Shown: one piece after another, positions 1 to 45,210 of the stretch
Position numbering within the stretch: the stretch's first letter is position 1
Layout: every line of letters begins with the position of its first letter
Virus record (IMG/VR): IMGVR_UViG_3300037882_002357
Span: 1-45,210 of that record
Length of the DNA stretch: 45,210 nucleotides
Strand: one strand, 5' to 3'
Origin: a virus
Program-made: the position numbers and the translations under genes
The notes under the pieces: model-generated
What the model saw: the letters and a program-made list of their open reading frames with translations, nothing else
The model's database searches: none
Told to the model about the DNA's origin: nothing

Positions 1-99
1 CTAAAATCAGGCCCCAAACAGCCGGGGAACTTCTCTAACATCCCCGGATAACGGGCCGGGTCATTCCAAACCCGCTCAAACTGGTAATCATCTAAAAAG
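1..99. repeat. Terminal direct repeat, left copy (assembly overlap)
   Basis: The first 99 bases are identical to bases 45112-45210. A coding frame runs through the junction when the ends are joined, so this is most simply the end overlap of a circular or circularly permuted genome assembled as a linear contig. An overlap of this size could be an assembler k-mer remnant rather than a biological terminal repeat. Confidence 0.95.
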
Positions 100-707
100 A
101 AATGTACCCAGTTATCGAACTGTTTTTTACCAGCAGACTTTACATAGTTAAACCCTATCAGGCTTGTAGGTATATCAGTACAGGATTCAATCATAGGTAT
201 TCCGTAAGGGTTACCTTTAGCGGATTCAAAAAAACCATGCTTAAAATTAAAAAAATCGATATGGCTATCTCTAAAGCTTTCTGTGTTTTCTTCTGGAAAG
301 TCAACCAGCATAGATTCCACTTGGTTAATATCGAACCCTGTTAAAGTCAAATCAAAATCACCAGTATCTAAAGTCTCAAATAAATCTTTAAGTAATGGTA
401 AATCCCATTCACCAGAAATCTTATTCAAAGCAACGTTTAAGGCTTTTTCCTGTTGCTCTGTTAGCGGGGTTTCAATAACGGGTAATCTTTTATAACCTAA
501 CTCTTTAGCGGCTTTTATTCTCTGGTGTCCGCCAACAACAAAACCAGTAACCTGATTAATTATAACCGGTTGAACAAAACCAAACTCGTCTATGCTTCTT
601 TGGAGTTTTTCCAATTCCTTAGCAGAAATCTTTCTAGGGTTATAAGGGGCCGGTTTAAGCTTATCAATCGGGTAATACTTAACCGGGTATTCTTTGAAGT
701 CAGTCAT
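1..707 (-). CDS. ParB-like N-terminal domain plus DUF4417 protein, N-terminal part (crosses the contig junction)
   Basis: This is the 5' portion of a 357-residue protein that starts at the ATG at 707-705 and continues from 45111 down to 44745. The first 100 or so residues match the ParB/sulfiredoxin-like nuclease fold: DKLKPAPYNPRK near the start, then FVVGGHQRIKAAKELG, the typical GG-HQR signature. The rest resembles DUF4417, with the GFNYVKSA and DNWVHFFLDDYQFERVW motifs. It is the first gene of the late operon, just upstream of the small terminase. Proteins with this domain often sit beside phage terminases, where they are thought to act as DNA nucleases or packaging-related factors rather than partition proteins. 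The family assignment is good; the function is inferred. Confidence 0.85.
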   Translation of the reverse strand, partial: MTDFKEYPVKYYPIDKLKPAPYNPRKISAKELEKLQRSIDEFGFVQPVIINQVTGFVVGGHQRIKAAKELGYKRLPVIETPLTEQQEKALNVALNKISGEWDLPLLKDLFETLDTGDFDLTLTGFDINQVESMLVDFPEENTESFRDSHIDFFNFKHGFFESAKGNPYGIPMIESCTDIPTSLIGFNYVKSAGKKQFDNWVHFFLDDYQFERVWNDPARYPGMLEKFPGCLGPDF

Positions 708-734
708 AGTTATTTAGTTTTATATTATTCCAAC

Positions 735-762
735 TCTATAATAACATAGCGGTTTGTATCAA
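735..762 (-). promoter_or_regulatory. Candidate promoter of the late operon
   Basis: On the minus strand TTGATA (762-757) is followed after 16 bp by TATAGA (740-735), about 28 bp before the start of the ParB/DUF4417 gene. It faces away from the candidate promoter at 854-883. The match is moderate. No other good promoter was seen before the structural genes, so the late operon may start here. Confidence 0.45.
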
Positions 763-853
763 AACTGTAACAAAAAGCAATCAAAAACGTAACATTAACT
801 TAATTGAAAGCTTGTTTTAATAGGCTTTACAGGGTATCATTAATAAATACTAT

Positions 854-883
854 TTGATGTATTTTCAATAAACAAAGTATTAT
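854..883 (+). promoter_or_regulatory. Candidate promoter for the 908-2455 genes
   Basis: TTGATG (854-859), an 18-bp spacer and TATTAT (878-883) lie 25 bp before the ATG at 908. The surrounding 200 bp contain no gene and separate the divergent blocks. The match to the sigma-70 consensus is reasonable but not perfect. Confidence 0.45.
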
Positions 884-907
884 TTTAAGTTTTATGAAGG
901 GTTAATA

Positions 908-1300
908 ATGGGTTGGCATGATATTTGGGGAAATTATCAGGAAGATGACATTAAAGCTGGGATTAGAAACAATGCTATAAATATTTATTCAGTTTCAATA
1001 AAAGAAACCTTAATAATTAAAGGCATAGTTACCTATCAAATTAAACCAATAGATCATTTTTTAGTACAAACTGGTTCAGAAAATGAGTTAGATAAATACT
1101 CACATGATTTTATACAGAATTACCTTAATGATAATAAAAAATCTTGCGACAATCGAGATCCAACAAACCTTATAGCCGAAGTTGAGTTAACAGTTAACCA
1201 TAACAAAGGGTTCACTATTTATAAAAGGTTTTTTGGTGGCTATGAAACCCTTGTTATTACTCAGGGCGGGTTTAAAAGTTATTTCCATACATACAGATAA
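908..1300 (+). CDS. Hypothetical protein, 130 aa
   Basis: I do not recognise this protein. It is acidic in its first half (MGWHDIWGNYQEDDIK), has no clear membrane segment, and ends in an aromatic, basic tail (FHTYR). It is the first gene of the rightward block, with GAAGGG about 9 bases before the ATG serving as ribosome binding site. The following gene starts 31 bases later, so the two are probably co-transcribed from the candidate promoter at 854-883. Small unknown genes at the head of a block facing away from the structural genes are often early host-takeover or anti-defence proteins, but nothing here proves that. Confidence 0.7.
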   Translation: MGWHDIWGNYQEDDIKAGIRNNAINIYSVSIKETLIIKGIVTYQIKPIDHFLVQTGSENELDKYSHDFIQNYLNDNKKSCDNRDPTNLIAEVELTVNHNKGFTIYKRFFGGYETLVITQGGFKSYFHTYR

Positions 1301-1331
1301 TTATAAGCTAGTTTCAATGAAAGGATAGATC

Positions 1332-1877
1332 TTGAGTAGTAAAAACATAGGCGAAAGAATAACTAATAAGTTTTCAGACATTCCAGAATCTTTAGCAATA
1401 AAAATCTTAGCCGAATACCTAACCAATACAGCTATAAAAAAAACCAGTCTGATTAAGAACGGTTTCCGATCTGGTATGCCTATTGATTACCAAGTATACC
1501 GGATAACAGACGGAACCGGAACCAACAACGCTAGAATTAATAACCTTGACGTTAAAATGGATTTTTCCGAAGGTGATTCTAACAATAATATTTTAATCAG
1601 GAGTTTAACCCCTGACCAATTACCTTACCACCGAATACAGATTAGTTTTAATCAGGTAAAAACCGCTTTAGATACTTTAGCATTAGATTATCTGGCGATC
1701 ATTCATTATTGTTTTTTTGCCGAAAAAAAACCTAATCAGGATCTTGATTTAAAAATCTCTCAGTTAAAAAGGGTTTTGAAACGAAAATCTTTAAGCTCCA
1801 GGCAATTTCTTTATAGGCAAAAAGTCCAAGCTCTTAAGGTTTTAATTGGGTTAGTTAATGAAGGTGTTAATGAGTAG
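1332..1877 (+). CDS. Hypothetical protein, 181 aa, TTG start
   Basis: I do not recognise this protein. The start is a TTG at 1332 with AAAGG 8 bases upstream; there is no better in-frame ATG near the 5' end. The sequence is mixed alpha/beta, with an Asn-rich middle and a basic C-terminal third (SQLKRVLKRKS) that could bind nucleic acid. Its last 8 bases overlap the next gene, whose Shine-Dalgarno site lies inside this coding region, suggesting translational coupling. Confidence 0.7.
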   Translation: MSSKNIGERITNKFSDIPESLAIKILAEYLTNTAIKKTSLIKNGFRSGMPIDYQVYRITDGTGTNNARINNLDVKMDFSEGDSNNNILIRSLTPDQLPYHRIQISFNQVKTALDTLALDYLAIIHYCFFAEKKPNQDLDLKISQLKRVLKRKSLSSRQFLYRQKVQALKVLIGLVNEGVNE

Positions 1878-2145
1878 TTTTGCAAGAAATTTTAACCCTG
1901 TTTTTATTGATTATAAGGCTATAAATTGCATCAGGTGCTATCACAAACACTATGAATATGTTTATAGACAAGCTCCGATAATTACATGGGTAGAGATAGA
2001 TATTAAAAGTTTAAATAATTCAGACGCAGATAAAACCTACTACGTAGATGTTTTTACTGCGGGATCTGTAATTTATAATAAAGAACCTCTTACCGTTTCT
2101 GCTATAAAAGATTTAATGGAAAAAGTAAAGGCATGTCATGAGTGA
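1870..2145 (+). CDS. Hypothetical protein, 91 aa
   Basis: The preferred start is the ATG at 1870 (MSSFARNF), because AAGG lies 5 bases upstream; an earlier in-frame ATG at 1858 has no ribosome binding site. The protein contains CIRCYHKHYEY near residues 20-30, where a Cys pair with two His could bind a metal, followed by a compact beta-rich region. The function is unknown. It overlaps the end of the upstream gene, which supports co-translation. Confidence 0.65.
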   Translation: MSSFARNFNPVFIDYKAINCIRCYHKHYEYVYRQAPIITWVEIDIKSLNNSDADKTYYVDVFTAGSVIYNKEPLTVSAIKDLMEKVKACHE

Positions 2146-2158
2146 TGAGTAATAAATA

Positions 2159-2455
2159 ATGTTTCTGGAAATAAGAAATAAAGTATTTATAGACCCTAAA
2201 AATCTATCAGCTTTTTATTTAATAGATATTCTTAAGGGAGATATACCACTTTACCAAAACCAATGTGGTATTGAAGATAATGAAATACAGAATGAAAATT
2301 TATACCAAATTGTTTTTATTGTGAGTAAAGACATTAAGTTTTTCAGTAAAACTTTAACTGGAAGTGAAGCAAAAAAACTATTGTATGATATTTCCTTAGT
2401 TACTAATCACGGGTTTGATTGCTCCAGCGTTCTTTATTCCAAAGGAACGGCTTAA
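2159..2455 (+). CDS. Hypothetical protein, 98 aa
   Basis: I do not recognise this protein. It starts 13 bases after the previous stop and has alternating hydrophobic and polar stretches typical of a small globular protein, with no membrane segment or signal peptide. Its fold may be related to the gene just upstream: both are about 95 residues with FTAGSVIYNKEPLT-like and SKTLTGSEAKKLL-like C-terminal halves, which I regard only as a hint of distant paralogy. It is the last gene before the 218-bp gap that holds the first promoter cassette. Confidence 0.65.
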   Translation: MFLEIRNKVFIDPKNLSAFYLIDILKGDIPLYQNQCGIEDNEIQNENLYQIVFIVSKDIKFFSKTLTGSEAKKLLYDISLVTNHGFDCSSVLYSKGTA

Positions 2456-2555
2456 TAAGCCAGTTTACCAACCAATCTGAGTTTTTTATATCTTTCATGC
2501 GAACCCCAAAAAAACTTATTTTATAAAATTATAGCATTTAAAAAATATTTTCTCA

Positions 2556-2605
2556 AAAAGGTATTGACATTAGTCTACTAATGTATTATGATATATATAT
2601 GGTTA
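2556..2605 (+). repeat. 50-bp promoter cassette, copy 1
   Basis: This 50-bp block is identical to 3198-3247. It contains a full promoter and an operator-like palindrome. The copies lie 642 bp apart and each precedes its own gene set, so this is a duplicated regulatory unit rather than part of a gene duplication. Confidence 0.95.
2564..2592 (+). promoter_or_regulatory. Sigma-70-type promoter with embedded operator, copy 1
   Basis: TTGACA (2564-2569), a 17-bp spacer and TATGAT (2587-2592) form a near-consensus promoter. The spacer is almost filled by the perfect palindrome ACATTAGT-CT-ACTAATGT (2567-2584), which overlaps the -35 end and stops just before the -10. A dimeric regulator bound there would block polymerase. 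A leader of about 70 nt with a small GGGAA/TTCCC hairpin (about 2617-2629) follows before the ATG at 2674. Confidence 0.85.
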
Positions 2606-2673
2606 AGGACGGCAGAGGGAAAGCTTCCCCGGTTCAAGACTAAGGTAAACATTTTAAGAAAAGGTAAAACAAA

Positions 2674-2940
2674 ATGAAAGTAATCGCAAGAAACAATTTT
2701 GAAGGATGGGTAAACTTTGGAACTATAAACCAATCCTACCAAAAAACTATTGAAATTTCAGTAGACAAGGCCGGAAAGGTTTGGGAAGTCTCCAAAGGTA
2801 AAAAAAGTATTCTGAAATCCGATGATGATTTTAGAGTAAATAAAAGCGGTAAATTATTACCCTTACCCGCTACTGAATCAGAAGCAATTAAAAAATATTC
2901 TGAGTGGTCACAATACGATCCTAACTGGGAACTAGTTTAA
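2674..2940 (+). CDS. Hypothetical protein, 88 aa, under promoter cassette 1
   Basis: I do not recognise this protein. It is basic in the middle (SKGKKSILKSDDDF) and ends SQYDPNWELV. The start has the AAAAGGTAAAACAAA ribosome-binding motif that recurs in rightward genes of this genome. It is the first gene after promoter cassette 1 and therefore probably strongly expressed and controlled by whatever binds the 18-bp palindrome. Size and position fit an early host-interaction protein, but no function can be assigned. Confidence 0.7.
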   Translation: MKVIARNNFEGWVNFGTINQSYQKTIEISVDKAGKVWEVSKGKKSILKSDDDFRVNKSGKLLPLPATESEAIKKYSEWSQYDPNWELV

Positions 2941-3000
2941 ATCTAAGACCTAAGCAAGTCTAAAAACTGCTTAATTAAAAATTAATTAGGAATAAGAAAC

Positions 3001-3177
3001 ATGACTAGAACCAATAAACCTGAAGTTAATAGAAAAGCCCAATCTAAGTTTATGGCCAAAAACCCCAGAAAAACTATCCCGCTAGTAGGTAATGATATTC
3101 TGCTATGGGAACAGGCACAAACCAAACTAGGCTTAACCGGAATAAAAGCTTTTCGGGAATTAATGAGAAGGGTTTAA
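3001..3177 (+). CDS. Small basic protein, 58 aa
   Basis: This short frame begins MTRTNKPEVNRKAQSKFMAK and ends AFRELMRRV. It is strongly basic at the N-terminus, with a helical C-terminal half that could suit a small DNA- or RNA-binding protein. TAGGA lies about 10 bases before the ATG. It lies 60 bp after the previous gene and just before promoter cassette 2, so it would be the last gene of the first cassette's transcript. Function unknown. Confidence 0.6.
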   Translation: MTRTNKPEVNRKAQSKFMAKNPRKTIPLVGNDILLWEQAQTKLGLTGIKAFRELMRRV

Positions 3178-3197
3178 TTTATTTTAGTTTTTCTTTT

Positions 3198-3247
3198 AAA
3201 AGGTATTGACATTAGTCTACTAATGTATTATGATATATATATGGTTA
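3198..3247 (+). repeat. 50-bp promoter cassette, copy 2
   Basis: This is an exact copy of 2556-2605. The sequence outside the 50 bp differs, so the boundaries are sharp and the duplication or exchange is probably recent, or selection keeps both copies identical. Confidence 0.95.
3206..3234 (+). promoter_or_regulatory. Sigma-70-type promoter with embedded operator, copy 2
   Basis: TTGACA (3206-3211), a 17-bp spacer and TATGAT (3229-3234) enclose the same 18-bp palindrome at 3209-3226. Here the transcript would start close to the gene at 3267, with a short leader that holds AGAGGTAAACAAA before the ATG. Genes 3267-3518 and 3542-4093 follow and the unit ends in a terminator at 4128-4160. Confidence 0.85.
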
Positions 3248-3266
3248 TTTTAAAGAGGTAAACAAA

Positions 3267-3518
3267 ATGAAAAAATTTTACAGAGTTGATTTTGTAAGAA
3301 ACAAAGAAGTATTTCCTTTTCGTGGTGAAATAAAAACTGACAAAGGATATATTTTTCTTTCTGCTTCAAGTGAAGATGAAAAAGAGTTTTTAATTAAAGA
3401 TTTTCTTTGTCTAGGAAGAAGAGTAAAAGCTGATTTAACAGTTATGGAAATACATGAATCAGAAGTAAATCAGAATCATTTTGGATGGGGTAAAGAGTTT
3501 TCAGAAGAGTTAGTATAG
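3267..3518 (+). CDS. Hypothetical protein, 83 aa, under promoter cassette 2
   Basis: I do not recognise this protein. It opens MKKFYRVDFVRNKEVFPF and has a beta-rich first half and an acidic end (KEFSEELV). It has the GAGGTAAACAAA ribosome binding motif directly before its ATG. The protein is similar in size to that at 2674, but I see no convincing sequence similarity. It is the first gene of the second cassette and therefore co-regulated with the first cassette's genes. Confidence 0.7.
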   Translation: MKKFYRVDFVRNKEVFPFRGEIKTDKGYIFLSASSEDEKEFLIKDFLCLGRRVKADLTVMEIHESEVNQNHFGWGKEFSEELV

Positions 3519-3541
3519 TATTAAAGAAAAAGGTAAACAAA

Positions 3542-4093
3542 ATGAGTAATTTAGCAATCGTTGAAAATCACAGTTTTAAGGTAAACACTATTGAATCCAT
3601 AGTAAATGCTTCGGAAAACTTAATTATTTATGATAGCTTGGTGATTAAAGACTTAAGCCAAACTTGTTTTTATCGGGTGGTTTTTGGTAGTTCTTTTGGC
3701 AATAGATACATTGAGTTTTCAGATATTAATATTGATCCCAATTTTGACGAGTACGGTTTTTTAGAGGGAACCGGCTATGGGCTTAGATTTGAATTATCCC
3801 AAAAACAGTTTGAGTGGTTAATAACTTACTCCAAAGAAGATCTACAGGGATTTATTAATTACTTTTACAATGTCCGAAAAACTGGGATAAACCCGTTAAT
3901 GGAGTTTATCTATCCTGAAACCGCAAAAAAACTAGCAGAACAAAAACAGGTTTTAGACTCAGCCGAAATAAAAAACCGTCAACAAGGTTTTATTATTGAA
4001 GAACTAAGAGAAACTTTAACCGGTTTAAGAAAGAGTATTAAAAATCTTTTACGGTTCAAGAAATACAAAAGACTTTCTTCAATTAAAAATTAG
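3542..4093 (+). CDS. Hypothetical protein with C-terminal coiled coil, 183 aa
   Basis: The function is not recognised. Residues 1-125 look globular and beta-rich (IIYDSLVIKDL, CFYRVVFGSS). From about residue 128 the sequence becomes a charged heptad-like helix (ETAKKLAEQKQVL, IIEELRETLTGLRK) ending in a basic tail, as expected for an oligomerising coiled coil. AAAAAGGTAAACAAA precedes the ATG. It is the last gene of the rightward block; an intrinsic terminator follows 35 bp after its stop. Confidence 0.7.
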   Translation: MSNLAIVENHSFKVNTIESIVNASENLIIYDSLVIKDLSQTCFYRVVFGSSFGNRYIEFSDINIDPNFDEYGFLEGTGYGLRFELSQKQFEWLITYSKEDLQGFINYFYNVRKTGINPLMEFIYPETAKKLAEQKQVLDSAEIKNRQQGFIIEELRETLTGLRKSIKNLLRFKKYKRLSSIKN

Positions 4094-4127
4094 ATTCTGG
4101 AAAAATCTAGCATAATAAAACTAACAT

Positions 4128-4160
4128 ACCCCCTCGGCAATGCTCAGAAGGGGGTTTTTT
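4128..4160 (+). terminator. Intrinsic terminator of the 908-4093 block
   Basis: The 7-bp stem ACCCCCT (4128-4134)/AGGGGGT (4149-4155) is followed by a run of T to 4160. It lies between convergent genes and ends rightward transcription. Leftward transcripts meet the same stem without a following U run, so it is mainly one-directional. Confidence 0.85.
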
Positions 4161-4281
4161 AATGCTTAATCTTTTCTGAAACCGGCTTCCAAGTCAGATC
4201 CCTATAACACCTAAAGCAGTACATGATATAAAACTGAACATCTCTAAATGTAAGGGGTTTTTGGCAGTCTTGGCAGTTCAT
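4159..4281 (-). CDS. Zinc-ribbon peptide, 40 aa
   Basis: Four cysteines sit in two CxxC pairs (C3/C6 and C22/C25 in MNCQDCQ and YCFRCYRD), the layout of a small zinc ribbon. The ATG overlaps the stop of the upstream gene by 4 bases (ATGA), implying translational coupling. It is the last gene of the leftward early block and its stop abuts the rightward terminator. Short zinc-ribbon peptides are frequent in phage accessory regions; the partner is unknown. Confidence 0.65.
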   Translation of the reverse strand: MNCQDCQKPLTFRDVQFYIMYCFRCYRDLTWKPVSEKIKH

Positions 4282-4586
4282 TTTGAAAGCTCCACGGATT
4301 CTATAAACTCACGGGCTTTCTGATGGGCCGGATAGCTTCTTTCCTTCCAAGTAACTATGTTTTCCCTGATAAGTAAATCTAAGTTTTTAATTATATGGGT
4401 AGCTTGGATAAGCATTAAATCTTTTTCTTTATCAAGTATAAGCCCGGAAATTAAAAGATTAATAAGACCGCTTAACTCTTGGCTTACATGGTGTGCGTTG
4501 GCTTTTAATAAGCCGTCATGCTCCAACCCTTCTAGTTTAATTGCAAGAGTCTTGTATATTTCGTTTTCAATCCTGTTTTTGTTCAT
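4278..4586 (-). CDS. Hypothetical helical protein, 102 aa
   Basis: I do not recognise this protein. It is almost entirely helical by eye (IENEIYKTLAIKLEGLEHDG, LINLLISGLILDKEKDLM), with a moderately hydrophobic centre that is too short and charged to be a clear membrane anchor. The start is preceded by GGGGGTAAACA, a variant of this genome's AGGTAAACAA ribosome-binding motif. Directly before that lie nine T residues and a GC-rich hairpin, a possible attenuator. The stop overlaps the next gene by 4 bases. Confidence 0.65.
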   Translation of the reverse strand: MNKNRIENEIYKTLAIKLEGLEHDGLLKANAHHVSQELSGLINLLISGLILDKEKDLMLIQATHIIKNLDLLIRENIVTWKERSYPAHQKAREFIESVELSK

Positions 4587-4597
4587 TGTTTACCCCC

Positions 4598-4639
4598 AAA
4601 AAAAAAGACCGGGCTTAAAGCTTTGATATTATCCCCGGC
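4598..4639 (-). terminator. Terminator-like hairpin before gene 4278-4586
   Basis: On the minus strand, GCCGGG (4639-4634) can pair with CCCGGT (4613-4608, one G-U pair), followed by nine T (4606-4598) and then at once by the ribosome binding site GGGGG of the next gene. The loop is about 20 nt, so the hairpin is weaker than a standard terminator. It may reduce or regulate read-through into the last two genes of the block. Confidence 0.5.
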
Positions 4640-4646
4640 TTTATAA

Positions 4647-4886
4647 TTATACACTAGGCGTTTTAAAAAAAATACAGTTTTCTCTAGTTTCTGAAAATAT
4701 TTCCAACCAATCTAAAGAATACCCTTCTTTAGAAAAGATAAGATTAATATCTTTGTTTTTATCAAAGTCGCTTTTAATAAAAACTTCGGCTATTCTTTTA
4801 AATTCCGTGTAGCTTAGCTTTAAAGCAACCGGGTTATCATCTGAACTCAACCAAACTTTATTAGATTGATATGTTTTTACTTTCAT
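4647..4886 (-). CDS. Hypothetical protein, 79 aa
   Basis: The preferred start is the ATG at 4886 (MKVKTYQSNK), which overlaps the upstream stop by one base (TAATG). A longer frame starting at 4931 lies inside the upstream gene and has no binding site. The protein shows KLSYTEFKRIAEVFIKSD and ends FFKTPSV. It is not recognised. Its position in a tightly packed set of small leftward genes suggests an early accessory role. Confidence 0.65.
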   Translation of the reverse strand: MKVKTYQSNKVWLSSDDNPVALKLSYTEFKRIAEVFIKSDFDKNKDINLIFSKEGYSLDWLEIFSETRENCIFFKTPSV

Positions 4887-5095
4887 TATAAAATTACCTT
4901 TACCACTGCATAAAAATCTATTTGGAACCATCTTATTTCTTCCCAGTTACCAGACTTATTTATAAAGAAGTTTCCAGACTCGTCAACTTTCCCGGGATAA
5001 GTATTTTTATTTATCTGAAAAAGTAAGTCTTTACCGGCTATTTTTTCTGGGAATATTCCGTTAGCCGCTATCCATTCTGGGTTATTATTAGACAT
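4886..5095 (-). CDS. Hypothetical protein, 69 aa
   Basis: I do not recognise this protein. It begins MSNNNPEWIAANGIFPEKI, has a short beta-rich middle (NTYPGKVDESGNFFINKSG) and ends in a hydrophobic stretch (FYAVVKVIL) that may be a strand. GAAAGGTAC lies upstream of the ATG. Its stop shares one base with the next start. It is part of the leftward early run of small genes. Confidence 0.6.
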   Translation of the reverse strand: MSNNNPEWIAANGIFPEKIAGKDLLFQINKNTYPGKVDESGNFFINKSGNWEEIRWFQIDFYAVVKVIL

Positions 5096-5129
5096 TAAAA
5101 CTGTACCTTTCTTCTTTTATTCCTGATAT

Positions 5130-5630
5130 TTATCTTATAAGAATTTCGTAAAAGTTTTCTTGGATTAAGTACAACATAAAACAATGGTTTAATTTATGAA
5201 TCTTTTCAGGTAATTTATTTGGAATACTTTGATTTTTTTGATAAACAGAATAACAAATATGTTTAGATTTAAAAAAATTATAACCCGGCAAAGTTTCAAG
5301 AGAAAGATCTATTTCTATTGTATTAGGATAATTAAAGCAATACTCACACTTAAAAATTACAGGGTTACTTAAACCCTTAATAGTTATAAATAATTGTTTT
5401 TCGTTATTAAACTCACTATAGCTGTTTATCTCATTAACAAGGGATATAACATCTGATAAATAAGATTGATGAACCAAAGAATTATAAATAATATTAAATT
5501 CGTCTGTTAAAAAAACCGGGACATGTAAATCTTTAAAATCATCACTATAAATTCTAACTAAAAGCCTAAGTAAATCATTTATTTTATCTAAAGAAATCAT
5601 TCTTGATTGAAAGTGATTTTGAATACACAC
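5130..5630 (-). CDS. Hypothetical protein, 166 aa
   Basis: I do not recognise this protein. It has a His-rich start (MCIQNHFQSR), a helical part with HQSYLSDVISLVNEINSYSE around residues 53-72, and a Cys-containing segment FKCEYCFNYP near residue 95 with a CxxC pair that could bind a metal. The C-terminal third is aromatic and His-rich (HKLNHCFMLYLIQENF). It overlaps the upstream gene by one base. Confidence 0.65.
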   Translation of the reverse strand: MCIQNHFQSRMISLDKINDLLRLLVRIYSDDFKDLHVPVFLTDEFNIIYNSLVHQSYLSDVISLVNEINSYSEFNNEKQLFITIKGLSNPVIFKCEYCFNYPNTIEIDLSLETLPGYNFFKSKHICYSVYQKNQSIPNKLPEKIHKLNHCFMLYLIQENFYEILIR

Positions 5631-5851
5631 TACTTAAACCTACCTCTTTCCTTAATCCTTAAATTCTTTTCTCGCTTCTTTTGCCGGTTAAGTTCAGCTT
5701 GATTAAAAGCTTTATCTTGAATCTCTGGCGGGGTTGGCTGTATAGTGCTATCAAAATCAATACTACCAGATAACCCGGAATGGTTAAAAAGATCTGAATT
5801 TGACATTAAAACCGTAACCATTAGAGTTGAATATAAACTTTTTATTGACAT
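5630..5851 (-). CDS. Hypothetical small protein, 73 aa, hydrophobic N-terminus and basic tail
   Basis: Residues 1-20 (SLYSTLMVTVLMSNSD) are moderately hydrophobic and could be a weak export signal. The centre is Pro-rich (IQPTPPEIQDKAF) and the last 20 residues are highly basic (RQKKREKNLRIKERGRFK), suggesting contact with nucleic acid or a charged surface. No family is recognised. Both ends overlap neighbours by one base (TAATG), which implies coupled translation. Confidence 0.55.
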   Translation of the reverse strand: MSIKSLYSTLMVTVLMSNSDLFNHSGLSGSIDFDSTIQPTPPEIQDKAFNQAELNRQKKREKNLRIKERGRFK

Positions 5852-5988
5852 TATTTAACCTCACTTGTTTTATATATTTTTTCAACTTCACATTTCCCCG
5901 AACAAAAACCCACGGCATGGTTACAGGGGTGTAACTTAGGTTTGTTTTCTTCCAACCCTTTACTTAAATTATAAAAAGCTAATTGCAG
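5851..5988 (-). CDS. Putative 45-aa Cys/His peptide without an ATG start
   Basis: An open frame between genes 5996-6193 and 5630-5851 encodes CNHAVGFCSGKCEVEK, a C-x-H-x4-C-x3-C cluster that looks like a small zinc knuckle, and ends in a TAATG overlap with the next gene. No ATG, GTG or well-placed TTG exists. The best candidate is a CTG at 5988 with AAGG 5 bases upstream. It may use a rare start, may be translated by coupling, or may be a decayed gene. The cysteine pattern argues against chance. Confidence 0.4.
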   Translation of the reverse strand: MQLAFYNLSKGLEENKPKLHPCNHAVGFCSGKCEVEKIYKTSEVK

Positions 5989-5995
5989 ATTAACC

Positions 5996-6193
5996 TTAAG
6001 CTTTTCTTGACGCTTCTTTTTGCTCTTTTGTCAATAAACAATTAAGAGCTTCAAACCGCTTAATCGAATCAATTAACGGTTTATTGATAAGTACTCCAGA
6101 TAAAGAGTTAAAAAACCGTTCTATTTGTTCAATACCGGTTTGAATAGATAAACCAATATCATTAACTACTTTAAATTCTTTTTCTTCTATCAC
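5996..6193 (-). CDS. Hypothetical protein, 65 aa
   Basis: The chosen start is the GTG at 6193: it overlaps the upstream stop as GTGA and has GGAG 8 bases before it. A longer frame from a TTG at 6235 has no such site. The protein is helical (IQTGIEQIERFFNSLSG) and ends in a basic, Gln/Glu-rich tail (TKEQKEASRKA). It is not recognised. The upstream neighbour is a membrane protein and coupling suggests they work together. Confidence 0.55.
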   Translation of the reverse strand: MIEEKEFKVVNDIGLSIQTGIEQIERFFNSLSGVLINKPLIDSIKRFEALNCLLTKEQKEASRKA

Positions 6194-6474
6194 TTCACCG
6201 GCTCCAAATTCCCAATTACCTGAAAATTTCCGCAAAAAAGATTATTAACCTTACTTACTCTTATCAGCACACATTGGCCGGAATACAAAACTTGCGGATT
6301 CTCATTAGTAAAATAGGTTTGGTTGTTGTAGTTTACTTGGAGTTTTCCTGAAGGTTTAACGGTTGGGGGCGGGGTTGGTTTTACGTGTTTAATTTTATCC
6401 ACTAAATCAATTAACTTAAGTACACCAAAAAACAAAAAAACCGTAATAAATATAATCACTAAAAAATCTTTCAT
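6190..6474 (-). CDS. Single-pass membrane protein, 94 aa
   Basis: Residues 3-24 (DFLVIIFITVFLFFGVLKLI) form a clear membrane helix. It is followed by a Pro-rich linker (KPTPPPTVKP) and a beta-rich domain of about 55 residues with two cysteines (C68 and C81) that could form a disulfide outside the cell. With a short N-terminal cytoplasmic end this is most likely an anchored extracytoplasmic domain. A strong AAGGAG site precedes the ATG. Superinfection exclusion or envelope modification would fit, but this is inference. Confidence 0.65.
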   Translation of the reverse strand: MKDFLVIIFITVFLFFGVLKLIDLVDKIKHVKPTPPPTVKPSGKLQVNYNNQTYFTNENPQVLYSGQCVLIRVSKVNNLFCGNFQVIGNLEPVK

Positions 6475-6476
6475 AA

Positions 6477-6605
6477 CTACTCCTTTAATTTCTCCATATC
6501 AGCTTTATATTCAGACAAAGCATTATTAATAAAATCGGGTTTCTGCTGTAAAAAAAGATCCGCAAGTTCTGAAGCAGTTTTAGCTTTTGGCAAAAGATAA
6601 CCCAA
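6477..6605 (-). CDS. Putative 42-aa helical peptide, TTG start
   Basis: The frame reads GYLLPKAKTASELADLFLQQ and continues as an amphipathic helix to KLKE; the stop lies in the AAGGAGTAG that serves the next gene. The frame opens only after a TAG at about 6620, and the only plausible starts are TTG codons, the first at 6605. There is no convincing binding site. The composition looks coding and it fills an otherwise empty gap in a dense gene run, so I list it with low confidence. Confidence 0.4.
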   Translation of the reverse strand: MGYLLPKAKTASELADLFLQQKPDFINNALSEYKADMEKLKE

Positions 6606-6624
6606 CCCATTATCACCGCAAAAC

Positions 6625-6849
6625 TTATTCCAGATTATCTAAATCACTTATTCGGTAAATATAACAACCGCCTGTAATACGTTCAATAGATCGATCTATA
6701 ACAGAAACGGTTAAATAACCATTTTCATTAAAGTGAACATGAAATTTTTCATCAACATATAAATCTACATGAAATTTTTCATCTATTAATCCAACCTCAC
6801 TTAATCTTATACGAAATAATTTAAGCCTAAGACCCGGTTTTAAAGCCAT
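6625..6849 (-). CDS. Hypothetical protein, 74 aa (may begin upstream at an ATT codon)
   Basis: From the ATG at 6849 the protein reads MALKPGLRLKLFRIRLSEVG and contains a tandem repeat, DEKFHVDLYV-DEKFHVHF. The frame is open and looks coding for 22 more codons up to an ATT at 6915 (IIGKIVINDVEYSN). That ATT is preceded by AAGGGTAAAC, this genome's usual ribosome-binding motif. A rare ATT start giving 96 residues is therefore possible. The function is not recognised. It follows the replication initiator by 2-68 bases and is probably on its transcript. Confidence 0.55.
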   Translation of the reverse strand: MALKPGLRLKLFRIRLSEVGLIDEKFHVDLYVDEKFHVHFNENGYLTVSVIDRSIERITGGCYIYRISDLDNLE

Positions 6850-6917
6850 AGAAACTCTAAGAACTTCATAATCGTTAGAATACTCTACATCATTAATAAC
6901 TATTTTTCCTATAATGT

Positions 6918-8663
6918 TTACCCTTCCAAACCCTCAAAATATTCTAGAAAACCAGCAATTACCGAAGCAGATACATGAGGCCAAGATTTAGAAAATACCT
7001 GAAACCTATTTAAAAACTTAGCAAGATCCGAAAAATCAACAAGTAACTTAATATCCTTTATATTTTTTTCAAAGTCAATATAAACCGGATTACCCCGGTA
7101 AATTGTTTCAAAAAACGGTCTAAGCGTAAAGTCTAGTATAATTTCTTCTGCTTGTGATTCAGCAAAACCCATCTTTACTCTATCACGTACCCACTGTCTA
7201 AGATTTTCTATTCCATCATTCTTTACTATCGGCTTAACCGAAGTAATAACCGGTTTAAAGTCTTCGGCTTTTTGCTCCAAAAGGGATAGCAAATATTTTT
7301 GGTGGGCTTTTATTTGTGTGGGATCTTCTTCCATTACTGAAACAAACCCTTCGGTTGCTTTAAGTGTAACATGATAACCAAACCTATCAGTTATTTGTTT
7401 AAAAAAGTTAATATTAAAGTAATTACTAATAGGTTTAACCATTTCTAGTAAATCGTTAAGCTTATCGTATCCTATATGCTCTTTTTTCTCGCTTAATCTC
7501 TCGTTTACCGGCTCTTTTGTATCTGCCGGGATTAAACTATCCACTACCTTTAAACTAGTGCCTAGAACCTGGTTTATAAAATCTTTGCTTAATCCCGGTT
7601 CTATTCCCTGATCTTTAGCAGAAACTATTCTGGTCATGTTAACCGGCTCCCGTGGCTCCGGGCTGGGTAAATTCGGAATATCTGAAAGCTTAGCGGGTAA
7701 CGGATTACTAGAAAACAGATCTGATATTTCATCAGGGGTTAGGGTTTGGTATAAAGGTTTGGGTTTTTCTGGTTCTTTGTCTTCCAGAATATTTTTAAAG
7801 TGATTTTTATTATTAATATTCAAATCTAAATCACTAGGGGGGCTTTCCCCTAACTCCCATCTTATTTTTTTAAAATCATCCATCGTCCTTTTTGGTTCGT
7901 GACCTATTTCAGATTTTACTTTTTTCATTAACTCCGGGGTAGGCTCTAGATCCCCTTGGGGGGTTAGGGGGGTTGGGGGTTGATCTAAATAATGATCTAA
8001 TAAAGGATCTATAGACACGCCCGAAACTATTGTATTATCAATACTCTTAACCTCTTGGTTGTGGAACTTAGCTTCCGGTACTTGTAGAACTTTACTTCCT
8101 ATAGTTGTGGAACTTAGCTTCCCATAGTTGTGGAACTTAGCTTCCGGTATACTGGAACTTAACTTCCCATATAATGGAACTTTACTTCCAATAGTTTTAC
8201 TCTTAATGTGTAAAATGTTGTCGGAATTTTCCAGTAAACTTGAACTTTCAAACCTGTAATTTTGAGGTCTTACTAACTCAAATTTTAAAGAACCAGAATT
8301 TAATCCGTTGACTGTAATCTGATTTTCTGAAGTATTCATAAAAACTAAAGTACCTTTATTACCCATTCGGAACAGTAGAAAAACGCCCAGACTTTCCAGT
8401 AAATCAAAAGAGTTACTGATAGATTTTAAGGAAACGTCAAACCGCTCTGATAAATCAGACATTAAAAATAAATCGTGGTTTTGGCCGTTAAAGTTACTTA
8501 CTAATAACCTCATGATGTGGTTTTTAATACAGTGAGCGACCTTAGTTAACTTTTTGTCTATGTCTTCCATATCAACCCCGTTAATACTCCAAGGTGTACG
8601 GCTAAACCGAGTACAACCTATAATAGACTCTGTAGTTTGTGTGCTTGTGGCTTGACTTGCCAT
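6918..8663 (-). CDS. Replication initiator-like protein with origin iterons in its gene, 581 aa
   Basis: This is the largest gene of the early block. Residues 30-110 look like a winged helix (HIMRLLVSNFNG, LSERFDVSLKSISNSFDLLE, GVFLLFRMGNKG). A low-complexity Pro/Ser linker covers about 150-370, and a helical C-terminal domain contains IENLRQWVRDRVKMGFAESQ. This layout is typical of phage and plasmid initiators of the lambda O or DnaD-linked kind. The strongest support is the set of six iterons at 8063-8189 inside the gene, as in lambda O. It has its own promoter, a long leader with an attenuator, and an opposing RNA. The initiator role is inferred; no helicase loader or polymerase is nearby. 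Confidence 0.7.
   Translation of the reverse strand: MASQATSTQTTESIIGCTRFSRTPWSINGVDMEDIDKKLTKVAHCIKNHIMRLLVSNFNGQNHDLFLMSDLSERFDVSLKSISNSFDLLESLGVFLLFRMGNKGTLVFMNTSENQITVNGLNSGSLKFELVRPQNYRFESSSLLENSDNILHIKSKTIGSKVPLYGKLSSSIPEAKFHNYGKLSSTTIGSKVLQVPEAKFHNQEVKSIDNTIVSGVSIDPLLDHYLDQPPTPLTPQGDLEPTPELMKKVKSEIGHEPKRTMDDFKKIRWELGESPPSDLDLNINNKNHFKNILEDKEPEKPKPLYQTLTPDEISDLFSSNPLPAKLSDIPNLPSPEPREPVNMTRIVSAKDQGIEPGLSKDFINQVLGTSLKVVDSLIPADTKEPVNERLSEKKEHIGYDKLNDLLEMVKPISNYFNINFFKQITDRFGYHVTLKATEGFVSVMEEDPTQIKAHQKYLLSLLEQKAEDFKPVITSVKPIVKNDGIENLRQWVRDRVKMGFAESQAEEIILDFTLRPFFETIYRGNPVYIDFEKNIKDIKLLVDFSDLAKFLNRFQVFSKSWPHVSASVIAGFLEYFEGLEG
8063..8189. repeat. Six iterons within the initiator gene, putative replication origin
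   Basis: The 14-mer consensus GGAACTTAGCTTCC, a near-palindrome with GGAA...TTCC arms, occurs at 8063, 8086, 8109, 8132, 8154 and 8176 with spacings of 23, 23, 23, 22 and 22 bp. Variation is limited to positions 1, 8 and 9. The copies fall in all three codon frames of the overlapping gene (read as EAKFH, KLSS or SKV), so DNA sequence rather than protein is conserved. The spacing of about two helical turns fits cooperative initiator binding. AT-rich stretches near 7796-7832 and 8190-8290 could be unwinding regions. Confidence 0.8.
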
Positions 8664-8789
8664 AAAAAAACCTCCCGGCTTACAGGAGCGGATTACTTGA
8701 TAAATACCAGACTATGATATATAATGAAGTTAACCGCTCTTTTAATTTCTTACTTATCCCTTAATCTTTGACGGTAAAGGGATAGGTAT
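8664..8789 (-). promoter_or_regulatory. Initiator mRNA leader with mutually exclusive terminator and antiterminator stems
   Basis: Reading the minus strand, the stem CTCCTG (8688-8683)/CGGGAG (8677-8672) has a 5-nt loop. It is followed by G and seven T, ending one base before the ATG at 8663; the same stem buries the Shine-Dalgarno GGGAGG. Upstream, GAGCGGTTA (8739-8731) can pair with TAA-T-CCGCTC (8695-8686, one bulge). That pairing uses 8688-8686 and so excludes the terminator. A further inverted repeat, TATCCCTT (8755-8762 on the plus strand)/AAGGGATA (8777-8784), lies at the leader's 5' end. Together they form an attenuator that an antisense RNA could switch. Confidence 0.7.
8697..8725 (+). 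promoter_or_regulatory. Promoter of the antisense RNA
   Basis: TTGATA (8697-8702), exactly 17 bp and TATAAT (8720-8725) give a near-perfect sigma-70 promoter pointing rightward inside the leader of the leftward initiator gene. No rightward protein gene follows before 11915. A start about 7 bases downstream would be near 8732. Confidence 0.8.
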
Positions 8790-8868
8790 ATTATATCACT
8801 TTCAGGTATTGATAATAAAGATTTTCTACCAAAATGTTTGCCTTTTTGACCTCGCAAGGGGTCTTTTT
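8732..8868 (+). ncRNA. Putative antisense (counter-transcript) RNA of the replication initiator, about 137 nt
   Basis: The transcript would run from the consensus promoter at 8697-8725 to an intrinsic terminator whose stem is GACCTC (8848-8853)/GGGGTC (8858-8863) with a GCAA tetraloop and seven T (8864-8870). It encodes no plausible peptide. Its first ~55 nt are complementary to the initiator leader, including CCGCTC at 8734-8739, which matches the 5' arm of the antiterminator. It contains a stem-loop at 8755-8784. Plasmid pT181 and the Inc18 plasmids use RNAs of this kind to cause premature termination of rep mRNA. The start site and function are inferred. Confidence 0.65.
8790..8818 (-). 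promoter_or_regulatory. Candidate extended -10 promoter of the replication initiator
   Basis: On the minus strand TGATATAAT (8798-8790) is an extended -10 element. The matching -35 position (8818-8813, TTATTA) is weak, as is common for extended -10 promoters. The transcript would begin near 8783 and carry a leader of about 120 nt, fully opposed by the antisense RNA in its 5' half. Confidence 0.6.
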
Positions 8869-8870
8869 TT
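8848..8870 (+). terminator. Intrinsic terminator of the antisense RNA
   Basis: A 6-bp stem with a GCAA tetraloop is followed by TTTTTTT. It is oriented rightward, and on the other strand the stem is not followed by T. No rightward coding region lies upstream within 4 kb, so its presence implies a rightward non-coding transcript. Confidence 0.8.
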
Positions 8871-8892
8871 ATGGTAGAATATATTTACATCC

Positions 8893-8919
8893 AAAAAAGC
8901 CCTAGCTAATGCTTAGGGC
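8893..8919 (-). terminator. Intrinsic terminator ending the regulator-antirepressor operon
   Basis: On the minus strand GCCCTA (8919-8914) pairs with TAGGGC (8904-8899), and six T follow (8898-8893). It lies 26 bp after the stop of gene 8945-9280 and isolates the initiator gene, which has its own promoter. A T-rich stretch on the other side (8922-8928) may make it partly bidirectional. Confidence 0.85.
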
Positions 8920-8944
8920 AGTATTTTTATGTAGTTTTTAGGTG

Positions 8945-9280
8945 TTAATTAAAGTATCTCATTCTATAAAAATCCACCAGATCGGAATCACTTACAATCC
9001 ACTTGGAACCCTTCTTACTTCCCCCAATGTTTTTTACATATCCGTTTTTTATTAGATAATTGAAAGCCTGAGAGATTACAGCTTGCCCGCCAACACCATT
9101 CTTAGGTTTTTCGGCTCCAACTTTTCTAGCTAGATCGGTTTGGGTAATGGGATTATTACCTAACCTAATCATTGCGTCTAGTAGTAATTTTGGTTTAGCT
9201 GGTAGCCGGGTTAATTTTCCAAGGTATGCCCAGGTTAAGCGGTCTAGTTCAGTTAGTCGGGATTCTGGAAATATTTTCAT
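8945..9280 (-). CDS. Winged-helix DNA-binding protein, 111 aa
   Basis: Residues 45-100 form a winged-helix pattern: NNPITQTDLARKVGAEKP, then VISQAFNYLIKNGYVKNI as the recognition part, and GGSKKGSKWIVS as the wing. The N-terminal 40 residues are basic and helical (LTWAYLGKLTRLPAKPKLLL). It is a probable transcriptional regulator or replication accessory protein, and the last gene before the terminator at 8893-8919. It is a candidate for binding the early palindromic operators, but there is no direct evidence. Confidence 0.65.
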   Translation of the reverse strand: MKIFPESRLTELDRLTWAYLGKLTRLPAKPKLLLDAMIRLGNNPITQTDLARKVGAEKPKNGVGGQAVISQAFNYLIKNGYVKNIGGSKKGSKWIVSDSDLVDFYRMRYFN

Positions 9281-9283
9281 GGT

Positions 9284-9568
9284 TTAATCACCTGTCTTCA
9301 AAAATATATCCATCAGGGTTTTAAATTCCTGATAGGTTGCGGGAAAGTCAAAATCTGCAATAACCCGAAAACTTTGAAATTCATTATTGGTTATTATGCA
9401 GTTGTAAAGATCATCTATTTTAAAAACTTCAATATCAAGTATCTTGTTACTTGATTCTTGTCGTAAAAAAGAACCATCTGCTTTAGGGAGTGGCTTAAAT
9501 ACTTCCCAACCTTCTTTACTCTTTAGATATTCGGTTAAAAAGTCTTCTTGATTAATTTCTTTAGTCAT
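9284..9568 (-). CDS. Hypothetical acidic protein, 94 aa
   Basis: The preferred start is the ATG at 9568 (MTKEINQEDFLTEYLKSK), which overlaps the end of the upstream gene by 8 bases. A longer frame from 9595 lies deeper in that gene. The protein is acidic, with FRVIADFDFPATYQEFKTLM in the C-terminal half, and no motif is recognised. It ends 3 bases before the winged-helix gene, so the two are translated from one message. Confidence 0.6.
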   Translation of the reverse strand: MTKEINQEDFLTEYLKSKEGWEVFKPLPKADGSFLRQESSNKILDIEVFKIDDLYNCIITNNEFQSFRVIADFDFPATYQEFKTLMDIFLKTGD

Positions 9569-9782
9569 GTTTTTTACCATCCAATTTATTTTCAATGTTT
9601 TTAAGCCGTTCTGAGATTAATTTTAACTCTTTGTGTGTAGATTCATGTACTACTAAAGAGTTATTAAAAAAATTAAGTTCTTGGTGTCTCCAATTACTCA
9701 AAAATTCTGCCCTGTATCCTAACCAACCTTTTGTAAAAAAGAATCCGATATACATCGAAATAATGATAATAAGTGTTTGCAT
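9561..9782 (-). CDS. Small membrane protein with coiled coil, 73 aa
   Basis: Residues 2-20 (QTLIIIISMYIGFFFTKGW) form one membrane helix at the N-terminus. The remainder is a charged amphipathic helix (HKELKLISERLKNIENKL) suited to coiled-coil association. AAGGG lies upstream of the ATG at 9782. Small membrane-anchored coiled-coil proteins next to phage control genes sometimes act in superinfection exclusion. That role is only a suggestion here. Confidence 0.6.
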   Translation of the reverse strand: MQTLIIIISMYIGFFFTKGWLGYRAEFLSNWRHQELNFFNNSLVVHESTHKELKLISERLKNIENKLDGKKHD

Positions 9783-9907
9783 TGTTTTTCCCTTCTATAC
9801 CAATCTAGTCTTTAAAATCTGGAATAAAGCAATTCTTAAAAAGTATCCCAAATTAAACCACAAAAGGTTTTGTTATTTTAGTTTTTTTATTCATTGGTTA
9901 ACACCTT

Positions 9908-10804
9908 TTAATTAAAAATCTTATTACTAATTAAATGATCTTCGGGGACATTTGAAAAATCAATTTTGTTAAAATCTTGAAGAGTAAGCACATTTCTTTT
10001 AATCAAAAGCTTAGCAAGCAATAAATAAAACCTGGGAACTACCTTTAGCATATCTTTAGCAATGCTTTTTTGTTCACCTGTTTTTTTATCAATCCAGTTT
10101 TTTACAACAGTATTAATTAAAAAATAATCTGTGTAAGAGTGAGTAGGATAATTTTCACCATTTACTCTAGTTAAAACTTTTTCTTCTCTAAGAAATTCAA
10201 ATATTTTATTAGGGCCTAAACCATAGGGTTTTAATTTATAACCGATTTGTCGAACCGTTTTAAATTCTGTGGTATTAGTAAAAACATCAAACAAAACCGC
10301 TTTAGGCTCGGATAACTGGAGCCTTTTTTCTTTTTCTTCTATTTCCTGGGCTAGTCTACCGGCTAATAATAAAGCTTCTGAAAAGCTTTGTGGTATTCGT
10401 TGGTTTTGGGGTTGGACTGGAGTTATTTCGGGATTTATAAACGCCTTGGCTAGAATATCCCTGGCTTTCAACTGGAACTCTAACAGGTAGGGTTTAATTG
10501 TTTCCGAAACTTTGTTAATGTGGATACCGGCCAACCATAAAGGTAAAAAATCAATGTTGATACAGGAGGTTGTTTGTACACCACTATTTGAAGGGATACT
10601 GATTAAAGATATGGCTTGTTCGTAAACAGGATTTCCTTTGATTTTATTAAGTTGACTTGCATAAGCTAAACCAAGATCTTCTGAGATCTTTTTAATAGAA
10701 GTATAAATTTTCCCGTCTGAACCTTTAACCGCTAATAAATCCATATTATTGAACCTAACAAACTTAAATTCAATACCTTTTACTAAATTTTTATCGTTAT
10801 TCAT
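9908..10804 (-). CDS. Phage antirepressor (P22_AR_N-like with KilAC-like C-terminus), 298 aa
   Basis: The N-terminal 120 residues match the P22 antirepressor N-terminal family: DGKIYTSIKKISEDLGLAY, then CINIDFLPLWLAGIHINKV and VSETIKPYLLEFQLKARDIL. A helical linker with LAGRLAQEIEEKEKRLQLSE leads to a C-terminal KilAC/ANT-like DNA-binding domain (EPKAVLFDVF, LGPNKIFEFLREEKVLTR). Such proteins bind and inactivate phage repressors. It is preceded by a second antirepressor-like gene and the Cro/C1-like gene, forming a lysis-lysogeny-type control cluster. The length is typical of the family. Confidence 0.8.
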   Translation of the reverse strand: MNNDKNLVKGIEFKFVRFNNMDLLAVKGSDGKIYTSIKKISEDLGLAYASQLNKIKGNPVYEQAISLISIPSNSGVQTTSCINIDFLPLWLAGIHINKVSETIKPYLLEFQLKARDILAKAFINPEITPVQPQNQRIPQSFSEALLLAGRLAQEIEEKEKRLQLSEPKAVLFDVFTNTTEFKTVRQIGYKLKPYGLGPNKIFEFLREEKVLTRVNGENYPTHSYTDYFLINTVVKNWIDKKTGEQKSIAKDMLKVVPRFYLLLAKLLIKRNVLTLQDFNKIDFSNVPEDHLISNKIFN

Positions 10805-10806
10805 AA

Positions 10807-11445
10807 TTAAACCTCACTACCATATAACCGAAAAACATTCTTAACTTCCTCCAAAGTCTTTTTATCAAACATGAAAAACTCTTTTTTACCCTTAACAAGA
10901 TTCTTTTTAAACATCTTATGCAAAGTTTTTTCTACACTTAAAGAATTAGTAGTTTTAAAAGAATCTATAAGTTTTAAATCATAGGGAGAACCACCATTTA
11001 AGTTTACAAAACGTTTTCTTAAATCTTGAGCTAAACCTATTTTGTAATAATTACAACCATAGTCTATTAAATAAATAAATTTGTCTTGGTTTTTTGCTAT
11101 TACTTCAATTTTATTTAGACAAAGTGATTCAATAAAATTATTAATTAACGATGTTTTTAAACAGATTGTTTTTTGAATACCACCATTTGAATATTTGCTT
11201 ATAAGTTTAAATCCATCTATAAACCTAAAATTTCTTTTAATTCTTCTTAATTGACCTTGATGGCTTAAACCAAGATCCTCACATATTTTTTTAAAAGGTA
11301 TGTAAAAATCACCTTCAAACTCAAAACACTCCGAGATTAAATCATAATCAAGTTTTCTTTCCAGATATTTTTGTTCTAATCCTGGCTTATCCCTAAAAAG
11401 TTCTTTTTTAAGGTCTTCCAATGTTTTCATAGGTTCTTTATCCAT
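10807..11445 (-). CDS. Antirepressor-like protein with T5orf172/GIY-YIG-type C-terminal domain, 212 aa
   Basis: Residues 40-110 resemble the N-terminal antirepressor domain of the next gene (GDFYIPFKKICEDLGLSHQG, then GGIQKTICLKTSLINNFI). Residues 120-200 look like the T5orf172/MUG113 branch of the GIY-YIG nuclease superfamily: IYLIDYG, YYKIGLAQDLRKRF, then VEKTLHKMFKK and GKKEFFMF. Proteins combining these two domains are known in phages. It could be an antirepressor with nuclease-like sensing or a DNA-cleaving early protein. It overlaps the upstream gene by 1 base and is 3 bases from its paralogue. Confidence 0.75.
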   Translation of the reverse strand: MDKEPMKTLEDLKKELFRDKPGLEQKYLERKLDYDLISECFEFEGDFYIPFKKICEDLGLSHQGQLRRIKRNFRFIDGFKLISKYSNGGIQKTICLKTSLINNFIESLCLNKIEVIAKNQDKFIYLIDYGCNYYKIGLAQDLRKRFVNLNGGSPYDLKLIDSFKTTNSLSVEKTLHKMFKKNLVKGKKEFFMFDKKTLEEVKNVFRLYGSEV

Positions 11446-11636
11446 TATTTACTTTCTTTACCTCCAAGGTATAATTTTCCATAACTGAGATTTTTTTCAA
11501 AACCATGAATCAAAGGCTTTATTATGTTATCAAACACAAACTGCTGATCATCGCTTAAATAAACCGGGTATATTATTTCATCTTTAATATAAACCAAATC
11601 CCAACCATCATTAAATTCTTTCATTGGCTCGCTCAT
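11445..11636 (-). CDS. Hypothetical acidic protein, 63 aa
   Basis: This small protein (MSEPMKEFNDGWDLVYIKDE at its start) lies between the Cro/C1-like regulator and the antirepressors, sharing one base with each neighbour's stop or start (TAATG). It has an acidic N-terminal half and no membrane segment. It is not recognised. Tight coupling suggests it is made together with the regulator and may modulate it. Confidence 0.6.
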   Translation of the reverse strand: MSEPMKEFNDGWDLVYIKDEIIYPVYLSDDQQFVFDNIIKPLIHGFEKNLSYGKLYLGGKESK

Positions 11637-11839
11637 TATTTAACATCTCTATCAAACAAATAATTAATATCCTTAATCCCGAAATACTGGAGCATCTTCT
11701 CAATATGCTCCAGTCTGATTAACGTGGCTTTATTATTGACCCACTTCTCAACGGTAGTCAGGTTTATTCCGGTATCCTTTCTGAATCGGTACTTGCTAAC
11801 ACCCTTTATCTTTAATAATTCATTAATTCGTACTCTCAT
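11636..11839 (-). CDS. Cro/C1-type helix-turn-helix regulator, 67 aa
   Basis: The whole protein is one HTH_XRE domain: RINELLKIKGVSKYRFRKDT (helices 1-2), GINLTTVEKWVNNKATL (recognition helix), and LEHIEKMLQYFGIKDINYLF. At 67 residues it lacks a dimerisation or cleavage domain and resembles Cro more than a LexA-type repressor. It is transcribed away from the strong rightward promoter at 11915-11943, the usual arrangement for a switch region. AGGAGG lies before the ATG. Its operators are probably within 11840-11960. Confidence 0.85.
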   Translation of the reverse strand: MRVRINELLKIKGVSKYRFRKDTGINLTTVEKWVNNKATLIRLEHIEKMLQYFGIKDINYLFDRDVK

Positions 11840-11868
11840 AAAACCTCCTAAAAAATAACTATAATCCT

Positions 11869-11896
11869 ATTATACAATAAAAAATAATTAAATCAA
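11869..11896 (-). promoter_or_regulatory. Promoter of the regulator-antirepressor operon
   Basis: On the minus strand TTGATT (11896-11891), a 16-bp spacer and TATAAT (11874-11869) precede the regulator gene by about 30 bp. The -10 lies in a 15-bp palindrome, TATAAT-CCT-ATTATA (11860-11874), a plausible auto-regulatory operator. Confidence 0.75.
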
Positions 11897-11914
11897 TAAC
11901 TTATTAATTAACCG

Positions 11915-11943
11915 TTGACATATATAAATAAGAACTGTATAAT
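11915..11943 (+). promoter_or_regulatory. Consensus rightward promoter of the 11981-19324 operon
   Basis: TTGACA (11915-11920), exactly 17 bp and TATAAT (11938-11943) match the sigma-70 consensus in full. It points away from the Cro/C1-like gene, with the two -35 elements about 18 bp apart. The -10 is followed by AGTATATG. It is the only strong promoter seen before the 7.3-kb rightward operon. Confidence 0.9.
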
Positions 11944-11980
11944 AGTATATGTAAATCAAACATTGAAAGAAGGTAAACAA

Positions 11981-12148
11981 ATGAAAGAATGTAAAAGTTG
12001 CGGTTGCTTAACTGATAGATTGGAATTAATCACCCGGTCTTTTAAACCGGCTCTGGTAGACTTTGTTTTATGCCGGGATTGCTCAGCAGATTTTGAAAAA
12101 AACTTAGGTGCTGACTTTGTATCTTATTATAGTTTTAGAGGAGTTTAA
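11981..12148 (+). CDS. Zinc-ribbon peptide A, 55 aa
   Basis: The sequence MKECKSCGCLTDRLELITRS and CRDCSADFEKNLG gives two CxxC pairs (C4/C7 and C31/C34) of a small zinc ribbon. The ATG at 11981 follows AGAAGGTAAACAA; a longer frame from 11915 would start inside the promoter. It is the first gene of the rightward operon and a close paralogue of the peptide at 12846-13016. Its last codons contain the AGAGGAG site of the next gene. The function is unknown; DNA or protein binding is likely for a zinc ribbon. Confidence 0.75.
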   Translation: MKECKSCGCLTDRLELITRSFKPALVDFVLCRDCSADFEKNLGADFVSYYSFRGV

Positions 12149-12150
12149 CT

Positions 12151-12429
12151 GTGTGTATTAAAAGTGGCGATGGCTTTGGCTCTGGCGATGGCTATGGCTT
12201 TGGCTTTGGCTCTGGCTCTGGCTATGGCTCTGGCGATGGCGATGGCTTTGGCTCTGGCTCTGGCTATGGCTTTGGCTTTGGCTCTGGCTTTGGCTCTGGC
12301 TTTGGCTCTGGCGATGGCTATGGCTCTGGCTTTGGCTCTGGCGATGGCTATGGCTTTGGCTTTGGCTCTGGCGATGGCGATGGCGATGGCGATGGCTCTG
12401 GCTCTAATTTTGAAGTTATAAAAATTTAA
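12151..12429 (+). CDS. Gly-X dipeptide repeat protein, 92 aa, GTG start
   Basis: The GTG at 12151 is preceded by AGAGGAG at an 8- to 9-base spacing. After MCIKS come 40 dipeptides of Gly plus Asp, Phe, Ser or Tyr, then the tail NFEVIKI. Every glycine is GGC and the partner codons are only GAT, TTT, TCT or TAT. Similar Gly-rich low-complexity proteins occur in other phages, without known function. The composition (FG, YG, SG, DG) resembles disordered, phase-separating segments. Other frames across the repeat are also open (Ala/Leu/Met rightward, Ala/Ile/Arg/Lys leftward) simply because the unit lacks stops; only this frame has a good binding site. Confidence 0.65.
   Translation: MCIKSGDGFGSGDGYGFGFGSGSGYGSGDGDGFGSGSGYGFGFGSGFGSGFGSGDGYGSGFGSGDGYGFGFGSGDGDGDGDGSGSNFEVIKI
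12166..12405. repeat. Hexanucleotide array GGC-NNT, 40 units
   Basis: Forty consecutive 6-bp units fill 240 bp. Positions 1-3 are always GGC and position 6 always T. Positions 4-5 are GA, TT, TC or TA. The array is GC-rich within an AT-rich genome and contains longer internal repeats (the order SDYFFS occurs twice). It is likely to vary in length between relatives. Confidence 0.97.
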
Positions 12430-12445
12430 AAGGAGATTTTTTTTT

Positions 12446-12784
12446 ATGGAAAACATGATTATTAACGGTATTACTTATATTCCTGTTCAAGAAAAAAGTA
12501 ACTATGTGATTGTAAGGGGTGATCGTTCTGGTGTGTTTGCTGGGTATATAAAACCCGATACAGAAAACGGTAGAGATATTACTTTATTTGATTGTAGACG
12601 GATTTACTATTGGAGTGGAGCCGCAAGTCTTAGCCAGATGGCTGTTAATGGCGTATCTAATCCTAATAGTTGTAAATTTCCTGTAGCAGTTCAAGAAATC
12701 AGGATTAAAGATGTTATAGAAGTAATACCTTGTACTGAAAAAGCAAGAGAATCAATTCAAAATGTACCTATTTGGAGCGCATAA
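12446..12784 (+). CDS. Conserved phage protein of a DUF6948-like family, 112 aa
   Basis: The pattern NYVIVRGDRSGVFAGYI, RRIYYWSGAASLSQMAVNG, NSCKFPVAVQEI and EVIPCTEKARESIQ is, as I recall it, a small phage family of unknown function (DUF6948-like). Such genes are often found near Gly-rich repeat and pentapeptide-repeat genes, as here. It has AGGAG upstream of the ATG at 12446. It is probably a compact beta-rich cytoplasmic protein. The family name is from memory and less certain than the resemblance itself. Confidence 0.65.
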   Translation: MENMIINGITYIPVQEKSNYVIVRGDRSGVFAGYIKPDTENGRDITLFDCRRIYYWSGAASLSQMAVNGVSNPNSCKFPVAVQEIRIKDVIEVIPCTEKARESIQNVPIWSA

Positions 12785-12788
12785 CTAA

Positions 12789-12851
12789 TATTTTGTCACA
12801 GGCTCCAAAGGGGCTTGTATCCAGAATATTTTAAGAGGTAAACAAATGAAA
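12789..12851 (+). repeat. 63-bp duplicated leader, copy 1
   Basis: This block is identical to 15212-15274. It begins right after one gene and ends inside the second codon of the next. It contains the hairpin CAGGCTCC (12799-12806)-AAA-GGGGCTTG (12810-12817), 8 bp with two G-U pairs, and the ribosome-binding motif AGAGGTAAACAA. There is no T run after the hairpin, so it looks like an RNA processing or stability element rather than a terminator. Confidence 0.9.
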
Positions 12852-13016
12852 GAATGTAAAAGTTGCGGTTGCTTAACTGACCGGTTAGAGTTAATTACCA
12901 GAAACTTTAAACCGGCTCTGGTAGATTTTACTTTGTGCCGGGATTGCTCGGCAGATTTTGAATTAAGTATAGGCGGTGATTATATCTCCGAGTATTTTTT
13001 TACAGAGGTATTTTAA
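12846..13016 (+). CDS. Zinc-ribbon peptide B, 56 aa
   Basis: This peptide is a clear paralogue of the one at 11981-12148: the first 30 residues differ at only two positions and the two CxxC pairs (C4/C7, C31/C34) are conserved, while the last 15 residues diverge (GGDYISEYFFTEVF). Synonymous differences are frequent, so the duplication is not new. Translation starts within the 63-bp duplicated leader. It ends 2 bases before the helicase-methyltransferase gene and may be functionally linked to it. Confidence 0.75.
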   Translation: MKECKSCGCLTDRLELITRNFKPALVDFTLCRDCSADFELSIGGDYISEYFFTEVF

Positions 13017-13018
13017 CA

Positions 13019-15211
13019 ATGAGTTATCAAGATTTTTTAAAAGCAAAGTTAAAGATCAATATTGAAAGCGGGTTCAACATTGATCAATCAAAATTAAACT
13101 CAACATTATTTGATTTTCAAAAGCTATGCGTACAGCGGGCTTTAAAAGCTGGTAAGTTTGCTATCTTTGCGGATTGCGGATTAGGAAAGACTTTTATGCA
13201 GTTAGAATGGGCTAATCAGGTGTCAATTAAAACAAAAAAACCGGTTTTAATAGTGGCCCCTTTGGGTGTAACTTTTCAAACTATAAATGAAGGTTTAAAG
13301 CTAGGTTTATTTGTAAAAAAAATAACATCTAGTTCCGAAGTGGATAAAAGCTTTAAGATTTATATTACTAATTATGAGCAATTAGGAAACATAAAAAGCT
13401 CTGATTTTTCAGGAGTAGTTATTGATGAAAGTTCAATATTAAAAAACTTTTCTGGAAAGTACAAAGAGTTAATTATATCAATGTTTAGTAATACACCATA
13501 TAAGCTAGCTTGTACCGCTACCCCGGCTCCCAATGATCCAATGGAACTAGGAAACCATTCAGAGTTTTTAAACCAGATGTCTAGGTCTGAAATGTTAGCT
13601 ATGTTTTTTATACATGATGGTGGCAACACTTCACAATGGAGGCTTAAAAAACACGCTGTTAATCAGTTCTGGTCTTATATAAGCTCTTTCGCTGTAATGC
13701 TTAATACTCCCGCTGATATGGGGTTTGATGCGACTAATTATAAACTACCGGCTTTAAATATGATTGAACATATAATAGAAGTTCCTAAGCGGGATAACGG
13801 GCTTTTGTTTAATGAATCTGCTATAAATGCCACTAATTTTAATCAGGAGCTTAGGTTAACTTTAGACGATCGGGTTAACAAAGTACTTGAAATAATAAAA
13901 GGATCTGATGAAAGCTTTATTATCTGGGTAAAGCAAAATGAGGAAGGCGATATTTTAAATAAACTAATCCCCGGTTCTGTTCAAGTTAAAGGGTCTGATT
14001 CTCCAGAACATAAAGAATCTAGTTTAATGGGTTTTGCTGATGGTAAATTTAAGGTCTTAATTACCAAAACCAAGATAGCTCAGTTTGGTTTAAATTATCA
14101 AAATTGTAATAACCAGATATTCGCTAGTTTAGATTTTAGCTTTGAGGGGTTATATCAAGCAATCAGAAGATCTTATAGATTCGGTCAAAAAAAGCCAGTT
14201 AACATCCATATAGTTACGACTGATACCATGACAAACGTTATCAATATTATAAAAAACAAGGAGTTAGGTTTTATGGAAATGCAAAAAAATATGGTTATGG
14301 ACGTTAACGATGCTATAAAAAAACTTGGTATCAGTAAAAATTATCCTGATTTAATTGAGCATGATAAGTTTAGATTTTACAAAGGTGATTGCGTTGAGTT
14401 AATTAAAACACTAGATAATGAATCGGTAGATTTTTCTGTATTCTCTCCTCCTTTTGCTGATTTATATACTTATTCCGATTCAATAAACGATATGGGCAAC
14501 AGTAAGGATTATAACGAGTTCTTAATTCATTTTAGTTTTTTAATCCAAGATTTATATAGGGTTATAAAATCCGGTAGATTAGTTGCAGTTCATTGTATGG
14601 ATTTACCGATTCAGAAAGGTAAAGAAGGTTATATTGGAATAAGGGATTTTTCTGGGATGATATTAAAAGCTTTTAGTGATGCTGGGTTTATATATCATAC
14701 TAGGGTTACAATCTGGAAAGATCCCGTAGTTGAGATGCAAAGAACAAAAGCACTAGGACTGCTTCACAAACAGTTAAAAAAAGACAGTTCAATGTCAAGG
14801 GTTGGGATACCTGATTACTTAATGGTTTTTAGAAAAGATGGAGAAAACGAAAACCCTATTAAGAATGATAAAATACCAGTTGATTTATGGCAAAAATACG
14901 CATCTCCGGTATGGTATGATATTAACTACTCCAAAACCTTACAATACCAGACAGCCAAAGATAACAATGATGAAAAGCATATATGCCCGCTTCAACTAGA
15001 TACTATAGAAAGAGCTGTCACCCTTTGGAGTAATGAAGGCGATACCGTATTAAGTCCATTTGGTGGGATTGGTTCTGAAGGTTTTCAGTCGGTTAAAATG
15101 AATCGTAAATACATCGGATTTGAGTTAAAACAATCCTACTATAACATAGGCTGTAAAAATCTATTATCAGCCGCAAAGAATGACCAGTTAAGCATATTTG
15201 ACAACATATAG
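13019..15211 (+). CDS. SF2 helicase-DNA methyltransferase fusion, 730 aa
   Basis: Residues 1-440 are an SNF2-like superfamily 2 helicase: Walker A ADCGLGKT at 51-58, Walker B VVIDESS at about 136, motif III ACTATPAPND, and motif VI GLYQAIRRSYRFGQ. Residues 450-730 are an N4/N6-type DNA methyltransferase: FYKGDCVELIKTL leads to the catalytic SPPF, and SPFGGIGSEG near the end is the SAM-binding FxGxG motif. Fusions of this sort are common in phages. They probably modify the phage genome while translocating, giving protection from host restriction. No restriction endonuclease lies beside it. It follows zinc-ribbon peptide B by 2 bp. Confidence 0.9.
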   Translation: MSYQDFLKAKLKINIESGFNIDQSKLNSTLFDFQKLCVQRALKAGKFAIFADCGLGKTFMQLEWANQVSIKTKKPVLIVAPLGVTFQTINEGLKLGLFVKKITSSSEVDKSFKIYITNYEQLGNIKSSDFSGVVIDESSILKNFSGKYKELIISMFSNTPYKLACTATPAPNDPMELGNHSEFLNQMSRSEMLAMFFIHDGGNTSQWRLKKHAVNQFWSYISSFAVMLNTPADMGFDATNYKLPALNMIEHIIEVPKRDNGLLFNESAINATNFNQELRLTLDDRVNKVLEIIKGSDESFIIWVKQNEEGDILNKLIPGSVQVKGSDSPEHKESSLMGFADGKFKVLITKTKIAQFGLNYQNCNNQIFASLDFSFEGLYQAIRRSYRFGQKKPVNIHIVTTDTMTNVINIIKNKELGFMEMQKNMVMDVNDAIKKLGISKNYPDLIEHDKFRFYKGDCVELIKTLDNESVDFSVFSPPFADLYTYSDSINDMGNSKDYNEFLIHFSFLIQDLYRVIKSGRLVAVHCMDLPIQKGKEGYIGIRDFSGMILKAFSDAGFIYHTRVTIWKDPVVEMQRTKALGLLHKQLKKDSSMSRVGIPDYLMVFRKDGENENPIKNDKIPVDLWQKYASPVWYDINYSKTLQYQTAKDNNDEKHICPLQLDTIERAVTLWSNEGDTVLSPFGGIGSEGFQSVKMNRKYIGFELKQSYYNIGCKNLLSAAKNDQLSIFDNI

Positions 15212-15274
15212 TATTTTGTCACAGGCTCCAAAGGGGCTTGTATCCAGAATATTTTAAGAGGTAAACAAATGAAA
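15212..15274 (+). repeat. 63-bp duplicated leader, copy 2
   Basis: This is identical to 12789-12851, including the hairpin (15222-15229/15233-15240) and the AGAGGTAAACAA motif. It begins at the stop codon of the helicase-methyltransferase gene and drives translation of the membrane peptide at 15269. The two genes served by the copies are unrelated, so the leader alone was duplicated. Confidence 0.9.
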
Positions 15275-15412
15275 ATCCAATTATTTGACAATTATCAAGT
15301 TAATTTAAAACCCTTTATTTTACTGGTTACGGGTTGGTTGAGTTTAACCCTGATTTGTTACGGGTTATTTATTCTAAGTTTAAGGTTTTTAGTATTTTTA
15401 GGAGGTTTTTAA
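15269..15412 (+). CDS. Small membrane peptide, 47 aa
   Basis: The ATG at 15269 lies at the end of the duplicated leader. The peptide begins MKIQLFDNYQVNLKP and continues as one long hydrophobic segment (FILLVTGWLSLTLICYG, then LFILSLRFLVFLGGF), enough for one or two membrane helices. The AGGAGG for the pentapeptide gene lies within its last codons, and the next ATG is only 1 base after its stop. The function is unknown; an anchor or partner for the next protein is possible. Confidence 0.6.
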   Translation: MKIQLFDNYQVNLKPFILLVTGWLSLTLICYGLFILSLRFLVFLGGF

Positions 15413-15413
15413 A

Positions 15414-16037
15414 ATGTCAGAATCAAAAGAGTTTACTATTAATAATATGTTTACTGATGAAGTTTTACACGAGGGGTTAGCAAAAGATTTTAAGTCTTTT
15501 TGTGAAGAAAAAAAATTTAACCTTGAAGATGCGAACCTTGAAGATGCGAACCTTAGAAATGCGAACCTTGAAGATGCGAACCTTAGAAATGCGAACCTTG
15601 TAAATGCGAACCTTGTAAGTGCGAACCTTGTAAGTGCGAACCTTGAAGATGCGAACCTTAGAAATGCGAACCTTGTAAATGCGAACCTTGTAAGTGCGAA
15701 CCTTGTAAGTGCGAACCTTGTAAATGCGAACCTTGAAGATGCGAACCTTCCGATTTATTGTAAATGGTCAATTAGTTTTACTCCAAAAACATCCGTAAAT
15801 CTTGATTCTGAAAAAGTTTTAATTAATGAAATTGATATAAACACGGTATTAATTAAAATTGGATGTAAAAATCCCAAAACGATATCAGAATGGGATCTTT
15901 GGTTTTCCAGTAATGAAGCTTTTGAAACTCCAAGGGATTCTTTTGAGTTTTTACAAATTAAAGCTATGTACTTATCTTATAAAACTTATTTACAAACTAT
16001 TACAAGTTTTAAAAAAGGATGTGAAAAAGTTGTATAA
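15414..16037 (+). CDS. Pentapeptide-repeat protein, 207 aa
   Basis: After a 35-residue N-terminus come 15 pentapeptides of the form N-L-x-x-A (residues 36-110), giving about four coils of a right-handed quadrilateral beta helix. The x-x pair is only ED, RN, VN or VS. The C-terminal 95 residues (LPIYCKWSISF, then EWDLWFSSNEAFETPRD and IKAMYLSYKTYLQ) match the tail seen in other phage pentapeptide proteins. Pentapeptide folds in MfpA and Qnr mimic DNA and bind gyrase; whether this one does is not known. A strong AGGAGG site precedes the ATG. Confidence 0.85.
   Translation: MSESKEFTINNMFTDEVLHEGLAKDFKSFCEEKKFNLEDANLEDANLRNANLEDANLRNANLVNANLVSANLVSANLEDANLRNANLVNANLVSANLVSANLVNANLEDANLPIYCKWSISFTPKTSVNLDSEKVLINEIDINTVLIKIGCKNPKTISEWDLWFSSNEAFETPRDSFEFLQIKAMYLSYKTYLQTITSFKKGCEKVV
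15519..15749. repeat. 15-bp tandem array encoding NLxxA pentapeptides
   Basis: There are fifteen copies of AACCTT-NNNNNT-GCG plus a final AACCTT. The variable hexamer is only GAAGAT, AGAAAT, GTAAAT or GTAAGT. Units 4-8 are repeated exactly as units 9-13, a 75-bp tandem duplication. The framework codons AAC, CTT and GCG never change. Confidence 0.95.
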
Positions 16038-16347
16038 TGCCAGTATCATTAACTCTAGTCCTGTAAAACCGTTTATTTTTCAAAGTTTTACTTTAAATCC
16101 CGAAAACCAATATTACCCACTGGTAAACAAAGTTATTCAGATTGCTAAAAAATTAGGTTATGAATTTCAGGTAGTTGGTTTCCATCAGGACTATATAAAC
16201 TTCTTTTTCAAGAAAGTAACCACGGAAAAGGTTTTAGGTTGTTCTTTGGACATTTACCCCGAAAACCAAAGAATTATAAATGGTTCGTTAAAACATCCTG
16301 ACTTAGTTTCTTTACTAGATGCGGAACTTTGGGAAGAGATTTTATAA
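16021..16347 (+). CDS. Hypothetical protein, about 108 aa, non-ATG start
   Basis: The frame overlaps the end of the pentapeptide gene. The likely start is the GTG at 16021 or the TTG at 16030, both just after AAAAAAGGA. An ATG at 15859 is deep inside the other gene and unlikely. The protein reads ASIINSSPVKPFIFQSFT and contains VIQIAKKLGYEFQVVGFHQD, a compact alpha/beta pattern. No family is recognised. Its stop shares a base with the next ATG. Confidence 0.6.
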   Translation: MKKLYNASIINSSPVKPFIFQSFTLNPENQYYPLVNKVIQIAKKLGYEFQVVGFHQDYINFFFKKVTTEKVLGCSLDIYPENQRIINGSLKHPDLVSLLDAELWEEIL

Positions 16348-16670
16348 TGATAGAAATTTTAAAGAGTATTGAATTAGATGAACCTTGGAGCGAAAACCGT
16401 TTTCCTAAAATCTGTATAGATTCCGATTCTGAAGGGTTTAAGATTTACGCCCCGGCTAAGGGTTGGACTAACGTTAACTTGCTTTATATAGACAAGGTTA
16501 ACGGGATGCTGACTGAAGAAGTTGTTAGAGTATCTTTTCAGGATAATGGGGTTTTTATTATCTCAAACTTAGCAAAATTATCTAGAGCTTGCCGGGAATA
16601 TTCCAAAGAATTTTGCTTTAGGGTTGCTAGAAAATTGAAACTTTACGGGGTAAATTATGGTATTGAATAA
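16347..16670 (+). CDS. Hypothetical protein, 107 aa
   Basis: The start is the ATG at 16347, which overlaps the upstream stop (TAATG) and has GGAAGAG upstream. The protein begins MIEILKSIELDEPWSENRFP, is beta-rich in the middle (GWTNVNLLYIDKVNG) and ends with a basic helix (CFRVARKLKLYGV). It is not recognised. Its position two genes before the annealing protein suggests a recombination or replication accessory role, without direct evidence. Confidence 0.6.
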   Translation: MIEILKSIELDEPWSENRFPKICIDSDSEGFKIYAPAKGWTNVNLLYIDKVNGMLTEEVVRVSFQDNGVFIISNLAKLSRACREYSKEFCFRVARKLKLYGVNYGIE

Positions 16671-16836
16671 GTCGGACAACAGAAAGCTTAACCGGGTTTT
16701 GGTTTGGGCTAAAAAACAAGATGATCCCGGTATTAATGAGTTAATAGAATTAGTGAATCTATTACACCATAAAGCTTTACATTATAAAGTAAGGTCTGAA
16801 AAGTTAGAAAGTTTTTTTAAGAATAGTAGAAAGTAA
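16657..16836 (+). CDS. Small helical protein, 59 aa
   Basis: The ATG at 16657 lies inside the end of the preceding gene (14-base overlap). The peptide begins MVLNKSDNRKLNRVLVWAKK, continues with a Leu-rich helix (INELIELVNLLHHKALHY) and ends basic (SFFKNSRK). It is possibly a small nucleic-acid-binding or adaptor protein. The annealing protein starts 20 bases after its stop. I infer coding status from composition and gap filling. Confidence 0.55.
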   Translation: MVLNKSDNRKLNRVLVWAKKQDDPGINELIELVNLLHHKALHYKVRSEKLESFFKNSRK

Positions 16837-16856
16837 GAAAGAAAAGGTAAACAACA

Positions 16857-17786
16857 ATGAAAAATTTCACAGAATTATATAACTTAGATATTTCTAAGAT
16901 GGTTGAAACTATTACATCTAAAGATAAATACGGTAAACCAATTTTCACCGCTCGTTATTTATCATGGGCTTTTGCAATCAAGTTATTAAAAGAAAGTTAT
17001 CCTGAATCGTCATGGGTTTTGGTAAACTATCCAGACTCTAAAGGTAATATAGTTTTGCCTTATCTTACAACTGATGCCGGTTATTTTGTTACTATAAATC
17101 TGTTTCTTACAAAAGATGATCGGTTAAGTGGTTTCAGTCATAGTTTTACGCATCCGGTATTGGATAATAGGCATAAACCGATCCAGATGCCTAACTCATT
17201 TGATATAAACACTTCTTTTATGCGTGGACTTACCAAGTTAATAGGAATGGTAACGGGTATAGGTTTAAGCCTATACTCCGGTGAAGATCTTCCGAAACAG
17301 GAAAACAATAATCCAGATCCAGATCCTAAACCCGTGCATGACCTAGAACAAAAGGATATTAAGAAAACTAAAACCTATCAGTCAACCAAGGACGCTTTTA
17401 ACGCCTGTAAAACTGAGTTGGATTTAAACCTATCACTTAATAAAATAAACGACTGGTTAAAAGGTAAAGGTCAGCCAATAAACCCCGATTGGGTTATAGA
17501 TTTATACAAGATTCGGTTTGAATCTCTACCAAAAGAAGCACCAGAACCAACCGAAAAACCCGCAACTTACCTACCCGAAGTAAAAAAAAATAAGTCTGAT
17601 ATAAGAAAGTTTTTAGAAGACTGTACCAGCTCCGAGGATGTTAGGTTAATCTATGAAGCTTATAATGTTCAGATTGAAGCGGACGTGCTGTTAGGAGCAA
17701 TTTATAAAGCCCAGTGTGATAAGTTTCAAGTTAAGACTGTTTTAGGCTCAGATGTGGCAGAAAAAGCAATTAAGGAGTTAAAGTAA
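16857..17786 (+). CDS. Single-strand annealing protein, Sak/DUF1071 family, 309 aa
   Basis: Residues 1-150 match DUF1071 (Rad52-like Sak group): RYLSWAFAIKLLKESYPESS, VLPYLTTDAGYFVTI, FDINTSFMRGLTKLIGMVTG and the signature GIGLSLYSGEDLP. The C-terminal half is a charged linker with Pro-rich parts and short helices, as in other family members, and may recruit partners. Such proteins anneal complementary single strands during phage recombination and genome concatemer formation. No matching exonuclease was seen. Its stop overlaps the next start by one base. Confidence 0.85.
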   Translation: MKNFTELYNLDISKMVETITSKDKYGKPIFTARYLSWAFAIKLLKESYPESSWVLVNYPDSKGNIVLPYLTTDAGYFVTINLFLTKDDRLSGFSHSFTHPVLDNRHKPIQMPNSFDINTSFMRGLTKLIGMVTGIGLSLYSGEDLPKQENNNPDPDPKPVHDLEQKDIKKTKTYQSTKDAFNACKTELDLNLSLNKINDWLKGKGQPINPDWVIDLYKIRFESLPKEAPEPTEKPATYLPEVKKNKSDIRKFLEDCTSSEDVRLIYEAYNVQIEADVLLGAIYKAQCDKFQVKTVLGSDVAEKAIKELK

Positions 17787-17992
17787 TGAAAAAATTAACT
17801 TATAAAGCTAAGAAAGAAAACCTTTTTGTAATAGTTGTATTTTCTGGTAAGCAGATCCCAGACAAGAAAAGGTTTGTAAAGAATTTAATAAGGCTCTTTG
17901 GGGCAAGTCTTAAAAAGTTTAAGGGAATTGTTCCGGAAGGCTCCCCAGTTTTTACAGTTATGATTAGTGAAAATAAAGGACCAAACAAATGA
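17786..17992 (+). CDS. Hypothetical basic protein, 68 aa
   Basis: This small protein (MKKLTYKAKKENLFVIVVFS, then RFVKNLIRLFGASLKKFKG) is strongly basic with two short hydrophobic strands. It overlaps the annealing protein gene by one base and the next gene by four (ATGA), so it is made together with both. It may bind single-stranded DNA or the annealing protein, given context and charge. No family is recognised. Confidence 0.6.
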   Translation: MKKLTYKAKKENLFVIVVFSGKQIPDKKRFVKNLIRLFGASLKKFKGIVPEGSPVFTVMISENKGPNK

Positions 17993-18183
17993 TTAAAAAA
18001 GTCATGAAACTTTTAATTGTAATGATTCTACCCCTACTCTTAATCCTACCATCACAAGGAAAGGTTAAGGGTATTAAGAACCGGGATAGGGTAACGCCTT
18101 CGCCAACGGTTAGCTGTTATCAGGAACCGGAAATAAACCAACCAGAGGTTAAAGAAACTGGTGATTTGAATAATATTTTGTAA
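17989..18183 (+). CDS. Putative exported peptide, 64 aa
   Basis: Residues 1-25 (MIKKVMKLLIVMILPLLLIL) form a textbook Sec signal: two lysines, a long hydrophobic core and a possible cleavage after PSQG. The mature part of about 40 residues is polar, with one Cys and a Pro/Glu-rich end. No lipobox is seen. An exported phage peptide encoded in an early operon may act at the envelope, for example against superinfection; this is inference. Confidence 0.6.
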   Translation: MIKKVMKLLIVMILPLLLILPSQGKVKGIKNRDRVTPSPTVSCYQEPEINQPEVKETGDLNNIL

Positions 18184-18198
18184 GTAGGCAAATAAATA

Positions 18199-18324
18199 AT
18201 GAGTAAAGAATTAATGTTTTTAATAGTGGTTTTGGTATCAGTTAATATCCTGGTTTTAACCCTTGCTTTTATGAATGCTAAGGTTAAGGACTGGACTGTA
18301 AAAGAAAGGACTTGGAGAGGGTAA
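18199..18324 (+). CDS. Small membrane peptide, 41 aa
   Basis: The ATG at 18199 begins MSKELMFLIVVLVSVNILVL, continuing with LTLAFMNAK: a single membrane helix of about 22 residues with a charged C-terminal tail (DWTVKERTWRG). It lies between the exported peptide and a helix-turn-helix gene, 4 bases before the latter. The binding site is weak. I list it because composition, gap filling and clean boundaries all fit a small inner-membrane peptide. Confidence 0.55.
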   Translation: MSKELMFLIVVLVSVNILVLTLAFMNAKVKDWTVKERTWRG

Positions 18325-18328
18325 AGTT

Positions 18329-18589
18329 ATGACATATTTTAAGACAGGTAATAAGGTTTTAATGATAATAAACTTTTTTGAGTTAAACCCTAATTCAACA
18401 GCTTTGGAAGCTTCACAAGCTTTAAGAATAGACCGTTTTAAGGTTCGGTCAGTTTTAAACTATTACCTTAAATGTTTTGACACTCAGAGGGTTTTAGGTA
18501 AACCTTGCTATAAAAGGTATACGCTTAAGCCGGGGTATAAAGATTTTTTGATTGATAAAGGATTGATTAATGATTTAGGGGGTAAATAA
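18329..18589 (+). CDS. Helix-turn-helix protein, 86 aa
   Basis: The sequence FFELNPNSTALEASQALRID and FKVRSVLNYYLKCFDTQRVL fits a small winged helix-turn-helix with a basic wing (GKPCYKRYTLKPGY). It probably binds DNA. It sits directly before another protein with repeated helix-turn-helix-like segments, sharing no bases but with adjacent stop and start (TAA-ATG). It could regulate late transcription; no operator is known. Confidence 0.65.
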   Translation: MTYFKTGNKVLMIINFFELNPNSTALEASQALRIDRFKVRSVLNYYLKCFDTQRVLGKPCYKRYTLKPGYKDFLIDKGLINDLGGK

Positions 18590-19324
18590 ATGTTTTTCTG
18601 CAATCTTTCTACAAAAAATATTAGTTGCTTAAAATCGGTAAGAAAAGAAAAAGACCTTACCTTAAAGCATATCCAGATTAGCCAGTATTCTAGTATTGAA
18701 GTTATGCTCTGTAAGAATTGCGTTAAGGACGTACCCGGCTTATTAGATGAACCTGTTAAGCCCGTGGGAATGTTCAAGGGTATAAAAGATTATTATGACG
18801 ACTTAGATAAAAAGTTATTATACGGTGAAGAAAAAGCCCAGTATATAACAACTAGTGAAAAAAGCCATTTGAATAGAATTATAGAATTGCTCCAGATGAA
18901 CGGAAATAAGATGTATACCGCCCAGATTGCCAAAGAGTTAAAAATAAACCTATGTATAATCTACTACTACCAAAAAACAAACCCCGAAGTTTTGACAAAA
19001 CATCTTGATAAAACAACATCAGGTAATAAAACTATATTAACCCTTCTAAAATCCGAGATTACAACCAAGGATACAAAAAAAAATCAAATGATAAAGATAT
19101 TAGAGGAACGGAAATGTTTATCAACAAATGAAATGGCCAACGCTTTAAAAACATACCCGTATCTGGTAACAGCCATGATTAATAATAATAAAAGTATCTT
19201 TAGTTTTTCAGCTAAACCAAAAACAAACCGGACTTCTATCCGGGGTGGATATTATGAAAACTTAATCACGCTCCGGGAAGGCTACAAGGACGCATTAAAG
19301 CGAAAAAAAGTGTGTTTAAAGTAG
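18590..19324 (+). CDS. Putative DNA-binding protein with Cys cluster and tandem HTH-like parts, 244 aa
   Basis: The N-terminal 45 residues hold four cysteines (C4, C13, C41, C44) that could bind zinc. Residues 95-135 (RIIELLQMNGNKMYTAQIAK) and 165-200 (MIKILEERKCLSTNEMANAL) each look like a helix-turn-helix. The C-terminus has TSIRGGYYENLITLREGYKD, similar to the end of the preceding protein's wing (YTLKPGYKDF). It is the last gene of the rightward operon; the position suggests a switch or late-gene regulator. No named family is recognised. Confidence 0.6.
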   Translation: MFFCNLSTKNISCLKSVRKEKDLTLKHIQISQYSSIEVMLCKNCVKDVPGLLDEPVKPVGMFKGIKDYYDDLDKKLLYGEEKAQYITTSEKSHLNRIIELLQMNGNKMYTAQIAKELKINLCIIYYYQKTNPEVLTKHLDKTTSGNKTILTLLKSEITTKDTKKNQMIKILEERKCLSTNEMANALKTYPYLVTAMINNNKSIFSFSAKPKTNRTSIRGGYYENLITLREGYKDALKRKKVCLK

Positions 19325-19375
19325 TTTTAGCAATCTTAGATTAATAGTGTTATTATTCTTTTATCACTGTTTACC

Positions 19376-19418
19376 TTAAAAAATATCCTGATTCCCACTT
19401 GATCAGGATATTTTTTTA
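19376..19418. terminator. Bidirectional intrinsic terminator between convergent operons
   Basis: The 10-bp stem ATATCCTGAT (19383-19392)/ATCAGGATAT (19402-19411) is flanked by A residues on the left and seven T on the right, so it can act in both directions. It ends the early rightward operon (last stop 19324) and the leftward late operon. Confidence 0.9.
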
Positions 19419-19501
19419 TCTATAAACGATAAAATGTAATCTTGGTTTATCCGGTGATAATCCGAAAAGTTACAGTAAATAACCTCGTAATTATCTGGCA
19501 T
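19403..19501 (-). CDS. Putative 32-aa peptide at the end of the late operon
   Basis: The frame MPDNYEVIYCNFSDYHRINQ ends in a TGA inside the terminator stem. AAAGG lies about 9 bases before the ATG at 19501. It fills the gap after the holin-like gene. The short length and overlap with the terminator make it uncertain. Confidence 0.35.
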   Translation of the reverse strand: MPDNYEVIYCNFSDYHRINQDYILSFIDKKIS

Positions 19502-19533
19502 AGGTAGAAGCCTTTGAAGGGTACAATATAAAA

Positions 19534-19812
19534 TCAATCCGATTTGTGATCCCCTTCGGTTAACTGGTTAATCTCAGTCTTAACCTTTTTATCCCGTTTA
19601 ATTTTTTTAACTTTTCGCTCTATTTTTTTTCTAATCGTTGGATTTTTCAAAAGAAAATTACCAACAACAAAGCTTAGACCAGTTTTTAATAAATCCTTTA
19701 TCATAGGAATTTGGTCAGGTGTAAATATAATACTTATTATTATACAAAAAGTCAGTAAGATCCCACTAAGCAATAATAATAAGGAAAATTCTTTTATAAA
19801 TTCTCGGTTCAT
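19534..19812 (-). CDS. Holin-like membrane protein, 92 aa
   Basis: There are two membrane segments: residues 9-31 (FSLLLLLSGILLTFCIIISI) and about 42-58 (LLKTGLSFVVGNFLL). A very basic tail follows (IRKKIERKVKKIKRDKKVK). Two helices, a charged C-terminus and location just after the endolysin are what is expected of a holin. It is one of two or three small proteins downstream of the lysin that could time lysis. The assignment rests on topology and context, not sequence similarity. Confidence 0.6.
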   Translation of the reverse strand: MNREFIKEFSLLLLLSGILLTFCIIISIIFTPDQIPMIKDLLKTGLSFVVGNFLLKNPTIRKKIERKVKKIKRDKKVKTEINQLTEGDHKSD

Positions 19813-19821
19813 TATACATGG

Positions 19822-19905
19822 TTACTTTCCCGCTATTACTTCGGCTAAAAATTTTAGCACCGCCAAACTAACACCAAGTATTACCGGAAGAACTGAAAAA
19901 TCCAT
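19822..19905 (-). CDS. Hydrophobic peptide of the lysis cassette, 27 aa
   Basis: The frame MDFSVLPVILGVSLAVLKFL, ending AEVIAGK, is a single hydrophobic helix. TAAGG lies just before the ATG at 19905, within the previous gene's stop. The location between the endolysin and the two-helix holin-like protein suggests a holin partner, antiholin or pinholin-like peptide. At 27 residues it is easily missed; the clean binding site and spacing support it. Confidence 0.5.
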   Translation of the reverse strand: MDFSVLPVILGVSLAVLKFLAEVIAGK

Positions 19906-19909
19906 ATCC

Positions 19910-20155
19910 TTAACCCTTATCTTTTACAGAAATATCATAAACAATATTAATTAATGATTCAGCTAAACTATCCACCCAATCAGGCAGATTAAATTTATTA
20001 TCAGCCTGGTTATATAGCTCAGTTAGTATTGATTTTACTAATTGTTTTTTTATATCCCCTGGAATATTAGAACCAACGCTTTCGACTCCGTTCATTAAAG
20101 CGGTAATAATCCCCAAAGCAGAATTAATTTTATTATTATCTATATTAAAATTCAT
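19910..20155 (-). CDS. Hypothetical protein of the lysis cassette, 81 aa
   Basis: This amphipathic helical protein (MNFNIDNNKINSALGIITAL, then IKKQLVKSILTELYNQADNK) has no strong membrane segment, although residues 10-25 are fairly hydrophobic. It starts 3 bases after the endolysin stop. Small helical proteins at this position in phages are often virion or lysis accessories. It is not recognised. Confidence 0.6.
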   Translation of the reverse strand: MNFNIDNNKINSALGIITALMNGVESVGSNIPGDIKKQLVKSILTELYNQADNKFNLPDWVDSLAESLINIVYDISVKDKG

Positions 20156-20158
20156 ATT

Positions 20159-20620
20159 TTATACTACCACCTTATTATAGTCTGGGCGGCCAAAACCCAT
20201 TACATCGGAAAGCCTTCTTACTCGCTTATATACCCCATCCCCGTTTGACTGTGAACCGGTAACGCCTGAACTAGTATTCCCCTCAATGGTGGCAACAGTA
20301 CCAGCGGATTTATTAACAGAAACTACAATTCCCACGTGTTGCGGGTATGGTAAATCTTTTCTGAACTGGAAAAAAGCAATGTCACCGGGTAAGCCTACCG
20401 AGTACCAACGCTTATTATTTTTATACCATGTCATACCCTGCGGACATGATGCACATTTACCAAGCTTTGAGCCGCTCATGGCAAAAACCCATGATATAAA
20501 GATATAACACCAGGGTTCATTATTTAAACCATACCAGACACCGTATTTAGTATCATTATTTCGGGCTTCTTTGTATCCAACCTCACCCGAAGCGGTTCTC
20601 AAAACTTCTTCAACTTTCAT
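20159..20620 (-). CDS. CHAP-domain endolysin, 153 aa
   Basis: The whole protein is a CHAP (NlpC/P60-like) peptidase or amidase. EVGYKEARNNDTKYGVWYGL precedes the catalytic Cys in EPWCYIFISW (about residue 37), PGDIAFFQF follows, and the catalytic His lies in PQHVGIVVSV. It resembles single-domain lysins of phages of Gram-positive bacteria; no cell-wall-binding domain is present, and the C-terminus ends GFGRPDYNK. It cleaves peptidoglycan at the end of infection and needs a holin, since there is no signal peptide. A virion-bound role is also possible given its place after the fiber gene. Confidence 0.85.
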   Translation of the reverse strand: MKVEEVLRTASGEVGYKEARNNDTKYGVWYGLNNEPWCYIFISWVFAMSGSKLGKCASCPQGMTWYKNNKRWYSVGLPGDIAFFQFRKDLPYPQHVGIVVSVNKSAGTVATIEGNTSSGVTGSQSNGDGVYKRVRRLSDVMGFGRPDYNKVVV

Positions 20621-20624
20621 GGTT

Positions 20625-22142
20625 TTATATACCTAGTTTACTTTCTAAAATTCTTACTTTTTCGGATAACTGAGCAATAGCAGACAAAGCTACAGGTATA
20701 AACTCCTCATATCTTATACCCATTTTACCCACAGGTAAACCTTCTTCGGTTTCAATAACATTACCATCTTTATCAAAAGAATTTTTACCATTTATTATAA
20801 GACCGGCAAAATCCATTGAAGAAACATTTAATTCTTTTAAAATTTTGTATAAAGTATCAGCCATTATATAACTATGGTTTCGATTATGGTTAATAGTTTT
20901 GCCAGGGGTTATAAATTCACCTTCTTGAGCGGTATAATCTATGATTTCATCTCTTAAGAATTTACCCATTTTTCCAGAATCAAAAACTTTTTTATAACCT
21001 ATCAAATTAAAATCTGGTTCAGATATTTCACCGGGTAATAAATCGTAATCTTCTAATTCATACCGATAAGAACCAGAACTAACCAGTTCATAAACCTTAG
21101 TAGGGATTACAGTATTTTTTCTTTTACCTAAAACAAAAGCGTTAGAGTTGTTTAGTTTTTCCAAAAAGTTTAAGGGGTCTAAACCAATACTTTCAAAGGA
21201 AACAAGATCCCGTTTTACTCGTGGGTCAGATGATACTATTGGAGCATTAACCAGGTAAATATTATCTATTTCATTAGAACCAGATCCAAGATCCTCATTA
21301 GCCGTGGTAGTTGGCAAAACCGCTCCCGCTCTTATAGTCCAAATATTATTAAGAGTTGTGCTTGATGCTGGGCATAATTGGATATTTAAATCAGTACCAG
21401 CAGCCGAGCCAGTAAAGTTTTGACTGGCTGAAAAAACAATGCCACCCGTCGGTGAAAAATAAGCCGATCCACTATGACCCATAGCATAATAAGAACCAAT
21501 AAGATCCCCGGCTTGGGTTGCTGTACTTCCATCCCGTGAAGATCTTAAGTAAATATCAGGGCCAAAACTGGTTTTAGATTTTGTAATAACTAATTGAGTA
21601 CCCGCAACAGTGTTGTTTAAATCTATAGAATCAAAAAACCCATACCTAAAAGGGTTTGAAGCAGATCCAAGATCAACGCTAGTATTAACCGGAATTAAAG
21701 TATCTGTTAATCCCTGGAACATTAAATCATAGTTATTAGAACCGGAATAAACCAACCAAACACAAGATCCATTTGATTTTATAGTTAAGTTGGAAGTACC
21801 CCCGCTTATAGTGTTGCCATTGCGTTCTATAGTAATATTATAGGTTTCACTATTTCGAGTAGTATCTGCAATAATTACCATAAAGCCATTAGTTGGAGCA
21901 GCCGAGGTTGGCGGTAAAGTAATAGTTAAAGCCGAGGCACTAGAAACAGCTATATATTGACGTTCACCAGTTCCATATTGGACAGTAAAACTTGAACTAG
22001 TAGACACATAATAAAAGCTTTTTAAATTTCGTAAATCTTGAAAACCAACCCCGTTATTGTTCAATCTAGCTATATTTTCAGAAACGTTAGTATTAATATT
22101 TGTCTGACTCCCAGACATTGCTTCTAAATTAGTTATAGCCAT
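20625..22142 (-). CDS. Tail fiber/spike with C-terminal S74 chaperone domain, 505 aa
   Basis: The first 290 residues are Ser/Thr/Asn-rich and beta-rich, as in receptor-binding fibers. From about residue 305 SDPRVKRDLVSFESIGLDPL matches the start of the intramolecular chaperone auto-processing domain (peptidase S74), which trims itself after trimerisation. The end, PVALSAIAQLSEKVRILESK, is the usual coiled coil. A variable insertion (YRYELEDYDLLPGEISEPD) lies within the chaperone part. It likely determines host attachment. Confidence 0.85.
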   Translation of the reverse strand: MAITNLEAMSGSQTNINTNVSENIARLNNNGVGFQDLRNLKSFYYVSTSSSFTVQYGTGERQYIAVSSASALTITLPPTSAAPTNGFMVIIADTTRNSETYNITIERNGNTISGGTSNLTIKSNGSCVWLVYSGSNNYDLMFQGLTDTLIPVNTSVDLGSASNPFRYGFFDSIDLNNTVAGTQLVITKSKTSFGPDIYLRSSRDGSTATQAGDLIGSYYAMGHSGSAYFSPTGGIVFSASQNFTGSAAGTDLNIQLCPASSTTLNNIWTIRAGAVLPTTTANEDLGSGSNEIDNIYLVNAPIVSSDPRVKRDLVSFESIGLDPLNFLEKLNNSNAFVLGKRKNTVIPTKVYELVSSGSYRYELEDYDLLPGEISEPDFNLIGYKKVFDSGKMGKFLRDEIIDYTAQEGEFITPGKTINHNRNHSYIMADTLYKILKELNVSSMDFAGLIINGKNSFDKDGNVIETEEGLPVGKMGIRYEEFIPVALSAIAQLSEKVRILESKLGI

Positions 22143-22157
22143 AATAAAAAACCTCTA

Positions 22158-22973
22158 TTAAATAAAATCGATAACATGAATAAAATCTAAAGTTTCTGAA
22201 CTGCTTTTAGTATCAAAAAAAGGTGCGATACTAATTGGTATACCGTTATTTAAAGTACTTGTACCTTGGCACAAATGTAAACGACTTATCATTTGATTTA
22301 CAACAGCACTAACAGCCGGTGCAACAGTCAAAGATGGAGCCGGGGGCGTGGTAGAAATAGTGATTAAATTTCCGGAAATGTTTGATACCTTTACTTGTTC
22401 TTTACCGTTTGACGTTACTACTTGCAATCTATCGCCAATACTTAAACCTGTTACAGATGTTAAACTAAACTGTGTAGTTGAAGGGGTAGTTGCATTACTA
22501 ACAGTAGTACTTAGGGTGTTAGCCGTTGAAACATCAAAACTTGATTCAATAGTAACGGTAGAACCAGACCTAACCGGGGCGTCAACCGCTACCCGCCCGA
22601 TCTCCAAAATCATTGTACTAGTTTTTTCTGGCTTATCATAAGCACATGATAAACCGCATCTTTGAACTACTGGTGAAGTAGGAGCTTCACCCGCAATAAT
22701 TCCCGCTAAGTTTTCTAAAAAAACATTAGGGGTTAGATTATGAAAAGGCTTATAACTCCATTGTTTTAGGTTTGCAACTTTTATTAGTGGTTTTTGGGAA
22801 TATTCGCATTTTATACGAAATGGATTATTTGATCTTAATTCTGGATTTTTTGTATTTTTGGCAATAGCTTGACATGTAGAAATTAAAGAACAATTTACTT
22901 TTATACACTCGGAAAAATTAAGCTTTAAAGCTTTTACCTGCCCTCTAATTAATGAATCATCTTTTAATTTCAT
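22158..22973 (-). CDS. Minor tail protein with N-terminal Cys cluster, 271 aa
   Basis: The position between the tail-tip protein and the fiber points to a tail component. The N-terminus has four cysteines (C23, C28, C34, C56; SECIKVNCSLISTCQA) and two more near residue 107 (RCGLSCAYD), suggesting metal or iron-sulfur binding; lambda tail-tip protein L is a precedent for that chemistry but not a clear homologue. Residues 110-235 are beta-rich and Thr/Ser-rich, with VGDRLQVVTSNGKEQVKV-like repeats also seen in the tail tube (ATGLAVGDML). Confidence 0.6.
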   Translation of the reverse strand: MKLKDDSLIRGQVKALKLNFSECIKVNCSLISTCQAIAKNTKNPELRSNNPFRIKCEYSQKPLIKVANLKQWSYKPFHNLTPNVFLENLAGIIAGEAPTSPVVQRCGLSCAYDKPEKTSTMILEIGRVAVDAPVRSGSTVTIESSFDVSTANTLSTTVSNATTPSTTQFSLTSVTGLSIGDRLQVVTSNGKEQVKVSNISGNLITISTTPPAPSLTVAPAVSAVVNQMISRLHLCQGTSTLNNGIPISIAPFFDTKSSSETLDFIHVIDFI

Positions 22974-22976
22974 AGT

Positions 22977-25613
22977 TTAATCACTCATGTTTTCAAAATC
23001 ACTAATTAAGTTATCTTTCCAAGTACTAGCCGATTCGGTAAAATTAGTTTTCAAAACTTCTCTATACAGAATATAAGGAGCTGGATCGCTTACCGAAGTG
23101 TCATAACCGGTTTTATTATTTGATGTGGAGTTATTTACCCCACCAGCCGCTTTAAAAGCCGCAATACTGGCATAGAAACCACCCGCAGATCTTATTGTAT
23201 AAGAGTTTGTAGAGTAAGTGGTATTAGTGGTTAAATTATGGATAATAAACCAAAAAACCTCATTTTGTAGATCTATTATCCAGCTAAATCCAAAAGTATC
23301 AGTGGTATTTAAAATATTTGAACTACCCAATAAATCAGACCTTATTTCTAAAGTATCATCACCAGAACTTGGAGATCCATCAACTAACTGAATCCTTAGA
23401 CTTATTCCGGTAGATGTGACTCTGAAGAATGAATAATAGGTTTGCTTACCGCCTAACTCATAGCTATAGTTCGAAGCATAATTAGTGTCTAGTGATAAGG
23501 CAGTAAATTTACAAACCATAGCGTAAATATATTTAAAATTAACACCTGATGAGTTGAAAGCTGAATTAAAAGCCCTTAATGTATAAGCCGATCCAGAATT
23601 AGAAAATTGTAATCCATATGTAAACTTAGCAGAACTAGACCAAGCCGTAGAACCCTGAAAAGAACTAGATATACTGTTACCTTCCTGAGAAGTGATAGAA
23701 CTGCCCGATCCCGTCATAGACGTTTTACCGTTCCAAAGGCCCCAACCTCTATTAGTAAAATCATCAGTAGGTATAAATATTTCCTTTACATACGTGAAAC
23801 TATCCAGAATAGAAACTGTTTCGGATTGTTTTCCCTTTAAATTTTCCGGGCCGGTTGGCTTATACTGCTTTACTGATTGGGTTATTCTTTTTAAAATATC
23901 TACTAGATCTTCAACTAAAGTAGATAATGTTATATATTGTCTAATATGTTGTTGGTTGTTCCAGTTAACACCGCTTATAGTCTGCATCTTAACCGCTGTA
24001 CAAATCAAGGAACCCGTATAAAAATTTTCTATATTAATATTAATCTGGTGTCCAATTTCTATTAAATCGATTCTATCAGAATAAAAACTTATAGTTACAT
24101 TGGGATTAGGGATTAATAAAGAATTAAAAATCTCTGTAATTTGTGAACGGGTTAATGGGTTGGCTATTGTTTCTTTATGCCGTCTTAGTCCGTATTTTTC
24201 TATACTTTCATGGTTAAATTGACTTTGCTTATAGTTTTTTACTTCATAGTATCCCGTGACAATTACTTGACCTTGACTTGGTATACTATTCTCTAAAAAT
24301 CTAATTTGTGCTTTTTCGTTTAGTTGGATATTTTTTACAACTCCGGTTGTTAAGTCGGTATCTTGGTTATCTTCGTATATTGTGACATTTCCCACAACTT
24401 CCAAGGCTTCCCCAATAACTAACTGAACATTAGCAGCACGGGCAAAACCAGCGGGCATAGCTTCAGATAATGTTATTTGACCCGTGCCAGTATCCACATT
24501 TGAAACAGTTCTTAAATAAAATTCAGAATTATATTCTATTCTTACCACGTTACCTACTGCTAAAATAGCCGCAACATGCAAGGGAACGTAAAAAGTAGTT
24601 GTTGTGGTCGCTGAAGTTCCTTTAATATAACTTTCATAATTGGAATAAACACCGACATAAACAATGTCTTTGGCTTGATAAGGTAAGATATAAGTATCTT
24701 GGAATGAAGATCCGGCAATTATCCGGTTAAAAGTTATATTACCGGGATCATCATCAGTAGCAAAGGCTTCTAATTGAATATAATTTCTAATAATATCCCG
24801 ATCTTCTGAATAAGTAAAACCTGATTCACTTGCGACATATTGCGGTAAAGTAGAATTAACGGCATATAAAGGATTAAGAATTAAACCTTTAAAAAGATTG
24901 GTATTATCTAGGGTTAACCCCCAGGAACTAGTATCTGGGGGAGCTTGCCCAGATTGATTTAAAATAAAAATTTGACTAATTACTTTAAGATTTACAGTAC
25001 TTGCGGGATAAGAAGAATATTGCATTTTGTAATACAAATTATTTTCATTACAAAGTTTTTCTATAGCTTCCCGGGCTGTTAAATCCTGAGAAACAAAATT
25101 TGTAATAAGAATATCTGGAGCAATAAGCTTATATTTAGTAAAAGTAGAATTATCAGTTACGCCACCTAAAAAACCATCAGTGGTATAATCCATAATATTA
25201 TCTAAAATATCACTTACATAAGCATTATTCCATGTTTGGTTTATCACCTCATAGCCTGAAAAATCTTTTTGTTGCACTGTTACATTGTATGTATAATTTA
25301 TTCTAGCATTAAGCGGATCGTAACTTATTATTGATTTACCCGGATCGGTAATTATCCCATATAAAGCATTACTTACTACTTGGTATTTACTCGAATCAGT
25401 AGTAAATAATATTTCATCACCAGCTTCGGGATAAACTGGATTATTTGATACTTCGGGAATACTTAAAGAAAAACTAAATTCTATAGGTTCGTTGGAAAGT
25501 TTTGCCGACCAATTAAGATCTGAAAACTTACAACTATCTGACAAATCATAAAAAACCGAGTTATTAGCAGAGTAATCTTTCCACCAACACCGAAATAATT
25601 TATAACTTGCCAT
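22977..25613 (-). CDS. Tail-tip/baseplate protein, 878 aa
   Basis: This large beta-rich protein is encoded directly after the tape measure, where siphoviruses encode the distal tail and tail-associated (hub) proteins. Residues 1-560 have hub-like features (SFSLSIPEVSNNPVYPEAGD, KYQVVSNALYGIITDPG, YTVQQKDFSGYEV-type strands). A short KPTGPENLKG linker leads to a C-terminal 250-residue domain rich in aromatic and Ser residues that resembles a carbohydrate-binding or jelly-roll module (GWGLWNGKT, DTFGFSWIIDLQNEVFWFII). It may fuse hub and receptor-binding functions. Family assignment is by position. Confidence 0.65.
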   Translation of the reverse strand: MASYKLFRCWWKDYSANNSVFYDLSDSCKFSDLNWSAKLSNEPIEFSFSLSIPEVSNNPVYPEAGDEILFTTDSSKYQVVSNALYGIITDPGKSIISYDPLNARINYTYNVTVQQKDFSGYEVINQTWNNAYVSDILDNIMDYTTDGFLGGVTDNSTFTKYKLIAPDILITNFVSQDLTAREAIEKLCNENNLYYKMQYSSYPASTVNLKVISQIFILNQSGQAPPDTSSWGLTLDNTNLFKGLILNPLYAVNSTLPQYVASESGFTYSEDRDIIRNYIQLEAFATDDDPGNITFNRIIAGSSFQDTYILPYQAKDIVYVGVYSNYESYIKGTSATTTTTFYVPLHVAAILAVGNVVRIEYNSEFYLRTVSNVDTGTGQITLSEAMPAGFARAANVQLVIGEALEVVGNVTIYEDNQDTDLTTGVVKNIQLNEKAQIRFLENSIPSQGQVIVTGYYEVKNYKQSQFNHESIEKYGLRRHKETIANPLTRSQITEIFNSLLIPNPNVTISFYSDRIDLIEIGHQININIENFYTGSLICTAVKMQTISGVNWNNQQHIRQYITLSTLVEDLVDILKRITQSVKQYKPTGPENLKGKQSETVSILDSFTYVKEIFIPTDDFTNRGWGLWNGKTSMTGSGSSITSQEGNSISSSFQGSTAWSSSAKFTYGLQFSNSGSAYTLRAFNSAFNSSGVNFKYIYAMVCKFTALSLDTNYASNYSYELGGKQTYYSFFRVTSTGISLRIQLVDGSPSSGDDTLEIRSDLLGSSNILNTTDTFGFSWIIDLQNEVFWFIIHNLTTNTTYSTNSYTIRSAGGFYASIAAFKAAGGVNNSTSNNKTGYDTSVSDPAPYILYREVLKTNFTESASTWKDNLISDFENMSD

Positions 25614-25636
25614 AACTTAAACTCTAAACCTTAAAC

Positions 25637-28600
25637 CTAATATCCGCTTGATATTTTCCTATATTCCTTAGCTATACTGTTTGAAATCTGACTAGCAATA
25701 TTATTAACATCCATTTGCGAGTTAATATTATTACCGGAAACACTAACCATAATTGTAGCATTACCAGCCATGTTTGGTCTAGGACTGTTAAGCATTTGGA
25801 ATAAATTAGCTTGTTGTGACTGGTTCAAAATCATTTCTTTAGGGTGTAAATAATTTAAACCGCCTTCGGTAACTCCACCAGATGCGAACCGGGGAACATT
25901 AGCAAAAGCGTTCCCAAAATTAGCACCGGTTTTACCACTCATTTTATTTTGTCTAGCTTGTTCTGCTTTAGCATCTTCTAATTTAATTCTATTAATCCAA
26001 GCATCGTAACTTTCCCCTTCTTTTAATCCAGATACAGGGCTACCTGTTTTTATTCCAGAACTCTGTAAAGATACCACGTTTTTAAACTGGCTAAGAGTTA
26101 CACCCATTTTAGACTCTAAATCTTTAGACCATGATATGTTCGCGGTTTTCATATAGGATAACCAAGCATCAGCCGAAAGTTTATAACGGTTATCAATTTC
26201 TACCATTACGGTATTATTAAAATAATTTTCATACTCGTTAGCGGTTCTAATTTTTTCATCTAATACTTTTTGCTCTGTGCTTAATGCGTTAGCTTCAATA
26301 TTAATCTGGGATTGGATTTGATCATCGGTTTGTATCTTAGCTAATTCGTAGTATTGTTTTTGGGCATCTTGGGCTTTTTTCTGAAGATCTTGAGCGTCTT
26401 TTTGCCTATTTATATCGTTGGCTAGTTCTTTCGCTTTAGTCGAGTTATAAACAAAAACCTTTGCGGCTTGCTCCATCTTTCTTTTATTCAAAGAATCTTG
26501 ACTTGCCCCGCTTAACTCCAGGTTAGATATATTTAAACTTTCCTGGTTCATTCTTTCATCAAATAAAGCCGGGCTTGCTATCAAGTCAGCAGATAAACCA
26601 GCTTGACCGGTTGCCTTACTAAATTGTTCAGATAAAGCTTTGTTTTGAGTTGCGGACTGTTTTTTACCATAGATAAGATCCTGTAATTCTTGGATTTTTG
26701 TCTTAATTCCAGATACCTTAGTTTCTTGGATTTTAACGTAATCGTCTAAAAGTTTTTTCTGGAAATTAAAACTATCTTGTGCTAGTTGCTTTTCGGCATC
26801 ATAGGCACGTTTCATTAAGTCCTCACGAGATTTTATAGACTCTTCGATTAGTTTTTCCTTAGCTTTTTTCTCTTCTTCGGCTAACTCTAAAGCTTTTTTG
26901 TTTGCTTCCTTTTCACCTTCTAAAGTTTTTTTAATAGAATCAAAAGCTCCTTTATTATATTCTTTCTGTACTTCAGTAACTTCTTTAGTTGCATTGGCAA
27001 TAATTGAAGAAAATTTATCGATGTTTTTTGTCATTTCAGGAGAATTAACAGCCCCCGCCATTTCATATAAACGCCTGTTTATAACGGCTAAGCCTTCACC
27101 GATAAATGGAACTGAACTTGCTAGGTTTTCATCATACTTAACAAAGTCTTCCATAGCAGTATCACCGCCTTTTTGAGCATCACCAAGGTTTTTAAAGGCC
27201 ATGGCTATAGCATTTCCAGATCTGACCAGTTCGGTTATTCCGGTATTTACTAACCCTAATATACCGGTCATATCTCCAGACATAGCCTTAGTTAAATCTT
27301 TAGCACTATTAGTAAGAGTTTGAAAAACAGATGAACCAGTAGCAACGATAGCACCTAAAGAACCGACAAAAGCATCGGAACTATTAAGCAAACTATTACC
27401 AATATCATTCAGTTGTTTTAGTAATGAATCATAAAGTTTTTCTTTTTCTGCTTTAGCTTCTTTATCAGCTTCAATAACTTTTTTCTGGGAATTGGCTAGA
27501 GCGTCAGCCGCCTGTTTAGCGTTACTTATAAGAGCATCGTTAAGCTTTTTATCGTTGGCTATTCTTTCAGCATTTAAAGCTTCTTGTTTTTGGTTAGCAT
27601 CTAGGTTAATTCTAGCAACGTCGGTATTATATCCCTTAACGGTATTCTTTTCTTTATCCAGTAAATCAATAGCGTTTTTTCTTTCCGCTTCGATTAACTG
27701 TAACTGTAGTTTATAGTTATCTTTGGCCCCTTCGGCTTTTACCCGAAGTAAAGCGAGATAACTTTCTTTTTCTGCCTTATCTAACTCTTTGGTATCCCCT
27801 ACCAGTTTCTTTTTTTCTTCAATGATTTTAATATTGGTTTGGATAACATTAAGACCGGCTTCCCTGCGGGCATCTTCAAATAATCTAGCATCTTTAGACT
27901 CTTTATCATATAAAGCTTTTTTATTATTATAAACCTGTATAGATTGTTGTAACGCTTGTTTTTCGGTTATCTTGCCAGATTTTAAACTTTCTTCGATTCT
28001 TAAAAGCTTTTCTTCTTCTAAATCAAAAAGTTTTTTATATTCCGCTTCAGCTTTCTTATTAGCTTCTTCTCTAGCCTTATCTGCTTGTTTTTCCGCTTCT
28101 TTTTTAGCGGCGGCGGCTTCTTCTGCTTTTTTATCTGCGGCCACAGCGGCATCATTAGCCTTTGCCTTTGCATCATTCTTATCTTTTTCAGCTTTTTGGA
28201 GTGCCTTTTGTCCATCAATTCTTTTCTGGATTTCTAAAGCCAAGTTACGATTTCTAGCCATAGCCCCGGCATCACTAGACGAACTTATTAAACCTTGCAC
28301 ATCTGACTTATAACCTTCTAAATCAGAAACAGATAAGTTTTGGCCTTTTCGAGCTTGGTATTCTGAAGCCCCGCTTAAGGACTTGGTTTTTTTCTTATTG
28401 GTTAATTCTAATATTTTGTTATCTTTAGATTTTTGAGCAAACCAATCCATAGCAGATCCAGCCGCCTGAATAGCTTTTTGGATTCCGTAAAAAGCGGCCG
28501 CAACTGCCGCCAAACCAACAATAAGTATCTGACCGGGTGACATAAATAAAGCTAAAGTAATATACAATGCTTTTAATTTAGCCAGACCGGCAAGTAATGC

Positions 28601-30061
28601 CCCACCACTGGCAAAAATACCAGCCAAACCGCCAAATGTAAAAACTAGTGCTTTGAGTGCCAACATTAGAGAACCTAAAGCAAGGGTAAAACCACCGATT
28701 GCCAACATTGACTTTTTAACAGGATCGGGTAAATATCGGAAAAACTCTAAGACCTCTTTACCGGTATCTAACAAAGGGGTTAAACCTTTCATAACCAGTA
28801 ACCCGTATTCAATCTTAAGATCTTCAATTATTGCCTTAACCTGGTTCATTGAAAAGGAAAAACTTTTCATTTGTTCACTTAATGCTCGTTGAGTTGCCCC
28901 GCCATTATCAGTTGCATGGGCTAATCTCTCTAACTCTTCTTTAAACTCTTTGGCACCAAGTTTACCAAGGGTTAAAGCGGCTTTGGCGGCTCTGGCTTCT
29001 GGTATAAGTTTATCCATTTCTGAAGCACTGCCACGGGTAACTCTTACTAGGTCTTCAAGTACACCGCCTAAACCTTTGGTTTTTAAAGCAGTATCGGATA
29101 ACTCTATACCCATCTTTTTAGCAGCCGCCTGTGCTTGTGGACTAGCCCCGGAAATACTTCTCAAAAGGTTAGTTAATGCTGTTTCAGATTCTGCGGCACT
29201 AATTCCGGCCTTTGTCATTACAATGAAACCAGCTCCTAATTCGGGGAATTTTACACCAACGCTACTAGCCTGAGCTAAAACAGAACCAAGATTATTCGCT
29301 AATTGTTCAAAAGTTATAACTCCTCTGTCAACCACAGTAAATAATTCATCGGAAAATTTAGCGGCATCTGGTAAGGTTTTCTGGTTGTAAGCGTTCATTA
29401 ATGTGGTTAAAGCTCTAACAGATACTTCCGTTTGTGTCATTCCAGCGGATGCGGCCTTGCTGGCAATAGCGGTTAATTGTAAACCTTCCGCACCAGAGAA
29501 ACCACTACTAGCGACTTGATATAAAGCCTTACTAACACCGGTCGCAGTATCAGATACTTCTTTCATTTTCGAGATTTCACGAACCTGATCAGAAAAATAT
29601 TGAAACTGGCTTTCAGATTCTCGCATAATCGAATTAACGTTACGCATATTTTTATCGAATTCAGTCGCAACGCTAGAAACATCTTGAAATAATTTACCAA
29701 ACCCGGCAGTCATAGCGGTTAATGCAACGGTAGTACTTGATAGTGTTTGACTAAATGCACTGGTTGAACTGCTCGCACCCTGTACAACAGTCCTATAGTT
29801 ATTAATAACCTTAGTTGAACGGTCAATATTTGTACTATTATCATGGATATTTTTAGTATTATTTTTTACAGTATTACTATTATCATTAATAACCTTACTG
29901 GAGTTTTTTACATTGTTACTGTAATCATTAATAGTTTTAGAACTATCTTTTATTACGTTATTGAAATTATTAAAGTTAGTGGTAAGGATTTTAACGCCTT
30001 GGGTTGCATTTCCAGAAACAACATTGATATTAATATTTAAACTACTTGAAGAACTAGCCAT
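25637..30061 (-). CDS. Tail tape measure protein, 1474 aa
   Basis: This is the largest gene. Residues 35-93 carry four 14-residue repeats (KNSSKVINDNSNTV type). Residues 130-400 match the PhageMin_Tail/TP901 tape-measure core (LYQVASSGFSGAEGLQLTAI, MTQTEVSVRALTTLMNAY). Several hydrophobic segments lie at about 445-530 (MLAIGGFTLALGSLMLALKA), then long coiled coils from 620 to 860 and 1070 to 1310. The end, FASGGVTEGGLNYLHPKEMI, is typical. At about 1.5 angstrom per residue it predicts a tail near 220 nm. A terminator-like hairpin precedes it. Confidence 0.9.
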   Translation of the reverse strand: MASSSSSLNININVVSGNATQGVKILTTNFNNFNNVIKDSSKTINDYSNNVKNSSKVINDNSNTVKNNTKNIHDNSTNIDRSTKVINNYRTVVQGASSSTSAFSQTLSSTTVALTAMTAGFGKLFQDVSSVATEFDKNMRNVNSIMRESESQFQYFSDQVREISKMKEVSDTATGVSKALYQVASSGFSGAEGLQLTAIASKAASAGMTQTEVSVRALTTLMNAYNQKTLPDAAKFSDELFTVVDRGVITFEQLANNLGSVLAQASSVGVKFPELGAGFIVMTKAGISAAESETALTNLLRSISGASPQAQAAAKKMGIELSDTALKTKGLGGVLEDLVRVTRGSASEMDKLIPEARAAKAALTLGKLGAKEFKEELERLAHATDNGGATQRALSEQMKSFSFSMNQVKAIIEDLKIEYGLLVMKGLTPLLDTGKEVLEFFRYLPDPVKKSMLAIGGFTLALGSLMLALKALVFTFGGLAGIFASGGALLAGLAKLKALYITLALFMSPGQILIVGLAAVAAAFYGIQKAIQAAGSAMDWFAQKSKDNKILELTNKKKTKSLSGASEYQARKGQNLSVSDLEGYKSDVQGLISSSSDAGAMARNRNLALEIQKRIDGQKALQKAEKDKNDAKAKANDAAVAADKKAEEAAAAKKEAEKQADKAREEANKKAEAEYKKLFDLEEEKLLRIEESLKSGKITEKQALQQSIQVYNNKKALYDKESKDARLFEDARREAGLNVIQTNIKIIEEKKKLVGDTKELDKAEKESYLALLRVKAEGAKDNYKLQLQLIEAERKNAIDLLDKEKNTVKGYNTDVARINLDANQKQEALNAERIANDKKLNDALISNAKQAADALANSQKKVIEADKEAKAEKEKLYDSLLKQLNDIGNSLLNSSDAFVGSLGAIVATGSSVFQTLTNSAKDLTKAMSGDMTGILGLVNTGITELVRSGNAIAMAFKNLGDAQKGGDTAMEDFVKYDENLASSVPFIGEGLAVINRRLYEMAGAVNSPEMTKNIDKFSSIIANATKEVTEVQKEYNKGAFDSIKKTLEGEKEANKKALELAEEEKKAKEKLIEESIKSREDLMKRAYDAEKQLAQDSFNFQKKLLDDYVKIQETKVSGIKTKIQELQDLIYGKKQSATQNKALSEQFSKATGQAGLSADLIASPALFDERMNQESLNISNLELSGASQDSLNKRKMEQAAKVFVYNSTKAKELANDINRQKDAQDLQKKAQDAQKQYYELAKIQTDDQIQSQINIEANALSTEQKVLDEKIRTANEYENYFNNTVMVEIDNRYKLSADAWLSYMKTANISWSKDLESKMGVTLSQFKNVVSLQSSGIKTGSPVSGLKEGESYDAWINRIKLEDAKAEQARQNKMSGKTGANFGNAFANVPRFASGGVTEGGLNYLHPKEMILNQSQQANLFQMLNSPRPNMAGNATIMVSVSGNNINSQMDVNNIASQISNSIAKEYRKISSGY

Positions 30062-30079
30062 ATTTAAAAAACCTCATAT

Positions 30080-30104
30080 AAAAAAAATCCCCTTTTCAGG
30101 GGAT
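30080..30104 (-). terminator. Intrinsic terminator-like hairpin before the tape measure gene
   Basis: On the minus strand ATCCCCT (30104-30098), loop GAAA and AGGGGAT (30093-30087) are followed by seven T. It lies inside the late operon, directly after the glycosyltransferase gene and before the ribosome binding site of the tape measure. It may lower or regulate read-through. Confidence 0.8.
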
Positions 30105-30131
30105 CGCATATATATAGAAATGGAGAAATAA

Positions 30132-31364
30132 TTAACTGTGTGTTTTAGTAAGATCGTGGGTTTGATTAGTAATAGTATTGCTATTATTATAATAACGGTT
30201 CACAATATCCAAGGGGTTAAAGGTTTTTCGTTTAACTTCTCGGATTGCTTCATCATAAATTACATTATAATTTTTTATTGTTTTTTGAATGGTAAACTGT
30301 CTAGACCGATTAAAACCGGCAATTCGATAAAACTTATAAACATCTGGATTAGAAAGAAGTTTTAAGAACTCAACGTATTGGTTAGGATTATAAGCAACCA
30401 AAGCGGATTCCCCAACGACTTCACTAACTACCGGAGAACAAACCACTGGTAAACCAAAAGCCATGGCTTCCAAAACCGATAACCCGAAAGAATCGACTAA
30501 AGTAGGATAAAGAAAAATAGAACCGTTTACACTTAATAAAGATTTTACTTTTTCGGATGGTATCTGTCCTAGGAATTTATGATTAATTCTTTCAATATCT
30601 GAAACTTTACCCTCGCCATAATAATGAAAATCCAGAAAATTACAGTAAGAACTTTCTAATGTAGCTTTGTAACACTCTGGATCGTACTTTTCTAAGCGAC
30701 CAGTCCAGAAAACATTATCACCGTAAGAACTCAAATATTCAGGGTTAAACGTGGGAATAGTACTTAAATCAATTCCATTATAAATAGTTTTTTGGGGAAC
30801 GTCCAAATGCTTTTGTGTTTCACTTGCCCGATCACTTACATTTATTACAAACTCAGTGTTAAACCCTGATATATATTCTTTGGGTATCTTAAACTCCGAG
30901 TGACAAGTAACCACCATAGCCGGGCGTTTACCCCGCCATTCTGGAAGTTTTACAACCTCGAATACTCCAAAGGGATGTGAATCAATGTTTAACTTACTAC
31001 CGGGTTTTAATTTGATATAAAATTCAGGGGCAAAGGGATTAACCTTTAAATCCCAGGCTTTTACTAAATCGTCATCAGGCTTAAGATTTAAACAGACAAC
31101 CCCATTCCCGTTAAGGCTTTCCGGGCCTGTCCAATGAATGTTTATTATATCGATATTATTTTCTATACAGATATTAAAAACTTCATAAAAGCTTTCGATA
31201 TGTATATGCTTAATATCCCGGTTAAACTCCAGTTGGTTATTATTCCGGCCAAAAGTTACAACCACATGGTTATTATCGGTTGAATGATTTATAAACTCTC
31301 TTACAAAAGTTTCTAGACCTCCAACGGGTAAAAAACCATGTGATAAGTGTAAGATGTTAGGCAT
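30132..31364 (-). CDS. GT4-like glycosyltransferase (GT-B fold), 410 aa
   Basis: The N-terminus ILHLSHGFLPVGGLETFVRE is the GGxE-type start of GT-B enzymes. The C-terminal half has NVFWTGRLEKYDPECYKATL and GSIFLYPTLVDSFGLSVLEA followed by MAFGLPVVCSP, the E-x7-E nucleotide-sugar-binding motif of family GT4. It is encoded inside the tail module together with a methyltransferase (2 bases apart). Phages that glycosylate capsid or tail proteins often place such genes among virion genes, so virion decoration is the likely role. Modification of host surface sugars is an alternative. Confidence 0.85.
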   Translation of the reverse strand: MPNILHLSHGFLPVGGLETFVREFINHSTDNNHVVVTFGRNNNQLEFNRDIKHIHIESFYEVFNICIENNIDIINIHWTGPESLNGNGVVCLNLKPDDDLVKAWDLKVNPFAPEFYIKLKPGSKLNIDSHPFGVFEVVKLPEWRGKRPAMVVTCHSEFKIPKEYISGFNTEFVINVSDRASETQKHLDVPQKTIYNGIDLSTIPTFNPEYLSSYGDNVFWTGRLEKYDPECYKATLESSYCNFLDFHYYGEGKVSDIERINHKFLGQIPSEKVKSLLSVNGSIFLYPTLVDSFGLSVLEAMAFGLPVVCSPVVSEVVGESALVAYNPNQYVEFLKLLSNPDVYKFYRIAGFNRSRQFTIQKTIKNYNVIYDEAIREVKRKTFNPLDIVNRYYNNSNTITNQTHDLTKTHS

Positions 31365-31366
31365 CT

Positions 31367-32050
31367 TTACACCTTCTTTTTTGTCTTTGGTTTTTCGGCT
31401 TTTTCGGTCTTTTCTTTGGGGGAATTACCACCAGATTTAGTGATAATAAAATCATTAGGTAAACTAGCTTTCTGATATATTTTATAACTAGCTTCGACTT
31501 TATCGGCCAACGCTTCTATATCAGCTTCTGAATAAGTGCCTTCCCAAAAAGGGTATTTATTATGAAAGTGAATAATACCGGCTTTAGTGCCTTGGGAGTG
31601 CCAACCGATAACTATTTTGTCAGCTTCGGGGTTTTCTGCAAAGATTTTTTCAAGATATTCTAGCGGGTTTTCTTGATGCTGTATTACGTCAATGGAAACC
31701 ACTATATCGTAATCAGTATTTTTTTGATATTCCGAAACATGGAAAAATGAAGCGTTTGGCAAACCCGGATTATTTTCTTTGGCTTTATCAATCATAGCGG
31801 TAGAACCATCTACCCCTATATAATCAATAAAAGCAAAATCTAAACCTAATTCTCTTTGGAGAATTCCACAAAAGCGACCAGTACCACAACCATAGTCCAA
31901 GATATTAACCTTAGACTTTTCGGTTAATTTTTCTTTTACCTTTGCTATAATATCCCGTTCAGCTTCGGTATATCTAGCTTTCCAATCTCGATCAAGTATC
32001 GAAACTACTTCGGGTATCCAGTTGTTAAAATCTTTTATATTTTCAGTCAT
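31367..32050 (-). CDS. Class I SAM-dependent methyltransferase, 227 aa
   Basis: Motif I is NILDYGCGTGRFCGIL at about residue 49, followed by FIDYIGVDGSTAMIDKAKE (motif II acid) and DYDIVVSIDVIQHQENPLEY (motif IV region). No DNA-methyltransferase DPPY motif is present, so the substrate is probably a small molecule, sugar or protein. It lies 2 bases before the glycosyltransferase, which suggests that it methylates the same glycan. The C-terminus is a Lys/Glu/Pro-rich tail (KEKTEKAEKPKTKKKV). Confidence 0.8.
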   Translation of the reverse strand: MTENIKDFNNWIPEVVSILDRDWKARYTEAERDIIAKVKEKLTEKSKVNILDYGCGTGRFCGILQRELGLDFAFIDYIGVDGSTAMIDKAKENNPGLPNASFFHVSEYQKNTDYDIVVSIDVIQHQENPLEYLEKIFAENPEADKIVIGWHSQGTKAGIIHFHNKYPFWEGTYSEADIEALADKVEASYKIYQKASLPNDFIITKSGGNSPKEKTEKAEKPKTKKKV

Positions 32051-32067
32051 TATAAACCTCTTTATTA

Positions 32068-32442
32068 CTAATCTTTAGCTAACCATTGTCTTGCGGCATC
32101 AACATTAACCGGTTCTTTGCCCTTTTTCCGCATATTAAGCGGATCATCGGCCGGGCTTTCCTGGCTCTTCCATTGTACGGAACTTTCTAACTCATTACGT
32201 CTGTTAAAAGAATACAATAGGTTTAAAGCGTCAAAAACATCTAAACCCATTATATCATTATACAACTGACCATTTTTAAGTAAAGGTGTAACAACGAAAT
32301 CATACCACCAATTAGGTTCAAACCAATCAAGCTTATATTTAGAATCGTAATCCTTACTAAAAGGACTCTTTCTAAAATCTATTACTGCCCCGTGATACTT
32401 GCCGATGTCGTATCCGAGGTTGGCATAAAAGACTCGGAATTT
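32068..32442 (-). CDS. Tail assembly chaperone, frameshifted C-terminal part (-1 frame)
   Basis: This frame lies -1 to the chaperone gene upstream, is open from 32442 (after a TAA at 32445-32443), and has no convincing start of its own before an internal ATG at 32265. It encodes YHGAVIDFRKSPFSKDYDSK, then LDWFEPNWWYDFVVTPLLKN and a charged end (AARQWLAKD). The best reading is a G-GT-type programmed -1 frameshift in the overlap 32442-32382. Candidate slip sites are TTT at 32429-32427 (preceded by T) and GGG at 32390-32388 (preceded by G). Either yields a 244-residue fusion. Confidence 0.75.
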   Translation of the reverse strand, partial: KFRVFYANLGYDIGKYHGAVIDFRKSPFSKDYDSKYKLDWFEPNWWYDFVVTPLLKNGQLYNDIMGLDVFDALNLLYSFNRRNELESSVQWKSQESPADDPLNMRKKGKEPVNVDAARQWLAKD

Positions 32443-32801
32443 TTAGCCAAAGCCCAATCCTTAGCCTTTTCAAAACAATTAATAATAAAGTTACTGTTAA
32501 CCGTGCTAAAGTCAAAATCTTCTGGTAACTCAAAAACATTGATTAAGAATTTAAATACTCGCTTGGTTATATCTCCGTAATCGCTAGCTTTTTCGTCATA
32601 ATCCAGCAAGAAAAATTCTTCTAGAACTTCAGCCGGGTTTTCTGAAAACTTTTTACTGTATTCTTCATGAGTAGCACCAGATTTAAGGCTCATTTCTTTT
32701 AACAAGATGTTACCCTGAATGGTATTGGCTAAAGTAAGCTTAAACTCTCGGTTATACGACTTACCTAACAAATGTAAAATACCTTTTGATTCTTTAATCA
32801 T
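32382..32801 (-). CDS. Tail assembly chaperone, unshifted form (139 aa)
   Basis: The position between the tail tube and tape measure genes is that of the G/GT pair of siphoviruses. The protein is helical and acidic (MIKESKGILHLLGKSYNREF, then VLEEFFLLDYDEKASDYGDI) and ends SDTTSASITGQ. The neighbouring -1 frame continues coding without a separate start. The two products would coat the tape measure during tail assembly. AGGA precedes the ATG. The order and frameshift are well supported; sequence similarity to a named family was not established. Confidence 0.75.
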   Translation of the reverse strand: MIKESKGILHLLGKSYNREFKLTLANTIQGNILLKEMSLKSGATHEEYSKKFSENPAEVLEEFFLLDYDEKASDYGDITKRVFKFLINVFELPEDFDFSTVNSNFIINCFEKAKDWALAKNSESFMPTSDTTSASITGQ

Positions 32802-32856
32802 AAAATTTAATTTCCTCCATAGTTTTAGTTATTTAGTTATATTTTAGTTTTTTAAT

Positions 32857-32903
32857 ACTTAAGCCCATTATTTGAGAAAAACTCACAAAAAACAGGCTTA
32901 AGT
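32857..32903 (-). promoter_or_regulatory. Long-range hairpin between tail tube and chaperone genes
   Basis: The 9-bp perfect inverted repeat ACTTAAGCC (32857-32865)/GGCTTAAGT (32895-32903) encloses a 29-nt loop with an inner GAG/CTC stem. On the minus strand it is followed by an A/T-rich stretch. It may be a weak terminator or mRNA-end stabiliser that lowers chaperone relative to tube expression. Confidence 0.55.
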
Positions 32904-32929
32904 TACAGCTTCTCAGTTTCTTAAACTGC

Positions 32930-33811
32930 TTAGCTTTCCCAAGGTAAAATCCAGAAATTACCAAGTTTAATATCCTCGAAACTATTACCGGATCTATTGG
33001 TAAGGGTTGCGTATTGCGGGATTACAATAACTTCCATACCTTCCAAGGCCATTGGGTTTTGCCTATCATCACGATTAAGCAAAGCCGGCTTTGAAACGGT
33101 AACTTGCGGATAATGTTCGATGATAATTGAGCGGCTAGAAGTGCTAAAACTGGTAACTCTCATCTGGAAAGTTCTTAAAATAGAACCACCAATGGTAAAC
33201 TCGAAACCAGCATCAGCAGTAGCAGGCCAACCTTTCATTTTTAACACAGCTGCACCAGTTGCGGGAACTTGCGGTAATTGTGGAGCGAATGTAACAGTTG
33301 TTCCAGATATAGCACTAATAAAGGTTAAAGCTTTATATGAACCGTAAGAAGCATTAACCCCTGCGGTTAAGTCAATTTCTAACATATCACCCACAGCCAG
33401 ACCGGTGGCAGATGTAACCACACAGCCGGTTTTACTCCCACCACTTGCCACGGTAGTTTGTCCATCAGCAGCAACATTTGCGGTATAAACTAGATCATTA
33501 CCTTGGGCAATATCAAAACCAAACAAAGTTGGAAACATAAAACTAGGCGTAAATCTTAAATCATCACCCACGGGAATAACACCTTTAATAGTAGTAGGTG
33601 AACCAGTAGCAGATTCATAATTAGTACGGTTTCTACTTGCTCCAATGGATGTAGCTAAACCGGGAATAAACCAACCCTCTACGCCATATTGACTAACGTT
33701 AGCGTTGCCATATTCAGCAAACTCGATAATAGTATCGCCCATCCATGCCCCGTAATTTGAGCGGGGTAATTCAGCGGCGTTATTTGTCATACTGAAACTT
33801 AAACCAGTCAT
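32930..33811 (-). CDS. Major tail tube protein, 293 aa
   Basis: This beta-rich protein with few cysteines is encoded just before the chaperone pair, as in most siphoviruses. It has NYGAWMGDTIIEFAEYGNAN near the start, an inserted domain with VTSATGLAVGDMLEIDLTAG around residues 130-200, and FQMRVTSFSTSSRSIIIEHY in the C-terminal half. GAAAGGAGAG, a very strong binding site, precedes the ATG and fits high expression. A terminator-like hairpin lies just upstream. The identification is by position and composition. Confidence 0.75.
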   Translation of the reverse strand: MTGLSFSMTNNAAELPRSNYGAWMGDTIIEFAEYGNANVSQYGVEGWFIPGLATSIGASRNRTNYESATGSPTTIKGVIPVGDDLRFTPSFMFPTLFGFDIAQGNDLVYTANVAADGQTTVASGGSKTGCVVTSATGLAVGDMLEIDLTAGVNASYGSYKALTFISAISGTTVTFAPQLPQVPATGAAVLKMKGWPATADAGFEFTIGGSILRTFQMRVTSFSTSSRSIIIEHYPQVTVSKPALLNRDDRQNPMALEGMEVIVIPQYATLTNRSGNSFEDIKLGNFWILPWES

Positions 33812-33834
33812 ATCAAACTCTCCTTTCTTATTAT

Positions 33835-33860
33835 AAAAAAAAGCCGGGTCTTACACCGGC
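33835..33860 (-). terminator. Intrinsic terminator-like hairpin before the tail tube gene
   Basis: On the minus strand GCCGG (33860-33856), an 8-base loop and CCGGC (33847-33843) are followed by eight T (33842-33835). It sits in the late operon immediately before the strong ribosome binding site of the tail tube gene. Confidence 0.75.
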
Positions 33861-33892
33861 CAACTAAACACTATGGAAGAAAATTAAAACGG

Positions 33893-34381
33893 TTAGCCGT
33901 TATAACTGGCTCCCGGATTGAAATAATGCACAGCTAATCTAACCGTTAACGTAACAGTTGCCAATGCCGTCCATAAAGAATTAGATCCTTTTATATCAGT
34001 AATAACTATTCTTTCAGTATTGAAAATAACAGCCGTTCCCAACAGATCCCTTCTTTGCTCCAATACAAACTTTAAATCTCGTGCTAATTTAAAAACATTT
34101 GTGATAGATGTATCTTTATTAGCCGATTGGGCTAAAACGTCAATTTCTACTTGTAAAATACCAGTTTCTATTGAATTTATCTGGGAATAACTTACACCCA
34201 CAGGAAAAACAGCCACGGCCGGGAAAAACGGGGCGGTCATTTGGCTTAACGGTATTCCGTAAATTTCCGATGTATTAGTCCTAGTATTTTTTATTTGGTC
34301 AGTTATTCCGGTATCGGCAAGTAATAAAGTTTTTATAGCTTCCACAGCGGCTAACTCTGGGTAATAGTTACTCAAGGACAT
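33893..34381 (-). CDS. Tail terminator / head-tail joining protein, 162 aa
   Basis: The order after a Mu gpG-like protein and before the tail tube is that of the tail terminator (gpU) or Mu gp37-like protein. MSLSNYYPELAAVEAIKTLL is followed by PAVAVFPVGVSYSQINSIET and VEIDVLAQSANKDTSITNVF, and the end (WTALATVTLTVRLAVHYFNP) is beta-rich, as in that fold. It overlaps the upstream gene by 14 bases. Function inferred from context. Confidence 0.65.
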   Translation of the reverse strand: MSLSNYYPELAAVEAIKTLLLADTGITDQIKNTRTNTSEIYGIPLSQMTAPFFPAVAVFPVGVSYSQINSIETGILQVEIDVLAQSANKDTSITNVFKLARDLKFVLEQRRDLLGTAVIFNTERIVITDIKGSNSLWTALATVTLTVRLAVHYFNPGASYNG

Positions 34382-34829
34382 TTTGAATACTCCTTACCAA
34401 AACTTGATTTATTGCTACTTCGTCATCTGGTTGAATCATTACAAAAGGCCTTTCAGGGAATTTATAATTAGTTCTACCAAAAATCTTAATAGTCAATCCA
34501 TCATTATGAGTACGGGCATAAGGTACGGTTGAACCAATCTTAAGATTAAGCTTCCCTACTTCATAAAACTGATCGGGATTCCCCTTAGTACTTAGCGACC
34601 GTCTTAACCGACCGCTATCTATTAAAGTTTGTCCACTCCTAGCTAAAGCCGCCTTTGATTCAGGCCAACGGGTAGGCCGTCCGCCTTCGGTAAAATTCTT
34701 ATCAAAAGAACGCATCATTATAATACTTATATCGCCCTCTAATTCAGGCTTAAAGTCTTGTATTTTTGCGTTTAATTTATTAAGTTTTTCCTGAGTATCA
34801 CCGGTAACATTAAGATTTAAGTCAAACAT
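34368..34829 (-). CDS. Phage virion morphogenesis protein (Mu gpG-like), 153 aa
   Basis: The sequence GGRPTRWPESKAALARSGQT, then LIDSGRLRRSLSTKGNPDQF and FPERPFVMIQPDDE closely follows the Mu G / phage_tail_S morphogenesis family, a head completion or neck protein. The N-terminal helix (QEKLNKLNAKIQDFKPELEG) is also typical. It begins 3 bases after the DUF1320-like connector gene and overlaps the next gene. This gives a Mu-like head-to-tail order. Confidence 0.85.
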   Translation of the reverse strand: MFDLNLNVTGDTQEKLNKLNAKIQDFKPELEGDISIIMMRSFDKNFTEGGRPTRWPESKAALARSGQTLIDSGRLRRSLSTKGNPDQFYEVGKLNLKIGSTVPYARTHNDGLTIKIFGRTNYKFPERPFVMIQPDDEVAINQVLVRSIQNVLE

Positions 34830-34832
34830 ACC

Positions 34833-35495
34833 TTAATCCCACCATGTGTTTATTTCAGCAATATTATTATTATTGTTATCTTGGGTGGTAGTAGATAAAA
34901 TACCGATACTACGACTTGGAGTACTAGCAGAAATTTGTTCCACTAAAGTACTATCAAAAAATTCACCACGTTTAATTTTTTCCAAAATAGACATAGCGAA
35001 ACTTTCAGGCCGTTTTACGTATTTGTCAGTTTCTTGGTTAAATGCTTGCTCTGAAAATTTCCAATCAATTATCAATTTTTGAGCAAGGTATCTAACCGCT
35101 GTACAAATATCCTCTGGGATAATAAAACACTTAGAACCCGTAACAGACCTAACAGCATTATTAACAGCGGTAATAGAAGTATCAGAACCAATAGAACTTA
35201 CCAAAAATACTTCACCGCTATCAATAACCCGGATATGAGCGAAATTATCAATACCAACTTCATCCCAAAATTCAGTACTAACCCCGGTAATAGTCGGACT
35301 TGCTGCAGTCGTTGACACTGTACCGGTTAAATAATGATTGGTTTGCTTTTGAACCGGCACAATATACAAAGCCCCTAAGTAACGATTTATCAATGATTCG
35401 GCATCAGTAACAAACCGCTTAACCTGGGTATCTGTAATATCTGAGTCAGTTAGTAAAGCAGACCGATCTCGAACTTCTGAAGGTATGATATACAT
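34833..35495 (-). CDS. DUF1320-like head-tail connector (Mu gp36-like), 220 aa
   Basis: MYIIPSEVRDRSALLTDSDI, with TDAESLINRYLGALYIVPVQ, is the helical start of DUF1320/gp36-type adaptors. An insertion of about 70 residues (residues 50-115, beta-rich with TITGVSTEFWDEVG) separates it from the second helical part (CTAVRYLAQKLIIDWKFSEQ). The usual length is nearer 140-150, so the insert is a notable addition. It overlaps the upstream gene by one base. It probably forms the ring below the portal. Confidence 0.75.
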   Translation of the reverse strand: MYIIPSEVRDRSALLTDSDITDTQVKRFVTDAESLINRYLGALYIVPVQKQTNHYLTGTVSTTAASPTITGVSTEFWDEVGIDNFAHIRVIDSGEVFLVSSIGSDTSITAVNNAVRSVTGSKCFIIPEDICTAVRYLAQKLIIDWKFSEQAFNQETDKYVKRPESFAMSILEKIKRGEFFDSTLVEQISASTPSRSIGILSTTTQDNNNNNIAEINTWWD

Positions 35496-35824
35496 TAGCT
35501 AGTCACAGCCTCCGCAACAACATTTAAGCGACCAGTAGTAGTACAACCAACACTTACAGTAACAGCTAAGCCGATAGTACCGGAATAAAGACCGTCAACA
35601 TCTATTGAAAAACGTCCGTCACTTGGTACTTTCTCGATCCAACTATCCTTACCACTCGTGCTAATAGTTACTAAAGCATTAGCCAGATCCGTATAACCAG
35701 TTACTTTATAAATATAGTTATATTTTCCTGACACAGCCGGGATAGTAATAGTAATAGCACTAGCCGCAACGGTAGTACTAGCAGATATAAAAGAATCCTT
35801 GGAGTAAAAAGCTTTATTCCACAT
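35495..35824 (-). CDS. Small beta-rich virion protein, 109 aa
   Basis: The protein is Ser/Thr/Ala-rich with alternating hydrophobic residues (ISASTTVAASAITITIPAVS, then LYSGTIGLAVTVSVGCTTTG), consistent with a single beta sandwich. Its place between the capsid gene and the connector suggests a capsid decoration or neck fibre component. It is not recognised by family. Its start lies 5 bases after the previous stop and its stop overlaps the next gene by one base. Confidence 0.6.
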   Translation of the reverse strand: MWNKAFYSKDSFISASTTVAASAITITIPAVSGKYNYIYKVTGYTDLANALVTISTSGKDSWIEKVPSDGRFSIDVDGLYSGTIGLAVTVSVGCTTTGRLNVVAEAVTS

Positions 35825-35829
35825 AATTC

Positions 35830-36282
35830 TTAAGCATCCACTAAATTGATTTGTACGTAAAAATTATCGGTTGCAATAGTTCCGGTTACATCAGCAGTTA
35901 CTTCCAAAACAGAACCAGCTTCAATAATATCAGCCGATGAAGTAGTAATAACAGTTAAGGCGTTAGGAATATAAGCGGTTAAAGCCGCCCCGCCAGTTGC
36001 TTTGGTAGAATTAGCGGCCGATGCAACATTAACGATTGCAGTAGTCCCAGAACCAGCCAAACCCTTGTTAACAATACCAACAGCGACATTATTACTATTA
36101 TCAGCGGCTAAAGTATCTTCTGACAGCATATAAACAGAAACCACCTGAGATTTTCTTGTGATTCTGATTTGTTGCTTTTTATCGGTTGTAGTTAAACCAC
36201 CAAATGCAATATCTTGTTGTTTGGCGTTGGCAATATCCAAATAAGCTACCCGGATTGTTCCGGGGTTTAAAAGGTAACACAT
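35830..36282 (-). CDS. Beta-rich virion protein, possible head decoration, 150 aa
   Basis: MCYLLNPGTIRVAYLDIANA is followed by Ala/Thr-rich strands (NNVAVGIVNKGLAGSGTTAI, GSVLEVTADVTGTIATDNFY). It looks like an Ig- or jelly-roll-type protein and is similar in character to the next gene product. The start follows the upstream stop directly. Probably an outer capsid or neck protein, by position only. Confidence 0.6.
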   Translation of the reverse strand: MCYLLNPGTIRVAYLDIANAKQQDIAFGGLTTTDKKQQIRITRKSQVVSVYMLSEDTLAADNSNNVAVGIVNKGLAGSGTTAIVNVASAANSTKATGGAALTAYIPNALTVITTSSADIIEAGSVLEVTADVTGTIATDNFYVQINLVDA

Positions 36283-36561
36283 TTATTTTTTATCCCCTTT
36301 TTTTACTGAGTGATTTTTTACTGATTTGTTTTCTTTGGTTTCTTTAGTATCAGAATCACTTGTAATAATTTCTATTGGTTTGGGTTCTTCTGGAATTGGG
36401 TTATTTTCCGGGCTTGGTTCATCTTTTAAGATTTCCAGTATACCGGATTTTTCCCACTCCAAAATATCTTTGATTGAATCAGACAAAATATGGATACCGG
36501 GCAAGCGTTCACTCCTGCCCCGTCCTATTTTCTGACCAGGTTTAATTAAAACTTTGGTCAT
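36283..36561 (-). CDS. Hypothetical protein with charged tail, 92 aa
   Basis: The first 45 residues look globular (MTKVLIKPGQKIGRGRSERL, then SDSIKDILEWEKSGILEIL). The rest is a Pro/Glu- and Lys-rich disordered tail (PENNPIPEEPKPIEIITSDS, NHSVKKGDKK). It is located directly after the major capsid gene, where phages often encode small head proteins. It is not recognised. Confidence 0.6.
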   Translation of the reverse strand: MTKVLIKPGQKIGRGRSERLPGIHILSDSIKDILEWEKSGILEILKDEPSPENNPIPEEPKPIEIITSDSDTKETKENKSVKNHSVKKGDKK

Positions 36562-36572
36562 AGTTTTACCTC

Positions 36573-37538
36573 TTAATCAACAACAGTTGAAAGGTAATAA
36601 CCAGCCGGTACAGCTACGACTTTAAGATCGTAACTAGCTTCGGTTTTATAGTAATTACCGTTAGCTTCTGGGGTATCTTTGAATACAAACTGTTTGTATA
36701 AAGCTTTTTCGTCACTTACAAATTGCTTAGCAAGTGTTAAAGAAGCGTCAACGGTTGATTGTACATTAGGAATATAACCAATTACCAAACCTTTACCCCA
36801 AATACGAGCGTTAGTTTGGGTGGTTTGGCCTTCATCACTGGTATTTTCTGAAGCAGATCCCACCAAAATATCATCTATTCCCATATCCTCGAACAAAGAT
36901 AACAAGGTTTTCTTATCAAGAACTCTAAGAGCGTCATTTCTGGTTCTAGCGATCAGGTTTGCATTGGAACGCATAGCACTATATACAGCGTGGCCCATAA
37001 TAAGCTTTAGATTGCGGGTAGGGGTATAAAGGGTTACAGAATCTACATAAGATTGAATAATCTCATAAGGATCTGATGCCGGGTTATTAAAACGATCACC
37101 AGCGGCTAAAGCGGCAGTAAAACCACTAAAAGTTGTACCGTTAAACAAAGCGGCAGCGGCTCTCTTTTCTTTTTGAATAAGTACTCTATCCATTACACCT
37201 TGAACAACTTGATTAATAACCATTTGACGGTTACCCTTTGGGGTTAATCTTAATTGTTTTTCGGCCAAAAATTCTTTAAGACCGTAGTCTTTAATATTAA
37301 AAGTACCATCAAGGTTAGCGGTTGAAGTAACTTCTTTAGCAATACCTTTAGGCCCCATTGAATCATCTTCGGCTCGTAAATTATCACGACCAAAAGTGGT
37401 ATATCTTCCGGTATCTTCGGTTACAGGCATTGGTTTAAATACTTTGTCTGCGATCAAGTCGTTACGGTCTAGGGCGTAACGGATAGCAAAACCGGTTAAT
37501 ACGTTATTGGCATTAAGCCCCGAACTGTTAAAACTCAT
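36573..37538 (-). CDS. Major capsid protein, 321 aa
   Basis: Encoded after the decorator and scaffold genes, with the size and layout of HK97-fold capsid proteins: VFKPMPVTEDTGRYTTFGRD near residue 40, DYGLKEFLAEKQLRLTPKGN around 90, then FSGFTAALAAGDRFNNPASD and a C-terminal DTPEANGNYYKTEASYDLKV. AGGAG precedes the ATG. Its first 13 residues (MSFNSSGLNANNV) recur almost unchanged near the C-terminus of the portal protein, suggesting a shared assembly or maturation signal. The assignment is strong by order and moderate by sequence. Confidence 0.85.
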   Translation of the reverse strand: MSFNSSGLNANNVLTGFAIRYALDRNDLIADKVFKPMPVTEDTGRYTTFGRDNLRAEDDSMGPKGIAKEVTSTANLDGTFNIKDYGLKEFLAEKQLRLTPKGNRQMVINQVVQGVMDRVLIQKEKRAAAALFNGTTFSGFTAALAAGDRFNNPASDPYEIIQSYVDSVTLYTPTRNLKLIMGHAVYSAMRSNANLIARTRNDALRVLDKKTLLSLFEDMGIDDILVGSASENTSDEGQTTQTNARIWGKGLVIGYIPNVQSTVDASLTLAKQFVSDEKALYKQFVFKDTPEANGNYYKTEASYDLKVVAVPAGYYLSTVVD

Positions 37539-37592
37539 GTTTTATACTCCTATTTTTTTTGAATTATTTTTTTAAGAATTAAGAATTAAAAC

Positions 37593-37997
37593 CTAGACGT
37601 AGCAAGGTTCAAGATGTAAAGTTACTTCGATAAAGTCGTCTGTATCGCCTGACTCCAAAGCAAAACCAATCAAGGTTTTAGCAGTTCCAGAACTGGCAAG
37701 GGTAGCAGTCGCAATTTTAGTAAAAGTACTAGCATCTAAAACCACAGCATCACCAGCAGTAACAGCGGATGCACACTGTAATTTAACGTTAGAACCCTGA
37801 AAAGCAACATCAACCGCCTGACTAGCAAAAACAGCATCAGAAACAGTTACTCCGATAACTTTATCAGTAGCACCAGTACAAACAATAACGGTTTTATTTT
37901 TTCCGTTAATAGTTCCGAGTTTAACGGGAACCCATGAAGCCAAAGTGCTTGCGGTACTTTCAAAAGACTGTATTAGTAATTGTCCATTAACAGACAT
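37593..37997 (-). CDS. Capsid decoration protein (DUF2190-like), 134 aa
   Basis: The pattern VIGVTVSDAVFASQAVDVAF, then SAVTAGDAVVLDASTFTKIA and KTLIGFALESGDTDDFIEVT is that of the small beta-barrel stabilising proteins (DUF2190 type) encoded just before many capsid genes. GGAGG precedes the ATG. It likely trimerises on the capsid surface. A terminator-like hairpin sits directly upstream. Confidence 0.75.
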   Translation of the reverse strand: MSVNGQLLIQSFESTASTLASWVPVKLGTINGKNKTVIVCTGATDKVIGVTVSDAVFASQAVDVAFQGSNVKLQCASAVTAGDAVVLDASTFTKIATATLASSGTAKTLIGFALESGDTDDFIEVTLHLEPCYV

Positions 37998-38023
37998 AGT
38001 TAATCCTCCTAAAAATTGATAAT

Positions 38024-38055
38024 AAAAATAGCCCGGTAACTTTTGTTACTAGGCT
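38024..38055 (-). terminator. Intrinsic terminator-like hairpin before the decorator gene
   Basis: On the minus strand AGCC-TA-GTAAC (38055-38045), loop AAAA and GTTAC-CG-GGCT (38040-38030) are followed by A and five T. The stem has one 2-base internal mismatch. It lies between the scaffold and decorator genes of the late operon. Confidence 0.7.
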
Positions 38056-38112
38056 TTATTAGGTATGTAGCTTAACTTGGTTCAGTCAAGCTTTGGTTTT
38101 TGTTTTTAATAC

Positions 38113-39507
38113 TTAAGCTATTGACTTTCCGTTTAATACTTCATTCATTACACGCTCGTAATTAGTGAAGCTAGAAATATCAATATTATGTTTTAGAGCA
38201 TAGGTTCTGATCTGGGCTTCCATTTCCATAGATCTTTGGTCATAACCAGCAGCATTACTTATTTTTTCTGGGCTTTCATTTCCGGCTAACTCTTTAGTAG
38301 AATAAGCGGACATGATAGGGGCGATATTATCGGCCAACTCAGAAACTAGATTCTTTAATACTTCACGATTGGAAATTTGTTTCTGTTCACCGTTTACTGA
38401 ATAAGTAACCAAGTTTTCGTTACTTACCATAAGAATTTTTTCAATCATTGACGACTCTAAAGCCGGGGGTAGTTTTGGCCCTTCAGCATCACGAGTATAA
38501 CTATAAACAAACTCACGAGTAGAAAGTAAATCACTCTGAATCTCTGCTTTTCTGGCTAGTTCCTGAAGCTTTTTATTTTGAGCTTCCAGGGCTTCAAGTT
38601 TAGCAGAATAGTTTGCAGTGATTTTTGCTTCCATTTTTTCCAAATCATCTTTATACATTTTAGGATCTCCCATTTGTACTTTAGCCATTTCCTTCATTAT
38701 TTCAGGCTTGGCTTTCATTTGTTCCTCTTTTATGGCTTCGGATACTTCGCCTTCTTTGTCTTCAGGGGCTTTTACTTCGATTTCGATTTCATTACTAGCA
38801 CCCTTTAGCATTTCCATAATCTTTTTTAAAATTTCCTTTGCATCCATTTTCGTCTTAACCTCTTGGTATTCATAAATAAACTCTGTGCCTTCCGGCTCTG
38901 GGATGTTAACCCCGTTACTATTATTAAATTCGTACTTATTCAAAACTGTATACAAGGCTTCTAACTCTGAACCTAACAAAGCTATAGCCTTTAAAACTAG
39001 CGGGTATGTTTTACCGTCTGGTGTCTTTACGTCTTCTAAAATTTCTACAGATAAAGATCTTATCTTACCCTTTTCTATATCTTCTGCCACAGCGTAAGGT
39101 ATAGAAAAATCCGTTATGTTATAAATTCCTTCACGCTTTAAGCTATCCAAATCAACCTCACCTAAAGCATAAGGGTATTTATGTAAAGGGTTATTTTCGT
39201 GATCTTTGGGCTTATCGTGGGTAATTTTCATATAAGGACTAAAACCGGTATCCTTAGCAAACTCACGAGAATAATTAATTAAATTATCCAGATCATCATT
39301 AGTTCGATTAATCCCGTTAAAATTTCCCGATGCAAACACCCGAACATTACGAACCTTAACCGGGCTATCCGGGCTTAACTCGCCATTTTCTTGCCGGGCT
39401 TTGTCTAAAGCAATAGCCACGGCTTGCTTAAGCGGGTATCCATCTTTCTTTAACTGGCTGATATTACCACCAATCGTTTTCTGATTACTTCCAGATTTTA
39501 ACGGCAT
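38113..39507 (-). CDS. Prohead protease/scaffold (Mu gpI-like), 464 aa
   Basis: The chosen start is the ATG at 39507 (MPLKSGSNQKTIGGNISQLK), because GGAG lies 7 bases upstream; the ATG at 39546 is inside a terminator hairpin. Residues 1-40 resemble a small basic motif (YPLKQAVAIALDKARQ). Residues 45-200 fit a Mu I-type protease domain (VRNVRVFASGNFNGINRTND, KITHDKPKDHENNPLHK). Residues 210-330 are acidic coiled coil as in scaffolds. The order MuF - this gene - decorator - capsid supports the role. Confidence 0.75.
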   Translation of the reverse strand: MPLKSGSNQKTIGGNISQLKKDGYPLKQAVAIALDKARQENGELSPDSPVKVRNVRVFASGNFNGINRTNDDLDNLINYSREFAKDTGFSPYMKITHDKPKDHENNPLHKYPYALGEVDLDSLKREGIYNITDFSIPYAVAEDIEKGKIRSLSVEILEDVKTPDGKTYPLVLKAIALLGSELEALYTVLNKYEFNNSNGVNIPEPEGTEFIYEYQEVKTKMDAKEILKKIMEMLKGASNEIEIEVKAPEDKEGEVSEAIKEEQMKAKPEIMKEMAKVQMGDPKMYKDDLEKMEAKITANYSAKLEALEAQNKKLQELARKAEIQSDLLSTREFVYSYTRDAEGPKLPPALESSMIEKILMVSNENLVTYSVNGEQKQISNREVLKNLVSELADNIAPIMSAYSTKELAGNESPEKISNAAGYDQRSMEMEAQIRTYALKHNIDISSFTNYERVMNEVLNGKSIA

Positions 39508-39518
39508 AAAAAAACTCC

Positions 39519-39544
39519 AAAAAAAAGCCGGGTTTAAAACCGGC
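39519..39544 (-). terminator. Intrinsic terminator-like hairpin before the protease/scaffold gene
   Basis: On the minus strand GCCGG (39544-39540), loop TTTTAAAC and CCGGC (39531-39527) are followed by eight T (39526-39519) and immediately by the GGAG of the scaffold gene. An inner AAA/TTT pairing can extend the stem. Confidence 0.8.
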
Positions 39545-39575
39545 ATATGATTATAGTAAACAATACAAGTAAATT

Positions 39576-40571
39576 TTATTTATACTTACCAAAACCAGCC
39601 ATAGGAGCGGGTAAGGCTTTTTCCTGTTCTTCTGTCAACGGATTAAACTCTTCATAAATAGTTATCGGGCTTAAAATGCTCCGACATCTATAATGTAAAG
39701 GCGGGGTATTGTATGCCCTTAAAGCTGGATCAGTAAGTCTAAACTCTAACTTATGCCTAGGTAAACAGATATGCTTAGTAGTCCGATTATCCAGAACCGC
39801 TAAAAATTGCACGCCTTGAACAATACTAGACTTATCAAACATATCTAGCCGCCTTTGGTTAGCGATCCTAGTTCCCTCTGTCCGTAAAATATTATCTATC
39901 CTGGCATTACTAAAAGCCTGGCTTGATTCGATAATCTTTTTCTTAGCTTCCCGAAGTGTTAACTCTGGGTTTTCCTGTAAAGCCTGAAACAAATCATTTT
40001 TCACTTTGGCTTGGAGATCAGAAAGTTCTTTACCGCTTAATTGCTTGATGTAGCTTTTGTCTGTGTTGGTTATATCAGGGGCGGATAGTTTACCAATCTT
40101 TTCTTTATCTTTTTTAGCCTGTTCCTTGGTGATAATGTTAGGTAACTTTTTCTCTTTCTTAGCCTTCTTATACTCTTCATAAGTAGGAAGTTTTTTTACA
40201 ATCTCCTGAGCCTGTTTCTTTTGCTCATCGGTATAACTTGCCGGGATTGGTAAGCGTCTCTTGTTAGCTTTAATTTCTTCCCACGTTGGCAGTTTTTCAA
40301 TTACCTGTTTTAGTTCTTCCCTGGTGGCCGGTATAGTTTTCTTAGCAGTATCTTTATAATAATCTGCCATTATCTGATTTAGTTCATCTTGTTTTTTTAC
40401 CGGAATGGTAAACCGTCCAGTTTTAATCAATGATAAAGCTTGACCAGAAATAAGAACCGCTACCGATTTAAAGAATGCTTTTAACTTACTGATAAATTTA
40501 AACTCTACTTTTTGCTGTAAAAGTTTATCCAGTTTTTTTATAAAGTCTTCTCGGTCTTGGTCACTACTCAT
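39576..40571 (-). CDS. Mu F-like minor head protein, 331 aa
   Basis: The C-terminal third has the Mu F / SPP1 gp7 signature: RIDNILRTEGTRIANQRRLD, then VLDNRTTKHICLPRHKLEF and YNTPPLHYRCRSILSPIT. The N-terminal two thirds are Lys/Glu-rich helices with a repeated segment (EELKQVIEKLPTWEEIKANK and AQEIVKKLPTYEEYKKAKKE). Such proteins bind the portal and may be ejected with DNA. The start overlaps the portal gene by 8 bases. Confidence 0.85.
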   Translation of the reverse strand: MSSDQDREDFIKKLDKLLQQKVEFKFISKLKAFFKSVAVLISGQALSLIKTGRFTIPVKKQDELNQIMADYYKDTAKKTIPATREELKQVIEKLPTWEEIKANKRRLPIPASYTDEQKKQAQEIVKKLPTYEEYKKAKKEKKLPNIITKEQAKKDKEKIGKLSAPDITNTDKSYIKQLSGKELSDLQAKVKNDLFQALQENPELTLREAKKKIIESSQAFSNARIDNILRTEGTRIANQRRLDMFDKSSIVQGVQFLAVLDNRTTKHICLPRHKLEFRLTDPALRAYNTPPLHYRCRSILSPITIYEEFNPLTEEQEKALPAPMAGFGKYK

Positions 40572-42051
40572 AAACAGGTTTTAAATCAAAATTATAATCG
40601 ACAACTTTTGAACTATCATCAATTATAAACGATTCTGGTAAAACTTTACTAGTGGTATTTATAACATTATTAGCATTAAGGCCACCACTATTAAAACTCA
40701 TTAAGGCTTGACCGTCCATGTCAATTACATCTTGCGGATGGTCTTCTTCCTGATAACCGTCAATAGACCGTACAAACTTGCGATCCGCTTCGTTAAACTC
40801 GGATATAAAACCAGTACCATGAAGCTTAACCGCTCTATCAACTAAGGCGTTTTTGTCTTCTACAGTGGCGGGATTAAATACTATTTCGGGGTAAAGTTCC
40901 AAAGGATACTCACTGACAGGGAAATTAAGCGGGGTTAGCCGTCTTATAAGCATTTCTTTTATAATGTCTTCTGATAAAGTTTTTAAGTATTGCTCACTGA
41001 TTAACGCAGATGTAGCTTCAACCTGTTTAGCGGCATAAGAACCACCGTTCTGATTTTCCGAAGTCATAGCCGAAGTTAAATTAATAGTTTTCGCTATCTC
41101 GGAATTTAAGAAATTAATCCAGGCTATTGAAGGGTCATTACTTCCATTAGCACCGCCTAGCAAGTGAGCTTTAAGCGGATTGGGTAAAGTACCAGCAGAT
41201 GTATTTTGGATCTCATTAGCGAAAGTTTGGGCCGCTTCAATTTGTGCTGAATCTGGGTTAGGTGGTAACTCAATATAAACTGAAGGGTTAGCCCACTTCA
41301 TTTGACCAGTTAAGCCATTCTTTAAGCATTGCTTTTTAGCCCAGCATAAATAATATAAAGTCTCACCAAGCCCAAAACCATAAGGGTTATTATATTTCGG
41401 CTTCCAGGTCATATACATAAACTTATCTTTGGGTAACGGGTTGTTAGGATCGTAAAGATTAGTAATAGAAAGGATATTCCCAAACCCGTCTAAATCGAAC
41501 TGAAAAACCCCAGTATTTTTATTCTTAATATCTTTTACAGAAAGTACTTTTTGACCTTCAAATAAACAATACTTGTAATTAATCTCTGATATAGAATAGC
41601 CGTAAATAACCGAACTGTATAACTGGTAAAGCACATCTTGAATAGTTCCGGTCATGTCATTAAAAACAAATTCCCAGAATTTACAAAGTTTTTCCGCCCT
41701 GGGATCTTCGCTAGCACATTTAACAGTTAATCCTAGTTGTAAAACCGATAACTTTAACCGCTCCAAACAAGCTATAACCTGAGCATCTTTTTCTACAAAA
41801 TCTTGGAAGGTCTGAAAGCCTTTAGAATTAAGAACCGAACCTCTATTATAAAAGAAGTCGCCTCCATTATCCAAAACTTGACTGATGTAATTACCGTAGT
41901 TATCAAGCCCTATCTCAATAGTAGGGTTATCCTGTACTACTTCCTCATTATGCTTTAATTGTTCTGGATTATACAACCCTGAACCAATTACCCCGCCAAA
42001 AGTACCCATTTGGGTAATTTCGGAATTAAATATACTAGAATAACCAAGCAT
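40564..42051 (-). CDS. Portal protein (DUF935, Mu gp29-like), 495 aa
   Basis: The sequence QVIACLERLKLSVLQLGLTV with YQLYSSVIYGYSISEINYK, and KFMYMTWKPKYNNPYGFGLG with LYYLCWAKKQ, follow the DUF935 portal family; length is typical. Near its C-terminus, MSFNSGGLNANNV (40701-40663) copies the capsid N-terminus. A 165-bp gap separates it from the terminase; I see only an AACCCTT/AAAGGGTT inverted repeat there (about 42140-42160) and no gene. It overlaps MuF by 8 bases. Confidence 0.85.
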   Translation of the reverse strand: MLGYSSIFNSEITQMGTFGGVIGSGLYNPEQLKHNEEVVQDNPTIEIGLDNYGNYISQVLDNGGDFFYNRGSVLNSKGFQTFQDFVEKDAQVIACLERLKLSVLQLGLTVKCASEDPRAEKLCKFWEFVFNDMTGTIQDVLYQLYSSVIYGYSISEINYKYCLFEGQKVLSVKDIKNKNTGVFQFDLDGFGNILSITNLYDPNNPLPKDKFMYMTWKPKYNNPYGFGLGETLYYLCWAKKQCLKNGLTGQMKWANPSVYIELPPNPDSAQIEAAQTFANEIQNTSAGTLPNPLKAHLLGGANGSNDPSIAWINFLNSEIAKTINLTSAMTSENQNGGSYAAKQVEATSALISEQYLKTLSEDIIKEMLIRRLTPLNFPVSEYPLELYPEIVFNPATVEDKNALVDRAVKLHGTGFISEFNEADRKFVRSIDGYQEEDHPQDVIDMDGQALMSFNSGGLNANNVINTTSKVLPESFIIDDSSKVVDYNFDLKPVYE

Positions 42052-42216
42052 TATTTATTTTCTCGCTTTTCGCTTTTTTATAAAACATTTTGTTTCTGAT
42101 AGAACCGCTAGACCAATCTAAACCAAACCCTTTAACGATAAGGGTTTTAATTTTTAGTAGGTTGGCTTGCTTTGCTCTATTGTTTTAGAGATTTATTAAC
42201 TATCGACCGATTAAAT

Positions 42217-43635
42217 TTATAAACCTAATTCTCTGGAAATATCATTAGAATTTAATCTTTTACTTAACCCAAAACCAGCACCAAGATCCAACCCTTCCCG
42301 CTTATTAAAAGTGGTAATAGCTTTAGGGTCAGGATTACCGGGTAATAATTCAAAAACCATTTGCATTAATAAAGCGTCTGAAAAGTCAGGTGATCGACCT
42401 ATTAACTCTTTCACTTTATCCTTAGATATAATCTGCTTTTTACCTTCTTTATCCATGTTAGCCTGTTTTAATTGCTCTAACTCTTCGATTATAAGATCTT
42501 GCGTTGATTCATCTTGGCAATTAATAAATAAATTACTTTCCTGAATTTTTTCAGAAAGTTTAAAACCACACTGACTTTTTAAGTTATTGTAATTTTCATT
42601 ATTCAAGGCAGAACTATTATTAATAAAAGCTTTGCAGTTTGGTATCTGGTCTACAACACCGCCTCCAATCCCATCGTCGTCTATTACTATCCGGTGATTA
42701 GGTACTTTATATTCCTTGGCTAATGCTTTAATTAAATCAGCGGTTTCTACAGTACTTTGTTTACTTCTAATTACTACCTTAACCACCCGTAAACCAGACC
42801 AGACCAGAATAACAATTCTATCCGAGCCATAGCGGGCCACATCAGCGGAAATGTAATTTAAACCCGGTTCGACAAAGTTATTGGTAAAAATTGCGAGAAT
42901 ATTTTCATAACTTACCAGTGATGCGGGATCGTCATCATACTCCCAATTACCCTTAAGTAGTCTTTCCTTCTCATTAGTAGAAAGTATCCGGTATAAGTTC
43001 TCAATATACCCGGGGGGCAACATCTTATTGTCTTCTGGTAAAGCTTGTATAAACTCTTGCCAGTCTTCCAAAATACCATCCCTAAAAGCCTGATAGATTT
43101 TATACAGGTAGTTTTTGGAAGGGTTACAGGTTTCAAGTAATTTTCCTGTTATTCCGTAAACATCATTTTTCCATCGGCCAATAGTAGCGGCTAAGTTATT
43201 CCTAGCTTCGGTCTCAAACTCCCCGGCTTCCTCAATCCAGCCTTGCGTCATTTGCATTGAGCCAAACCGGTAAAAATGAGGATCGGACGGTAGATACTTT
43301 GCATCAATCAGGAAAATTTTAGAGCCGTTATAAAACTCGAAATAATTATCCTGACCGTTAAACTTATAATATTCTGGAGTAATCCCCCAATGTTGAAAAA
43401 CCTCGTACATTGACGGGGTAGTATATTTCCTTAAATCGTTTAGTTTTTTTCTAGCTATAAAGTAATGGGTCTCTGGATAAATTAAAGCACTAGAACCCAT
43501 AACAGAGCATCCAAGATAAGACTTACCCGCACCTTTAGAACCACCGTAAATCAAGCTTTTTACTTTGGGGTTATTCCAGGCAAGCCACGCCTGTTTTTGC
43601 TTCTCGTTACCATTACTATTAAACTGTAGCTTCAT
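42217..43635 (-). CDS. terL: Terminase large subunit, 472 aa
   Basis: Residues 25-45 hold the Walker A motif in LIYGGSKGAGKSYLGCSV, and QGWIEEAGEFE is the Walker B/acid region. The C-terminal nuclease begins at YISADVARYGSDRIVILVWS, with the second acid in RIVIDDDGIGGGVVDQI and a third in RSPDFSDALLMQM. It cuts concatemeric DNA and pumps it into the prohead. The small subunit lies 50 bp upstream. The motif set is complete and the length is normal. Confidence 0.95.
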   Translation of the reverse strand: MKLQFNSNGNEKQKQAWLAWNNPKVKSLIYGGSKGAGKSYLGCSVMGSSALIYPETHYFIARKKLNDLRKYTTPSMYEVFQHWGITPEYYKFNGQDNYFEFYNGSKIFLIDAKYLPSDPHFYRFGSMQMTQGWIEEAGEFETEARNNLAATIGRWKNDVYGITGKLLETCNPSKNYLYKIYQAFRDGILEDWQEFIQALPEDNKMLPPGYIENLYRILSTNEKERLLKGNWEYDDDPASLVSYENILAIFTNNFVEPGLNYISADVARYGSDRIVILVWSGLRVVKVVIRSKQSTVETADLIKALAKEYKVPNHRIVIDDDGIGGGVVDQIPNCKAFINNSSALNNENYNNLKSQCGFKLSEKIQESNLFINCQDESTQDLIIEELEQLKQANMDKEGKKQIISKDKVKELIGRSPDFSDALLMQMVFELLPGNPDPKAITTFNKREGLDLGAGFGLSKRLNSNDISRELGL

Positions 43636-43685
43636 TTGTCACCAGACAGGTTTAACCATTTACTTAGAGTTAAATTATAAACGGT

Positions 43686-44144
43686 TTACTTAATTTCAAT
43701 TCCGGTTATTTGTTGAATACCAATCTTCCCAGAATGTTCGGTTTCTACTTTTTCAACCCCATAACCCCGGCCCCGGCCTTGATACTTTAGATAAAAAATA
43801 AGACTTGATGTATCACCGCTCTGGATATTCTGGTGTAATTTGCTTTCTGCAAAATCCACCGCAATGTCTTTAATACTCTCTACGGCTTTCTTATACTCTG
43901 GATCATCTCTTAACCAGTCATAATGTAAAGTTCTTTCTATACCGGTTATCTTAGATGCAGATGTTACTATACCAAGGCTTTTGGTTAGTGCCTCAATGAA
44001 AGCCTTTTTTTTAATGTGGGTTTTTGTGGTGGAACTAGTACTTTTAGGTTTTGTAGTTTTATTAGCACTAGACTTACTTTTACTCTTAGGCTTTCCCGGT
44101 TTTTTGTCCTTCGGGTTTGGCTGGTATCCAAGTTTTTCAGGCAT
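43686..44144 (-). CDS. terS: Terminase small subunit, 152 aa
   Basis: After a disordered Lys/Ser/Thr-rich first 45 residues, AFIEALTKSLGIVTSASKIT and YDWLRDDPEYKKAVESIKDI match the helix-turn-helix of phBC6A51-type small terminases; FAESKLHQNIQSGDTSSLIF and YLKYQGRGRGYG are also characteristic. It binds the packaging start site and recruits the large subunit. It begins one base after the upstream stop. The basic N-terminal extension may add non-specific DNA binding. Confidence 0.85.
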   Translation of the reverse strand: MPEKLGYQPNPKDKKPGKPKSKSKSSANKTTKPKSTSSTTKTHIKKKAFIEALTKSLGIVTSASKITGIERTLHYDWLRDDPEYKKAVESIKDIAVDFAESKLHQNIQSGDTSSLIFYLKYQGRGRGYGVEKVETEHSGKIGIQQITGIEIK

Positions 44145-44145
44145 A

Positions 44146-44742
44146 TTAGATTAACTTTAAATCCTTAACATCTTTTACGAAAGAGTCAAAATTAGAATAT
44201 TCTTTACTCCAATTAGCCCCGTTAGCCCCTTGGTTAAACTTATAACCTGAATCTTTTAACTTGTCTTTTACATCAAAAGAACCTTTACCAACCCTAACAT
44301 TAACTTTTCCGCTATCATAACGATTAATGTTTGAATCATTATCAAACTTAGCTTTAACCCTTTGATTTAAAACAGATGAAACTTTACCTTCAAAATCGTT
44401 CCTAATAAAATCTTTTTCAGCTTGGTTTTTAGTAGTATTATTAATTAATTTATCTAAAGACTCTCTATTTTCTAATAACCGATCAACCCTCTTAGATGCG
44501 TTTCTAAATGTATCTGTAAACCTATTAGGTAAGCCATCAATTAAATCTTCATTTAAACCCCTATAATCATCGTAAAACTGTTTTTCTTTTTGAGCAACGT
44601 CATTAACTTGTGTTTTTGCAACTTCAGGAGTTAACCCCGAAGTAGAATCTCTACCCTGTGTATTTTCTCCAGTATCAGCAGAACCACCACCGCCAGAACC
44701 AGCGGCTTTAGCTTTAACACTCTTACCACCACGACCACCCAT
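44146..44742 (-). CDS. Hypothetical protein, Gly-rich start (MGGRGGKS), 198 aa
   Basis: It opens MGGRGGKSVKAKAAGSGGGG, a start common to several phage proteins encoded near the terminase. The middle is helical and charged (FTDTFRNASKRVDRLLENRE), and the end, FDVKDKLKDSGYKFNQGANG with ANWSKEYSNFDSF, looks like a small alpha/beta module. Possible roles are DNA packaging accessory or virion-associated protein. It lies between the ParB/DUF4417 gene and the small terminase with 1-2 base gaps. Confidence 0.7.
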   Translation of the reverse strand: MGGRGGKSVKAKAAGSGGGGSADTGENTQGRDSTSGLTPEVAKTQVNDVAQKEKQFYDDYRGLNEDLIDGLPNRFTDTFRNASKRVDRLLENRESLDKLINNTTKNQAEKDFIRNDFEGKVSSVLNQRVKAKFDNDSNINRYDSGKVNVRVGKGSFDVKDKLKDSGYKFNQGANGANWSKEYSNFDSFVKDVKDLKLI

Positions 44743-44744
44743 AA

Positions 44745-45210
44745 CTATTCTCCTAAAATTCTTTGTTTCATAGCTTGTTGAAAAGCTTTAAAATAAATAA
44801 CGTTATCATGTTCCAACTCTGGAACCTTCTCACCGTAACAAATAATCGTTTCAGGCTGTATTAATTCAACCATCTTGTTAAAACCAACCATGAAGTTGTA
44901 AATAGCTTCTTTATCTTTCATTACTCCCACGGTAGACACCGCAACGGTACAACCTTTAGGAATACCAGAAAAACAAAAATCAAAACTTTCTTTGGTTGAC
45001 CATGCTATGGTAGGAATAACTTTAAGTCCTTTAGACTGCCAGTAACAAGTAAGCCAGCGGTTACGATAAATATTAAATATCTGTAATGCCAAAGGAAAAT
45101 CAGTATATAAGCTAAAATCAGGCCCCAAACAGCCGGGGAACTTCTCTAACATCCCCGGATAACGGGCCGGGTCATTCCAAACCCGCTCAAACTGGTAATC
45201 ATCTAAAAAG
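44745..45210 (-). CDS. ParB-like/DUF4417 protein, C-terminal part (continues from position 1)
   Basis: This is the 3' portion of the same gene as complement(1-707); the last 99 bases overlap the left-end copy. The protein reads through with LYTDFPLALQIFNIYRNRW, IPTIAWSTKESFDFCF and TVAVSTVGVMKD, which are characteristic of the DUF4417 C-terminal region, and ends at 44745. The frame is preserved across the join. An ATG at 45152 is internal and should not be taken as the start. The next gene begins only 3 bases downstream, consistent with one transcript. Confidence 0.85.
   Translation of the reverse strand, partial: FLDDYQFERVWNDPARYPGMLEKFPGCLGPDFSLYTDFPLALQIFNIYRNRWLTCYWQSKGLKVIPTIAWSTKESFDFCFSGIPKGCTVAVSTVGVMKDKEAIYNFMVGFNKMVELIQPETIICYGEKVPELEHDNVIYFKAFQQAMKQRILGE
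45112..45210. repeat. Terminal direct repeat, right copy (assembly overlap)
   Basis: This is an exact copy of bases 1-99. Removing one copy leaves a 45,111-bp unit. A true packaging repeat of only 99 bp inside a coding region would be unusual. Circular permutation with headful packaging is inferred, not shown. Confidence 0.95.

Follow-up and report, generated by a model that had tools for sequence, protein, structure and literature searches.

Antisense attenuation of rep genes is textbook plasmid biology; in phages it is usually repressors and antiterminators that set the timing of replication. In the Staphylococcus aureus plasmid pT181, the ribosome-binding site is predicted to lie in stem-loop IV, which functions chiefly as a terminator and whose formation an upstream sequence pre-empts (PMC5703833). 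In the Inc18 plasmid pIP501, the 136-nt antisense RNAIII induces attenuation in the repR leader; antisense transcription also converges on the rep promoter, and this convergent transcription matters (PMC4981023). pSK41 has its origin centrally within rep, together with an antisense RNA to the rep leader and a hairpin that buries the Shine-Dalgarno sequence (SD) (PMC5703833).

The mechanism itself is thus known from plasmids, and antisense RNAs are known from phages (oop, P4, P1 and N15) but are built differently. The repeats bound by lambda O lie inside gene O. The P4 immunity RNA acts through premature termination, and the RNAs of P4, P1/P7 and N15 are processed from the same-strand leader transcript. 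Binding of the lambda repeats by the initiator is known (PMC3985674), the small immunity RNAs of P4, P1/P7 and N15 are complementary to gene leaders (PMC7567579), and some mycobacteriophage prophages are extrachromosomal low-copy plasmids with RepA or RNA-based origins (PMC7157519). In the open-access literature searched we found no tailed phage whose rep gene is controlled by a countertranscript attenuator, in agreement with the original prediction for the DNA described here, although absence is not proven. That prediction proposed an antisense-RNA attenuator like those of pT181 and Inc18 plasmids in a 45,210-nt virus record (the whole of which we call the window). Folding, the promoter and terminator, and shuffles support such an attenuator in silico, and we consider it probable that a phage replication initiator here has, in its leader, a countertranscript-driven attenuator that follows the pT181 logic.

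The leader and its predicted antisense RNA

The initiator candidate is an open frame of 581 residues on the minus strand (8663-6918) with a GGGAGG SD, and the sequence directly 5' of this leftward gene reads CTCCTGTAAGCCGGGAGG-TTTTTTT-ATG. Sequence, folding and a terminator scan place an attenuator hairpin, CTCCTG-UAAGC-CGGGAG, at 8688-8672 (minus strand), followed by T7 (8670-8664) that ends at the ATG (8663). With six pairs, including one G-U, the stem is short; its energy is -6.6 kcal/mol alone and -8.0 kcal/mol with flanking bases, and the site is among the four strong leftward terminators in a scan of the 45-kb window. Its 3' arm is the SD of the initiator gene (GGGAGG, 8676-8671, minus strand), so that translational control is predicted equally with termination. 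The antiterminator (pre-emptor) has its 5' arm, GAGCGG, at 8739-8734 (minus strand), which pairs with the 3' arm CCGCTC at 8691-8686 (minus strand) with a probability of 0.98 in the free leader. Three bases of the latter (8688-8686) are common to the attenuator stem, and the helix is extended around a bulge (8733-8731 with 8695-8693). The terminator stem with its T tract by the ATG, and the competing stem that shares three bases with it, are therefore confirmed by sequence and folding. A further leader hairpin found by folding, hairpin I (TATCCCTT-loop-AAGGGATA, 8755-8784, minus strand), is matched by a hairpin of complementary sequence on the antisense side and is likely to be the first contact of the two RNAs. 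An Rfam search gave no match at the attenuator locus.

The antisense promoter (TTGATA-17-TATAAT, 8697-8725, plus strand) sits in the antiterminator loop, matches the consensus at 11 of 12 positions and is one of only four rightward sites in the window that score 11/12 or better. Promoters were scored against the sigma-70 consensus and intrinsic termination was presumed, rules that may not be those of the host. The window holds two strong rightward terminators, one of which would end the antisense RNA (GACCTCGCAAGGGGTC followed by T7, 8848-8870, plus strand; stem -8.2 kcal/mol). Promoter and terminator together bound a predicted non-coding RNA of ~138 nt (8732-8870, plus strand; fold -31.1 kcal/mol), which at the level of sequence bears out the right-facing pair and the RNA of about 137 nt that had been proposed. 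The claim that no rightward gene exists for 4 kb upstream and 3 kb downstream holds broadly; the one qualification is an unsupported rightward ORF (9595-9915, plus strand, 106 aa), the sole sizeable one in the first 1 kb beyond the antisense RNA's terminator, which has no SD, lies opposite the leftward ORF 9561-9782 and is probably not a gene.

The sense promoter, read from the sequence, has an extended -10 box (TGATATAAT, 8798-8790, minus strand) and a weak -35. Sense transcription would start near 8784 and give a leader of ~120 nt, in which inspection by eye for a leader peptide found no ATG. With a start near 8784, the first 53 nt of the antisense RNA are complementary to leader 8784-8732, after which it traverses the sense promoter. 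We infer from these signals that both RNAs, message and antisense, exist. The upstream gene (8945-9280) ends in its own leftward terminator (GCCCTAAGC...GCTAGGGC with T6, 8919-8893, minus strand), and the initiator is therefore probably on a transcription unit of its own; the plus strand of 8893-8919 also scores as a terminator.

Folding of the free leader gives a mean probability of 0.02 for the terminator and 0.98 for the antiterminator. Antisense binding was represented by masking. With 8784-8732 masked the probability of the terminator rises to ~0.97, and it does likewise when only 8739-8732 is masked, in line with the earlier proposal that the 5' end of the antisense RNA covers the antiterminator arm. 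The SD is mostly free in the unmasked leader and fully paired once the antisense-covered region is masked. The switch persists with sense starts anywhere in 8775-8786 and as long as the mask extends to 8735 or beyond; a mask that ends at 8738 weakens it (terminator 0.75, antiterminator 0.60). In chain-growth folding the antiterminator closes ahead of the complete terminator, making read-through the default. Against shuffles, the minimum free energy of the leader (-29.3 kcal/mol) has a z of -2.7. A comparable two-state switch, defined as a T-tract-adjacent terminator that the 5' part suppresses and that emerges once this part is masked, was seen in 1 of 3000 shuffles. Of 5000 dinucleotide shuffles of 8664-8944, 0.48% had a promoter this strong and 0.74% a terminator, and none had the ordered pair.

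The repC leader of pT181 served as a positive control. It has the same anatomy, a hairpin containing AAGGAG, then U6, then AUG, and it gives a like computed switch: in leaders of 200-240 nt the terminator has a probability of 0.08-0.17 when free and 0.98 with the 5' part masked, whereas with longer assumed leaders the free state is ambiguous (0.55-0.68). The phage locus thus resembles pT181 RNAI/repC, as had been proposed, in having an antisense RNA to the rep leader, a hairpin whose 3' arm bears the SD, a U tract that runs to the AUG, and a pre-emptor for the 5' arm. It differs in that the phage leader is shorter (~120 nt), the antisense RNA is longer (~138 against 87 nt) and the carrier is a phage; moreover, RepC is a rolling-circle initiator (Rep_trans), and the phage initiator is unrelated to it in sequence and has iterons inside its gene. 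With the Inc18 plasmids (pIP501, pAMbeta1) the locus shares antisense attenuation of the rep leader, as predicted here, convergence, and a separately transcribed gene for a small protein upstream, DNA-binding in Inc18. However, the pIP501 leader is 329 bp and its origin lies downstream of repR, not inside the gene as in the phage. P4, P1/P7 and N15 differ in that the antisense RNA of the present phage is set by a separate opposite promoter and terminator.

The candidate initiator and its iterons

An array of six copies of the palindrome GGAAcTTAgcTTCC, spaced by 22-23 bp, lies at 8058-8196 inside the first half of the initiator gene and is the probable origin. Only one match, a weak one with two mismatches, was found in the window outside the array, and an A+T-rich stretch (8150-8374, 29-30% GC) adjoins it. 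Beside the iterons, where the gene encodes a proline-rich linker of the initiator, the plus strand also has a G-rich tract, GGGGGGTTAGGGGGGTTGGGGGTT (7945-7979). The iterons within the gene support an origin-binding protein, and we think it very likely, on architecture rather than homology, that the 581-residue product is a replication initiator, as had been predicted.

Homology searches with the initiator gave nothing. Profile scans with Pfam, NCBIfam and PHROGs returned no Rep family, whether of the pT181, the Inc18 or another plasmid type; there was no match to the RepA_N N-terminal domain (PF06970) at E <= 10 and none to the lambda O-type profile (PF04492), whose only match was sub-threshold and to a different ORF (4278-4586). 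No match was found by tblastn in 72,556 plasmid records. Queries with the full-length protein and with its N-terminus found no relative in viral contigs, nor was there one in genome contigs, in phages or in 49 full virus records that share the terminase or helicase gene. Short N-terminal tblastn matches in three records proved to be an unrelated protein of ~120-130 aa and were rejected. A search of viral contigs for the iteron-pair pattern found none. AlphaFold without an alignment gave a mean pLDDT of 33 for the whole protein and 38 for the N-terminus, and the models were set aside.

The layout is best read as lambda-O/RepA_N-like. As in pSK41-type RepA_N plasmids, the (probable) origin lies inside rep, with iterons in the middle of the gene, an antisense RNA to the leader and a hairpin that buries the SD; unlike them, the phage initiator does not match PF06970, and T7 after the hairpin predicts termination too, unlike pSK41. 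The palindromic iterons inside an initiator gene are equally a feature of lambda O, and the pO-oop arrangement likewise has a short RNA running away from the initiator, with a promoter just upstream (PMC3985674). However, oop targets cII, the O leader is not known to have an attenuator and the phage initiator does not match PF04492. Given the iteron-type initiator, we did not retain the idea that either RNA serves as a primer in the manner of ColE1.

A second brake is conceivable. The palindrome GTATTGATAATAA (8806-8818), over the sense promoter, is a weak candidate for an operator; a perfect copy, GTATTGATAATAC, lies beside the iterons (8044-8032), and the window holds six matches against a shuffle average of 2.4. 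The protein of 111 residues encoded upstream of the initiator (8945-9280, minus strand) appears winged-helix-like by eye and has no profile match. From its position one might speculate that it is a CopR-like second regulator, and protein and palindrome make a weak pair of candidates for a second brake of that kind. In Inc18, however, CopR is an XRE-type helix-turn-helix protein, and we found no sequence relation between the Inc18 systems and the phage locus.

The phage genome and its lifestyle

The ends of the record carry an exact 99-bp direct repeat (1-99 and 45112-45210), and on this ground we take the record as probably circular and complete, at ~45.1 kb. It has packaging and structural genes (terminase, portal, tape measure), a Cro/CI-type helix-turn-helix protein (the phage repressor) and antirepressor genes. 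A search for tyrosine and serine recombinases (PF00589, PF00239) gave none, so no integrase was found, and a search for a ParA-type partition gene (PF13614) gave no match. A complete circular genome that lacks an integrase but carries packaging and structural genes is what one expects of a phage-plasmid; ParA is lacking here, but phage-plasmids do not all carry a ParA-type partition gene. Extrachromosomal mycobacteriophages differ in having parABS, of which none was found here, and no countertranscript attenuator of rep is described for them. The initiator is on the strand of the repressor, and the presumed lytic early genes run rightward from a perfect consensus promoter at 11915. This arrangement, with no recombinase, fits a plasmid prophage whose initiator is on during lysogeny and needs a brake. 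On balance we lean towards a prophage kept as a plasmid, and the completeness of the record, the lack of an integrase and the gene orientation suggest that the virus may limit its own copy number as a plasmid does. The terminal repeat, the missing integrase, the sense -10 box, the iterons in the gene and the identity of the SD with the attenuator's 3' arm all go beyond the original prediction.

Relatives of the terminase (42217-43635, minus strand) are mostly in Bacteroidota, with some in Patescibacteria contigs; sigma-70 promoters and SD sequences, both present in the window, are atypical of Bacteroidota. One virus record has only the terminase in common with this phage. The plus-strand gene at 13019-15211 encodes a DEAD/SNF2-like helicase fused to an N6/N4 DNA methyltransferase and is ~65% identical to hundreds of viral contigs; since the rest of the phage is almost without relatives, the fusion was probably acquired separately. 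The gene at 12148-12429 (plus strand; GTG start, SD) is made up nearly throughout of degenerate copies of the hexamer TGGCTC (39 at 12171-12405) and encodes a glycine-rich protein of G-[FSYD] repeats, and the opposite strand is also open, with A-[KRI] repeats. In the gene for a pentapeptide-repeat protein at 15414-16037 (plus strand), a 15-bp unit is repeated ~15 times in tandem (15519-15749). The product of 10807-11445 (minus strand, 212 aa) has an N-terminus of the P22 antirepressor type fused to a domain of the T5orf172/MUG113 (GIY-YIG-type) group, and a second antirepressor gene (9908-10804) adjoins it. Two minus-strand genes within the tail module encode a glycosyltransferase (30132-31364) and a methyltransferase (31367-32050).

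Proposed mechanism and alternatives

We suggest that the leftward promoter (8798-8790) makes the initiator message, in whose default fold GAGCGG (8739-8734) would pair with CCGCUC (8691-8686), pre-empt the hairpin at 8688-8672 and allow transcription and translation to proceed. The rightward promoter inside the leader would produce the ~138-nt antisense RNA complementary to leader 8784-8732. By pairing with hairpin I and GAGCGG, this RNA would let the hairpin at 8688-8672 form before U7; transcription would then end just ahead of the ATG, and the SD would be buried in any message that is read through. The attenuator would probably act, therefore, on both transcription and translation. Because message and countertranscript come from the same copies and the antisense RNA rises with genome number, initiator synthesis would fall with copy number: at low copy number there would be little antisense RNA, the antiterminator would form and the initiator would be made, and at high copy number the initiator would be shut off at two levels. 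In this scheme the antisense RNA would act in trans and would be what controls copy number, and polymerase passing through the initiator promoter may add interference.

Several observations could be accommodated differently. If control were translational only, as in pSK41, the hairpin at 8688-8672 would bury the SD and T7 would be a mere spacer between SD and ATG. The SD is indeed the 3' arm of the hairpin and masking leaves it fully paired, terminators tend to have longer stems than this one, and the pSK41 antisense RNA induces an SD-burying stem without transcription attenuation (PMC5703833). However, a T tract straight after the stem is a requirement of intrinsic terminators, the site is one of just four strong leftward ones in 45 kb, and pT181, with the same SD-in-terminator anatomy, nevertheless works mainly by termination (PMC5703833). 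We regard purely translational control as improbable. It is also imaginable, though we would give it little credence, that the rightward promoter acts in the manner of lambda oop, mainly by opposing transcription, through collision or through occlusion of the initiator promoter, and that the RNA matters little. We know of no leader switch of this kind for lambda O, and in the present phage the antiterminator arm lies under the 5' end of the antisense RNA and folding predicts a sharp switch. The rightward transcript does traverse the initiator promoter (8798-8790), and lambda pO, just upstream of gene O, faces away, with a replication effect ascribed more to promoter interference than to oop RNA (PMC3985674); yet interference may supplement attenuation rather than replace it.

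Least credible, in our judgement, is a chance juxtaposition of an ordinary hairpin near a start codon with an unrelated promoter-like and terminator-like pair. A shuffled genome of equal size would yield about two promoters this strong, and motifs of SD, hairpin, T tract and ATG are common in viral contigs (at least 121 sites, mostly ordinary ones). Against this, an antisense promoter and terminator accompany the motif at just one among the 121 matches listed, and at the present locus all elements fall within ~200 bp in the right geometry, which the shuffles reproduced once in 3000 (switch) or not at all in 5000 (promoter with terminator). We therefore retain the attenuator of transcription and translation as the preferred reading.

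Taken as a whole, we propose tentatively a tailed temperate phage whose prophage is a plasmid, with copy number and an incompatibility-type self-immunity set by a pT181-type attenuator, and with an initiator of a new family that has an internal iteron origin. If this is true, a plasmid device would sit on an unrelated phage initiator and would be portable between replicons. A prophage in the plasmid state would gain from it a direct molecular means of controlling copy number and of resisting superinfection through immunity, and the device would provide a sequence signature by which other phage-plasmids could be spotted that have no recognisable plasmid genes.
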